This document shows positions 1 to 64,000 of a stretch of 64,000 bases of DNA, in pieces. Below the pieces are notes generated by a model. It saw only the letters and a program-made list of their open reading frames with translations, had not been told where the DNA came from and ran no database searches. The DNA comes from Strigamia acuminata (Eukaryota; Arthropoda; Chilopoda; Geophilomorpha; Linotaeniidae). The stretch is from NCBI GenBank assembly GCA_949358305.1, contig OX442316.1, positions 5,518,001-5,582,000 of the forward strand, read 5' to 3'. A program made the translations under genes and the position numbers. Position 1 is the first letter of the stretch, and each line of letters starts with the position of its first letter.

Positions 1-48
1 AACACAAATGTCTTAAAATCACTTTCGATTAAAAATATTTCTATTTAC

Positions 49-1162
49 ATTAATGATTTGTGTATTTCGGAAATTTTGTTTTCCATTTCCAAGGTTTGAG
101 CTGGTAGAAGATGAAATTCAGAGACGTATCCGTATAAATGCCTTCTCGGGTCGTAATCGCCAAGTTCGGCTAAAATATAATAAATAAAAAATTGTAAATA
201 AAAAATTGTTCTTTCACTAATATTAGCAGATTTACATTGAATAATGTGAGCTGATAATTCAGTGCCAACTTCAAACGATACGGGTAACCGGGCTTGAAGA
301 ATATCTTGCTTCAATTGAAGAAAAAATTGATACCTAAATAAAAAATATTTTTTTTTTTTTAAATTTAAAAGTTGTAAAATTAAAATAAAAAAATCAATCT
401 TTTAATTTTTAACCTAGTTATTTCTTCCACCAACTTGCATGGGTCACTCGCATAAAATTTAACACTAAAATAGAGTGTAAAATACAAGTTTTTTCTCAGT
501 TGTTTACATATTTTCTTTTCTGCTTCGAGCCAATGCTGAAATCAATTCAATCAAATGCAATACAATAAATAACCTTTCAATTTCAAAATAACATTTCCGT
601 AAATGCTTTCATAGAACAACCACGCTCTATTGACGAAACCTAGATTCCACCCCTACAGTTTGCGGCATTTTTTGCGGCAATTTTTGGACTTGAAAAATGC
701 ATTTTTGGACTTGAAAAATGCATTTTTGGACTTGAAAAATGCATTTTTGGACTTGAAAAATGCATTTTTGGACTTGAAAAATGCATTTTTGGACTTGAAA
801 AATGCAGTTTTAGACTTTCAAGCTACATTTTAAAGGATATCGCGTTCAATCTGCTTCAGCTTCCCATGTTAAATGAAGGCATTTACGATACTTACCGATT
901 GATTTGAATCGTCCAAATATCTCAACCCGAAATAAACAATTTCAATTAAATTCAAATGCTGGAAAACGCCATCAAGTAATCGCTGAGCAACGGCTTCAGC
1001 CTAAAATCATCAAAACAAAAGTTTAAAAATCTAAAAAAAAACTCAAAAAAACTAAATAATTTATAATTAACACTATACCTTAACATTCAGATTGAGTTCA
1101 GTCCCATCCAACAGGATTATTTTACAATCCACGAACTTATTTGTATCACCCAGGCAGCCCAT
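49..1162 (-). CDS. EPB41L4: EPB41L4-like FERM-domain protein, 5' part
   Basis: Five exons read in phase on the minus strand: 1162-1079, 1000-896, 535-414, 333-236 and 169-49. The last runs into an intron that leaves the window, so the gene is cut by the edge. The protein begins MGCLGDTNKFVDC and continues through a FERM F1 lobe (LDGTELNLNV, HLNLIEIVYFGLRYLDD, HWLE) and into F2 (VKFYASDPCKLVEEITRYQ, FFLQLKQDILQARLP, SELGDYDPRRH, GYVSEFHLLP). The MGC start and the SELGDYDP/GYVSE signature match band 4.1-like 4 proteins better than other FERM families. These are cortical membrane-cytoskeleton linkers in epithelia. The 66-bp intron between 235 and 170 is open in frame, so an unspliced reading would give a false longer exon. 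The start ATG is the first in the first visible exon; an upstream 5' UTR exon is possible. Confidence 0.85.
675..826. repeat. 21-bp tandem repeat in an intron
   Basis: About six and a half copies of a 21-bp unit (TTTTTGGACTTGAAAAATGCA) in the second intron of the EPB41L4-like gene. The unit length is a multiple of three, so the plus strand shows an artificial open frame of repeated FLDLKNA. It is minisatellite DNA, not a gene. Confidence 0.9.
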
Positions 1163-1694
1163 TTGAATACAATTAAAATTCAGAAATGTGGCCCAAACTT
1201 GTTCATATTTTGTCCTCGCCCAGCGACAAGTTCGAGGTTGACATTCCTTGATTGTATTCGAGTGATATCAAGTTGTTTTTTTATATTTACAGTGCGAAAA
1301 TAATTAAACTTTTAAGCCTAGCATCGGTGGCATTTCCTTCCAAACCCAAATTAAATCGTCGGCCTCGGGCGGTAGGATGTCGTGCACGGGTCAACAAGTG
1401 CAAAAAGTGGGATTATAATATTTTACCACTGGAATGAAACCAACTAAACCAAATCTAACACAATTAAAAATCAGTTGTTGTTTTAAAAACAAGAATAATT
1501 AAGGAATAGCGTAGGAAATACCCGATTAAAAATACTTAAGAGACCCACGCCTCCATCGAAGGATGCAGCGCGCTTTTCCAGTCGACTTGTGTACGACTCC
1601 ATTGTTTAGTCTTTGTACACAACTGTGATGGAAACTTGAGAAGATGTTTAAGTTCAACAATCCGTCCACAGGATTTGATTAAATCACCTCCATC
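1163..1694. other. Shared 5' region of two divergent genes
   Basis: A 532-bp spacer separates the start codons of the EPB41L4-like gene (minus) and the HSD17B8-like gene (plus). Promoters and 5' UTRs of both must lie here or in unseen upstream exons. I see no TATA box I would defend. A 61-codon open frame at 1252-1437 has no recognisable homology. Confidence 0.5.
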
Positions 1695-2811
1695 ATGTTA
1701 AATGGACGGGTAGCATTAATAACAGGTTCGGTATTAATTTATTCTGTTGCAGTAGCAAATAAATTTTAATTTTTAATTAATTTCAGGTGCAGGCAGTGGC
1801 ATTGGAAGAGCCATTAGTCTGGTTTTTGCCAAGGCGAATGCTCGAATTATTGCAGCAGATATTAACGAAAATGGTGCTACGGAAACTATTAACCAAATAG
1901 GTAACAATGCGACATCAAATCCAAATTTATCAAATCTGTAAAAGTTAACTATTCTAGGCAATGCAGACGACCACATGGTAATCAAGGCGGATGTGGGTGA
2001 ACCAAATGTTGGCTCCTTATTGATATCACAAGTTAAAAACAAATATAAACAACCACCAGATATTGTAGTAAATTGTGCAGGAATTACTGCCGATAATTTC
2101 ATTAGTAACATGTCTGAAGCTGAGTTTGACAGAGTTCTGAGGATAAATGTTAAAGTACACGACGTATTAAATGCTAAAATGAGTTATTTTATACATTTTG
2201 TGGAATTATAGGGGACCTATTTGGTGATTAAAGCTGCTACAGATGCGATGATTGAACACAAAATGAAACAAGGATCCATCATTAATATTGGGAGCATAGT
2301 GGGTAAGGTTGGAAACATGGGACAAATCAATTATGCGGCTTCGAAAGCTGCCGTTGGTGGAATGACAAAAACAACAGCTAAGGAGATGGCAAAGTAAAGA
2401 TTGAAATGTTTTTAGCGGTAATGTATGTATTTTATTTGTGTTTATCAGGTTTAATATTCGTTGCAATGCAATTTTGCCTGGTTTTATTGACACTCCAATA
2501 ATTAAGAGTGTTCCTGAAAAATTAGCAAAAAAATTATTGAGAATTATTCCTTTGGGTCGACTGGGAACACCGTATGGTAAAAAAAAGAAAAATCGGGGAA
2601 ATAAAATAATTGAATGATTTGATTTTTGTTTTTTGTTTTTCATCTAGAAATCGCAGATGTTTGTTTATTTTTAGCGTCTGATCAAAGTTCATTCATAACC
2701 GGAAGTGAAATAGAAGTGACAGGTAGATTTCATGAATAAATATGAATAAAATAAGCGTAATAAATTGTATTATTTTATTATTTTTCTTATCAAGGTGGTG
2801 TTTTTATGTAA
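1695..2811 (+). CDS. HSD17B8: HSD17B8-like short-chain dehydrogenase
   Basis: Seven exons join in phase: 1695-1725, 1787-1900, 1958-2154, 2212-2393, 2449-2576, 2648-2722 and 2795-2811, giving 247 residues, a normal classical SDR length. The Rossmann nucleotide motif TGAGSGIG is at residues 10-17. The catalytic tetrad is N112, S142, Y155 and K159 (YAASK). The stretches [14 protein letters not shown] and the C-terminal EVTGGVFM are characteristic of HSD17B8/FabG-type enzymes. In animals HSD17B8 is the alpha subunit of the mitochondrial 3-oxoacyl-ACP reductase (with CBR4) and also oxidises estradiol. Introns are 55-75 bp with GT-AG ends. The exon 5 donor is at 2577, not the earlier GT at 2572, because only the later one keeps the frame (PYEIADV). 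All expected residues are present, so the gene looks functional. Confidence 0.93.
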
Positions 2812-3225
2812 AGTTTTCAAAAAATTGAAATAAAGGTAATATTTTTCATATCTGCATAGGAAGCTATTAATTTTTCTTATCCCAAAATGCAGTAAAGCGA
2901 GTTTGGGACCCTACCATGGTAGAAACGACTGTAAAAAACCGCCATCTTTGACCCTTTTCAACCCTACTCAGAAAAACATTTCAAGGAAAAAGAAAATACC
3001 AGACTTTGTCCACATCCCTATAGTCAAGCTTGACAGACTTCAAATGAGTGGAAAATTTGAATTTTAGCACGCGATTGTTTCGTCATTTACAAATGATATA
3101 TATTTTTATACATAAAACAAAGGAACATAATTGTCCTAGTCATCTCATGAGTCATAATAGACTGAAATGTAACAAATATTTCTTAAAGCAATACCATCAG
3201 TTGTGTGGAAACGACTGTACAAACT
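2812..3225. other. Spacer between HSD17B8 and the receptor array
   Basis: The spacer holds the 3' flank of the dehydrogenase gene and then sequence that recurs upstream of receptor copy 9. The recurring part starts near 3011 (ATCCCTATAGTCAAGCTTGA) and marks the left boundary of the duplicated receptor unit. Confidence 0.6.
3024..3034. promoter_or_regulatory. Array-wide upstream element, type I form
   Basis: TCAAGCTTGAC, whose first ten bases are a perfect palindrome, lies 202 bp before the ATG of copy 1. Copy 9 has the same element at 29643-29653, 201 bp before its ATG. The surrounding text is otherwise different from types II-IV, so conservation of the core suggests a binding site. This is inferred from paralogue comparison only. 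Confidence 0.5.
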
Positions 3226-4332
3226 ATGCAGCAGTATCCAAACTGCCTCAAATGGAAACTTTACCACTCAACCGATTACATTTTAACTGAAAACAAAACA
3301 TTAATTTACCTGCCTTTAAATACGACGTACACCGTCGATGAATACCGAACAAACGAAGATACTGCACTAGTTTGCATTCCGGATGATGTTCAACCACCAT
3401 TTTATTACATAGATCTACTTTACGTCACGGGATGGGTATTGTCAATCACCGCACTCATTTTTTCCACATATTTTCACTGCACATCGCGTACAACAGTTTA
3501 CGACAAACGACCGCTTGTGTGCCATATGATATGTTTATTGAGCTACTATTTATGTGATCTTGTGTTCCAAGTGGGACCCGACTACGACAGACAGACCTGT
3601 TATTTTCTAGGTATTGGTGGTCAATATGCTTTCATCGCGGCCTTTTGTTGGCTCAACGTTGTCACTTTTAATATGTGGAGAAATTTTCATGCGCAACGGA
3701 TTCTCCAGTCAAATCGTCCATCGAGATTAAAGTACACGTACCAATCACTGTACGCGTGGATGATACCAGCGTTGATTATAATCGTATCCAATTTGCTGAT
3801 TTTTGTAAAGGCTCCTGTTGCCGTTAGTTACAAGGAGAGATGTCTCGTGGATATGTACAATAACGATGCTCAAGTGTTTTTTCTGCATGGGAGTGAATGT
3901 TGCACGTTAATAGTTAATGTTGTTTTGATGACTATTACGTGTGTGAATTTGAGATCGATGAGCGCGGGGATTGCAGTGGCGAATCAACGGATTCATTCGC
4001 AGATGTAAGTTTGTTGTCGAGAATTAATTTGATTTAGTTTAATGGAAAATGTTACTCCGTGTTTCAGGTTGAGAATGTATATGAAGTTAGTATTGGTCAC
4101 TGGTTTTTGTTGGGTTATTCAAGTTGTTGAATGGGCTACACCCTTGAAACCTCGACCATCTTATTGCATTGCGCCCGATCTGTTTAACTCTCTGCAAGGA
4201 CTTATTTTGTTTCTCATTTACAATTGCAATAGTGAAGTTAAAAGCAAATTACGTCAAAATTTCTCAACCATAACTCTACGTCTCAGAGGTGGCTCTGCAA
4301 TATCACAGAGAACAGCATCAACTCACTTATAA
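3226..4332 (+). CDS. Mth-like GPCR, copy 1 (type I)
   Basis: Exons 3226-4004 and 4068-4332 join through a phase-2 intron (AT|G) into 347 residues. After a short N-terminus of about 60 residues come TM1 (DLLYVTGWVLSITALIFSTY), TM2 (LVCHMICLLSYYLCDLVF), TM3 (TCYFLGIGGQYAFIAAFCWL), TM4 (LYAWMIPALIIIVSNLLIFV), TM5 (CTLIVNVVLMTITCVNL), and in exon 2 TM6 (VLVTGFCWVIQVVEWA) and TM7 (PDLFNSLQGLILFLIYNC). The FCWLNV-F-MWR and NSLQGLILFLIYNC blocks match the Methuselah branch of class B GPCRs, plasma-membrane G-protein-coupled receptors. The N-terminus keeps only the end of the Mth ectodomain (CLKWKL ... ALVC, two cysteines, several N-x-S/T sites) and has no signal peptide. A Met seven codons upstream is in frame, but copy 9 lacks it, so the MQQYP start is preferred. 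Confidence 0.88.
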
Positions 4333-4618
4333 AATACTTATTACTTTTCATGTAATTATAATAATTTAACACTAAATATAAAGTGTAAGTACATTTTTAA
4401 GTGCTTACTTGAACAGTTAAGTGTAATTATAAGTGGTCACATGATATGCCATTGAAATAAAATCCTGGGAACAGTTTTATTCTATATTTGCTTTGTTTCA
4501 TCAAGGACTACGATATTAACTGGATATATACCGTAATACCAACAGATAATTCAGTCATAATATAACTACGACATCTTGATGCCAAAATCAAGCAGAAAAA
4601 TATCTGTGCGCCCAAACA

Positions 4619-4626
4619 TACCGGTA
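4619..4626. repeat. TACCGGTA: putative transposon footprint
   Basis: The text here reads CATA-CCGGTA-AATGCAAT, whereas the paralogous flank of copy 9 (31241-31255) reads GCATA-AATGCAAT. The six bases CCGGTA are therefore an insertion next to a TA. Excision of a TA-targeting transposon with CCG...CGG ends would leave such a mark. Confidence 0.5.
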
Positions 4627-4866
4627 AATGCAATAAAAACTTTATTTTTAGAAATAATATCAGGTGATGTGCTATTAATATTTAGTAATTGAATTTTGCA
4701 TTAAGATAATAGGCTGTAGTCACACTAGTCAATGCGTTTTTGAATTGCTGCCCATCAAAACAGTTACACTGCGCTGCAATGCTTCTCCACTAGTCATTTG
4801 AATTTTTAAAAAATCAGTGATGACGCTTTACGACTTTCTAATTTAGGAAATTCTGAGAAATCGTAG

Positions 4867-4877
4867 TCAACCTTGAC
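4867..4877. promoter_or_regulatory. Array-wide upstream element, type II form
   Basis: TCAACCTTGAC lies 266 bp before the ATG of copy 2. The same 11-mer, followed by ATCTTTTCAAACAAC or close variants, occurs at 8700, 12597, 23129, 31448, 33005, 41393 and 42534, in front of copies 4, 6, 8, 10, 11, 15a and 15. Type II copies 3, 5, 7, 13 and 14 lack it and carry a different block (near AATCCAGCCC) upstream instead. Confidence 0.5.
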
Positions 4878-5132
4878 ATCTTTTCAAACAACATAATAAA
4901 GCTATTGTCTGTTGTGAAAGTATGAATACGTAATTAAGCTTTCTCATTTGTCGTTAAATTAATTCTTGTTATAATATAATTTCCTTAAAATAAATTTGCA
5001 GGGGAAAACAAATCAAGAGGATTTAACACACAGTGACGATTCACTACAGACATCACTTAGGGAATGATTAACTTTAGTATCAGAGGCAATATTGGGTATC
5101 CGATAGAATCCGAATGAAATATCAACTGAATT

Positions 5133-6270
5133 ATGGATAAATTTTCTGAGTGCATCAAATGGAAACTAGACTTTTCAACTGACTACATTTTGACTGAAAA
5201 TGAAACCTTGATTTATCTACCGACAAATCAATCGTACAATATTGGCGAATATGCAACAAACAATCAAACCGCACTTGTTTGTGTTCCACAAGATGCTCGG
5301 CCACTGTTTTATGACATGGACCTAATTTACATAACAGCTTGGCTACTGTCAATCATTGCACTCATTTTATCCGTATACTTCCAGTCGCGAAGTGTGAGTA
5401 TGAGTAAAGTTTACGACAAACGACCTCTTTTATGCCACATGATGTGTTTGATCTGCTTCTATGTATTTGGTATTGCGTACCACCTAAAACCTAGTTTTAT
5501 TAGAAAGATGTGTTACTTTATAGGCACTTGTGGCCAGTATTCTTTCCTGTCGGCCTTTTGTTGGCTGAACGTTGTCACTTTTAATGTGTGGAGACATTTT
5601 CATCCGCAGCGGATTCTCCATTCAACACCTCGTGCGTCAAATTTCAAGTTTGCATTCCAATCGCTGTATGCTTGGTTGATGCCTGCTTTGGTTCTAATCA
5701 CGTGCAATTTGCTCGTTTTTGTAAAAGCGCCAATTGTACTTGGTTTAGATTCGTCGTGTTTTTTATCTATGTACCGCAACAACGCTCAAGTGCTGTTTCT
5801 TCAAGCCGGTGAATGTTACACATTACTAGTTAATGTTATTTTAATAATGATAACTTTCTACAATTTGAAGTCGATGAGCTCGGGAATTGAAATTGCAAAT
5901 CGGCGAATTCATTCACAAATGTAAGAATTCTTGTAATTTGGGTATTTGTGACAAGAATAATTCCAATTTATATGATAATTTACATTTTAGGTTTCGAATG
6001 TATGTCAAGTTATTATTGGTCACTGGTGTTTATTGGGTTTTTCAAATTTTGGAGTGGGTTACATCGCCTTATGTACGTAACCCAGCATACTGGACTGTAC
6101 CTGATGTCATGAACGGTCTGCAAGGAGTCATATTGTTTCTTATTTACAACTGCAATGGTAAAATTAAAGCCAAAATACGTAAACATTATTCTAACATAAT
6201 TGATCAGTTGAGGAGTTGGCTTTGTTTACAAACAAAACTCACAATCTCTCCTTCAGTTACATTGAATTGA
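5133..6270 (+). CDS. Mth-like GPCR, copy 2 (type II)
   Basis: Exons 5133-5920 and 5991-6270 give 355 residues starting MDKFSECIKWKL. An in-frame TGA six bases before the ATG in the type II leader fixes this start and rules out a coding upstream exon in the same frame. The loop between TM1 and TM2 has a three-residue insertion (SVSMSKVYDK) relative to most type II copies. The C-tail is the longer form ending QTKLTISPSV plus TLN, shared with copies 6 and 13. The paired cysteines in KMCYF (start of TM3) and SSCFLSMY (second extracellular loop) are present, as expected for a class B fold. It appears functional. Confidence 0.88.
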
Positions 6271-7137
6271 AATAATGCAATCAAAAAGAAATATACTTCG
6301 CCCTAATCATACCGGTAACTTAGTAGGTTTACTGTGAATACAGCAAACTAATATACTGTAGAAAATATTTTAGAAAAATATAATATAATAAACAAACAGC
6401 AAAAATAAAGATTAAACATTTGCAACCATTTAATTTGATGCCAAAAGATAATAATTACTTTTGAAGAGCTGCCCATCAAAACAAACACATTTCAGTGCAA
6501 TGTTCCTAATCTAGGAAAATTCAAAAATCAATCAATATTGCTCAACAATTTTCTAGGGAAATTCCCGGTTACCCGCTGAGCCAATCCAGCCCCACGACAA
6601 TACAGCAATTATCTGTTGTGAAATTACTAATAATTTATTTGCTCATTAACTCCCTGAAGAACAAAATTCGCATTACAGGGCGAGAAGAAATAAAGAGCAT
6701 AAACACAGGGGATACAGTTCCACAGATGTTTCGTAGTTATCATCTGGCTTCATTAACATTAAAAATATATGTATTAACAATTACGGTAAGCCCTCATTAT
6801 TTGTCAAGAATTTAATTACAGTAATAATAAACTGCTGGAAATAAATATCAGGGTTTGAAAAATGCACACAAGGTCAACTCAAGAAAAAACATGTCATTAG
6901 TGGTGTGACATGACTTCTGGTGACAGTAAACAAAAAGACATGTCAACTAGCATAACAAATCTTATTACATAAACTTACTTAAAAATAATTGCAGCGGGAG
7001 ATAAAAACAAGAGAATAAACACATACATTACACAAGAGACGGATCTTGTGTAGAGAGCAATTGGGAAATGATTAACATTGGTATTAGGAACAATATTGTG
7101 CATTACGACTACTCCCGATAGAAATATCAACTGAATT
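6271..7137. other. Spacer between receptor copies 2 and 3
   Basis: This is the 3' flank of copy 2 followed by the type IIb upstream module, recognisable by AATCCAGCCCCACGAC and CAATTATCTGTTGTGAAA. TACCGGTA is at 6310-6317; the equivalent place downstream of copy 6 (14030) has a one-base variant, so this footprint-like insertion predates their duplication. Confidence 0.6.
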
Positions 7138-7790
7138 ATGGAGAAATGTGCGGAGTGCATCAAATGGAAACTAGAATTTTCAACTGACTACATTTTTATT
7201 GAAAACAAAACCTTGCTTTATCTACCGACAAATCAATCGTACAATATTGGCAAATATGCAACAAACAACCAAACCGCACTTGTTTGCGTTCACAAGATGT
7301 TCGACCACTATTTTATGATATAGACTTGATTTACGTTACAGCATGGATATTGTCAATCATTGCACTCATTTTTGCCATATATTTTCATTTGCGAAGTGTG
7401 AGTACTGTTTACGACAACCGACCTCTTATGTGCCATATGGTATGTTTAATAAGCCTATTTGTAATTGGTGTTGCGTACCAACTAGGACCTGGTGTTGTTA
7501 GAAAGATGTGTTACTTTGTAGGCATTTGTGGCCAATATTCTTTCCTAGCGGCCTTTTGTTGGCTGAACGTTGTCACTTTTAATGTGTGGAGACATTTTCA
7601 TCCGCAGCGGATTCTCCATTCAACTCCTCGTGCGTTAAATTTCAAGTTTGCATTTCAATCACTGTACGCGTGGATGGTACCTGCTTTGATTCTAATCGTA
7701 TCAAATTTGCTGATTTTTGTAAAGGCTCCTCTTGCTAGAATAGAATGTGTCCTATTAAGATTTAGTATTAGCAAACGCAGTTTTCTCTAA
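7138..7790 (+). pseudogene. Mth-like GPCR, copy 3, broken (type II)
   Basis: The reading frame starts MEKCAECIKWKLEF. Near 7290 it loses one C that all sister copies have (GCGTTCACAAG instead of GCGTTCCACAAG), shifting the frame after ALVCV. The correct frame resumes at once and stays open through TM1-TM4. At APLA, near 7737, the receptor stops abruptly and is fused to a retrotransposon-derived segment. TM5, the intron and exon 2 are missing. Frameshift plus loss of the last third make it a pseudogene. Confidence 0.9.
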
Positions 7791-8360
7791 GAGTTTGATT
7801 AGCCTATTGCTGACCTTTTTGCAGAAAATAAACTGCTAATAGAACAATCTCAATTTGGAGGAGCTCAGCAACTCGTGGAAACTCCAGTATTCTACCAAGG
7901 GTATTGGTACACTCCACACCCAAACCAGAGACAATTTAATAGAGGAGGTAATTCATCTGGCAGGTCTTACTACAATCAACAGGCACCATTTGGAGCTCAA
8001 AAACAGGCTGGTTGGGGATATTGTAACAACTGTGGTAACCAAAATAATTATAGAGGAATAATTACCGAGCAAGAAACAAACAATAGACGATGGAATATTG
8101 GAAGTGGTTTCTATAGGAATAACAACAAAGGCAACAGCAACAATAATCAAGGCTAGAATCAAAATAGGAACCAGAATAGTAACATTGGACGGAACAACAA
8201 TAATCAGGAAAACTAAATAAGTCACAAAGAGGACATCCAAGAAAGCTAAAAAGAAAGGAGCTGACCATAGTTGATTTGAACACAACCGATGAACTTTTGC
8301 AAATGCCAATAACAGTGAATTATATTGAAATAAAAGGAGTTCTGGACACAGATCAATACT
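7737..8360 (+). repeat. Retrotransposon gag-protease fragment
   Basis: Broken frames here read like the end of a Gag (AENKLLIEQSQFGGAQQLV, VFYQGYWYTPHPNQRQF, a CNNCGNQ near-zinc-knuckle) and then an aspartic-protease beginning (TIVDLNTTDELLQMPITVN, EIKGVLD). That order fits an LTR retrotransposon, probably Ty3-like, but no RT is present. Related pieces lie at 11717-12330, 22664-22995 and 41038-41290, always at the downstream side of a type II receptor. It was therefore probably copied with the receptor units. Confidence 0.6.
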
Positions 8361-8947
8361 GACAGCAAACACACCAACAAACGACAACAACTTATCCTGG
8401 CGCCACTCCTGGCCCGGATGTAGTTCTACGTTCTGGCAAGAAACTACTATACTGTATAAGTTACCGTATGCTACTCTATAAATTTTTCTTTCACGTGGTT
8501 GTAAAAAAATTAATAAACATTAGTTAATTCGCCCCATATTTAATATTCTAATTTTAAAAAAATATGTACGTGTAAATTTTTATATCTTCCGCCAGTTGGG
8601 CCTAGTTTTAGGTGCGTTCAGAATTATAAAAAAAATCCTTGAAGAAAACTGACAATGCTATACAATTTTCTAATTTGGGATATTCATAGCAAATCGTTGT
8701 CAACCTTGACATCTTTTCAAACAACTTAATAAAGCAATTATAAATAATTAAACTTTCTAACTTGTCGTGAATATAATTACTGTTCTAATAAATTTCCTTA
8801 AAACAATTTGCAGAGAAAACAAATCTATAGAACAAAAACACAACACACACCTCCAGCGACGGTTCATGTACTGACATCGTTTGGGGAATGATTAACATAT
8901 GGTATCGAGGGCAACATTGTGTATCCAATAGAAATATCAACTGAATT
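8361..8947. other. Spacer and upstream module of copy 4
   Basis: After the retrotransposon fragment comes about 230 bp that I do not recognise. From about 8570 the type IIa upstream module shared with copies 8, 11 and 15 begins, with the conserved element at 8700-8710 and an acceptor-like TTTGCAG at about 8808. A short non-coding 5' exon boundary there is possible. Confidence 0.5.
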
Positions 8948-10033
8948 ATGGAGAAATTTCCTGAGTGCATCAAGTGGAAACTAGACTTTTCAACTGACTA
9001 TATTTTTATTGAAAACGAAACCTTGCTTTATCTACCGACAAATCAATCGTACAATATTGGCGAATATACAACAAACAATCTCACCGCACTTGTTTGCATT
9101 CCACAAGATGTTCGACCATTCTTTTATGACATGGACTTAATTTACATAATTGCATGGCTATTGTCAATCATTGCACTCATTTTTTCCATTTACTTCCAGT
9201 CGCGAAGTGTGAGTATTGTTTACGACAAACGACCTATTTTATGTCACATGATGTGTTTGTTATGCTTCTATGTATTTGCTGTTGCGTACCACCTAAAACC
9301 TAGTTTTATTAGAAAGATGTGTTACTTTATAGGCACTTGTGGCCAGTATTCTTTCCTGGCGGCCTTTTGTTGGCTGAACGTTGTCACTTTTAATATGTGG
9401 AGACATTTTCATCCGCAGCGGATTCTCTATTCAACATCTCGTACGTCAAGTTTCAAGTTTGCATTTCAATCACTGTACGCATGGATGGTACCTGCTTTCA
9501 TTCTAATCGTATCAAATTTGCTGATTTTTGTAAAGGCTCCTCTTGTTAATTACAGCGGAATATGTTTTTTATCTACGTACAGCAACAAAACTCAGATACT
9601 TTTTTTGCAAGCTAGTGAATGTTACCCATTACTAGTTAATTTTGTTTTAGTGATAATAACTTTTTACAATTTGAAGTCAATAAGCACGGGAATTGCAATG
9701 GCAAATCAAAAAATTCATTCACAAATGTAAGAATTTTAGTTATTTATGTATGACAAGAATAATTTCAATTTTTTTTATAATTTACATTTTAGGCTTCGAA
9801 TGTATGTCAAGTTATTGCTGGTCACTGGTGTGTGTTGGCTTTTTGGAGTTTTGGAGTGGGCTACTTTGCCTTATACACATAACCCAGCATACTGGATTGT
9901 ACCTGAAGTTATAAACAATCTGCAAGGACTCGTATTGTTTTTTATTTACAACTGCAATTGTGAAATTAAAGCTAAAATAAGTAAACATTATTCTAACATA
10001 ATTGGTCAGTTGAGGAGTTGGCTGTGTTTATAA
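8948..10033 (+). CDS. Mth-like GPCR, copy 4 (type II)
   Basis: Exons 8948-9726 and 9793-10033 give 339 residues. The N-terminus MEKFPECIKWKLDF carries three glycosylation sequons (NET, NQS, NLT) between the two conserved cysteines. The second extracellular loop is the NYSG-CFLSTYSNKTQ form, related to copies 8, 11 and 15. TM6-TM7 read VKLLLVTGVCWLFGVLEW and VINNLQGLVLFFIYNC. The short C-tail ends GQLRSWLCL. No defects are seen. Confidence 0.88.
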
Positions 10034-10568
10034 ACAAAACTCACAATCTCATCTACAATTCTGTGTTATTGAATGAAAAGAATGTAATCAAAAAGTAATA
10101 AACTTCCTAAATCATTCCGTAGTAGTTTTACTATATGGTCAATGCTGCAGTGACCATTACAAGGATATGTAAATCAGTGTTTTATTTAACGGTCAAACAA
10201 GCAGATGGCGCTGCGAAAGCAGCGGCACAAATAGTGATACAAAAAGAAACAAATGCAAAATGCATTTATGCGAAATGGAGCATGTTGCCCATCAAAACAA
10301 ACAGATTTCAGTGCAAGGTTCCTGATCTATGGAATTTCAAAGATCAATCAATATTGCTCAACAATTTTCTAGGGAAATTCCCGGGTACCCGTTGAGCCAA
10401 TCCAGCCCCACGACAATACAGCAATTATCTGTTGTGAAATTACTAATAATTTATTTTCTCATTAAAGAGACGGATCTTGTGTAGAGAGCAATTGAGAAAT
10501 GATTAACATTGGTATTAGAGGCAATATTGTGTATTACGACTACTCACGATAAAAATATAAATTAAATT
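10034..10568. other. Spacer between receptor copies 4 and 5
   Basis: The usual 3' flank (TTTTACTATATGGTCAATGC) is interrupted near 10145 by about 150 bp of unfamiliar sequence containing AGATGGCGCTGCG. A shortened type IIb upstream module then leads into copy 5. An 86-codon open frame at 10135-10395 crosses these unrelated parts and is not credible as a gene. Confidence 0.5.
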
Positions 10569-11679
10569 ATGGAGAAATATGCAGAGTGCATCAAATGGAA
10601 ACTAGAATTTACAACTGACTACATTTTTATTGAAAACAAAACCTTGCTTTATCTACCAACAAATCAATCGTACAATGTTGACGAATATACAACAAACAAT
10701 CTCACCGCACTAGTTTGCATTCCACAAGATGTTCGACCACCATTTTATGACATAGACTTGATTTACGTTACAGCATGGATATTTTCAATTATTGCACTCA
10801 TTTTTGCCGTATATTTTCATTCGCGAAGTGTGAGCACTGTTTATGACAACCGACCTCTTATGTGCCATATGGTATGTTTAATAAGCCTATTTCTAATTGG
10901 TGTTGCGTACCAACTAGGACCTGGTGTTGTTAGAAAGATGTGTTACTTTGTAGGCATTTGTGGCCAATATTCTTTCCTAGCGGCCTTTTGTTGGCTGAAC
11001 GTTGTCACTTTTAATATGTGGAGACATTTTCATCCACTACGGATTCTCCATTCAACTCCTCGTGCGTCAAATTTCAAGTTTGCATTCCAATCACTGTACG
11101 CGTGGATGGCACCAGCTTTGAGTCTAATCGCATCCAATCTGCTAATTTTTGTAAATGCTCCTGTTGTTGATAGCCACAACGCATTTTGTTTTATATCTAT
11201 GTACAGCAACAAAGCCCAGTTGCTTTTTCATAATGGCAGTGAATTTTACACATTACTAGTTAATGTTATTTTAGTAATTATTACTTTCTACAATTTGAAG
11301 TCAATGAGCTCGGGAATTGCAATTGCAAATGAACAAATTCATTCACAAATGTAGGAATTTTAGTTATTTATGACAAGAATAATTTCAAGTATTTTTTAAT
11401 TTACTTTTTAGGTTCCGAATGTATGTCAAGTTATTACTGATTACTGGTGTTTGCTGGGTTTTTGAAGTTTTGGAGTGGGCTACTTTGCCTTATACACATA
11501 ACCCAGCATACTGGAGTGTACCTGAAGTTTTAAACAGTCTGCAAGGAGTCTTATTGTTTCTTATTTACAACTGCAATTGTGAAATTAAAGCTAAAATATA
11601 TAAACATTATTGTAACATAATTGCACAGTTGAGGAGTTGGCTTTGTTTTAAAAAAAAACTCACAATCACATCACCCTAA
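10569..11679 (+). CDS. Mth-like GPCR, copy 5 (type II)
   Basis: Exons 10569-11350 and 11412-11679 give 349 residues. The donor is AT|GTAGGA rather than the usual AT|GTAAGA, so unspliced RNA would stop at TAG. The second extracellular loop (VVDSHNAFCFISMYSNKAQ) and the start of TM5 (HNGSEFYT, with F where most copies have C) are distinctive. The C-tail ends CFKKKLTITSP, lengthened because a lysine-rich A tract replaces the usual stop. The gene is intact. A retrotransposon gag-protease fragment begins 38 bp after its stop. Confidence 0.86.
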
Positions 11680-11716
11680 TTAGGTTCTGAATTATAATAT
11701 TGGATCGGAATTGACT

Positions 11717-12330
11717 AGTTAGAATAGAATGTGTCCTATTAAGATTTAGCATTAGCAAACGCAGTTTTCTCTAGGAGCTTGATTAGCTTATTGCTGTCCT
11801 TTTTGCAGAAAATAAACTGCTAAAAGAACAATCACAATTTGGAGGAGCTCAGCAACTCGTGGTAACTCCAGTATTCTACCAAGGTTATTGGTACACTCCA
11901 CACCCAAACCAGAGACAATTTAATAGAGGAGATAATCCATCTGGCAGGTCTTGCTACAATCAACAAGCACCATTTGGAGCTCAACAACAGGCTGGTTGGG
12001 GATATTGTAACAACTGTGCTAACCAAGATAATTACAGAGGAATAATTACCGAGCAAGAAACAAACAATAGACGATGTAATATTGGAAGGGGTTTCTATAG
12101 GAATAACAACAACAATAATCAAGGCTAGAATCTAAATAGGAACCAGAATAGTAACGGTGGACGGAACAACAATAATCAAGAAAACTAAAGAAGTCACAAA
12201 GAGGACATCCAAGAAAGCTAAAAAGAAAGAAGCTGACCATAGTTGATTTGAAGACGACCAATGAACTTTTGCAAATACCAATAATAGTGAATAATATGGA
12301 AATAAAAGGAGTTCTGGACTCTGGAGAAAT
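11717..12330 (+). repeat. Retrotransposon gag-protease fragment, second copy
   Basis: This is closely similar to the fragment at 7737, with the same order of Gag tail and protease start (VLDSG is complete here). Here it lies downstream of an intact receptor rather than inside one. Just after it, 12363-12582 begins TGTTTCACGC, ends GTTTGTTACA and follows a purine-rich tract, so it could be the 3' LTR of the same element. I could not find a 5' partner. Confidence 0.5.
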
Positions 12331-12845
12331 ATAATTAATGAAGAGGAATATTGATTAGGAATGTTTCACGCTCTTAAGGTTAAAGTCACGATGTTGCCTC
12401 GGTTAGAGAGCGGCTGACTGGCCTTGTTTCAAGAAGTGTTTGATAACTCTTAGTTGGTCACTGTTACAGTTATGATAAGTTTATGATTTAAGTTAATTTT
12501 AAGTTAGTAATATTATAAACACTTAGTCTGTATGGTTGAAAAGCTTGTAAATCTAACCTTAAAACTGAGTTTGTTACACTTTGTCACAAATCGTTGTCAA
12601 CCTTGACATCTTTTCAAACAACTTAATAAAGCAATTATAAATAATTAAACTTTCTAACTTGTCGTTAATATAATTACTGTTATAATAAACTTCCTTAAAA
12701 CAATTTTCAAGGAAAACAAATCTATAGAACAAAAACACACAGCACACACCTCCAGCGACGGTTCATGTACAGACATCGTTTGAGGAATGATTAACCTTGG
12801 TATCAAGGGCAATATTGTGTATCCGATAGAAATATCAACTGAATT
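12331..12845. other. Possible LTR remnant and upstream module of copy 6
   Basis: The left part holds the possible LTR remnant described for the adjacent fragment. The right part, from about 12585, is the type IIa upstream module with the conserved element at 12597-12607. Confidence 0.4.
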
Positions 12846-13977
12846 ATGGAAAAATTTCCTGAGTGCATCAAGTGGAAACTAGACTTTTCAACTGACTATA
12901 TTTTTATTGAAAATGAAACCTTGCTTTATCTACCGACAAATCAATCGTACAGTATTGGCGAATATTCAACAAACAATCAAACCGCACTTGTTTGTGTTCC
13001 ACAAGATGCTCGAACACTGTTTTATGACATGCACCTACCGGTAATTTACATAATTGCGTGGCTATTGTCAATCATTGCACTCATTTTTTCCATTTACTTC
13101 CAATCGCGAAGTGTGAGTAATGTTTACGACAAACGACCTCTTTTATGCCACATGATGTGTTTGTTGTGCTACTATGTATTTGGTGTTGTGTACCTCCTAA
13201 CACCTATTTTTATTAGAAAGATGTGCTATTTTATAGGCACTTGTTACCTGTATTCTTTCCTGGCGGCCTTTTGTTGGCTGAACGTTGTCACTTTTAATGT
13301 GTGGAGACATTTTCATCCGCAGCGGATTCTCCATTCAACACCTCGTGCATCAAATTTCAAGTTTGCATTCCAATCGCTGTATGCTTGGTTGATGCCTGCT
13401 TTGGTTCTAATCACATGCAATTTACTCATTTTTGTAAAAGCGCCAATTGTACTTGGTTCAGATTGGTCGTGTTTTTTAACTATGTACCGCAACGACGCTC
13501 AAGTGCTATTTCTTGAAGCCAGTGAAGGTTACACAGTACTAGTTAATGTTGTTTTAATAATGATAACTTTCTACAATTTGAAGTCGATGAGCTCGGGAAT
13601 TGAAATTGCAAATCGGCGAATCCATTCACAAATGTAAGAATTTTTGTGATTTGGGTATTTGTGACAAGAATAAGTCCAATTTATATAATAATTTACATTT
13701 TAGGTTTCGAATGTATGTCAAGTTATTACTGGTCACTGGTGTTTGTTGGGTCCTTCAAATTTTGGAGTGGGTTACATCGCCTAGGTATGTACGTAACCCA
13801 GCGTACTGGATTGTACCTGAAGTCATGAATGGTCTGCAAGGAGTCATATTGTTTCTTATTTACAACTGCAATGGTGAAATTAAAGCCAAAATACGCAAAC
13901 ATTATTCTAACATAATTGGTCAGTTGAGGAGTTGGCTTTGTTTACAAACAAAACTCACAATCTCACCTTGTAACTAA
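12846..13977 (+). CDS. Mth-like GPCR, copy 6 (type II)
   Basis: Exons 12846-13633 and 13704-13977 give 353 residues. The start of TM1 carries a two-residue insertion (MHLPVIYIIAW instead of MDLIYIIAW), caused by six extra bases at 13038-13043 that make the octamer TACCGGTA. TM3 contains TCYLYSFLAAFCW, where most copies have TCGQYSFLAAFCW. Exon 2 has another small insertion (TSPRYVRNPAYW). The C-tail ends LTISPCN. The frame is open throughout, so it is probably expressed, with an altered extracellular edge of TM1. Confidence 0.85.
13036..13043. repeat. TACCGGTA footprint inside a coding exon
   Basis: Copy 6 reads CCTA-CCGGTA-ATTTACAT, while copies 2, 4 and 10 read CCTA- or CTTA-ATTTACAT. The insertion of CCGGTA at a TA keeps the frame and adds Pro-Val at the TM1 edge. 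Confidence 0.65.
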
Positions 13978-14851
13978 TAAATTGAAATAATGCAATCAAA
14001 AAATAATACACTTCCTAAGCATACCAGTAACTTAGTAGCCCTACTGTGAATACAGCAAACTAATATACAATGGAAAATATTTTAGAAAAATAAAATAAAA
14101 TAAACAAACAGAAATAATAAAGCTTAAACATTTGCAACCATTTAATTTGATGTTAAGAGATAAATATTACTTTTGAAGTGCTGCCCGTCAAAACTAACAC
14201 ATTTTGCTACAATTTCAATTTCAATTTTTGCAATATTGTTTTTTCACTGCCAAGTCACGGGCCACCGGGAAATTCCCGCTATCCCACCGAGCCAATCCAG
14301 CCCCATGACAAAACAGTAATTATCTGTTGTCAAATTACTAACAACTTATTTTCTCATAAACTCCCTGATGTACAAAATTCGCATTACAGGGCGAAAAGAA
14401 GTAAAGAGCATAAACACACGGGATACAGTTCCACAGACGTTTCTTAATTATCGTCTGGCTTCATTAACATTAAGCACATGTGCATTAAGAATTACGGTAA
14501 GCCCTAATTGTTTGTAAAGAATTTAATTACAGTAATAATAAACTGTTGAAAATAAATATCAGGATTTGAAAAATACACACAAGTTCGATTCAAGAAAAAA
14601 AGTGTGTCATCAGTGGTGTGACATGACTTCTGGTGACAGTAAACAAAAACACCATACCAACTAGCAAAACAAATCTTATTACATAAACTTCCTTAAAAAT
14701 AATTGCAGCGGGAGATAAAAACAAGAGAATAAACACAGACATTACACAAGAGACGGATATTGTGTAGAGAGCAATTGGGAAATGATTAACATTGGCATTA
14801 GGGGCAATATTGTGCATTACGACTACTCCCGATAGAAATATCAACTGAATT
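13978..14851. other. Spacer between receptor copies 6 and 7
   Basis: This is the 3' flank of copy 6, then a type IIb upstream module (14255-14851) closely matching that of copy 3. No gene is seen. Confidence 0.6.
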
Positions 14852-15188
14852 ATGGAAAAATTTGTACAGTGCATCAAATGGAAACTAGATTTTTCAACTG
14901 AATACATTTTTATTCAAAACAAAACCTTGCTTTATCTACCGACAAATCAATCGTACAATTTTGGCGAATACCCAATATTCTTTCCTGGCGGCCTTTTGTT
15001 GGCTGAACGTTGTCACTTTTAATATGTGGAGACATTTTCATCCGCAGCGGATTCTCCATTCATCTCCTCGTGCGTCAAATTTCAAGTTTGCATTCCAATC
15101 GCTGTATGCTTGGGTGATGCCTGCTTTGGTTCTAACCACATGCAATTTGCTCATTTTTGTAAAAGCGCCAATTGTACTTGGTTTAGAT

Positions 15189-15421
15189 GGCGAGGAGGAA
15201 TATTTTCGACCCGGATTCTTTGCGACCGGGATTCTTTTCGACTCGAGGTAAAGTGCGCTTTTTTTCGACTGGGATTATTTTCGACCAGGAAAATTTTCGA
15301 CCAGGAAAATTTTCGACTAGGAATTTTTTCGACTCAAACAGGATAATTTTCGACCAGGAAAATTTTCGACCAGGATTCATCTCGACCAGGATTTTTTTCG
15401 ACCGGACATTTTTCGACTTCA
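15189..15421 (+). repeat. Left inverted arm of the foldback-like transposon
   Basis: About thirteen units of the kind TTCGACCAGGA(A/T), spaced 14-18 bp and imperfectly repeated. In frame they give an artificial ORF, and the complementary strand shows another; neither is a gene. Confidence 0.85.
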
Positions 15422-15677
15422 CCAATGGTTGGGGGTTTATATACCCCAAATAATGTCACGCATTATATAACTGACGATGTCAGTATACAATACGTGACGA
15501 TGACACGTATTGCATACATGACAGGAGTAATGTGTATTGTTCAATCCAACACTATATTTTTTAATGGAAATTGCTGGAATTGTGTTTCTTGAATAAGCAT
15601 TTTTTAGAAGCAAATAATCTACTTTTGCAGCCTTCTTTATAGCATTTACTCACTAAAAGTTTATTTCTAATTGCAGA

Positions 15678-15862
15678 TTGTATTGTGCAATCCGATCTGT
15701 TTAATCGGTTACACTATCGCATCATGGAATTTCTTTAACGAGCGGATACACGAAGAAGAATTCATTCTTTTAAATTTTTTTGGTCAAGATTACGTGAAAT
15801 ATCAGAAGAACGTGCCTACTGGATTATCTTTTATATCGGGATTCAGGGTAGAGTACCAATAA
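15678..15862 (+). pseudogene. ICMT: Last exon of ICMT, orphaned
   Basis: After an acceptor (ATTGCAG) the frame reads IVLCNPICLIGYTIASWNFF and continues with NERIHEEEF, FFGQDYVKYQKNVPTGL and a stop. This is the C-terminus of protein-S-isoprenylcysteine O-methyltransferase, the ER membrane enzyme that methylates prenylated CaaX proteins such as Ras and lamins. The CNP, R-x-x-EE and FFG-x-x-Y-x-x-Y motifs of the ICMT active site are all there. The preceding exons, with the GWxYW and RHP regions, are absent between the transposon arm and this exon. It is therefore a 5'-truncated gene fragment, although the exon itself is undamaged. Confidence 0.85.
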
Positions 15863-17716
15863 GCGGACAAAAATCTTTATTTTCAATTCAATTTTTTTTT
15901 TTAATAAACAAACAAATAAATAAAAACTGTGTAAATTAATTTCAAACTTTAATTTCATCATTGGAGTCGCAAACAAGCAGAATCAAACCTATTTTTCTAC
16001 TTTTTCTTTCGACAAATGAAAAAACATCGGATTCGATTAAATTCGTGTGAAAATGCTTTTATTTCTCATTATTATAAAATTAAACTACTGTAAAATATTC
16101 TAAAAACAGTGCTGCCACAAGGCAGATGTAATTTACAAAATAATGTACAAAAATATTTTTTTTCCATTGACATTTACATTTTTCTAAATAAATAAAGAGC
16201 ACCACTAATAATAAAATTAAAAATGTTCTATAGCTGCTAAATAAACTAAGTTTGTTTAGATCGACAATATCAAAAATATAATGTGTTGTTTTTTCTTTTT
16301 GATATTGCTAATAAACGTTGTGATACGATGCTGTGAATATTACAGGATAATACTTGTTTTTGTTTTTTTTATACGGATGGGATTCGTAGGATTCGGATAG
16401 ATTCTGGGGATTCGGATGGGATTCGGAGGGGATTCGATGGGACTTGGAAAGATGCATATTATCATCACATCATTATCTTTAAAACTGAATAATAAATATG
16501 AAATTTACCGGCAGTTTTGATCAAGTTATGTAATAAAACACTCCAAAATTCAGAAATTAACACGAAAGCAAAACCTAATTCCAGCCAATAGTAAACAATA
16601 TTAAAAATACAAAAAATAAACCAAAGATATTGCTAAATTTTAATAACTGTTATGCTGGGGCATCACGTTGAAATAAAGGAGAGGTTTTTAAAGTGGAAAA
16701 CAAAACACACGTCTTTACTCGTGGGTAAAATACAAGCAAGTGAGGAGTAATACAAAATTGTCATGGTAACGCTTTTACAACAATGTAACAGTATGATATA
16801 GCAATAACACGTTCTTCAACAATGAACTCAACATTACATTAACATAACTTAACAATAACCAAAGTTAAAAAATTAAATTAAAAGCGAGGGGCGCAGGTGG
16901 GTGCAGGTCAAGCGCGCACGTGAGCGCGCAGGTCAAGGCGAGTGAAAAATTCGACGGAAAATTTGAGGGAAAATTCAATTACCGAGTCATTTAGACTTGT
17001 CAATTATTCCAGTTTTGGAAAACAAAATTATTATATTGTCTCTTGAATTAGTGACTTTTTTGATTTCTATTCAAAATTCAAATTTTAAAAGAAAAAAATA
17101 TTTCCAGAAAATTAAAATTAAATTAAATTAAAATTAAATTAAATTTAATTAATTTAAATCCCACGAAATGCATGTTTGAAACAGAAACTTGATAAAGTTT
17201 ACCACCAAAAACTTTTTCAACAACTTCCATAAAATGAAAATAAAACAACAAATGAAACAGGTGTAAATCAGCTGAATGAAGACCTCTTTATCAGGTCACA
17301 TCAAGGCCTGGGTTATTATGAGGAAGTGAGAAGCCTTGGAATCAAACATCATGACATATTCATGGCAGTGCATTTAACCAAAAAATCATTTATCAAACAT
17401 ACCGGTAATGTGGAATTAAACTTTTAAGAAAAAAAAAATCTTTTTATAATTTGTCTCATCACCTTTATGCCACAGGAAAAAAGCTAATTTCATGGTTATG
17501 TGCCCCAAGTAAAGCGAGGAACGTCGTATCTTTCTTTCTTTCTCTCTTTCTTTTATATTTTCCATTTATTTTTCTTGCATTTCCCTTCAAACACCTGTCG
17601 GGTTGACTTTGCCTAAAGGAGACTGGTGTCTCTTTACTGAATATTGGAGGAGGAACACCTGCTGCCATTTATATCACACCTCTCAAGGGTAAAGACACTT
17701 CCGGCCCCTCTTCACA

Positions 17717-17734
17717 CAGGTCACACACACACAC

Positions 17735-17792
<58 letters not shown>
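17717..17792. repeat. (CA)n microsatellite
   Basis: A CA dinucleotide tract with two CCCA interruptions near its left end. Confidence 0.95.
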
Positions 17793-18271
17793 TAAACTCT
17801 CCGACTTGCGCCACAAATTGAATTGTCAAAGTTTCATGTTTCATATTAATTTTTTTGAAGAATATTCGTCCTAGGAGTCATAAATTTCTGTGATTTTATT
17901 AGATTCACACAGGTGCAAACATTTCCCCCACCATTCCGCATAATTTCCTATAATAGAATTTCCAAATTGGTTTCTAACAAAAAAAAAACTTCTAAACGTC
18001 ATTTTTATTTGATTTATATTTATGTATTGGAGCATTTTACGCTAATCTGTTTGGCATTAAAAATTAAAAACGAATTAAAACACCGATAGTTTATTTGCTT
18101 CCATTTTGACCACCAAAGTGAATCTCATTTCATGCTCAATAAATTATGCATGGTTTCTTTTTTTAAACCAATATAAAATAGAATGGTAAAATACTGTTAA
18201 AATTTAGCGAAGAATTATCCATCGCTCCGTTGCTTAGCGACCACGTGTTTCGCAGCGAAGTCGCCCATCGG

Positions 18272-18362
18272 AATAATTTGACGCGCTATCTTTGAAATTG
18301 TTGGAAAACATGCGAAAAAACATTGTTTTCCAACAATTTCAAAGACAGCGCGTCAAATTATT
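18272..18362. repeat. Long inverted repeat (hairpin)
   Basis: Two 39-nt arms (18272-18310 and 18324-18362) are reverse complements with a single mismatch and flank a 13-nt loop. The transcript would form a very stable stem. It could be a tiny MITE or a small-RNA precursor; it matches nothing else in this window. Confidence 0.85.
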
Positions 18363-19225
18363 GTTTTCAAAACAATATCACCTTCGTTAAAATCTGATTA
18401 TTTGATGAAATAAGACTTATTTTACTTGCAAAAACTTATACATTAATTTATTGCCGTTTGTATTTGCCGTTATACAGAAGAAAATAACTGCACCAGAGCG
18501 AATAAATATTACATGTTTTTTTTAAGTACGGATCGACTTCCATTTAGCCACAAAATGCATTAAAGTTTTCGATCCAAAGTGCTCCGACTTACTAATTCTT
18601 GCAATTCCTCGCAAAAAACTTTATTTTATTTTAATTAAACTAGAATTAGCTATTTCACCGTGTCGCCATCTATCGCCAGAATAAAAAGCTCAAAAACGAG
18701 CTCGAAATTCAAATTTAGTAAACTATAATTTACTACAAACGGTTATAAAACAACGAGGAAAAATATTATGCTCTCTCCTGAGACTAAATTGGGCTAAATA
18801 TTGCATGGTTTTATTCATTTGATTTAATTTAATTGTCGTCTGCACCGACGATTTTTCAATTTGCCCCTGACCTCTCCATTTTGCACTTGCATTTTTGCTA
18901 ATTTCAAACATTTTTTTCCTCTGATTGAGCCACAAAAGTAAATGTCATTCCTTGTAAGAACACACAACTTGAGTTTGATGTGTTTTTTGAGTTGTGCAAT
19001 GCACCCAAGCCTTTCTGTGCCCCCTAAGTTTTGTGTTTTCTTCACTGAAAAACAAAGGGGTGAAAAATGGGTCAAAGTCACTGGCTAAATGTAGGGTGAG
19101 TGACCGAGTGACGCGATAAGAATTGGAGAGGAGTGCCAATCACGTGCCAAACCTTGGACCAAGGCCAAACATCATAAGTGAGAGAGCGACATTGCTAAAA
19201 CCCGTGTACCTGTGTAAAATTGACA

Positions 19226-20538
19226 ATGGCTTCACAAGATATGGATCCTGATGTTGCAAAGACTTTATTTCGCGAAGGTGTGACATTAATATTTTTAGAT
19301 GTACCACCAAAAACTGAATTTGGAATAGATCACAATACTTAGAATGTGGAAACCGATATCAAAGGTGTCAAGATGATTCCTCTGGGCATTCATTTTGTAT
19401 ATTACAGGTAATTTCGAGGTTAAAAATTTGGATTTGGATTTTGCAATGACTAATGACCACAATTTATTTTCTTTATTTCAGTGCAGTTAGTCGGGACAAC
19501 CAAATGGCACCCAGAACTGGATTTTTTCATTAATTCAATAAAGGAGAAATAGTTGTTACAAAATGGGATAAATATCTCGAAGGTTATTTTAATTAACGTT
19601 TAAATTGGTCTGTAACCTGAATTGTGTATCGTTCAATATAGATATCAAAGATGAAGTCACTTCAGATGAAGAAATAGACAGGCTTAAAGAGAATTTAAGG
19701 GAGCTTGACAAACATTTAGGCGCTTATCCATACGACAACTGGAAAAAATGGATTTTCCAGACCTACTACATGACTGGTAAGGAAAAAAATTTCGTATTTT
19801 GTAAAATATTTTATACAAAACTTATTCTCTTAGACACAGTTTTAGAACGGGTGCAGCCATTAAACAAAAAAATTTCGTCAGTTTCCCATTTAATAACTGA
19901 TGAGAGTGAATCGTCAACAAGAACAAATAAGAGACCAAAACTAGATGATTTTCTTCCGAAAATGTGTCAAAAACCCGGAACGGAAATTCGTTTTTCCAAA
20001 TTTCCTGAAAAAAGTAAGAAGAAAAAAAAGACAATTTTGATTTTAAAAAAGTAACTTAAATGTTTTGTGAAATCACAAAACAGTTTAGATTTGACCTATA
20101 CTTTAGATCAAATGCTCAAATCGTATACAGATCCTGAAGACATTCTCGGAGAACTTCAAATGGCTTTTATTTGTTTTATTTTAGGACAGGTGTACGACGC
20201 ATTTGAAGAATGGAAACATTTAATCCACTTGCTGTGCTCGTGCGACAATGCTCTTACGAAATACGCAGATTTATATTCAAAATTCATTTTTGTACTTCAT
20301 CACCAACTTCAGGAAATTCCTCGCGATTTCTTTGTAGATATTGTCAGTCGTGAAAACTTCCTCGTCAACACATTGCATTCTTTCTTCTCCAATTTGAACG
20401 GGAACCAACAAGTACCGCACGAAATTGTAGAAAAGGGTAGAAGGTTTAAAAAAATATTTAACGAAAACATTCAAGTGGGATTTTGATAGGGAAGATGATG
20501 ATGAAGCGCCTGTTGTTGTTGAAACTGAAGAAATGTGA
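19226..20538 (+). pseudogene. AAR2: AAR2 splicing-factor gene, decayed
   Basis: Exon-sized blocks at 19226-19407, 19482-19582, 19642-19776, 19834-20013 and about 20055-20538 follow AAR2 from start to end: MDPDVAKTLFREGVTLIFLD, GVKMIPLGIHF, LGAYPYDNWKKWI, PGTEIRFSKFP, DILGELQMAFICFILGQVYD, EIPRDFFVDIVSRENFL and EAPVVVETEEM. AAR2 chaperones PRPF8 during U5 snRNP assembly. Three lesions are clear: a TAG at 19340-19342 where the family has Trp, a TAA at 19531-19533, and a frameshift at about 20450-20470, after which the true C-terminus (KTFKWDF) continues in another frame. The fourth intron boundary is also unclear. Introns are kept, so it is a duplicated rather than a retroposed copy. A working AAR2 must exist elsewhere, because the gene is essential in other animals. 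Confidence 0.9.
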
Positions 20539-20788
20539 TTCGTGTGAATAAATAAAAATATTTGGTCAAAGTAATTTTTTTTGGAATTTTTTATTTATTA
20601 ATAAAAATGATGACATTGCAATTCGATTGACGAGTTTCAAAATTATCAACATCCGAAGTTAAACTCTAAACCTTCAAAGAAATTTCATTAAAAATCATGC
20701 TAATTAGACATTTTCTTTAATTATTTCACTTTATTTACAACATCGTCTGCAATTTAACCCGTAGTTTTTCTACTTTTGTCTGCTGCAA

Positions 20789-21775
20789 TCAATGAATTCG
20801 ATGGATCCTAATTAATCCTGAATTTTCACCCGAAGCCACTAATAAATGCGATCCGAAGTTTGGACTCCAAGCCACCTGAAATTAGGATTAAAATTAGATT
20901 AAAATTAGATTAAAATAATATTAATTTTTAATCTCCACTCACTTTATTAATGGATGCAATTTCAAACGAACGAAGATCAGATGAGGTCATTGTATTTGCG
21001 TGAGTTAATCGCGTAATTTCGTCCTGGGGTATTAAATTATTTGATATCTAATAAAAAATACAATTAAAATGCATGAAATCGCTAAGGAGTAATAGAATAC
21101 TCGAGAGGTAACAGAAGTAAATAAACTAAAGTACCATAAAATATTCATTTACTTCCACCAATTCAATAAAACGAGTCTCTAGATTTTTACCGGTACGTTA
21201 TCCATAAAAACTATTCCGTAATCCGTGACCGCGTCTCTTTATAAGACTCAGATGTCTTCTCTGGCGTTCGTTTGGCTGGATCGCAAGAATCGGCCGTCGA
21301 TTGATCACTTCGAACATCTTGAGCTGAATTATCTGCTGAATTTTTCGACGAATTTGTCTCTATTTTGTCACCCAGATCGGACTCTAGCGTCTTTAGATTG
21401 CAAACATTTGTTCTATAAATTGGCTGCAATTAAAAAAAATATACATTTTAATTTCAATCAATATTAACTAGAAATATATTCCTTACGAATCGTTTTCTCG
21501 ATATCCTTTTCTAATTACCAACGCCGTGCAGAAGTTGGGTCAAAACTGTGCCCACTACTTCACCATTCGAATCGCAAGTAGCCGTACAATTTAGCCAATC
21601 ATTAACGGACACTTGCTACAAAGAAAAAATGTAAACATAAATTTCAATAATAATTTAACAAGTAAGGATAAAATTACCCAAATGGAGCAGTTATGTGCTG
21701 CTATACATCACGAGCCATTACCGAAATAGCCCTTCTCCACAAACCTTAGATTCGTTCGCCATAAACTAAAAACAA
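20789..21775 (-). pseudogene. 3' part of a WD-repeat gene, GTF3C2-like
   Basis: On the minus strand the last two exons are clean: 21047-20943 (ISNNLIPQDEITRLTHANTM and on) and 20875-20789 (VAWSPNFGSHLLVASGENSG, then LIRIHRIH and a stop). The first exon has an intact GT donor. The C-terminal WD-type sequence ending SGLIRI resembles TFIIIC subunit 2 (GTF3C2/TFIIIC110), though I hold that name loosely. Further up, pieces read PIYRTNVCNLKTLESDLGDK, AVTDYGIVFMDNVP (in a different frame from the preceding piece) and DWLNCTATCDSNGEVVGTV. An AAHNCSIW block near 21690 is one base out of frame. The 5' exons are missing: the transposon arm starts at about 21868. The piece is 5'-truncated and frameshifted. 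Confidence 0.6.
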
Positions 21776-21867
21776 AATTTTGGTTCAAATATGTACCGAT
21801 GAAAGAAAATATAAAAATGAATAAATTTGACACGTTACAAGTCCATTTATAAAAGTAAACTACCTAA

Positions 21868-22120
21868 ATTTCGACCAAGTCGAAAGGAATCCTGGTCGAA
21901 GTGAATCCCGGTCGAGATAAATCCTGGTCGCAAAGAATCCTAGTCGATAAAATTCCAGGTCGCAATCCAACCGGTCGAAAAGAATCCTGGTCGCAAACAA
22001 TCCTGATCGGAAACAATCCTGGTCGCAAACAATCCGGTCGAGAAAAATCCGGTCGCAAAAAATCCGGTCGAAAAAAAACGCGGTCGAAAGGAATCCGAGT
22101 CGAAAATATTCTACCCTGCC
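21868..22120 (-). repeat. Right inverted arm of the foldback-like transposon
   Basis: Imperfect units of GGTCGAAA/GGTCGCAA with AATCC(T/C), the complement of the left-arm units. The outermost 39 bases match the left end at roughly five of six positions. Confidence 0.85.
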
Positions 22121-22663
22121 GTTTAGATTCGTCGTGTTTTTTATCTATGTACCGCAACTACGCTCAAGTGCTGTTTCTTCAAGCCGGTGAATTTTACACA
22201 TTACTAGTTAATGTTGTTTTAATAATGATTACTTTCTACAATTTGAAGTCAATGAGTTCGGGAATTGCAATGGCAAATCAACAAATTCATTCGCAAATGT
22301 AGGAATTTTAGTTATTTATGACAAGAATAATTTCAAATATTTGATCATTTACTTTTTAGGCTCCGAATGTATGTGAAGTTATTACTGGTTACCGGTGTTT
22401 GTTGGGTTTTTGAAGTTTTGGAGTGGGTTACTTTCCCTTATAGACACAACTCATATCAACATACTGGTGTGTACCTGAAGTTTTAAACAGTCTGCAAGGA
22501 GTCATATTGTTTCTTATTTACAACTGCAATTGTGAAATGAAAGCTAAAACACATAAACATTATTGTGACATAATTGAACGGTTGAGGAGTTGGCTTTGTT
22601 TTTAAAAAAAACTCACAATCTCCTTACACTAATTAGGTTTTGAATTATAATAATAGATCGGAA

Positions 22664-22995
22664 TTGACTAGTTAGAACTAAAGGTAGAATAGAAAATTTC
22701 CTATTAAGATTTAGCATTAGCAAAGGCAGTTCTCTCTAAGAGCTTGATTAGCCTTATGCTGAAAATAAACTACTAAAAGAACAATTACAATTTGGAGGAG
22801 CTCAGTAGCCAGCGGTAACTCTAGTATTCTACTAAGGTTATTGGTACACTCCACACCCAAAGCAGAGACAATTTAATAGAAGAGGTAATCCATCTAGCAG
22901 GACTGACTACAATCAACAAGCACCATTTGGAGCTCAACAACACTGGTTGGGGATATTGTCACAACTGTTGTAACCAAGGTAATTATAGAGGAAAT
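22664..22995 (+). repeat. Retrotransposon gag fragment, third copy
   Basis: The same Gag-tail sequence as at 11717, further decayed and cut short near the CNNCGNQ position, downstream of copy 7 exon 2. It begins GAACTAAAGGTAGAATAGAA, which shows the fuller left boundary also seen at 41038. Confidence 0.6.
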
Positions 22996-23154
22996 ATGAA
23001 CATGTACATTTTTATATCTTCCACCAGTTTGGCATAGTTTTTGGTGGGTTGGTATTTTAAAAAATCCATGAAGAAAACTGCCAATGCTTTACAATTTTCT
23101 AATTTGGGATATTCGTAGCAAATCGTTGTCAACCTTGACATCTTTTGAAACAAC

Positions 23155-26100
23155 TGTTGTTTATTGAATGTTATATTCCTGTCCGCCAGGTGTCTTTGTC
23201 ACCTGTGCACCTGTCCCTGGCACTGACCAATCAGTGACCTGTTCTGTATTTTGTGCTCCGCGCACTTTTAAACATCTGTTTTAGATTAAAACCATCTCTG
23301 TTAATATTTCACCAAAAAACCACGCGTCTCCAATTTTATGCCTCCAACATATTAGAACTAAAACTACAGGTTATGGGCCCAGCACGCTTCCACTGCGCTT
23401 AAAAATCATCAAGTTTTGTACCGGAACATTCGAGGAAGTTAAAAACGAATTTAACACGAACATTCCACAAGAAACAGAACTAAGAAACGATGGCGAACAG
23501 CGGCGGAAATTCAGCTCGAATCGAGGCGTTGGGAAAGGAAAACTTCGACACATGGAAGATCCAGATGGAAGCAATTTTGGATCAACGGGACCTACTCGTG
23601 CACGCGGAAGGTACGTCGAAACGACCAGAAACCATCGAAGGAAACGCGAAACGTATGAAGGAGATCGAAACGTGGGAGAAAAGTGATCGAACAGCCAAAA
23701 ATGACATTTTGCTAAATATAAAACAATCGGAACTTCGAATGGCTAAAAATTGCAACACCGCGAACGAATTGTGGAGGAAGCTGCATAGTGTGTACCAATC
23801 GAAAGGACCGGCAAGAAAAATCACGTTGTTAAAACGACTCGCAACACACAAGATGGCGGACGGAGAAAACGTGGAGAACCACTTAAAAGAATTCTTCGAG
23901 CTGGTGGATAAGCTACTAGACATGGATTTCAAGATGCCCGAAGACTTCACAACGATCTTACTGCTACTAAGCCTGCCGAACTCTTACGACAACTTCAGAT
24001 GCGCAATAGAATCGCAAGATAAATTGCCCTCGCTGGAAGTTTTGGAGGGAAAGATCAAAGACGAGTCCATCGCCCGCGGAAAAGGGAAAGAAGACGTATC
24101 GGACGCCATGATGGCCAGAAAAACGTTCCAAAAACGTAAGCAACCAAAGAAATACGGCGACGAAAATTCGAATTCGACCGAGAAGCCAGCTTTTAAATAC
24201 AAGTGTCACGGTTGCGGAAAAATTGGCCACAAAATCGCCGATTGCCGAAGTAAAAGCAAGAAGGAAAGCGCATCAAGAACCGAGAAATCCAAGTACGAAT
24301 TATTTTTCTGCGAGCAAATCGAGACAGCACTGATAAGCGAGAAGTCACGACCGAAAAATTGGTGTTTGGACAGCGGCGCAAGTTCCCACATGTGCTCGAA
24401 CGATTCAACATTTTCGACGATCGAATTGCTGAAAAACCAGAAGCTGAATTTGGCCAGCAAGGCGAGCACGAAAATCGACGGAAAAGGAACCGCGAAAATC
24501 GTCGTCAAGACTGGGGACGGAAATATGAAGTTGGATTTGGCAGAGACTCTTTTGGTACGAGATTTGCGAACGAATTTGATGTCAGTCGGGAAAATCACGG
24601 AACGAGGCCACAAAGTAATTTTCGACGATAAATCAGGAACAGTAATAAATTCGAAGGGAGAAATCGTACTCACCGCCGAAAAAAGAAATGGATTGTATTA
24701 CATCGTCGACGAGACCGAGGATGCTGCGACTGCAGCGGAAATTGAAGTCGGAACCGGATCAAAACCTGCAAAACCCGCAAGTACGAAAATACAAGAATGG
24801 CACAAAAGACTTGGGCACCTGAACGAGTCAAGTCTGAAAATACTAAACGAAAAGGCGGACGGAATGAATTTGGAAAAGGACGCCAAGCTGCCAACTTGTG
24901 AAACTTGTATCGAGGGGAAGCACGCAAGTACGAAATTTCCTGACTCCACGTCAAAAAGCAAAAAACTGCTGGAACTTGTACACTCGGACGTTTGCGGACC
25001 AATGCCAACAAGGTCCATGAATGGATCGAGGTATTTCGTGACGTTTACCGACGATAAATCGAGATGGTGCAAGGTGTACTTTTTGAAACACAAAAGTGAA
25101 GTTTTCGAGGCATTCAAGTCGTTTAAAACTTTTTGCGAGAAGGAAACTGGATGCGCGCTCAAAGTTTTACGATCGGACAACGGGAAAGAATATGTAAATA
25201 AGAAATTCGACGCATATTTACAAGAAAACGGCATAAAGCGCCAAACCAGCGTCGAACGAACCCCGGAACAAAATGGCGTCTCGGAAAGAATGAATAGAAC
25301 TTTGATCGAGATGGCACGATGCATGTTACTGCAAGCAAAATTGCCCAACACGTACTGGGCGGAAGCAATCAACACTGCATGCCACATCCGAAATAAATGC
25401 CCAACTAGAAGTTTAGAAAATGAAATCCCGCATCAAGTTTGGACCGGAAGAAAACCAAATGTCGACTATTTTCGAGTTTTCGGGAGCAGAGTCTTCGCGT
25501 TGGACAAGAAACCAAACAAGGGGAAGTTCGAACCGAAGTCAAAAGAATGTATTCTCATCGGATATTGGGACGGATCGAAGGCGTATCGTTTATGGTCGAA
25601 AAGCGAAAATAAGATTATAAAAAGTCGAGACGTGAAATTTGTCGAAAAATCAAAAAATGAGACGAATGAAGAATGTGGAGAAGACGATAATAATAATTTT
25701 AATAATGATTTCACCGATTCCAGAACAGATCCAGACGAAAACAGAACCGAAAATTCCGAAGATGAAATAGAGAACGCAAACGAGAACGAACCCAACAATG
25801 CAGCCGAGCCCGACAATGAGAACGAGAGAGAGACGCAACACGAAGAAGCCGAACCTCGTCAAAATGAAAACACGAAAACGATTCCACGACGATCCGCTAG
25901 AACACCAAAACCTTATCCAAACCGAAATGGGGACCCACCCAGAAAGAAATATACAAGAAAGAATCTGACAACAACTAATGAAGTTTTGGACGAAATTGCA
26001 CAGATAGCAATTCTCGACGATCCAACAACAGCGGCCGAAGCTTTGAATGGAAATGACCCACAAGAATGGATGAAAGCGATGAAGGACGAATACGACGCTT

Positions 26101-27941
26101 TAATTGAAAACGAAACGTGGGAGGAGTGCGACCGACCGAAAAATAGAAACGTAATCGGATGTAGATGGGTCCTCCGCACAAAATTTGAAGCAGACGGGTC
26201 AATCGAACGCAGAAAGGCCCGACTGGTCGCCAAAGGATATGCACAGCAGCCAGGCATCGACTACTTTGAAACCTACGCGCCCGTCGCACGACCGGGATCA
26301 ATTCGAATGATGATGGCAATCGCAGCCGAGTTGGGATTGACCGTACACCAAATGGACGCGATAACGGCATATTTGAACGGCGAAATCGAAGAGGAAATTT
26401 TTATGGAATTCCCCGAATATTTGGAATTTATTGCTGGAATAAAAATCAAGAAAGGAAAAGTCTGCCGGATGAAAAAGGCGTTATACGGATTGAAGCAGTC
26501 GGGTCGCCAGTGGTACAAAAAACTGGACGAGAAGTTGCAAAAGCACGGACTGAAGCCAACAAACGCAGACCCATGCGTGTATTACCAGACGAATGGAGAA
26601 GTCATCACGCTCGTCGCAATCTACGTGGATGATTTTATCATCGCAACGAACTGCAAAAGAAACCTGGAGAAAATAAAATCGAACCTGAAGAGCGAGTTCA
26701 AAATGAAGGATTTAGGACAAATTCACTACTGTTTGGGAATCGAGTTTAAACAGGACGAAAAGACGAAATCAATCACGATGGCGCAGAAAAAATACGTTAA
26801 GGACATACTGAATCGTTTCGGAATGCAAGACTGCTCGAAAAACACAACTCCACTCGACGCAAATCAGAAATTGCAGAAAAACAAGAAAAAGGAGGATGGG
26901 ACCGACGAAGAGCTACTGGATCCGGAAAAGTTCCCGTACCAAAGTTTAATCGGATCACTCATGTACCTCGCCGTTTGCACTCGACCCGATATTTCCTACA
27001 CCGTCAGCGCATTAAGTCAATATAATTCGTGTTTCACCGGAACTCATTGGACAGCAGCAAAACGCGTCCTAAGATATTTGAAGCATTCATCGAATCTCGG
27101 GCTAAAATTCGAAAAGACCGGAAAAGACTTAGTCGGCTACACGGATGCAGATTGGGGAGCAAACTTGGACGACCGTCGCTCGTACACCGGCTACTGCTTT
27201 AAACTCGCGAACGCGACAATATGCTGGGAAGCAAGAAAGCAGAAGACCGTCGCAACCTCGTCGACCGAAGCAGAATATATGGCGTTGGCCGACGCGTCAA
27301 AAGAAGCAATCTACTTGCGAAACTTCCTAGACGAAATTAAATACATCAACAAGAAGAAAGAAACGACCCTCATTTATAGCGATAATCAGGGGGCACACAA
27401 ATTGGTGCGAAACCCAATTTTCCATTCCAGGACCAAGCACATCGATATTCGCCACCATTTCGTTCGAGAAACATATGAGCGGGGAGATATCAACATAGAA
27501 TTCCTGGAGAGTGAGAAGATGGTCGCCGATGTGTTGACCAAGGGGCTTTTTAAGCCAAAACACGAAGAATTGATCGCCCAATTTGGATTGAAGGAAATTG
27601 TTTAAGAAATATTGTTTTTTAATATTTGAATTGTTTGTGAATGAATACTTTAATGTTTAAATGTCTAAATTGCTTAAGAAAAATGTTTTGAATTTTGAAA
27701 TGTAGGAATATTTCCATTCAGGGGAAGTGTTGTTTATTGAATGTTATATTCCTGTCCGCCAGGTGTCTTTGTCACCTGTGCACCTGTCCCTGGCACTGAC
27801 CAATCAGTGACCTGTTCTGTATTTTGTGCTCCGCGCACTTTTAAACATCTGTTTTAGATTAAAACCATCTCTGTTAATATTTCACCAAAAAACCACGCGT
27901 CTCCAATTTTATGCCTCCAACATATTAGAACTAAAACTACA
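23155..27941 (+). mobile_element. Complete Ty1/copia element (copia-1)
   Basis: Two 214-bp LTRs (23155-23368 and 27728-27941) start TGTTG and end CTACA and look identical by eye. The element is bounded by the 5-bp duplication ACAAC (23150-23154 and 27942-27946). The primer-binding site directly after the left LTR, GGTTATGGGCCCAGCACGC, matches the anticodon-arm region of initiator tRNA-Met, the unusual priming also used by Drosophila copia. A purine tract (AGGGGAAG) precedes the right LTR. Without the insert, the flanks restore the type IIa promoter sequence CAAACAACTTAATAAAGC. Identical LTRs and an open gag-pol indicate a recent insertion. Confidence 0.97.
23490..27605 (+). CDS. copia-1 Gag-Pol polyprotein
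   Basis: A single 1,371-residue frame. In order: Gag with one CCHC knuckle (CHGCGKIGHKIADC, about residues 239-252), aspartic protease (WCLDSGASSHMC, about 290), integrase with the HHCC finger (HKRLGHLN ... CETC) and DDE core (HSDVCGP, LRSDNGKEY, PEQNGVSERMN), reverse transcriptase (catalytic YVDDFI at about 1045) and RNase H (YTDADWG, SSTEAEYMAL). The integrase-before-RT order defines Ty1/copia. No frameshift or stop is present, so it is potentially active. GC content is visibly higher than in the surrounding receptor genes. Confidence 0.97.
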   Translation: MANSGGNSARIEALGKENFDTWKIQMEAILDQRDLLVHAEGTSKRPETIEGNAKRMKEIETWEKSDRTAKNDILLNIKQSELRMAKNCNTANELWRKLHSVYQSKGPARKITLLKRLATHKMADGENVENHLKEFFELVDKLLDMDFKMPEDFTTILLLLSLPNSYDNFRCAIESQDKLPSLEVLEGKIKDESIARGKGKEDVSDAMMARKTFQKRKQPKKYGDENSNSTEKPAFKYKCHGCGKIGHKIADCRSKSKKESASRTEKSKYELFFCEQIETALISEKSRPKNWCLDSGASSHMCSNDSTFSTIELLKNQKLNLASKASTKIDGKGTAKIVVKTGDGNMKLDLAETLLVRDLRTNLMSVGKITERGHKVIFDDKSGTVINSKGEIVLTAEKRNGLYYIVDETEDAATAAEIEVGTGSKPAKPASTKIQEWHKRLGHLNESSLKILNEKADGMNLEKDAKLPTCETCIEGKHASTKFPDSTSKSKKLLELVHSDVCGPMPTRSMNGSRYFVTFTDDKSRWCKVYFLKHKSEVFEAFKSFKTFCEKETGCALKVLRSDNGKEYVNKKFDAYLQENGIKRQTSVERTPEQNGVSERMNRTLIEMARCMLLQAKLPNTYWAEAINTACHIRNKCPTRSLENEIPHQVWTGRKPNVDYFRVFGSRVFALDKKPNKGKFEPKSKECILIGYWDGSKAYRLWSKSENKIIKSRDVKFVEKSKNETNEECGEDDNNNFNNDFTDSRTDPDENRTENSEDEIENANENEPNNAAEPDNENERETQHEEAEPRQNENTKTIPRRSARTPKPYPNRNGDPPRKKYTRKNLTTTNEVLDEIAQIAILDDPTTAAEALNGNDPQEWMKAMKDEYDALIENETWEECDRPKNRNVIGCRWVLRTKFEADGSIERRKARLVAKGYAQQPGIDYFETYAPVARPGSIRMMMAIAAELGLTVHQMDAITAYLNGEIEEEIFMEFPEYLEFIAGIKIKKGKVCRMKKALYGLKQSGRQWYKKLDEKLQKHGLKPTNADPCVYYQTNGEVITLVAIYVDDFIIATNCKRNLEKIKSNLKSEFKMKDLGQIHYCLGIEFKQDEKTKSITMAQKKYVKDILNRFGMQDCSKNTTPLDANQKLQKNKKKEDGTDEELLDPEKFPYQSLIGSLMYLAVCTRPDISYTVSALSQYNSCFTGTHWTAAKRVLRYLKHSSNLGLKFEKTGKDLVGYTDADWGANLDDRRSYTGYCFKLANATICWEARKQKTVATSSTEAEYMALADASKEAIYLRNFLDEIKYINKKKETTLIYSDNQGAHKLVRNPIFHSRTKHIDIRHHFVRETYERGDINIEFLESEKMVADVLTKGLFKPKHEELIAQFGLKEIV

Positions 27942-27946
27942 ACAAC

Positions 27947-28149
27947 TTAATAAAGCAATTATAAATATTTCAACTTCCTAACTTGTCGTTAATATAATTA
28001 CTGTTATAATTAACTTCCTTAAAACAATTTTCAGGGAAAACAAATCTATAGAACAAAAACACAGCACACACTTCCAGCGACGGTTGAGGAATGATTAACA
28101 TTGGTATCAGGAGCAATATTGTGTATCCGATAGAAATATCAACTGAATT
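27947..28149. other. Remainder of the copy 8 upstream region
   Basis: This is type IIa leader sequence (TTAATAAAGCAATTATAAAT onward). The conserved element belonging to it, at 23129, is now 5 kb away because copia-1 lies between. Confidence 0.7.
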
Positions 28150-29236
28150 ATGGAGAAATTTTCAGAGTGCATCAAGTGGAAACTGTACTTTTCAGCTGAC
28201 TACATATTTATTGAAAACGAAGCCTTGCTTTATCTACCGTCAAATCAATCGTACAATATTGGCGAATACACAACAAACAACCAAACCGCACTTGTTTGCG
28301 TTCCACAAGATGTTCGACCACTATTTTATGACATAGACTTGATTTACGTTACAGCATGGATGTTGTCAATCATTGCACTCATTTTTGCCGTATATTGTCA
28401 TTCGCTAAGTGTGAGTACTGTTTACGACAAACGACCTCTTATATGCCATATGGTATGTTTAATAAGCCTATTTGTAACTGGTGTTGCGTACCAACTTGGA
28501 CCTTGTGTTGTTAGAAAGATGTGTTACTTTGTAGGCATTTGTAACCAGTATTCTTTCCTGGCGGCCTTTTGTTGGCTGAACGTTGTCACTTTTAATATGT
28601 GGAGACATTTTCATCCGCAGCGGATTCTCTTGACGTACGAGGGTACGTCAAGTTTCAAGTTTGCATTCCAATCACTGTACGCGTGGATGGCACCAGCTGT
28701 GGTGCTAATCGTATCCAATTTGCTGATTTTTGTAAAGGCTCCTCTTGTTAATTACAGCGCAATATGTTTTATATCTACGTACAGCAACAAAACTCAAATG
28801 CTTTTTTTGCGAGCTGGTGAATGTTTCCCATTACTAGTTAATTTTGTTTTAGTGATAATAACTTTCTACAATTTGAAGTCAATAAGCACGGGAGTTGCAA
28901 TGGCAAATCAAAAAATTCATTCACAAATGTAAGAATCGAAGTTATTTATGTATGACAAGAATAATTTCAGATTTTTTTTATAATTTAAATTTTAGGCTCC
29001 GAATGTATGTCAAGTTATTGCTGGTCACTGGTTGTTGTTGGCTTTTTGGACTTTTGGAATATGTTACTTTGCCTTATTCACCTAACCCAACATACTGGAT
29101 TGTACCTGATGTTATAAACAGTCTGCAAGGACTCGTATTGTTTTTTATTTACAACTGCAATTGTGAAATTAAAGCTAAAATAAGTAAACATTATTCTAAC
29201 ATAATTGGTCAGTTGAGGAGTTGGCTTTGTTTATAA
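28150..29236 (+). CDS. Mth-like GPCR, copy 8 (type II)
   Basis: Exons 28150-28928 and 28996-29236 give 339 residues. The frame is intact, but its promoter is interrupted by copia-1 209 bp upstream of the ATG, so expression may depend on the LTR or be lost. The loop before TM4 reads ILLTYEGTSSFKF instead of ILYSTSRTSSFKF. The 13 changed bases are the reverse complement of the adjacent sequence and form a perfect 10-bp hairpin (28629-28652). One N-glycosylation sequon is lost (NEA for NET). Confidence 0.86.
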
Positions 29237-29339
29237 ACAAAACTCACAATTTCATCTACAATTCTGCGTTATTGAATGAAAAGAATGTAATCAAAATGTA
29301 ATAAACTTCCTAAATCATTCTGTAGTAGTTTTACTGTAT

Positions 29340-29600
29340 GGTCAATGCAGCAAACTAAGTTACTATTACTACGTTTACATGCCCCGAATATTTTGAGTGG
29401 TGAATAATTCAAGTGGTGAAAAAATCAAATTGCTGTGGTTAAATGCAGAAAATAATTCGTGGTCATTTTCGGTCTTCGACCAATCGGGAAGTTCCGGAAG
29501 TGATGCGCATTAAAAGTAGTTCGAGTTCACTCGAAATAAACAACCTTCTTCAAGGGATTATTCACTACTCGAATAATCCTTGTCATGCCTTTTTACATGA
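29340..29600. repeat. Dispersed ~250-bp repeat in receptor 3' flanks
   Basis: The sequence from GTCAATGCAGCAAACTAAG through GGATTATTCACTACTCGAAT recurs at 34670-34916 and 52715-52985 with small differences. It contains self-complementary pieces (GTGGTGAATAATTC and ATTATTCACTACTC), which suggests an old MITE that was copied along with receptor units. Confidence 0.5.
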
Positions 29601-29843
29601 CAGTTGTGCACACGGAATATACTTGTACACACATCCCTATAGTCAAGCTTGACAGATTTCAAATGATCGGAAAATTTGAATTTTCGCACGCGATTGTTGC
29701 GTCATTTACAAATGATATAAATTTTTATACTTAAAACAAAGGAACATAATTGTTCTCACGAGTCATGGAAGCCATTAGATAATAAACATAACGAGTATTT
29801 TTAAAGCAATACCGTCAGTTCTGTAGAAACAATTGTACAAACT

Positions 29844-30953
29844 ATGCAGCAGTATCCAAACTGCCTCAAATGGAAACTTTACCACTCAACTGATTACATT
29901 TTAACTGAAAACAAAACATTAATTTACCTGCCTTTAAATATGACGTACACCGTAGATGAATACCGAACAAACAAAGATACTGCACTAGTTTGCATTCCGG
30001 AAGATGTTCAACCACCATTTTATTGCATAGATCTACTTTACGTCACGGGATGGGTATTGTCAATAACCGCACTTATTTTTTCCACATATTTTCACTGCAC
30101 ATCGCGTACAACAGTTTACGACAAACGACCGCTTGTGTGCCATATGATATGCTTATTGAGCTACTATTTGTGTATTCTTGTGTTCCAAGTGGGACCCGAC
30201 TACGACAGACAGACCTGTTACTTTCTAGGTATTTGTGCTCAATATGCTTTCATCGCGGCCTTTTGTTGGCTCAACGTTGTCATTTTTAATGTGTGGAGAC
30301 ATTTTCATGCGCAACGGATTCTCCAGTCCACAAATCGTCCATCGAGATTAAAGTACACGTGCCAATCACTGTACGCGTGGATGATACCAGCGTTGATTCT
30401 AATCGTATCCAATTTGCTGATTTTTGTAAAGGCTCCTGTTGCCGTTAGTTTCAGCGAAAGATGTCTTGTGAATTCGTATGATAACCATGCTCAAGTGTTT
30501 TTTCTGCATTGGAGTGAATGTTGCATTTTTATGGTTAATGTTGTTTTGATGTCTATTACGTGTGTGAATTTGAGATCGATGAGCGCGGAAATTGCAGTGG
30601 CAAATCAACGGATTCATTCGCAGATGTAAGTTTGTTGTTCACAATAAATTTGAGTTAGTTTAATGAATAATGTTACTCCGTATTTCAGGTTGAGAATGTA
30701 CATAAAGTTAGTATTGGTCACTGGTGTTTGTTGGGTCATTCAAATTGTTGAATGGGCTATACCTTTGAACACTCGACCATCTTTTTGCATTGCGCCCGAT
30801 CTGTTTAACTCTCTGCAGGGACTTATTTTGTTTCTTATTTACAATTGCAATAGTGAAGTTAAAACCAAATTACGTCAACATTTCTCAACCATAACTCTAT
30901 GTCTCAGAGGTGGCTTTGCAATATCACAGAGATCAGCATCATCTCACTTATGA
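29844..30953 (+). CDS. Mth-like GPCR, copy 9 (type I)
   Basis: Exons 29844-30625 and 30689-30953 give 348 residues, closely similar to copy 1, 26 kb away. Differences include LQSTNRPSRLKYTCQ (one residue longer than copy 1), SFSERCLVNSYDNHAQ in the second extracellular loop, and HWSECCIFMVNVV at TM5. Both type I genes share the C-tail motif LRGG-AISQR. An upstream in-frame Met is absent here, which supports the MQQYP start for the subfamily. It lies between type II copies, so the type I gene moved together with type II neighbours. Confidence 0.88.
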
Positions 30954-31709
30954 AATACATATTACTTTTCATGTAATTATAATAATTTAACACTAAATAT
31001 AAACTGTAAGTACATTTTTAAATGCTTACGTGAATAGTTAAGTGTAATTATAAGTGGTCACATGATATGTCATTGAAATAAAATCCTTGGAACAGTTTTA
31101 TAATATATTTGCTTTGTTTCAACAAGGATTACGATATTAACTAGATATATATTACCATTCGATTATTCAGTCATAATATAACTACTCCGTACCCGACATC
31201 TGGATGCCAAAATCAAGCAGAAAAATCTCAGTGTGCGCACGCATAAATGCAATAAAAACTTTATTCTTAGAATATTTAGTATTTGAATTTGGCATTAAGA
31301 TAACAGGCTGTAGTCAGTTCATTTTTGAAATGCTGCCCAGCAAAACAGTTACACTGCTTTGCAATGCTTCTCCACTGAAGTAATTTGAATTTTTAAAAAA
31401 TCAGCGATGACGCTTTACGATTTTCTAATTTAGGATATTCTTGGAAATCAACCTTGACATCTTTTCAAACAACATAATAAAGCTATTATCTGTTGTGAAA
31501 GTATGAATACGTAATTAAGCTTTCTCATTTGTCGTTAACATAATTCCTGTTATAATAAAATTTCCTTAAAAAAATTTTAAGAGGAAAACAAATCAAGAGG
31601 ATTTAACACACAGCACACACTTTCAGTGACGATTCACTACAGACATCACTTAGGGAATGATTAACATTGGTATCAGAAGCAATATTGGGTATTACGAATA
31701 TTACGAATT
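30954..31709. other. Spacer between receptor copies 9 and 10
   Basis: The type I 3' flank, followed by a type IIa upstream module very similar to that of copy 2 (element at 31448-31458). The copy 1-2 and copy 9-10 pairs therefore look like duplicates of one two-gene segment. Confidence 0.6.
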
Positions 31710-32802
31710 ATGGATAAACTTTCTGAGTGCATCAAATGGAAACTGTACTTTTCAACTGACTACATTTTGATTGAAAATGAAACCTTGCTTTATCTACCGA
31801 CAAATCAATCGTACAATATTGGCGAATATGCAACAAACAATCAAACCGCACTGGTTTGTGTTCCACAAGATGCTCGACCACTGTTTTATGACATGGACCT
31901 AATTTACATAATTGCTTGGCTATTGTCAATCAATGCACTCATTTTATCCGTATACATCCAGTCGCGAAGTATGAGTAATGTTTACGACAAACGACCTCTT
32001 TTATGCCACATGATGTGTTTGTTGTGCTTCTATGTATTTGGTCTTTCGTACCACCTAAAACCTAGTTTTATTAGAAAGATGTGCTATTTTATAGGCACTT
32101 GTTACCAGTATTCTTTCTTGGCGGCCTTTTGTTGGCTGAACGTTGTCACTTTTAATGTGTGGAGACATTTTCATCCGCAGCGGATTCTCTATTCAACACC
32201 TCGTGCATCAAGTTTCAAGTTTGCATTCCAATCGCTGTATGCTTGGTTGATGCCTGCTTTCGTTCTAATCATATGCAATTTGCTCATTTTTGTAAAAGCG
32301 CCAATTGTACTTGGTTTAGATTCGTCATGTTTTTTATCTATGTACCGCACCAACGCTCAAGTGCTGTTTCTTCAAGCCAGTGAATGTTACACATTACTAG
32401 TTAATGTTGTTTTAATAATGATTACATTTTACAATTTGAAGTCGATGAGCTCGGGAATTGAAATTGCAAATCGGCGAATTCATTCACAAATGTAAGAATT
32501 TTCGTGGTTTGGTTATTTGTGACAAGCATAATTCCAATTTATATGATAATTTACATTTTAGGTTTCGAATGTATGTCAAGTTATTACTGGTCACTGGTGT
32601 TTGTTGGGTTTTTCAAATTTTGGAGTGGGTTACATCGCCTTATGTACGTAACCCAGCGTACTGGACTGTACCTGATGTCATCAACAGTCTGCAAGGATTA
32701 ATATTGTTTCTTATTTACAACTGCAATGGTGAAATTAAAGCCAAAATACGTAAACATTATTCTAACATAATTGTTCAGTTGAAGAGTTGGATTTGTATAT
32801 AA
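31710..32802 (+). CDS. Mth-like GPCR, copy 10 (type II)
   Basis: Exons 31710-32491 and 32562-32802 give 340 residues, nearest to copy 2. TM1 contains SINALILSVYIQSRSMSNVY, with N where relatives have I. The C-tail is short (VQLKSWICI) because the stop falls where copy 2 continues. The leader is trimmed relative to copy 2 (TATTACGAATATTACG in place of the TATCCGATAGAATCC form). The frame is intact. Confidence 0.88.
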
Positions 32803-33234
32803 AAAAAACTCACTGTCTCACCTTGGGGATAATGTCACAACCGTTGCAACCAAGGTAATTATAGAGGAAATATGTACATGTACATTTTTATATCTTCCAC
32901 CAGTTTGGCCTTGTTTTTGGGCCGTTGGAATTTTAAAAAATCCATGAAGAAAACTGGCAATGCTTTACAATTTTCTAATTTGGGATATTCCTAGCAAATC
33001 GTTGTCAACCTTGACACCTTTTCAAACAACTTAATAAAGCAATTATAAATAATTAAACTTTCTAAGTTGTTGTTAATATAATTACTGTTATAATAATCTT
33101 CCTTGAAACAATTTGCAGAGGAAAACAAATCTATAGAACAAAAACACAGCACACACTTCCAGTGACAGTTGAGGAATGATTAACATTGGTATCAGGGGCA
33201 ATAATGTGTATCTGATAGAAATATCAACTGAATT
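32803..33234. other. Spacer between receptor copies 10 and 11
   Basis: A short remnant of the gag fragment (about 32820-32875) is followed by a type IIa upstream module with the element at 33005-33015. Confidence 0.5.
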
Positions 33235-34320
33235 ATGGAGAAGTTTGCTCAGTGCATCAAATGGAAATTAGACTTTTCAACTGACTACAATTTTATTGAA
33301 AACAAAACCTTGCTTTATCTACCGACAAATCAATCGTACAATATTGACGAATACACAACAAACAATCTCACCGCATTTGTTTGCATTCCACAAGATGTTC
33401 GACCATTATTTTATGACATGGACTTAATTTACATAATTGCTTGGCTATTGTCAATCATTGCACTCATTTTTTCTATTTACTTCCAGTCGCGAAATGTGAG
33501 TAATGTTTACGACAAACGACCTCTTTTATGCCACATGATGTGTTTGTTGTGCTTCTATGGATTTGGTGTTGTGTACCACCTACAACCTAGTTTTATTAGA
33601 AAGACGTGCTACTTTGTAGGCATTTGTGGCCAGTATTCTTTCCTGGCGACCTTTTGTTGGCTGAACGTTGTCACTTTTAATGTGTGGAGACATTTTCATC
33701 CACAGCGGATTCTCTATTCAACATCTCGTACATCAAGTTTCAAGTTTGCATTCCAATCACTGTACGCATGGATGGTACCTGCTTTGATTCTAATCGTATC
33801 AAATTTGCTGATTTTTGTAAAGGCTCCTCTTGCTAATTACAGCGCAATATGTTTTATGTCTATGTACAGCAACAAAACCCAGGTGCTTTTTTTGCAAGCT
33901 GGTGAATGTTTCCCATTACTAGTTAATGTTGTTTTAGTGATAATAACTTTCTACAATTTGAGATCAATAAGCAAGGGAGTTGCAATGGCAAATCAAAAAA
34001 TTCATTCACAAATGTAAGAATCGTAGTTATTTATGTACGACAAGAATAATTTCAATTTTTTTTATAATTTACATTTTAGGCTCCGAATGTATGTCAAGTT
34101 ATTGCTGGTCACTGGTGTGTGTTGGCTTTTAGGAGTTTTGGAGTGGGTTACTTTGCCTTATACACATAACCCAACATACTGGATTGTACCTGAAGTTATA
34201 AACAGTCTGCAAGGACTCATATTATTTTTTATTTACAACTGCAATCGTGAAATTAAAGCTGAAATGAGTAAATATTATTCTAACGTAATTGGTCAGTTGA
34301 GAAGTTGGCTTTGTTCATAA
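33235..34320 (+). CDS. Mth-like GPCR, copy 11 (type II)
   Basis: Exons 33235-34013 and 34080-34320 give 339 residues. The sequence groups with copies 4, 8 and 15 (APLANYSAICFMSMYSNKTQ). TM3 reads KTCYFVGICGQYSFLATFCW. Exon 2 has acidic changes in the usually basic tail (EIKAEMSKYYSN). The frame is intact. Confidence 0.88.
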
Positions 34321-34422
34321 ACAAAACTCACAATTTCATCTACAATTCTGCGTTATTGAATGAAAAGAATGTAATCAAAATGTAATAAACTTCCTAAATC
34401 ATTCTGTAGTAGTTTTACTATA

Positions 34423-34646
34423 TTCTTTCCGCACTCAAGAAGAGCCCTGGAATCTTGGCTCCCATTGGCCTAGTCTGTTTACTCAGAACTGTATATAGTT
34501 ATAGTTGAAGTTCTACTACAAGGAAAAGTAGTTCTCTATAATGCATTTCTGGTGTTTTGGGTCTTTTTTTATTTATCACTACACAAGTGATATGGCTTGG
34601 CCAATGGGAGCCAAGATTCCAGGGTTCTTCTTGAGTGCGGAAAGAG
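34423..34646. mobile_element. MITE, 224 bp with ~50-bp inverted repeats
   Basis: The left end reads TTCTTTCCGCACTCAAGAAG and the complement of the right end CTCTTTCCGCACTCAAGAAG. The match extends about 50 bp to CTCCCATTGGCC. It is inserted in the 3' flank of copy 11, between duplicated TATA (34419-34422 and 34647-34650). Sister flanks read ACTATATGGTCAATG without it. No coding capacity. The duplication is either TATA or TA. Confidence 0.85.
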
Positions 34647-34916
34647 TATATATTGTCAATGCATCCAGCGAAGTTACCATTATTACGTTTACATGCACCG
34701 AATATTTTTAGTGGTGAATAATTCGAGTGGTGAAAAAATCAAATTGTTGTGTTCACCTGCAGAAAATAATTCGTGATTACTTTTGATTTTCGACCAATGG
34801 GGAAGTGCCGGAAGCAATGCGCATTAAAAATAATTCGAGTTCATTCGAATTAAACAACCTTCTGCGAGGGATTATTCACTACTCGAATAATCCTTGTCAT
34901 CCCTGTTTACATGACA

Positions 34917-35075
34917 GTTGGGGGGCAGCGAGGGGTGCTAAGCAGAGATGGGTGCCGGGCAGAGAGGAACGCCAGACGAGAGGGGCGCCGGGAAGAGAAA
35001 GGTGCCGGACAGAGGGGGAGCCGGGCAGAGTAATGTGCCAGGCGGAGAGGGGTGCCGGGCAAAGGAGTACGCCAA
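34917..35075. repeat. GC-rich minisatellite
   Basis: Imperfect GGTGCCGGGCAGAGAGG units. It follows the dispersed repeat at the place where other copies have TGACAGTTGTGCACAC. An open frame running through it is an artefact. Confidence 0.75.
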
Positions 35076-35119
35076 ACGCCTCCTACAAAGAGTCTTCATG
35101 AGTGTTCAAATATAAGCTG

Positions 35120-36002
35120 AACAGGTCAGGGGGCGCCACCCCTAAAGATGCATTTGTAGGTTCAAAAACCCATTTTTTGATCCAAATTTATTTTTCACAA
35201 ATATGCTTACCGGTACTTCTTTTGGAAGGGGGTGGAAGTGGGGCACCAGCATGACCAAAAGAAATGAGTGCATTAGAAGTATACTCTAAGAACGAGCCCG
35301 TAAAATTGTAAATGTATAAATGATTTTTTTTTAAATTACGACAAGGGACAAGAGGCGCCTGATTTTTTTAAGCCCAGGACGCTGAAAAGTGTTAAGACGG
35401 CCCTGGGTAAAGCCCTAGGAAAACTCGCTCACCGCCGACCGTCGCCGAATCTCGTTGACATGTCCGAGACTCGCCATCGCCGACAGAGCAAATCGCTGTC
35501 CGTGAACCATCGCCACTGACTGTAAGCCACCGAGAGCTGCTACGGAACGTACAGTCACCACCATAAAAGGAACAGCGTAATTTTCATCCGCTCACTGACG
35601 GCCATCGTGTGCACCGTTGACTTGTCCGGGCACGCAATCGTCGCCACAGCAAACCCACTTGCCGTGAACCATCGTCATTGACTGCAAGCTACCGTCGACT
35701 TGTCCAGAGCGTGCAGTCACTGCCATCGAACGAGCAGTGTACCGTACTTCCTAGCGATTCCGCCTCGCCATTTTGTGCGCAACAAACACCGATTGTTGGC
35801 ACTATTTTCATTTATTTCTCGTGAGCATTGTAGCTCACATTTCAGTTTAATCTCTTCATTTATTAGTATTAAATAATTCATTATATTTCCTAAATTATTT
35901 TGTAAAATTGTCGAATAAAATTCTTTTGTCATTTTATTTAACCAAACCTGTATTCATTTTTTTTAATACCCCTAGACCAAGGGTCGGCAATCTTTTTTTT
36001 TT
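35120..36002. other. Repeat-rich stretch with transposon remnants
   Basis: The sequence near 35395 (complement CAGGGCCGTCTTAACAC) and AGACCAAGGGTCGGCAATC near 35975 look like hAT-type terminal repeats, but partner ends were not found. From about 35480 to 35735 a GC-rich segment contains two diverged copies of a block with CCGTGAACCATCG and GACTGTAAGC/GACTGCAAGC. TACCGGTA is at 35208-35215. No receptor sequence is seen. Confidence 0.4.
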
Positions 36003-36168
36003 AACCTAATTAAACCTAACCTAACCTGACCTAAACTAACCAAACTAACTTAACCAAACTAACCTAACCAAACTAACCTAACCAAACTAACCTAACCAAA
36101 CTAACTTAACCAAACTAACCTAACCTGACCTAACCTGACCTAAACTAACCTAACCTAACTGAATCTAA
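36003..36168. repeat. Degenerate telomere-like (CCTAA)n tract
   Basis: About 165 bp of AACCTAACC-type units with AAACTAACC and GACCTAA variants, the C-strand of the arthropod telomere repeat TTAGG. It lies between type II and type III receptor units. Confidence 0.75.
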
Positions 36169-36665
36169 GCAGCTGAAACACGGCGACGCTAAAACGGGCA
36201 TCGTTAAAAGTAAGTATTTATTAAATAAATTCCCGGATCACAACACCATTTAATCTAATGTCATGAGATAAGTAATCATCATTTTCTGAAGTGCTGCCTA
36301 TCAAAATGTCACTCTTGACTGTAACATTCCTAAACAAAAGAATTTCAAAATTTGCTCAGGCTCAACAACATTTAAGTTTGAATTCGTTCAAATGTCTGGT
36401 GATATTTGACATAACGGTTCAACATTGGTGTCAAGCTAAAACGAATATACATCCCTAGACAAGCTTGACTTACTTTCAAACAATACAGCAATTATTTCTT
36501 GTGAAAGCACTAATAATTTGTATTCTCCATAAACACCCTGAAAACAAGAACTAGCAGTTCAGTGCGAGAAGAAGTTATAAACACACGGGACACAGTTCCA
36601 CAGACATTAACATTAGGGAGTGTAAGAAATATTTATTATGCACTAGCAGAAATCTAAACAAAACT

Positions 36666-37080
36666 ATGGAACTACGGAAACGGCATCAAATGGAAACTAC
36701 AGTATTTAAGTGACTACATTTTTATTCAAAACGACACCCTGTTATACCTACCGCTAAATTCGACTTACACCATCGCTAGATATACAACAAACAAAAACAC
36801 AGCATTTGTTTGCATTCCATGTGATGCCAAACCACCGCTTTATGACGTAGACCTCATGTGTATAATTGCATATGGATGTTATCAACCATTGCACTGATGC
36901 TTTCCATATATTTTGCCTACGTGTTTCCATGTGCGAGCACTGTTTACGACAAACGACCGTTTGTGTGCCATATGATGTGTTTGTTAAGCTATTACGTATT
37001 ACACTAGACCTATCTGTTACTTTTTGGTATTTGTGGTCAATATGCTTTTCTAGCAGCTTTTTTGTGAAGTCTTTGAAAGG
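36666..37080 (+). pseudogene. Mth-like GPCR, copy 12, relic (type III)
   Basis: The leader from 36420 matches type III copies 16, 18 and 20. The ATG is kept, but a small deletion (GAACTACGGAAACGG for GAACACTATGCAAACTGC) shifts the frame. A second shift occurs in TM1 (GCATATGGATG for GCATGGATA). About 40 codons spanning the TM2-TM3 region (ACGTATTACACTAGACC) are deleted, and similarity ends within TM3. The remainder, with TM4-TM7, is missing and is replaced by type II 3' flank. Confidence 0.9.
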
Positions 37081-38068
37081 CTTCATTCCATTTGTTAATA
37101 TAGAATAGAAAATATTTTAGAAAAAAAGAAAAAAAAAACTAACAGCAAAAGTAAAGATTAAACATTTGCAAGAGATAATTTCTTTTGAAGTGCAGCCCAG
37201 TGCCCATCAAAACAAACACATTTCACTGCAATAATTCTTAATCTAGATGATTCGAAAAATCAATCAATATTGCTCAACAACTTTTCAGTTTGGTATTTGT
37301 TTGAATGTCAAGTGTTATTTGGTGTAACAGTTCAAAATTGATGTCAAGTTTAAATAAATAAATATCCGTAGTCAAACAACTCAGGGCTAGACTGAGAACA
37401 AATTTAATACCGGGAAGTCTGGTTTGATCGGGCACGATGAAATGAAAAATAAATTTCAAAATTTAATTTCAATTTCAATTTCAATTTTTGCAATATTGTT
37501 TTTTCACTGCCATGTCAAGGGAAATTCCCGGTATCCTGCCCAGCTAATCCAGCCCTACGACAATTCAGCAATCATCTGTTGTGAAATTACTAATAATTTA
37601 TTTTCTCATAAACTCCCTGAAGAACAAAATTCGCATTACGGTACAGGGCGAGATAAAATAAAGAGCATAAACACACGGGATACAGTTCCACAGACGTTTC
37701 GTAATTCAAATCTGGCTTCATTAACTTGTAAGCATATGTGTATTAACAATTACGGTAAACACAATTTGTCAAGAATTTAAATACAGTAATTATAAACTGT
37801 AAGAAATAAATATCAGAGTTTGCGTCTTAATAAAGCAATTATAAATAATTAAACTTTCTAACTTGTCGTTAATATAATTATTGTTATAATAAACTTCCTT
37901 AAAACAATTTGCAGGAAAAAACAAATGTATAGAACAAAAAGACACAGCACACACTTCCAGTGACCGTTCATATACTGACATCGTTTGGGGAATGATTAAC
38001 ATTGTTATCAGAGGCAATATTGTGTATTACAACTACTCCCTGAATCCGATAGAATTGTCAACAGGATT
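37081..38068. other. Spacer between copy 12 relic and copy 13
   Basis: Type II 3' flank, a type IIb upstream module (about 37500-37780) and then the proximal type II leader. Five extra bases, CGGTA, next to a TA occur near 37637 (ATTACGGTACAGGG versus ATTACAGGG in front of copy 3) and again at the same place upstream of copy 14. Confidence 0.55.
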
Positions 38069-39179
38069 ATGGAGAAGCTTTCTGAATGCATAAAGTGGAG
38101 ACTGCACCTTTCAACTGACTACATTTTTATTCAAAATCAAACCTTGCTTTATTTACCGACAAATCAATCGTACAATATTGGCGAATATGCAACAAACAAT
38201 CAAACCGCACTTGTTTGTGTTCCACAAGATGCTCGACCACTGTTTTATGACATGGACCTAATTTACATAATTGCGTGGCTATTGTCAATCATTGCACTCA
38301 TTTTATCCATTTACTTTAAGTCGCGAAGTGTGAGTAGTGTTTACGACAAACGACCTCTTTTATGCCACATGATGTGTTTGTTATGCTTTTATGTATTTGC
38401 TCTTTCGTACAACCTAAAACCTAGTTTTATTAGAAAGATGTGCTATTTTATAGGTACTTGTTACGTGTATTCTTTCCTGGCGGCCATGTGTTGGTTGAAT
38501 GTTGTCACTTTTAATGTGTGGAGACATTTTCATCCGCAGCGGATTCTCCTTTCAACACCTCGTGCGTCAAGTTTCAAGTTTGCATTCCAATCGCTGTATG
38601 CTTGGTTGATGCCTGCTTTAGTTCTAATCATATGCAATTTGCTCGGTTTTGTAAAAGCGCCAATTGTATTTGATTCGATATGTTTTACATCTATGTACCA
38701 CAACAACGCTCAAGTGCTGTTTCTTCAAGCCAGTGAATGTTACACAGTACTAGTTAATGTTGTTTTAATAATGATAACTTTCTACAATCTGAAGTCGATG
38801 AGCTCGGGAATTGAAATTGCAAATCGGCGAATTCATTCACAAATGTAAGAATTTTTGTGATTTGGGTATTTGTGACAAGAATAATTCCAATTTATATGAT
38901 AATTTACATTTTAGGTTTCGAATGTATGTCAAGTTATTACTGGTCACTGGTGCTTGTTGGGTTTTTCAAATTTTAGAAGGGATTGCATCGCCTTATGTAC
39001 ATAACCCAGCGTACTGGTGGACTGTACCTGATGTCATCAACGGTCTGCAAGGAGTCGTATTGTTTCTTATTTATGAAATTAAAGCCAAAATACGTAAACA
39101 TTATTCTAACATAATTGGTCAGTTGAGGAGTTGGCTTTGTTTACAAACAAAACTCACAATCTCTCCTTCAGTTACATGA
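38069..39179 (+). CDS. Mth-like GPCR, copy 13 (type II)
   Basis: Exons 38069-38844 and 38915-39179 give 346 residues. Unusual residues: AAMCWLNVV in TM3 where nearly all copies have AAFCWLNVV, EGIASP for EWVTSP after TM6, and AYWWTVPDV. An in-frame 12-bp deletion removes NCNG right after TM7 (FLIY-EIKAK). The second extracellular loop (IVFDSICFTSMYHNNAQ) is shared only with the first half of the chimeric copy 17, where it appears identical; this copy was probably the donor. Confidence 0.86.
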
Positions 39180-40024
39180 ATTGAAATAATGTAATCAAAA
39201 AGAAATATACTTCGCCCTAAACATACCGGTACCTTAGTAGCTTTACTGTGAATACAGAAAACTAATATACAATAGAAAATATTGTAGAAAAATATAATAT
39301 AATAAACAAACAGTAAAAATTTAAGATTAAACATTTGCAACCATTTAATTTGATGTCAAGAGACGATAATTACTTTTGAAATGCTGCCCATCAAAACAAA
39401 CAGATTTCAGTGCAAGGTTCCTAATCTAGAGAATTTCAAAGATCAATTATTATTGCTCAACAATTTTCTAGGGAAATTCCCGGGTACCCGCCGAGCCAAT
39501 CCAGCCCCACGACAATACAGCAATCATCTGTTGTGAAATTACTAATAATTTATTTTCTCATAAACTCCCTGAAGAACAAAATTCGCATTACGGTACAGGG
39601 CGAGATGAAATAAAGAGCATAAACACACGGGATACAGTTCCACAGACGTTTCGTTTGTCATCTGGCTTCAATAACATTAACTTGTAAGCATATGTGTATT
39701 AACAATTACGGTAAGCACAATTTGTCAAGAATTTAATTACAGTAATAATAAACTGTAAGAAATAAATATCAGGGTTTGCATCTTAATAAAGCAATTATAA
39801 ATAATTAAACTTTCTAACTTCTCGTTGATATAATTATTGTTATAATAAACTTCCTTAAAACAATTTGCAGAGGAAAACAAATGTATAAAACAAAATGACA
39901 CAGCACACACTTCCAGTGACGGTTCATGTACTGACATCGTTTGGAGAATGATTAACATTGTTATCAGGGGCAATATTGTGTATTACGACTACTCCCTGAA
40001 TCCGATAGAAATATCAACTGAATT
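39180..40024. other. Spacer between receptor copies 13 and 14
   Basis: The same arrangement as in front of copy 13 (type II flank, type IIb module, proximal leader). Copies 13 and 14 therefore came from a tandem duplication of the whole unit. TACCGGTA is at 39224-39231. Confidence 0.6.
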
Positions 40025-41107
40025 ATGGAGAAATTTTCTGAATGCATCAAGTGGAGACTATACTTTTCAACTGACTACATTTTTATTGAAAACAAAACCT
40101 TGCTTTATCTACCAACAAATCAATCGTACAATGTTGACGAATATACAACAAACAATCTCACCGCACTTGTTTGTGTTCCACAAGATATTCGACCATTATT
40201 TTATGACATAGACTTGATTTACGTTACAGCATGGATAATGTCAATCATTGCAATAATTTTTGCCGTATATTTTCATTCGCGAAGTGTGAGTAATGTTTAC
40301 GACAAACGACCACTTTTATGCCACATGATGTGTTTGTTAATCCTCTATGTATGTTGGGTTGCGCACCAACTAGCACCTGGTGTTGTTAGAAAGATGTGTT
40401 ACTTTTTAGGCATTTGTTCCCAATATTCTTTCCTAGCGGCCTTTTGTTGGTTGAACGTTGTCACTTTTAATATGTGGAGACATTTTCATCCACTACGGAT
40501 TCTCCGTTCAACTCCTCGTGCGTCAAATTTCAAGTTTGCATTCCAATCACTGTACGCGTGGATGGTACCAGCTTTGAGTCTAATCATATGCAATTTGCTC
40601 ATTTTTGTAAAAATGCCAATTGTACTTGATTTAGATTCGTCATGTTATTTATCTATGTACCGCAACGACGCTCAAGTGCTATTTCTTGAAGCCAGTGAAG
40701 GTTACACAGTACTAGTTAATGTTGTTTTAGTGATTATTACTTTCTACAATTTGAAGTCAATGAGCTCGGGAATTGCAATGGCAAATCAACAAATTCATTC
40801 ACAAATGTAAGATAGGAATTTTAGTTATTTTTGACAAGAATAATTTCAAATATTTGATAATTTACTTTTCAGGCTCCGAATGTATGTCAAGTTATTACTG
40901 GTAACTGGTGTTTGTTGGGTTTTTGAACTTTTGGAGTGGGTTACTTTGCCTTATACACATAACCCAGCATACTGGAATGTACCTGAAGTTTTAAACAGTC
41001 TGCAAGGAGTCATATTGTTTCTTATTTACAATTGCAATTGTAGAACTAAAGGTGGAATAAAAAGTTTCCTATTAAGATTCAGCATTAGCAAAGGCAGTTC
41101 TCTCTAG
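40025..41107 (+). CDS. Mth-like GPCR, copy 14 with foreign C-tail (type II)
   Basis: Exons 40025-40806 and 40873-41107 give 338 residues. TM1-TM7 are complete (IAIIFAVYFHSRS, LILYVCWVAHQL, VILFLIYNCN). Directly after NCN the receptor tail is replaced by RTKGGIKSFLLRFSISKGSS, translated from the gag-derived repeat that starts at 41038. The usual basic tail (EIKAKI-KHYCN) is gone. The receptor core is intact, so it may work with altered coupling or trafficking, or be an early pseudogene. Confidence 0.75.
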
Positions 41108-41290
41108 GAGCTTGATTAGCCTTTTGGCAGAAAATAAACTGCTAAAAGAACAATCACAATTTGGAAGAGCTCAGCAACTCGTGGTAACTCCAGTATTCTA
41201 CCAAGGTTATTGGTACACTCCACACTCAAACCAGAGACAATTTAATAGAGGAGGTAATCCATCTGGCAGGGCTACAACCAACAAGCACCA
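41038..41290 (+). repeat. Retrotransposon gag fragment fused to copy 14
   Basis: It begins TAGAACTAAAGGTGGAAT inside the receptor reading frame and continues to VFYQGYWYTPHSNQRQF. It then breaks off and rejoins the type IIa upstream module (GGCCTAGTTTTTGGTGCG). Confidence 0.6.
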
Positions 41291-41426
41291 ATATGGCCTA
41301 GTTTTTGGTGCGTTGAAATTTTAAAAAATCCGTGAAGAAAACTGACATTGCTTTCCATTTTTCTAATTTGGGATATTTCTAGCAAATCGTTGTCAACCTT
41401 GACATCTTTTCAAACACCTTAGTAAA

Positions 41427-41434
41427 TACCGGTA
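41427..41434. repeat. TACCGGTA footprint in an upstream module
   Basis: AAATA-CCGGTA-ATTAAAC here corresponds to AAATA-ATTAAAC in front of copies 4, 6 and 11. The same insertion is at 42568-42575 in the duplicated segment. Confidence 0.6.
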
Positions 41435-41642
41435 ATTAAACTTTCTAGTTTGTCGTTAATATAATTACTGTTATAATAAACTTCCTTAAAACAATTTGCA
41501 GGAGAAAATAAATATATAGAACAAAAAGACACAGAACACACTTCCAGCGACGGTTCATGTACACACATCGTTTGGGGAATGATTGGGGCAATATTGTGCA
41601 TTCCGACTACTCCCTGAATCCGACAGAAATATCGACTGAATT

Positions 41643-41792
41643 ATGGAGAATTTTGCACAGTGCATCAAATGGAAACTAGACTTTTCAACTGACTACATTT
41701 TTATTCAAAACAAAACCTTGCTTTATCTACCGACAAATCGATCATACAATATTGGCGAATATACAACAAACAATCTCACTGCACTTGTTCGC
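41643..41792 (+). pseudogene. Duplicated gene start, copy 15a (type II)
   Basis: ATG and the first 50 codons (MENFAQCIKWKLDF ... TALVR) are nearly identical to the start of copy 15, then stop at a LINE fragment. It is the left half of a 423-bp duplication (41370-41792) that also includes the upstream module. One base differs from the right copy over 423 bp (TAATAAACTT versus TAATAGACTT). Confidence 0.9.
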
Positions 41793-42510
41793 TCAACAAC
41801 ATTTATTTATTTATTTATTTATTTATTTAAGATACTCTCCAGTAGAGTAAGATACAGGTTTATACAAGTGCTTGTTGGTCTAGTAAGTGTTTGCTTATAC
41901 GCTCATGAAGGTGGCGGCAGTGGAAACGACACTTCGAGGCAGCACAGTCAAAGACCGTAATGCGGAGGTCGATGGGAAGATCGTTCCAGAGCAACGTGCA
42001 TCTATGTGGGAATGTCTTGCATAGGTAGGTCGTTCGCTCCACCGTGATCTCGAACTTATGGCGGCGAGACGTCCGGGTATCCACGTCAGAGTGGTAGAAT
42101 TCCGTAATGGTATGAGCAGGATGATCAGCATTACGGAGGACGTCTGCTAAGGCGGAGAGATCATGAAGCAGGCTGAGGTTGTCCAAAGTCAGGATACCGA
42201 ACTCGTTGCACACCGGGGTGATGTGGTTATGACCGTAACGGTTGAAAGCGTTGCTGATGACCGCGTTGTACGCCTTAGCAAGAGGAAACTTGAACCGGCA
42301 GGCCGTCGAGTTCCAAATCGGCGAGGCATAGGTGATGACAGGGTAAATCTTGGATTTAATGTAACTAATCATTTCTGTACGAGACAGGACTCAGCGCAGG
42401 TGTTTCACAATGTAGGCTCACCGGGCAAGGAATAAAGTTAAATGGCGGATATGAAGGCCAAAGGTGAGATGTGGGTCGAGGATGAGTCCCAGGACTGTAA
42501 TCTGTTCGGT
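41793..42510 (-). mobile_element. 5'-truncated LINE fragment
   Basis: The minus strand encodes the end of a non-LTR reverse-transcriptase protein: VLGLILDPHLTFGLHI, two in-frame stops, then MISYIKSKIYPVITYASPIW and LLWNDLPIDLR. These match the region after the catalytic domain in Jockey/CR1-like LINEs. It ends in an (AAAT)n tail, seen as TTTATTTATTTA near 41803-41839. The element is 718 bp, 5'-truncated and dead. Both flanks carry the same 423 bp, which I interpret as an exceptionally long target-site duplication. Confidence 0.85.
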
Positions 42511-42783
42511 GGGATATTTCTAGCAAATCGTTGTCAACCTTGACATCTTTTCAAACACCTTAGTAAATACCGGTAATTAAACTTTCTAGTTTGTCGTTAA
42601 TATAATTACTGTTATAATAGACTTCCTTAAAACAATTTGCAGGAGAAAATAAATATATAGAACAAAAAGACACAGAACACACTTCCAGCGACGGTTCATG
42701 TACACACATCGTTTGGGGAATGATTGGGGCAATATTGTGCATTCCGACTACTCCCTGAATCCGACAGAAATATCGACTGAATT
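42511..42783. other. Upstream module of copy 15
   Basis: The right half of the 423-bp duplication, with the conserved element at 42534-42544 and a duplicated TACCGGTA at 42568-42575. Confidence 0.7.
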
Positions 42784-42915
42784 ATGGAGAATTTTGCACA
42801 GTGCATCAAATGGAAACTAGACTTTTCAACTGACTACATTTTTATTCAAAACAAAACCTTGCTTTATCTACCGACAAATCGATCATACAATATTGGCGAA
42901 TATACAACAAACAAT

Positions 42916-45900
42916 TGTTGGGATATTTGATGTGGAAAATCACCACTTGATGTCATTGTGCAATTAGTGTAGTTTGAGTTTTTTATATCCTGTGGTGACA
43001 CTCCTACCATATATGGAGTGAACATCCTTCCTGTGTTTTTTCCCCACTCTTTCACTTGATGTAGAACAGTGAGGTTGCTCTAACCTTGTATTAAACTTCA
43101 ACCGTTATTTCCATATTCATAACAAATGGTAGCAGAGAGGAAGGTTGAACAATCATCAGCCACACTGAATAGAAGAAAAACGGTATTGAGACTGAAAAAC
43201 AAGAAGTTTTGAGTGGATTTGAGGCGACGGTTGAGAGCAACCACGAGGCGAAAACCGAGAGTAACGACGCGCCATCTTGAAGTGCACGATACGAGACGAC
43301 GAGAAACAGCTTTAACAAAGACTGTGAGCAACAATTCGATTCGAGGTGAATTAAACAATATTGAGATTGTGCCACAGAACCGAGACGGAAGAAAAAGCTA
43401 AACAATACGTGCAAATTGAGACGAAACCAACAAAGATGAGCGACACGGGTAATTGGAGTTTGGCTAACATTGAGCCATTAAATGATGCGAATTATTTCCT
43501 ATGGGAATCGAGAGTGGAGGGAGTCCTCAGGGCCAAGAAATTGTGGAAAGAAGTAATAGTTGGAGCCGAACCGCAGCGAGGAGTCCAAGGAGAAGCGGAT
43601 TTTGACGCAAAAGAGAAAACTTGGAACGATTGGGACGATAAAAACGCGGCGGCCCACTTCACGATGATCAGTACAATGACTGCACCACAAGTCTTGAAGT
43701 ACTCAAACACAAAAGGTGCAAAGGCACTTTGGGACCTGGTAAAAACCAACATGGCGGCAAAAACCCAAGAGTTACAAATGAGAAGTGCCTGCGAGTTGAC
43801 ACAGCTGAAGATGAACAGCAAGGAAGATGTAGACACCTACATAAACAGAGCCGAAGCGATAATTAACCGCTGTGCGAAACTTGGCAAACCAATTGACGAC
43901 TATGAGAGCAAGTTTTATGTGACAAAAGGCTTACGACGAGAATTTGACGCGAATGTGCGCGCAATTGAAGTACAGGCGAATTTAGACATGTCAAAAATTC
44001 GTGACATACTAAAAATGGAGGAAGGACGAATTTCAGCCCGAAAAGAAGACAAAAATGCGACAACAAATGAAACCGCACTCAAGACACGTGAGAGGGGGCA
44101 GAAACCAAAGCGCACATGCTTCAACTGTGGCCGCGGAGGGCACATGGCACGAGAATGCTACAGTGAGGCAAAATGTTACAACTGCCAGGAGTTTGGTCAC
44201 TTATCGAAAGATTGTTCGAAACCGAAACGAGAATTTAAAAGTGGCGACTCAAGAGGACGTGGTCGAGGCAGAGGCAATCAGCGAGGTCGCGGCAGAGGAA
44301 AAAGCGAAATAGCAATGATGGCGTACGAGGAAAAGCCTGAATTCACACTCATGACGTACGAAATGGATGAAAACACCAATGATGAAGAGACGAATGAAGA
44401 ACCAAATGATGAAAGCGATTGGGTGTTAGACTCCGGAGCGACAAGCCACATGACGGCGCTGGATGCAAAACATTTCGACACATTCGATGAGGATGAAAAG
44501 AATATCGGAATGGCGAAAAAAGGAAAAAGCATGAAATCGATTGGAATGGGCGAGATTGTGCTCGAACACGACGGGAAAAATTCCAGATTGAAGAAAGTAC
44601 TATGCGTACCGCAAATTGGAAGCAATTTGTTGTCAGTATCGAAAATTGTCGATAATGGACTAAAAGTCACATTCTCCAAAACGAGCGCAATAATTGACGA
44701 TGAGAATGGAGAAGAAGTTATGACAGTGCCAAGAAAAGGAGACATGTTTGTGTTGAAGGCAAACATAAAAGAAAATGAGAAGTCTTATAAAGCGGAGGAA
44801 AAAGACAACAATTGGCACGTGAGATTGGGACACTTAAACTACAACACACTGCGAGAGATGAAAAACGAAGAACTTGCATATGGCATAGAAATTAGCAGCA
44901 AAGGTGGCGCCGTGTGTGAACCATGCATCGCGGGAAAGATGAAAAAGTCGTCGCACAAATCGGTAACAGACCGACAGTCGTCCAGCATCATGGAGTTGTG
45001 GCACATTGATTTAATTGGACCAATTGGGCCCGAATCTCGAGGAGGTGCAAACTATGTAATGACTGTAGTGGACGATTGGAGTAGGATGCTAATGATTAAG
45101 ACATTAAATGCAAAAAGCGACGCGAAGGAGAAGTTAACAGAACTTATCATTGGGATGGAAAGACAGACCGACAAGAAGCTGAAAAAATTAAGGAGCGACA
45201 ATGGCGGCGAGTTCTTGTCCAAAAGCATGAAGGAATGGACGACAAAGAGGGGCATAGAACACCAGCTGACCACAGCATTTAATCCGGCCAGCAACGGCGT
45301 TGCAGAACGCGCGAACCGGACAATACTTGAGATGTTGAGAGCAATGTTAAAAGATTGCAAACTGCCAAAGACGTTTTGGGCGGAGTGTGCATCGACAGTG
45401 GCGCACATCCGCAACCGGTGCAAATCGTCAGTTCATGGACGCACACCATTTGAGATATGGTTTGGCAGGAAACCAAATTTGAAGTATTTGAGAAGATTTG
45501 GATGTATAGCATATGTGCTAATTAAGGACCACAAACGAAAGAAATTGGATCCCAAAGCGGAGAAAGCAGTATTCATTGGATACTCAAACACAAGAAAAGC
45601 GTACCGAATTTATCATCCAGAAAACGATTCGATAAGCGAAGAAATTGATGTAAAATTTGACGAGAGTAAAACGGGCGCAGATTTGTTGAATGGAGAAATC
45701 AAAGATGGTGAAGAGATTGAAACAGTCAAAATCGATCTGAATTGCGAAGAAAATGAAGACGAATCAGACGATGCCGAGGAAGAAGAGCAAAACGAGATAA
45801 ATGAAGAAGAAAATGAAGCCAATGAATCAGAAGATAACACGGAAGAAAACGACACTGAGGTCGAACGTGACGAACCACCACGGAGGGGACGACCAGCAGG

Positions 45901-47889
45901 GGTGACCAGGGAAATGAAGTTGGTCGCCGATAAAGTGCAAAGAGAAGAACACGAGAAGAGACTGGTTGACCAGGGAGCGCGAAGATCAGAGAGAATTAAG
46001 GCGAAACAAATGGCATTAGTAGTAGAAGAAATCTTAACGCCGAAAAATTTCCACGAAGCAACAAACTCCCATCACGCGACAGACTGGAAGGCCGCGATGG
46101 ATGACGAGATGAGCTCGATGAAGAAACATGGAGTGTGGAAAATTGGAAAATTGCCAAAAGGAAAGAAGGCGGTGAAATCCAAGTGGGTTTATAAAGTGAA
46201 GTTAAACTCCGAGGGGGAACCGGAAAGATTCCGAGCAAGATTGGTAGCCACTGGATACTCGCAGAAATTCGGGGACGACTACGAGCTGACCTTCGCCCCG
46301 GTGATCAGGATAGAGACACTGAGAATGCTGATTAATGTAGCAGCAAAAATCAACAGACCATTAAAACAACATGATGTCAAAGCCGCATACCTTCACGGCA
46401 AACTGAAAGAGACAATATTTATGATGCAGCCAGAAGGATATGTTGAAGGAGGAAAAGGGCATGTATGCCAATTAATTAAAAGCATCTATGGATTAAAACA
46501 GGCAGGGAGATGTTGGTTTGAAATGTTGGATAAGACATTGAAGAAAATTGGATTTAAACCATCTCCAGAGGACCCATGCCTTTACGTGATTTTTATTGAT
46601 GTCAACTTTATGTTCCTAGGCGTGTACGTGGACGATGACTTATCTTTGGCATCCACAGACGAATTTGAGACGGAACTAATGTCGAAAATGAAGGAAGAAA
46701 TTGAGTTCGTGAGCATAGGCAGACTAGAATACATTCTAGGAATCCAAGTTGAGTATAAAGATGGAAGAATCAACATCCACCAAGGTGGATACATTAGAAG
46801 ATTGGTGGAGAGCGAAGGATTGGAAGAATGCAATGCGGCAATAACACCAGTGAACCCCAATCAAAACTTGGACGAATTTGACGAAAGCGAAAAGGTTGAT
46901 GCAACACAGTACCAGGAACTGCTGGGCAAGATGATGTACCTTGCCACACACACGAGACCAGACCTGAGTTTCCCGATGAGTTTGTTATCGCAGTATAACA
47001 AGGATCCACGAAAAATCCATTTTATTGCATTGAAGCGAGTATTGAGATATCTGAAGGGGACAATGGATTACAAGTTGAATTACGGAAGGGAAGAGAGCCA
47101 CATCCACGGCTACTCAGACGCGAGCTGGGACCGGACGGCGAACGCACGATCGTTTTCGGGATTTATTGCAATGGACGGGAATTCGATCATTAACTGGAAG
47201 TGCCAGAAACAAGCGATAGTCGCAATGTCGAGTACAGAGAGTGAGCTCTTGGCGCTGACCGAAGGAGTGCGCGAATTAATTTGGTTAAAGCAGCTCGCAA
47301 TTGGACTGAATGGAGAAGTCGACGACGGAAATGCCACAACGATGCACTGTGACAGTTTAAACGCGGTGAAACTGTTGCGAGGCGGTGCGCAGAAGACGAG
47401 GACCAAGCACTTGAATCGAAAAGTGCATTTCATCAAACAAGAGATTGAGGACGGAAACATTATCGTGGAACATGTCGCAAGCGAGGACATGTTAGCAGAC
47501 TTTTTAACGAAGCCTTTAGCCGGACCTGCACTAAATGGAATACTAGAAGCATTAGGACTAAAGACTGTGGGGGAATAATGACTTTATTGTGTGCAGTGTT
47601 CATATTGATAGTTTTTATATAATTGTGTTTATTGAGAAGTGTTTTTGTGATGAAATCGAATTGTTGATTTTGGGGGAATTTGTTGGGATATTTGATGTGG
47701 AAAATCACCACTTGATGTCATTGTGCAATTAGTGTAGTTTGAGTTTTTTATATCCTGTGGTGACACTCCTACCATATATGGAGTGAACATCCTTCCTGTG
47801 TTTTTTCCCCACTCTTTCACTTGATGTAGAACAGTGAGGTTGCTCTAACCTTGTATTAAACTTCAACCGTTATTTCCATATTCATAACA
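42916..47889 (+). mobile_element. Complete Ty1/copia element (copia-2)
   Basis: LTRs of 209 bp (42916-43124 and 47681-47889) start TGTTGGGATA and end CATAACA, with no difference seen by eye. The target duplication is ACAAT (42911-42915 and 47890-47894). After the left LTR comes AATGGTAGCAGAG, which fits the 3' end of initiator tRNA-Met, the common priming mode and different from copia-1. A purine tract (TGGGGGAATT) precedes the right LTR. It is the youngest event at this locus, since it lies inside the LINE-associated duplication. Confidence 0.97.
43436..47578 (+). CDS. copia-2 Gag-Pol polyprotein
   Basis: 1,380 residues from [20 protein letters not shown]; an upstream in-frame ATG at 43361 would add 25 residues. 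Domains: Gag with two CCHC knuckles ([14 protein letters not shown] and [14 protein letters not shown]) followed by an RGRGRG-rich patch, protease ([13 protein letters not shown]), integrase (HVRLGHLN ... [31 protein letters not shown]), an acidic hinge, RT (YVDDDLSLA) and RNase H ([18 protein letters not shown]). It is only distantly related to copia-1. No lesions are seen. Confidence 0.96.
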
Positions 47890-48842
47890 ACAATCTCACT
47901 GCACTTGTTCGCATTCCACAAGCTGTGCGACCATTATTTTATGACATAGATTTGATTTACGTTACAGCATGGATATTGTCAATCATTGCACTCATTTTTT
48001 CCATTTACTTCCAGTCGCGAAGTGTGAGTATTGTTTACGACAAACGACCTCTATTATGCCACATGATGTGTTTGTTATGCTTCTATGTGTTTGGTGTTGC
48101 GTACCACCTAAAACCTAGTTTTATTAGAAAGATGTGCTACTTTATAAGCATTTGTGGCCAGTATTCTTTCTTGGCGGCCTTTTGTTGGCTGAATGTTGTC
48201 ACTTTTAATGTGTGGAGACATTTTCATCCGCAGCGGATTCTCTATTCAACTCCTCGTGCGTCAAGCTTGAAGTTTGCATTCCAATCACTGTACGCATGGA
48301 TGGTACCTGCTTTCATTCTAATCGTATCAAATTTGCTGATTTTTGTAAAAGCTCCTCTTGTTAATTACAGCGCAAGATGTTTTATATCTACGTACAACAA
48401 CAAAACCCAGTTGCTTTTTTTGCAAGCTGGTGAATGTTTCCCAATACTATTTAATGTTGTTTTAGTGATAATAACGTTCTACAATTTGAAGTCAATAAGC
48501 ACGGGAATTGCATTGGCAAATCAAAAAATTCATTCACAAATGTAAGTATCAAGTTATTTATGACAAGAATAATTTCAAGTATTTGATAATTTTCTTTTTA
48601 GGTTCCGAATGTATGTCAAGTTATTACTGGTTACTGGTGTTTGTTGGGTTTTTGAAGTTTTGGAGTGGGCTACTTTGCCTTATGTACATAACCCAGCATA
48701 CTGGAGTGTACCTGAAGTTTTAAACAGTTTGCAAGGAGTCTTATTGTTTTTTATTTACAACTGCAATTGTGAAATTAAAGCTAAAATACATAAACATTAT
48801 TGTAACATAATTGGTCAATTGAAGAGTTGGCTTTGTTTATAA

Positions 48843-49447
48843 ACAAAACTCACAATCTCATCTACAATTCTGTGTTATTGAATGAAAAGAATGTAATCAA
48901 AAAGTAATAAACTTCCTAAATCATTCCGTAGTAGTTTTACCATATGGTCAATGCAGCAAACTGATATAGTTTCATGAATTGTGGAAGATTGTTGAGGAGA
49001 GACCATACATTATAAGGGTTACAATTTTATTTAACGTTAAAGTCGCTGAGCACCGGGTGGTGCTATTACAAAACAATCATCATAGAATATAACACTACAA
49101 AATAAACTAAGTTACTGTATACACGTTAGCCCACTTAAGTAGTATTTAAACCTATACGAAGTAGGACGCGACAGGTTCAGCATTGGTGTCAAGCTAAAAT
49201 GAATCTACATCCCTAGACAAGCTTGACTTACTTTCAAACAATACAGCAATTATTTCTTGTGAAAGCACTAATAATTTATATTCTCCATGAACACCCTGAA
49301 AACAAAAACTTGTAGTGCAGTGCGGGAAGAAGTCATAAACACACGAGACACAGTTCCACAGACACTTTTTTAACATTAGGCAGTGCAAGAAATTTTTATT
49401 ATGCATTGCAATTGATCCCTGAATCCAGCAGAAATCTAAACAGAACT
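48843..49447. other. Spacer between receptor copies 15 and 16
   Basis: Type II 3' flank with a 141-bp insertion (48963-49103) between repeats of AAACT (48958-48962 and 49104-49108). The inserted text starts GATATAGTTTCATG and could be a small solo LTR or other element. From about 49165 the type III upstream module begins. Confidence 0.5.
49217..49227. promoter_or_regulatory. Array-wide upstream element, type III form
   Basis: ACAAGCTTGAC, followed by TTACTTTCAAACAA and CAATTATTTCTTGTGAAAG, lies 231 bp before the ATG of copy 16. Copies 12, 18 and 20 have it at 36459, 53247 and 56810. The CAATTAT-TTGTGAAA block is shared with type IIb modules, which makes it a second conserved core. Confidence 0.5.
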
Positions 49448-50581
49448 ATGGAACACTATGCAAACTGCATCAAATGGAAACTACAGTATTTAATTGACTA
49501 CATTTTCATTCAAAACGACACCCTGCTATACTTACCGCTAAATTCGACCTACACCATCGGTAAATATACAACAAGCAAAAACACCGCAATTGTTTGCATT
49601 CCACCAGATGCAAAACCACCGTTTTATGACATAGACCTCATGTATATAATTGCATGGATATTATCAACCATTGCACTGATGCTTTCCATATATTTTGCCT
49701 ACGTGTTTCCATGTGCAAGCACTGTTTACGACAAACGACCGCTTGTGTGCCATATGATGTGTTTGTTAGCCTATTACGTATTAAGTATTGTATACCAATT
49801 GGGACCCGATTACACTAGACCGACCTGTTACTTTCTCGGTATTTGTGGTCAATATGCTTTTCTCGCAGCTTTTTGTTGGCTGAATGTTGTCACTTTTAAT
49901 ATGTGGAGAAATTTTCATTCGCAACGGATTCTCCAGTCAACAAGTCGTCCATCATGTGTCAAGTTCACTTGGCAATCACTGTACGCATGGATGGTACCAG
50001 CTTTGATTCTAATCGTATCCAATTTGTTGATTTTTGCAACAGCTCCTGCTGCATTTAGTTTCAAAACAAGATGTCTCGTAGCTATGTACGAAAATGATGC
50101 GCAAGTGCTTTTTCTTCAAGCAAGTGAATGTTACACGTTAATAGTTAATGTTGTTTTAATCGTAATTACTTGTGTTAATTTGAGGTCTATGAGCTTGGAC
50201 ATTACGATAGCAAATCAACGAAATCATTCACAAATGTAAGAATTGTTATTTATTTATTTTTGTGGTAATAATAATTTTGATTTTACGGTATTTGCTCATT
50301 TTAGGCTCCGAATGTACGTCAAGTTGTTATTGGTCACCGGTATTTGTTGGATTGTCCAAGTTGTTGAATGGATTACTTTATCATTTCACCCTCAACCTAT
50401 TTATTGGATTGTGCCCGACCTGTTGAATGCTCTTCAAGGACTTATTTTGTTTCTCATTTACAACTGTCATGGTGATTTTAAAATCAAATTACGTAAACAT
50501 ATTTCTAACATAATTCGTCGGTGGAACTCTGCGTCCTTACCACAAAAATCAATTTACTCTATGAATGCGCCTAGTGTCTAA
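49448..50581 (+). CDS. Mth-like GPCR, copy 16 (type III)
   Basis: Exons 49448-50235 and 50305-50581 give 354 residues. The frame is also open upstream (QLIPESSRNLNRT), but the ATG at MEHYANC aligns with all relatives. Type III hallmarks: a longer TM1-TM2 loop (FAYVFPCASTVYDKRPL), DYTRPTCYFLGICGQ before TM3, SFKTRCLVAMYENDAQ in loop 2, and a C-tail rich in Ser/Pro (NSASLPQKS). TM6 reads VTGICWIVQVVEW. From about 49920 to past its stop the sequence is almost identical to copy 18. Confidence 0.88.
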
Positions 50582-51098
50582 AAACTTTGGAATAATAAAA
50601 ATCGTGTTCAAAAAGCTTGAAATATTCATCCCACTCAATCTGTTGGACTGACCGTACATGCAGTTAAGTGGCTACACATGATTTGTTTTCAAATTACATC
50701 AATGCACGATATCTTTCCTCGTTCCTTCATGTAGATTTATTTCAGCACTTACAGTCATAATCAGCACTTTTTTTATTTTTACAAAAATGTGTTTAGTGGA
50801 TATTTTTCCTTGATTAATTCTTAATAGACAGTTCTAATATCAATAAATTGTGAATCCATTCACCAGATCCAAGGTTTCGAAATTCTGAAATCAATGTCAA
50901 GGATGTACAATAATTATACGTAATTAGTACTGTTCGTCATAGCTATTTCTTCCATTTGCACACAGCCCATACATGGACATCACTTAGTACATCATGCTAG
51001 GTAAAAGACTTTCTGTGGCCTTCAGTGTGAATCGAGATGTGTGAATTTTAAAGGAATGCATTTATTCATCGCCAACACTTCTCAAACTAAATAGAACT
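50582..51098. other. Spacer between receptor copies 16 and 17
   Basis: Type III 3' flank, then a type IV upstream region. Compared with copies 19 and 21 it has a deletion of about 70 bp between GATGTACAA and TAATTATACG that removes the TCAAGCTTGAC element. Confidence 0.65.
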
Positions 51099-52604
51099 AT
51101 GGAACACTACGCACAGTGCATCAAATGGAAGCTACTGTATTTAACCGACTACGTTTTCATTCAAAACAACACCCTGCTTTACATACCGAAAAATTTAACG
51201 TACCTCACAGGTGAATACAGAACAGACAAAGACACCGCATTGGTTTGCATTCCAGACGGTGCCCAACCGCCATTTTACTACATAGACGTACTTTATATCA
51301 CCGTACGTCTACTGTCAGCCATCGGACTGGTTTTATCTTTATATTTCCACTGGATTCTGCCTTCTGTGAACACTATATATGATTCGCGACCACTGACATG
51401 CCATATGATTACTTTTTTCTGCTTCTACGTACTGGATCTCGTATTTCAATTGAGGGGATCTCGTTTGAGTAAGGTTTACGGAATGTGTTACTTTCTAGCC
51501 ACTTCGGCTCAATATGCTCTCATATCTGCCTTTTGTTGGCTGAACGTTTTCACTTTTAATGTGTGGAGACATTTTCATCCGCAGCGGATTCTCTATTCCA
51601 CACCTCGTGCATCAAATTTCAAGTTTGCATTCCAATCGCTGTATGCTTGGTTGATGCCTGCTTTGGTTCTAATCATATGCAATTTGCTCGGTTTTGTAAA
51701 AGCGCCAATTGTATTTGATTCGATATGTTTTACATCTATGTACCACAACAACGCTCAAGTGCTGTTTCTTCAAGCCAGTGAATGTTACCACTGACATGCC
51801 ATATGATTAGTTTATTCTGCTTCTACGTACTGCTTCTCCTATTTCAATTGAAGAGATCTCGTTTGAGTAAGGTTTACGGAATGTGTTATTTTCTAGCCAC
51901 TGCGGCTCAATATGCTCTCATATCTGCCTTTTGTTGGCTGAACGTTTTCACTTTTAATGTGTGGAGACATTTTCATCCGCAGCGGATTCTCTATTCAACA
52001 CATCGTACGTCAAGTTTCAAGTTTGCATTCCAATCACTGTACGCATGGATGTTACCTGCTTTCATTCTAATCGTATCAAATTTGCTGATTTTTGTAAAGG
52101 CTCCTCTTGTTAATTACAGCGCAATATGTTTTATATCTACTTACAGCAACAAAACCCAGATGCTTTTTTTGCAAGCTAGTAAATGTTTCCCATTACTAGT
52201 GAATGTTGTTTTAGTGATAATAACTTTCTACAATTTGAAATCAATAAGCCAGGGAGTTGCTATAGCAAATCAAAAAATTCATTCACAAATGTAAGAATCT
52301 TAGTTATTTATGTATGACAAGAATAATTTCAAATTTTTTTTATAATTTAAATTTTAGGCTCCGAATGTATGTCAAGTTATTGCTGGTCACTGGTGTGTGT
52401 TGGCTTTTTGGAGTTTTAGAGTGGGTTACTGTGCCTTCTGGTTATATACATAACCCACCATACTGGATTGTACCTGAAGTTATAAACAGTCTGCAAGGAC
52501 TCGTATTGTTTCTTATTTACAACTGCGATGGTGAAATTAAAGCCAAAATACGTAAACATTATTCTAACATAATTGGTCAGTTGAGGAGTTTGCTTTGTTT
52601 ATAA
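51099..52604 (+). pseudogene. Mth-like GPCR, copy 17, chimeric (type IV/II)
   Basis: The first part (51099 to about 51550) is type IV: MEHYAQCIKWKLLY, WILPSVNTIYDSRPL, SRLSKVYGMCYF. After FNVWRHFHPQRIL it changes to type II sequence identical to copy 13 (IVFDSICFTSMYHNNAQ) up to ECY. It then jumps back to a second, slightly different type IV segment (51789: CHMISLFCFYVLLLLFQLKR), out of frame, giving a stop at 51794. That segment again switches at FNVWRHFHPQRIL to type II sequence of the copy 8/11 kind and finishes with a type II exon 2 (52358-52604). It is a head-to-tail fusion of two mosaics, not a usable gene. Confidence 0.92.
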
Positions 52605-53477
52605 ACAAAACTCACAATCTCATCTACAATTCTGTGTAATTGAATGAAAAGAATGTACTAGTAATCAAAAAGTAATAAACTTCCTAAATCATTCCGTAGT
52701 AGTTTTACTATATGGTCAATGCAGCAAACTAAGTTACTATTACTACGTTTAAATGCCCCGAATATTTTGAGTGGTGAATAATTCGAGTGGTGAAAAAATC
52801 AAATTGCTGTGTTTACATGCAGAAAATAATTCGTGGTCACTTTCGGTCTTCGACCAATCGGGAAGTTTCGGAAGCGATGCGCATTAAAAGTAGTTCGAGT
52901 TCACTCGAAATAAACAACCTTCTTCAAGGGATTATTCACTACTCGAATAATCATTGTCATCTCTTTTTACATGACAGTTGTTGCACACAGAATATAAACG
53001 TACGTAGTATATGTAAAATATATAAGTTTTAATATTTCCAACCATTTAATCTAATGTCATGAAATAAGTAATCATCATTTTCTGAAGTGCTGCCCATCAA
53101 AATGTCACTCTAGATTCCTAAACAAAAGAATTTCAAAATTTGCTCACGCTCAACAACATTTAAGTTTGAATTCGTTCAAATGTCTGGTAATATTTGACTT
53201 AACGGTTCAACATTGGTGTCAAGCTAAAACGAATATACATCCCTAGACAAGCTTGACTTACTTTCAAACAACAAAGCAATTATTTCTTGTGAAAGCACTA
53301 CTAATTGGTATTCTCCATGAACACCCTGAAAACCAAAACTCGCAGTGCAGTGCGAGAAGAAGTCATAAACACACGGAATACAGTTCCACAGACACTTTTT
53401 TAACATTAGGCAGTGTAAGAAATATTTATTATGCATTGCTATTGATCCCTGAATCCAGCAGAAATCTAAACAGAACT
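52605..53477. other. Spacer between receptor copies 17 and 18
   Basis: Type II 3' flank, the dispersed repeat (52715-52985) and the type III upstream module from about 53040. An open frame extends upstream of the copy 18 ATG to 53253 without a recognisable domain. Confidence 0.55.
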
Positions 53478-54611
53478 ATGGAACACTATCCAGACTGCAT
53501 CAAATGGAAACTACAGTATTTAATTGACTACATTTTTATTCAAAACGACACCCTGCTATACCTACCGCTCAATTCGACTTACACCATCGGTAAATATACA
53601 ATAAACAAAAACACCGCATTTGTTTGCATTCCACCAGATGCCAAACCACCATTTTGTGACATAGACCTAATGTATACAGCTGCATGGATATTATCAATCA
53701 TTGCACTGATGCTTTCCATATATTTTGCCTACGTGTTTCCATGTGCGAGCACTGTTTACGACAAACGACCTCTTGTGTGCCATATGATCTGTTTGTTAGG
53801 CTATTACGTATTAAATGTTGTGTACCAAGTGGGTCCCGATTACACTAAACCGACGTGTTACTTTCTCGGTATTTGTAATCAATATGCTTTTCTAGCAGCT
53901 TTCTGTTGGCTGAATGTTGTCATTTTTAATATGTGGAGACATTTTCATTCGCAACGGATTCTCCAGTCAACAAGTCGTCCATCATGTGTCAAGTTCACTT
54001 GGCAATCACTGTACGCATGGATGGTACCAGCTTTGATTCTAATCGTATCCAATTTGCTGATCTTTGCAACAGCTCCTGCTGCATTTAGTTTCAAAACAAG
54101 ATGTCTCGTAGCTATGTACGAAAATGATGCGCAAGTGCTTTTTCTTCAAGCAAGTGAATGTTACACGTTAATAGTTAATGTTGTTTTAATCGTAATTACT
54201 TGTGTTAATTTGAGGTCTATGAGCTTGGACATTACGATAGCAAATCAACGAATTCATTCACAAATGTAAGAATTGTTATTTATTTATTTTTGTGGTAATA
54301 ATAATTTTGATTTTACGGTATTTGCTCATTTTAGGCTCCGAATGTACGTCAAGTTGTTATTGGTCACTGGTATTTGTTGGATTGTCCAAGTTGTTGAATG
54401 GATTACTTTATCATTTCACCCTCAACCTATTTATTGGATTGTGCCCGACCTGTTGAATGCTCTTCAAGGACTTATTTTGTTTCTCATTTACAACTGTCAT
54501 GGTGATTTTAAAATCAAATTACGTAAACATATTTCTAACATAATTCGTCGGTGGAACTCTGCGTCCTTACCACAATCATCAAATTACCCTACGAATGCGC
54601 CTAGTGTCTAA
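53478..54611 (+). CDS. Mth-like GPCR, copy 18 (type III)
   Basis: Exons 53478-54265 and 54335-54611 give 354 residues. The N-terminal half differs from copy 16 (DYTKPTCYFLGICNQ, LMYTAAWILS). From FHSQRILQSTSRPS onward the two proteins match except for isolated residues (NQRIHSQM versus NQRNHSQM, and the last ten residues of the tail). The patchy identity points to gene conversion or recent duplication. No lesions. Confidence 0.88.
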
Positions 54612-55212
54612 AAACTTTGGAATAATAAAAATCGTGTTCAAAAAGCTTGAAATATTCATCCCACTCAACCTTCTGGACTGACTTCAAATGCAGTTAAGTG
54701 GCTACACATGATTTGTTTTCAAATTAAATCAATGCACGATATCCTTCCTTGTTCCTTCATTTCAGCAGTTACAGTCATAGTCAGCACTTTTTTCTATTTT
54801 TACAAAAATTTGTTTAGTGATTCTGAAAGAAAATATTCTTTCCATATAGTAAGGATATATTTCATTGCTTAATTCTTAATAGATGGTTCTAATGTCAATT
54901 AATTGTCAATCCATTCACCAGACCCAAGGTTTCGAAATTCTGAAATCAATGTCAAGGATGTACAAGTCAAGCTTGACAAATTATTACGACTATTAACCTA
55001 AACTCTTCCAAGAATTGAAACAATAATTATACGTAATTAGTACCGTTCGTCATAGCTACTTTTTCCATTTGCACACAGCCCATACATGGACATCACTTTA
55101 GTACATCATACTAGGTAAAAGACATTCTGTGGCCTTCAGTGTGAATCGAGTTGAGTGAATTTTAAAGGAATGCATTTATTCATCGCCAACACTTCCCAAA
55201 CTAAATAGAACT
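54612..55212. other. Spacer between receptor copies 18 and 19
   Basis: Type III 3' flank followed by the complete type IV upstream region, including the conserved element at 54967-54977. Confidence 0.6.
54967..54977. promoter_or_regulatory. Array-wide upstream element, type IV form
   Basis: TCAAGCTTGAC, 246 bp before the ATG of copy 19; copy 21 has it at 58776-58786, 238 bp before its ATG. It is absent in front of the broken copy 17 because of a local deletion. Confidence 0.5.
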
Positions 55213-56313
55213 ATGGAACACTATGCACAGTGCATCAAATGGAAGCTACAGTATTTAACCGACTACGTCTTCATCCAAAACAACACCCTGCTTTACATAC
55301 CGAAAAACTTGACGTACCTCACAGGTGAATACAGAACGGACAAAGACACCGCATTGGTTTGCATTCCAGACGGTGCCCAACCGCTATTTTACTACATAGA
55401 CGTACTTTTTATCACCGCATGTCTACTATCAGCCACCGGACTGGTTTTATCTTTATATTTCCACTGGATTCTGCCTTCCGTGAACACTATATATGATTCG
55501 CGACCACTGACATGCCATATGATCAGTTTATTCTGCTTCTACGTTCTGGAACTCGTATTTCAATTGAGGGGATCTCATTTGAGTAAGGTTTACGGAATGT
55601 GTTATTTTCTAGGCACTTCGGCTCAATATGCTCTCATATCTGCCTTTTGTTGGCTTAACGTTGTCACTTTTAATATGTGGAGACATTTTCATCCGCAACG
55701 AATTCTCCATTCAACACACCGTGTGTCGTGCTTTAAGTATACGTGTCAATCAGTTTATGGATGGCTGGTTCCTGCGTTGCTTATAATCACGTGCAATTTG
55801 CTGATTTTTGCAAAGGCGCCTATGGCAACTACTTATAACTCCAGATGTCTAATATGTATGTACAAGAATATGGCTCAAGTGGTATCTTACTATATATGTG
55901 AAAGTTACGCATTGGTTATTAATGTTGTTCTGATTATACTTACTTGCATTAATTTAAGAAGGATGAGCTTGGGGATTGCAATAGCAAATCAAAAAATTCA
56001 TTCACAAATGTAAGTATCTGGTAGTTATTTATGACAAGAATAATTTCAAGTATTTGATAATTTTCTTTTTAGGTTCCGAATGTATGTCAAGTTATTACTG
56101 GTTACTGGTGTTTGTTGGGTTTTTGAAGTTTTGGAGTGGGTTACTTTGCCTTATACACATAACCCAGCATACTGGACTGTACCTGAAGTTTTAAATAGTC
56201 TGCAAGGAGTCTTATTGTTTCTTATTTACAATTGCAATTGTGAAATTAAAGCTAAAATACATAAACATTATTGTAGCATAATTGGTCAGTTGAAGAGTTG
56301 GCTTTGTTTATAA
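55213..56313 (+). CDS. Mth-like GPCR, copy 19, exon-swapped (type IV + II)
   Basis: Exons 55213-56009 and 56073-56313 give 345 residues. Exon 1 is type IV, nearly identical to copy 21 (THRVSCFKYTCQSVYGW, ATTYNSRCLICMYKNMAQ). The intron, exon 2 (EVLEWVTLPYTHNPAYW) and 3' flank are type II, closest to copy 15. The crossover lies at about 55972-55995 in the conserved stretch ATTCATTCACAAATGTAAGT. The frame survives because every unit has the same phase-2 junction. The receptor thus has a type II TM6, TM7 and tail. Confidence 0.88.
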
Positions 56314-57040
56314 ACAAAACTGACAATCTCATCTACAATTCTGAATGATTGAATGAGGGCATAAATTAAAATCCCACTAAAGTGGCTTGAATTTCCACTA
56401 AAAAAAACTAAATCTTACACTGACTGGTTTTTTGAATGAAAGAATGAAAGAATGTAATCAAAAAGTAATAAACTTCCTAAATTATACCGTAGTACGTAGT
56501 TTTACTATATGGTCAATGCAGCAAACTAAGTCACTACCGGTATATAAAATATATAAGTGTATAGAAATATAATACAAAAACAAACAGCAGAAATAAAGAT
56601 TTAATATTTCCAACCATTTAATCTGATGTCACTAGATAATAGTAATCATCATTTTCTGAAGTGCTGCCCATCAAAATGTCACTCTTGACTGTAAGATTCC
56701 TAAACTAAAGAATTTAAAATGTTGCTCACGCTCAACAACATTCAAGTTTGAATTCGTTAAAATGTTTGGTGATATTTGACATAACGGTTCAACATTGGTG
56801 TCAAGCTAGACAAGCTTGACTTACTTTCAAACAACAAAGCAATTATTTCTTGTGAAAGCACTAATAATTCGTGTTCTCCATGAACACCCTGAAAACCAAA
56901 ACTCGTAGTGCAGTGCGGGAAGAAGTCATAAGCACACGGGATACAGTTCCACAGACACTTTTTTAACATTAGGCAGGGTAAGAAATGTGTATAATGCATT
57001 GCAATTGATCCCTGAATCCAGCAGAAATCTAAACAGAACA
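56314..57040. other. Spacer between receptor copies 19 and 20
   Basis: Type II 3' flank with a small unfamiliar insertion (about 56355-56445), TACCGGTA at 56535-56542, and the type III upstream module with the element at 56810-56820. Confidence 0.55.
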
Positions 57041-58168
57041 ATGGAACACTACCCAAACTGCATCAAATGGAAACTACAGTATTTAATTGACTACATTTTT
57101 ATTCAAAACGACACCCTGCTATACATACCGCTAAATTCGACTTACACCATCGGTAAATATACAATAAACAAAAACACCGCATTTGTTTGCATTCCACCAG
57201 ATGCCAAACCACCGTTTTGTGACATAGACCTCATGTATACAGCTGCATGGATATTATCAACCATTGCGCTGATGCTTTCCATATATTTTGCGTTTCCATG
57301 TGCGAGCACTGTTTACGACAAACGACCGCTTGTGTGCCATATGATCTGTTTGTTAGGCTATTACGTATTTCAAGTTGTGTACCAAGTGGGACCCGATTAC
57401 ACTAGACCGACCTGTTACTTTCTCGGTATTTGTGATCAATATGCCTTGCTAGCAGCTTTTTGTTGGCTGAATGTTGTCATTTTTAATATGTGGAGACATT
57501 TTCATTCGCAACGGATTCTCCAGTCAACAAGTCGTCCATCATGTGTCAAGTTCATTTGGCAATCACTGTACGCATGGATGGTACCAGCTTTGATTCTAAT
57601 CGTATCCAATTTGCTGATCTTTGCAGCCGCTCCTGTTTCATTTAGTTTCAAAACAAGATGTATCTTAGCTATGTACGAAAACAATGCGCAAGTGCTTTTT
57701 CTTCAAGCAAGTGAATGTTACACGTTAATAGTTAATGTTGTTTTAATCGTAATTATTTGTGTTAATTTGAGGTCTATGAGCTTGGGAATTATGATAGCAA
57801 ATCAACGAATTCATTCACAAATGTGAGAATTGTTATTTATTTAATTTTGTGCTAATAATAATTTTAATTTTACGGTATTTGCTCATTTTAGGCTCCGAAT
57901 GTACGTCAAGTTGTTATTGGTCACCGGTGTTTGTTGGATTGTCCAAGTTTGTGAATGGATTACTACATCATTTCACCCTCAGCCTACTTATTGGATTGTG
58001 CCCGACCTGTTGAATGCTCTTCAAGGACTTATTTTGTTTCTCATTTACAACTGCCATGGTGATTTTAAAATCAAATTATTTAAACAAATTTCTAACATAA
58101 GTCGTAGACGGAAGTCTGCGTCCTTACCACAAACAACACAGCTCTCATTACCTCCCTTACAAGTATAA
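57041..58168 (+). CDS. Mth-like GPCR, copy 20 (type III)
   Basis: Exons 57041-57822 and 57892-58168 give 352 residues. The donor is AT|GTGAGA, the only GTGAG form in the array. The TM1-TM2 loop lacks two residues (YFAFPCASTVYDK). After TM7 the tail reads SRRRKSASLPQTTQLSLPPL. From QTTQ on, the sequence belongs to an insertion of about 270 bp that replaced the usual end (-NAPSV); that end is still visible 3' of the insertion at about 58420-58437. The receptor core is intact. Confidence 0.86.
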
Positions 58169-59013
58169 TTCAAAGAGACAATCTTTAGCTCTAGATTGAG
58201 TAAAAATACGCTCCTGTCTGATGTAAAATTTACTTGTAATCTGAATGTGAATAAAAAGATAGTAGGGGCAGCCATAAACGCGTGTGCAACATGTATTTAA
58301 ACACGTTTTGTTGTTTATATATTGCACTGCAACTGAAACGGACTAAATCGGCTGTAATTGAGACAAGCTTGGTAAAGCAGTGTAAATACATAAGTGATGT
58401 TTAGTCCAAATTACTCTACGAACGCGCCTAGTGTCTAAAACCTTTGGAATAATAAAAATCTTGTTCAAAAAGCTTGAAATATTCAATTCATCCCACTCAA
58501 CCTGTTGGACTGACCGCACATGCAGTTAAGTGGCTACACATGATTTGTTTTCAAATTACATCAAAAACAAAATATCCTTCCTTGTTCCTTCACGTAGATT
58601 TATTTCAGCACTTACAGTGATAGTCAGCACTTTTTTTAATTTTTACAAAAATGAGTTTAGTGGATATTTTTCCTTGATTAATTCTTAATAGACAGTTCTA
58701 ATATCAATAAATTGTGAATCCATTCACCAGAACCAAGGTTTCGAAATTCTGAAATCAATGTCACGGATGTACAAGTCAAGCTTGACAAATTATTACGACT
58801 GAACTCTTCCAAGAATTGAAACAATAATTATACGTAATTAGTGTTCGTCATTGGATGCTACTTTTCCCATTTGCAGACAGCCCATTCATGGACATCGCTT
58901 AGTACATCATGCTAGGTATAAGACCTTCTGTGGCCTTCAGTGTGAATCGAGTAGTGTGAATTTTAAAGGAATGCATTTATTCATCGCCAACACTTCCCAA
59001 ACTAAATAGAACT
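58169..59013. other. Spacer between receptor copies 20 and 21
   Basis: The remainder of the insertion in the copy 20 tail (to about 58408, unidentified), type III 3' flank, and the type IV upstream region with the element at 58776-58786. Confidence 0.55.
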
Positions 59014-60719
59014 ATGGAACACTACGCACAGTGCATCAAATGGAAGCTACAGTATTTAACCGACTACATCTTCATCCAAAACAACACCCTGCTTTACATA
59101 CCGAAAAACTTGACGTACCTCATAGGTGAATACAGAACGGACAAAGACACCGCATTGGTTTGCATTCCAGACGGTGCCCAACCGCCATTTTACTACATAG
59201 ACGTACTTTATATCATCGCATGTCTACTATCAGCCATCGGACTGGTTTTATCTTTATATTTCCACTGGATTCTGCCTTCCGTGAACACTATATACGATTC
59301 GCGACCACTGACATGCCATATGATTTCTTTATTCTGCTTCTACGTACTGGAACTCGTATTTCAATTGAGGGGATCTCATTTGAGTAAGGTTTACGGAATG
59401 TGTTATTTTCTAGGCACTTCGGCTCAATATGCTCTCATATCTGCCTTTTGTTGGCTTAACGTTGTCACTTTTAATATGTGGAGACATTTTCATCCGCAAC
59501 GAATTCTCCATTCAACACACCGTGTGTCGTGCTTTAAGTATACGTGTCAATCAGTTTATGGATGGATGGTTCCTGCCTTGCTTATAATCACGTGCAATTT
59601 GCTGATTTTTGCAAAGGCGCCTATGGCAACTACTTATTACTCCAGATGTCTAATATGTATGTATAAGAATATGGCTCAAGTGGTATCTTACTATATATGT
59701 GAAAGTTACGCATTGGTTATTAATGTTGTTCTGATTATACTTACTTGCATTAATTTGAGAAGGATGAGCTTGGGGATTGCAATTGCAAATCAAGGAATTC
59801 ATTCACAGATGTAAGAATTGAGAGATTTGGGTGTATAAGTAGGGCTCGAAATGATTCAAACATAGGCTGAAATTATATTAGGTGCGTACAAAGTTGCGGT
59901 TTACAGTATATCGTTTATGCCGTTTATAAAAACGGTCGAAATAGTACTCAAAAACGTGCCTAACCGTGAATGTTTGTTGTTAGGCCCGTTTGTTGTACGT
60001 TTGGTTTATGTACGTACATGGTGCATAAAAAATTTAATTTCTTTCATTTAATCAACGAGTTGTGGTTGCGGCACCCTTATTTGAACATAATTTAGCATTT
60101 ACTCACATTTTGGGAGGTGGAAGCTTCAGTTGAAAGTGTTTACGACACTTGAAAGTCCGATCTACCGTTCGAGGCAGCCATTTTAAATCCTGGTGATGGT
60201 TTTTGGCTGTTTTTGATGCCATTCCCGTTTATAGAAACGGTAAAAAACCATAAAAACCGTAAAAACCAAAACTTTGAACGCGCCTATTGAAATTATATTT
60301 TGAAATGCATTGGGTTTTGCGAGAATTTTGTAATTGTCCAAATTATTTTTTTAAATTTTCAAGTGGTGTTCTGGTTCTGGAGATTTTTCCATTTCGAGCC
60401 CTGTTTGTAAGAGAATAAGAATTAATTGATTTTAAATTTCAGGTTCAGAATGTATATGAAACTGCTACTGGTCACTGGTGTTTGTTGGGTTCTGCAAGTG
60501 TTGGAATGGGCCACCGTGCCCTTTAAACTCAAACAAGCTTATTGGATTGTGCCTGACCTTTTGAATGCTCTTCAAGGACTTATTCTGTTTCTCATTTACA
60601 ACTGTACGACTGAAGTTAGAATGAAAGTACGTCAACATTATTCCAAGACAATTCGTCGACTGAGGATTCAGCCTTCATCGGTACAGTCCAGTCGGGCCTC
60701 AGTGTCATCCTATATATAA
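59014..60719 (+). CDS. Mth-like GPCR, copy 21 (type IV)
   Basis: Exons 59014-59810 and 60443-60719 give 357 residues. This is the only type IV copy with its own exon 2 (VLQVLEWATVPFKLKQAYW, VPDLLNALQGLILFLIYNC) and a Ser-rich tail (SSVQSSRASVSSYI). The intron is 632 bp, ten times longer than in the sister genes, because it holds nested transposons. Donor AT|GTAAGA and acceptor TTTCAG are intact, so splicing should still be possible. It is the last receptor of the array. Confidence 0.88.
59840..60403. mobile_element. Outer MITE in the copy 21 intron (hAT-like ends)
   Basis: The left end TAGGGCTCGAAATG and the right end CATTTCGAGCCCTG (complement CAGGGCTCGAAATG) form a terminal inverted repeat typical of hAT-type MITEs. 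The adjacent octamers TGTATAAG and TTTGTAAG are an imperfect match for an 8-bp target duplication. A second MITE sits inside. Confidence 0.65.
59879..60286. mobile_element. Inner MITE nested in the outer one
   Basis: The ends TAGGTGCGTACAAAGTT and, on the complement, TAGGCGCGTTCAAAGTT are inverted repeats. Direct repeats TGAAATTATA flank it, a 9-11 bp duplication that would suit a MULE-type element. The interior contains two mirrored CCGTTTATA-AAACGG pieces. No coding capacity. Confidence 0.75.
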
Positions 60720-61910
60720 ATTTTTATCAAATGTAATATGTAGTTTATATTTTTTTATTAAACTTTTATTTTTTTCCAAATATTTTAGATAAATAAAGAA
60801 AAATTGTTGGTCGTCACCTCTCAACGCTAACTGGTTTTATAATCAATCAATCTTGTGTTTTGAGAAGGATTTCCCCCAAGGAAGTTTTGTGTTGTTAATT
60901 ATATTTACATTTACAATGCTGGGTTTTACCAGTACCCTCGCAAAGCCAGTCATTTGTGTCTAAAAAGCTTGTTTTAATAAGTTTTTACCACATTTACCGC
61001 CGGTATTAGACTCGCAAACTAATGTTATTAAAGCCATTTATCAAAATGTCTAAATGATAGCAAAACAAATATCATTAATACTTGTAATAATTCAAAGTGT
61101 TACAACCTTTAGTTTATTACTTACAACATATTAATCAATTTGCAATGATTTCATAACTCTTGATTTTTTTTTTAAATTTATACCGCGTATACTCGATCGT
61201 GAGCCGACACATTTTGGATTATTTTCGGTTTTCGGTCGTATGACCAAAACGTGACCAAAAATGACAAATTTGACTAAAACGAGACTGAAACAAGACGAAA
61301 AAGGATGAAAATATCACCAAAACTAAGCCGAAACGTGACTTTTGCCCTGTTGAAGTAGAGTGCTCGGCTTTTGATCGAGTATATACGGTAATTTTCATAA
61401 TTTACCACTATTATCAATTTTTAAAAATGCAATGTAAAAAGGCACTTTATCAGGTAAAACAAACAAGTGGACAAATGGATCCCGCCAAAAACGCCACTCT
61501 AAATAAAATATTTTATCAATTATCAAACATCTGCCTGCAAACCAGTCACTAAACCATTTCGGCGCGCAACTTACTCGCAGAAACATAAAATCAACAAATG
61601 CAATCAACAAAAATAAAAATACCAAACAAAAAAACTAAAAGATATTCTTGAACACGGCTTCTTAAACTTTTTCCACTCGCAACAGAATTATGTTTAGAGT
61701 CATTTCGCGACCCCACATGGTGTCACGACCCAAACTTTAAGAAGCCCTGCTCTTGAATACATCACAACTCGTGTTCAACATTAAAAACTCTTATTTACTG
61801 GTTCATTTTAATAATAAAAAACACAACTTAAAACCAACATAAACGCGAAATGTTAAAACAACACATTTTTATTTTAAACATCCTTCTTAATGTGAAAAAC
61901 AAGTTAGAAA
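60720..61910. other. Spacer between the receptor array and PPM1L
   Basis: AT-rich, with the 3' flank of copy 21, one MITE (61181-61390) and the 3' flank of the PPM1L-like gene. No gene is seen. A 76-codon minus-strand frame at 61395-61625 has no recognisable motif. Confidence 0.6.
61181..61390. mobile_element. MITE with CCG...CGG ends at a TA site
   Basis: The left end TACCGCGTATACTCGATCG and the complement of the right end TACCGTATATACTCGATCA are inverted repeats of about 30 bp. TA at each end suggests a Tc1/mariner-like TA duplication. The interior has repeated GACNAAAACG-type words. No coding capacity. Its termini would leave TA-CCG/CGG-TA type marks on excision. Confidence 0.7.
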
Positions 61911-63674
61911 TCAAATAGCAGCACTACTGCTCACTTTCACAGCAGTGTCATTCTTAAAATTAACAACTATAACAGTAATATTGTCCACAGAACCTCGCAA
62001 AAATGCCTGATGCGTAATGTCCCAAGCGCCGTTAAGCGTTCCGTTTAATCTACTGCGCACAAACTCAATGGCTTCACTATTAGTAAAAGTATCCCACAGT
62101 CCATCCGATGCCAAGATCATAAATTGAGGCTTAAGGTCGTCCAGATTAAAGGTCAGAACGTCTGGTTCTGCAATAACCAGATTCCGGTCTTTTAGCGGGT
62201 AGTCCCCCAAAGCCCGCGAAGTGGCCAGGATGCCGGCGACACGCCAAACACCATTGAAGGCAACGAAGCCGCCAGCTTTTTTTATGCGTTTACGTTCCTT
62301 CAGCTACAAAGAAACCAAGGGTTTAGAAATTGTTAATTCAATTTCTGTATTTCTTCAATTAGAGCCAAAGCTTCCAAATAATTAATTAGTGCAGGACTGA
62401 GGTGTATTAAATGCACTTAAAAATTAATTATTTGCGAGATGAATTTCAGTATTTTCTATAATTTAATTTAATTTATACACTCAACTAGGTGCATTCAAAA
62501 ACTCTAAAACGTATGCAAAACTCGTTTCGTGTTTGTACGTGACGTCATTCCCATTGAATAACATGTGTAAAATTTCTCCAACTAATTACCAAATACTGTA
62601 TTAAGTGTTCAAGACCCCACATTGGCGTTGGAGGTTTAAAAGAGTTAAAAACGAGAGCAATAAAGCTAGAGCGCTGTTTCTAATCAAAGAAATACATTAT
62701 CTGTAATACCATTTGAGGTTTATGGTCAAAAGATAGAGGAATCGCATTCCCCTTATTATCACAAATAACTCCTCGAGAATCACCAACATTTGCTACAACT
62801 AATTTGTTTTTATGTTGCAAAGCTACCAATGCAGTTGTACCTATAAAAAGAAACCTTTTATAGACGTCAAACAAAAGAAAATATTCAATTTCATTACCTG
62901 CTATATCACGTCTTTGTTTCGCTATGGTAATTAATTCTTTATCCACATTTAAGATCTCCTCTGTTAAAATTTGTGCATAATTTATATTGTCGCCTTCATT
63001 GGAAACGACTAACCGTTCAGAAAGGCTTTTAAACAATGTTTTCTCAACAAAATCTGATGCTGTCTGCAGTTTGGAACCCAAAAAAAGAGAAAATACATTT
63101 TAGAATTGATAAAAAGTGACGTCATCAATGCACTCCCGAGTCTTTTTAGCACCTAAAATAGGAATTTTTTAATTTTTTTTTATTTTACGGGTGGGGGATT
63201 ATATTTCTACATACACACCTGTCCTCCATGACCATCAAAAACGCCGTATAAACTAATTCCGGTCTTTTCAACATCGGTTATGATGTTAAATCGATCCTCC
63301 ATGGTCGGTCGTCTGCCTTGGATTGCATACACTGCGGCATTTCCGTCCGTCAGTTTCCATTCGGATTTGATGGCTGCGTTTGACACGAGGTATCGGAGGC
63401 CGTTTCGTGCGGCCGAGTGGATGCCAACTGCAATTTGAACTCGGTTTACGACGGTTTTCACCCATAGTTCGAGCGAGTGGAAGAAGAAGAAGAGAACTAG
63501 CAAGCAGAAACCAATTAAAATCGTCTCTGGTTTGAGCAAGTAGAACTTGAGGACTCGAAGTGCATAAATAAACGGTGCGGCATTGAGAGGCGAATTGGTC
63601 ACTATTTTTGATAGGAATCGCATGTGGGAGAGAAAAGTTTGATGAAATAGCTCGTCTTCTAGATCGTCATCCAT
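61911..63674 (-). CDS. PPM1L: PPM1L-like protein phosphatase 2C
   Basis: Four exons on the minus strand (63674-63219, 63063-62898, 62840-62710, 62303-61911) total 1,146 nt, 381 residues. An N-terminal hydrophobic anchor (TILIGFCLLVLFFFF) is followed by the PP2C domain: RRPTMEDRF, GVFDGHGGQ, ANVGDSRGV, HKPQM-LKERKRIKKAGGF, SRALGDYPLK, MILASDGLWD and the final VDNITV. The metal-binding Asp residues of these motifs are all present. PPM1L is an ER-anchored Mg/Mn-dependent Ser/Thr phosphatase that dampens stress-kinase signalling (TAK1, ASK1) and, in mammals, IRE1 and CERT. Introns have GT-AG ends. It looks intact and single-copy. Confidence 0.94.
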
Positions 63675-64000
63675 TATTTTGATGACTCAGCGCGGGACGA
63701 TTTCCGATTCCGGGTTCGGGTTACTCGTGGCTAAGCGAAGAGCGGTACTCTAAATAGATCGGAAATAAGATACTATTTTTTATAAGTGTATTATTTTGGA
63801 AAATTATCCTCAATTTCTTTACTTAATTTAATAATTTAATAATAAAAAGGAGTGGGAAAATAATTCTGGTCTCTTAGTAGACAAATTCCATCGTGGTTGC
63901 CATCTAGTGAGTAAACATCGCATTGTCAAAAAATGGTTACTAAACTGTTGTTAATCTATTTTTATATTTAGTATAAAAATAGAACTAAACACTGCACATT

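Follow-up and report, generated by a model that had tools for sequence, protein, structure and literature searches.

How did parts of three host genes come to lie together between inverted repetitive arms, inside the exon of yet another gene? The 64-kb window analysed here is the whole stretch C4:5518001-5582000 of the Strigamia acuminata genome, and in it an exon is interrupted by a 6.9-kb element carrying sequence of ICMT, AAR2 and a WD-repeat gene. The original prediction for this locus was that two arms of a Foldback-like transposon had acted together and moved one contiguous block of neighbouring genes. We consider it highly probable (roughly 0.88) that the element is instead a multi-source Pack-MULE, a Mutator-like element that is non-autonomous and has arms of the Foldback type, and that its captures, burst and mobilisation in trans took place as proposed below. 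Pack-MULEs are best known from plants and have rarely been documented in animals.

Results

A Foldback-armed element interrupts a host exon

The element spans positions 15189-22120 of the window (6,932 bp) and is flanked by the 8-bp target site duplication (TSD) GTTTAGAT, at 15181..15188 on the left and 22121..22128 on the right. The left arm (15189..15428, plus strand) opens with the terminus GGCGAGGAGGAATATTTTCGAC and continues as tandem TCGACC units of ~16 bp; the right arm (21877..22120, minus strand) has the terminus GGCAGGGTAGAATATTTTCGAC, read on the minus strand, followed likewise by tandem ~16-bp units. TRF places tandem arrays at 15203-15242, 15262-15417 and 21879-22106. The sequence TTTCGACCNGGA, allowing at most one mismatch, is found 16 times in the 64-kb window, every time within the arms; 100 shuffles gave 0.66 occurrences on average. 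Long inverted repeats built from short tandem repeats, as in Foldback elements, are thus combined here with the long terminal inverted repeats of MULEs. The arms are ~240 bp each, and the mirror symmetry of the termini is imperfect: the 25 longest of 79 arm-to-arm pairings cover 39-75 bp and are 71-83% complementary. Inward of the left arm lies a subterminal sequence (15429..15584, plus strand) common to larger family members, three of which (L023, L025 and L027) align through it.

These ends agree base for base with the duplications, coordinates and TCGACC-unit arms originally described. Together with the captured segments, they also support the description of a non-autonomous, Foldback-like transposon carrying host genes. 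The proposed interruption of a receptor exon fared less evenly. The exon itself is clearly broken, with its left half at 15023..15188 (plus strand) and its right half at 22121-22300; when the flanks are joined and one TSD copy is removed, they form an open exon similar to an uninterrupted tandem paralogue at 12843-13637. The label "receptor" found no support: searches with this paralogue against Pfam (E up to 0.01) and against PDB chains gave no match. Rfam gave no match within 15000-22400.

The interior is a mosaic of separate captures

Behind the left arm, an ICMT segment (15585..16374, plus strand; el 397-1186, where el 1 is window position 15189) contains the end of the last intron, the last exon (15677-15862) and 3' flank. 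Its source is at C1:11.046 Mb, from which it differs by 3.57% substitutions over 785 aligned sites. The last exon matches Pfam PF04140, and an exon of the parental ICMT gene matches a solved ICMT structure (E=2.9e-18). A second segment (17050..18171, minus strand; el 1862-2983) comes from a gene region at C4:11.049-11.051 Mb and is antisense to it. Its three pieces are 7.5, 2.7 and 4.0% diverged from the source, and ~0.88 kb of that source is missing. We considered exact splicing as the origin of this gap, but the donor side lacks a GT at the junction, and a deletion or a template switch appears the likelier origin.

The AAR2 segment (19204..20618, plus strand; el 4016-5430) derives from C3:28.566 Mb, with 4.53% substitutions over 1414 aligned sites. 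It matches Pfam PF05282 and PF20981 and includes introns. Over its full length, the protein of the parental gene shares 90% identity with Strigamia maritima AAR2. Compared with the parental gene, the copy has in-frame stops at 19340-19342 and 19531-19533, a frameshift near 20448 and a loss of ~28 bases at one exon start. AAR2 was correctly named in the original prediction, but it is near-complete and dead rather than whole, while the ICMT last exon stands as described. The predicted WD gene is GTF3C2, a WD-repeat TFIIIC subunit, of which the 3' part, introns included, occupies 20617..21778 (minus strand; el 5429-6590); it differs from its source at C4:12.110 Mb by 4.70% substitutions over 1149 aligned sites. 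We use this name because another exon of the parental locus, outside the captured part, matches General transcription factor 3C polypeptide 2 (PDB 8cli, E=1.8e-10), and in our reading that exon and the captured ones would form one gene. The sole WD40 match at the parental locus scores under the Pfam cut-off, and NCBIfam gave no match for three exons.

Introns are retained in the ICMT, AAR2 and GTF3C2 copies, which were therefore copied from DNA. The arms were not found in the parental stretches fetched (10.0, 4.6, 7.0 and 3.3 kb). These three segments make the element a non-autonomous MULE with host gene copies, as Pack-MULEs are. Overall, at least four host places on three chromosomes contributed to its mosaic interior, which also contains nested repeats; the host-derived parts have diverged by 2.7-7.5% from their parents. 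Also inside are a nested 207-bp solo LTR (TG...CA; 16648..16854, plus strand) with the 5-bp TSD ATAAC, which is absent from a relative (L037) whose empty site is intact, and a palindrome (18272..18362) with 39-bp arms that are 97% complementary and related sequence at C1:25.33 and C1:24.90 Mb. The source matches of 18172-19203 are dispersed repeats.

The arrangement within the element does recall one chromosomal piece caught between two arms, since each outer gene is cut off on its arm-facing side, and by our reading of open reading frames a WD-like gene is found no more than 4 kb from the parental AAR2. However, outside copies of the element the three genes match best on C1, C3 and C4 (C1:11.05, C3:28.57 and C4:12.11 Mb), with the fourth stretch at C4:11.05 Mb, so the adjacency elsewhere in the genome on which the original prediction had staked itself does not exist. 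A BLAST search of the whole element against the 10-kb parental AAR2 stretch matched AAR2 alone; from their open reading frames, we take the neighbours of parental AAR2 to be a WDR61-like gene, an LRR gene, a tetraspanin and a CDC16-like TPR gene. Within the element, AAR2 and GTF3C2 abut with a 2-bp overlap and without intergenic DNA, although their sources are on two chromosomes. A composite Foldback capture of one contiguous block is thus contradicted by this genome and very improbable, and separate captures joined inside one element take its place. The overlap is a 2-bp microhomology (TG) at the one junction where microhomology was scored, the six other boundaries examined having one known-source side each.

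The chimera has moved as a unit in a recent burst

In the searched genome (237,517,015 bases in 157 contigs), the left arm has at least 45 matches (40 of 114 candidates were scored) and is 100% identical over 252 bases at 14 places, the window's own among them; the exact 22-bp left terminus occurs at 24 places. The same chimera is present as 14 near-identical copies on six contigs, including that of the window, and as one older, interrupted copy at C8:11.350-11.369 Mb that is 92-99% identical by segment. Other loci with the arms and 8-bp duplications, which the original prediction had called for, therefore exist: exact TSDs flank 11 of these 15 copies, all of them different, and one more (L020) has a single mismatch. 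Duplications of 8 bp that differ from site to site are what is expected of MULEs, with TSDs of ~8-11 bp and no fixed target, and a chimera moved as a unit to several sites with different TSDs is what is expected of a Pack-MULE. Three copies (L010, L012 and L021) have no matching TSD, and among them no left 8-mer equals the right 8-mer of another; recombination between copies and flank deletion are equally possible causes.

Uninterrupted copies make up 12 of the 14 young ones, L011 and L020 carrying extra sequence. Pairs of these 12 are separated by 1.24 substitutions on average over the 6,932 bp; the variable positions are five columns with single-base changes and a 4-bp step in the CA repeat. 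At a substitution rate near 3e-9 per site and generation, this would put the burst roughly tens of thousands of generations back.

Near-identity of copies might raise the suspicion of an assembly artefact or of segmental duplication of one locus, and three diverged arm copies on C12 do have one flank in common and look segmentally duplicated. That explanation is hardly credible for the 14 young copies, which lie on six contigs in different flanks with TSDs that vary by site, in a published S. acuminata assembly described as built on 98-fold HiFi reads.

The captures predate the burst

The ICMT piece has 27 genome matches; besides the parental gene they comprise the 14 young copies and further family members, which makes its capture old in the family. 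AAR2 tells a similar story. The copy in one relative (L038) and that in the 6.9-kb element have one premature stop in common and differ alike from the parent at 20 of 968 sites, a count not polarised by an outgroup; private differences number 18 in the element and 25 in the relative. Because of the common stop and the alike-changed sites, a single capture of AAR2 is most likely, with the gene already dead when the subfamilies diverged. As the stop is found in an older relative, capture and decay predate the burst. Lower raw identities of the relatives had hinted at two independent AAR2 captures, but the gap-free comparison and the common stop speak against this. GTF3C2 matches fall in the 6.9-kb subfamily, at the parental locus and, as partial matches, at five further places. 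Relative to ICMT, the AAR2 piece of L025 and L038 runs the other way from that in the 6.9-kb element, which indicates internal rearrangement of family members.

The captures might instead have been made in a sister lineage, with the compact element arriving recently by introgression or horizontal transfer and then bursting. The burst is indeed very young, and most segments are similarly diverged from the resident genes (2.7-4.7%, with one sub-segment at 7.5%). We regard this as improbable, given that this genome also contains diverged relatives, several of them on C12, in which the same ICMT and AAR2 captures and the common AAR2 stop are found, as well as the older copy of the 6.9-kb form described above.

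All three larger relatives that we tested, of 9,172 bp on C5, 11,621 bp on C11 and 16,649 bp on C4, have 8-bp TSDs of their own; several registers matched there, and we used the register that coincides with the element termini. Larger relatives also carry a 172-aa chimeric ORF, in which a portion of the C4:11.05 Mb locus is fused with intron-free sequence from a tandem gene cluster on C8. It is tempting, though rather doubtful, to see in the family a long-lived, multi-locus gene-shuffling machine whose larger members build new ORFs from host pieces, whose captures may be fed by cDNA or spliced copies, and whose 172-aa ORF may be an expressed new gene.

A relative with shared ends encodes a MULE transposase

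The original prediction held that an autonomous partner must exist or have existed, and the 16,649-bp C4 relative (L026) is a plausible candidate. Its ends are similar to those of the 6.9-kb element, the left arms being 91% identical in a 254-column alignment, and its 8-bp TSD is CATTGCAC. It contains FLYWCH and MULE exons that splice into an open 539-aa gene model of our own construction, located at C4:7.731 Mb. The MULE domain PF10551 is detected in the relative with E=1.5e-10 and in the spliced model with E=4.4e-12. The FLYWCH domain scores 23.3 bits in the spliced model, against a Pfam cut-off of 23.6, and exceeds the cut-off in a single exon. A MULE-type DDE transposase is thus encoded within the family by a member whose ends are of this kind, and because these ends are shared, the C4 transposase is a candidate mobiliser of the 6.9-kb element in trans.

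Among 57 genome matches there is no second full-length close copy of this transposase; the next-best matches are partial (49-89%) and mostly interrupted by stops. Other MULE families in the genome have open frames of up to 773 aa that are about 27-42% identical, so a different mobiliser is possible. A database search gave four matches among 7,995 scored candidates, the best being 28% identical and from the mealybug Planococcus citri.

Discussion

In the scenario that we favour, an ancestral element would have picked up host segments through template switches in the course of repair or replication; AAR2 would have been captured once and then died; a compact 6.9-kb derivative would later have spread in a recent burst, with a MULE transposase acting in trans; and one burst copy would have landed in the exon of the window. 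Template switching in or near the repetitive arms, as FoSTeST or gap filling, was proposed by Tan et al. (PMC8277862), and we infer it here because it fits sources on different chromosomes, the single microhomology that could be scored and the amplification that followed.

Comparison with described systems places the element in a known kind, the Pack-MULE, in an unexpected host, an animal. In the open-licence PMC literature we found one animal Pack-MULE, Ssk-FB4 of Drosophila melanogaster populations, which holds a single parental gene and is reported at three loci, with one tandem duplicate (PMC8277862). As reported there, it too is non-autonomous and multicopy with distinct TSDs, has MULE/Foldback-type repetitive arms, took up a nearly whole host gene and shows a 2-bp microhomology at a junction. 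It differs in having one gene and TSDs of 9-10 bp, compared with at least four sources, 14 young copies and TSDs of 8 bp here, and its gene is described as expressed and apparently functional, whereas AAR2 here is dead. The same report, which contains the one survey of animal reference genomes that we came across, found no Pack-MULEs in 100 of them, with filters that demanded an interior of 100-5,000 bp and a length 80-120% of the parental copy (Tan et al. 2021; PMC8277862). In our reading, such filters would miss a multi-source element like this one, and surveys with multi-source filters may yield more animal cases. Gene capture by TIR elements in animals becomes testable here, with four parental places, readable junctions, a near-fresh amplification and a candidate transposase.

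Plant Pack-MULEs are likewise non-autonomous MULEs packed with gene fragments, and about a fifth of those in rice draw on several loci (PMC12030055 and PMC6431247, on Jiang et al. 2004). They are described as mostly 1-2 kb, with none above a 7-kb element in that report (PMC12030055, PMC6431247), and plant MULE TSDs are given as 9-11 bp (PMC3310237); the present element differs in its animal host, its 6.9-kb length with relatives of 9-17 kb, and its 8-bp TSD.

Similar in its ends is Tm1, a Mutator/Foldback family of root-knot nematodes. Of its 53 complete elements, 45 have TSDs of 8-10 bp; some groups encode a transposase and others do not, and a host motif was possibly acquired (PMC3169594). 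Composite Foldback-like TIRs are common to both, and our 8-bp TSD falls inside the Tm1 range. The Tm1 cargo, as described, is a conserved histone-hairpin motif, whereas several identifiable host genes with parental loci are carried here. A 2026 survey of arthropod MULEs gives lengths of 1.4-10.0 kb and includes a Geophilomorpha entry (PMC13359780). Its values, 7207, 1061 and 136-141, are taken here as length, transposase amino acids and TIR on assumed column heads (PMC13359780). Like the surveyed elements, the C4 relative encodes a MULE transposase in an arthropod; unlike them, it extends to 16.6 kb and its transposase is a spliced 539-aa model.

The larger relatives of the element (9-17 kb family members) carry a chimeric open reading frame of 172 amino acids, found at L027:4154-4669 (C4:7723853-7724368) and again in larger relatives on C11, C3 and C5. 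Sequence matching traces its first 114 bp to the C4:11.05 Mb locus, and the remainder corresponds to three separate exons of the tandem gene cluster at C8:8.82-8.97 Mb, with the introns absent. Because these introns are missing, the C8-derived part may have been captured as spliced or retrocopied sequence, although in the two C8 cluster members compared the joins match the expected splice positions no more closely than a few bases.

Two arm matches face each other across 30.7 kb at C1:25915649-25946381, where only one clear end was found; if they bound a single element, it would be far larger than the arthropod MULEs described in a 2026 survey (PMC13359780). The relative L037 has an ICMT segment near each of its two ends, as if the captured piece had joined the inverted repeat.

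Family members are concentrated on C12, a contig that by its length corresponds to the X chromosome: among the arm matches listed, 11 of 45 lie there, although it makes up only ~4% of the genome, and one of these 11 is a young copy. The flank is common to three of the C12 ends (L046-L048), so some C12 family members look like segmental duplicates. At three full-length young copies, L010, L012 and L021, comparison of the flanks revealed no matching target duplication, and the flanks look as if they had been deleted or exchanged.

On the plus strand, 1.4 kb from the window's element, lies a 1,373-aa open frame (window 23484-27605) that appears to be of the Ty1/copia type. Two large relatives, L024 on C11 and L028 on C3, apparently share one copia-like insertion at a matching internal position, so both probably transposed after it had landed.
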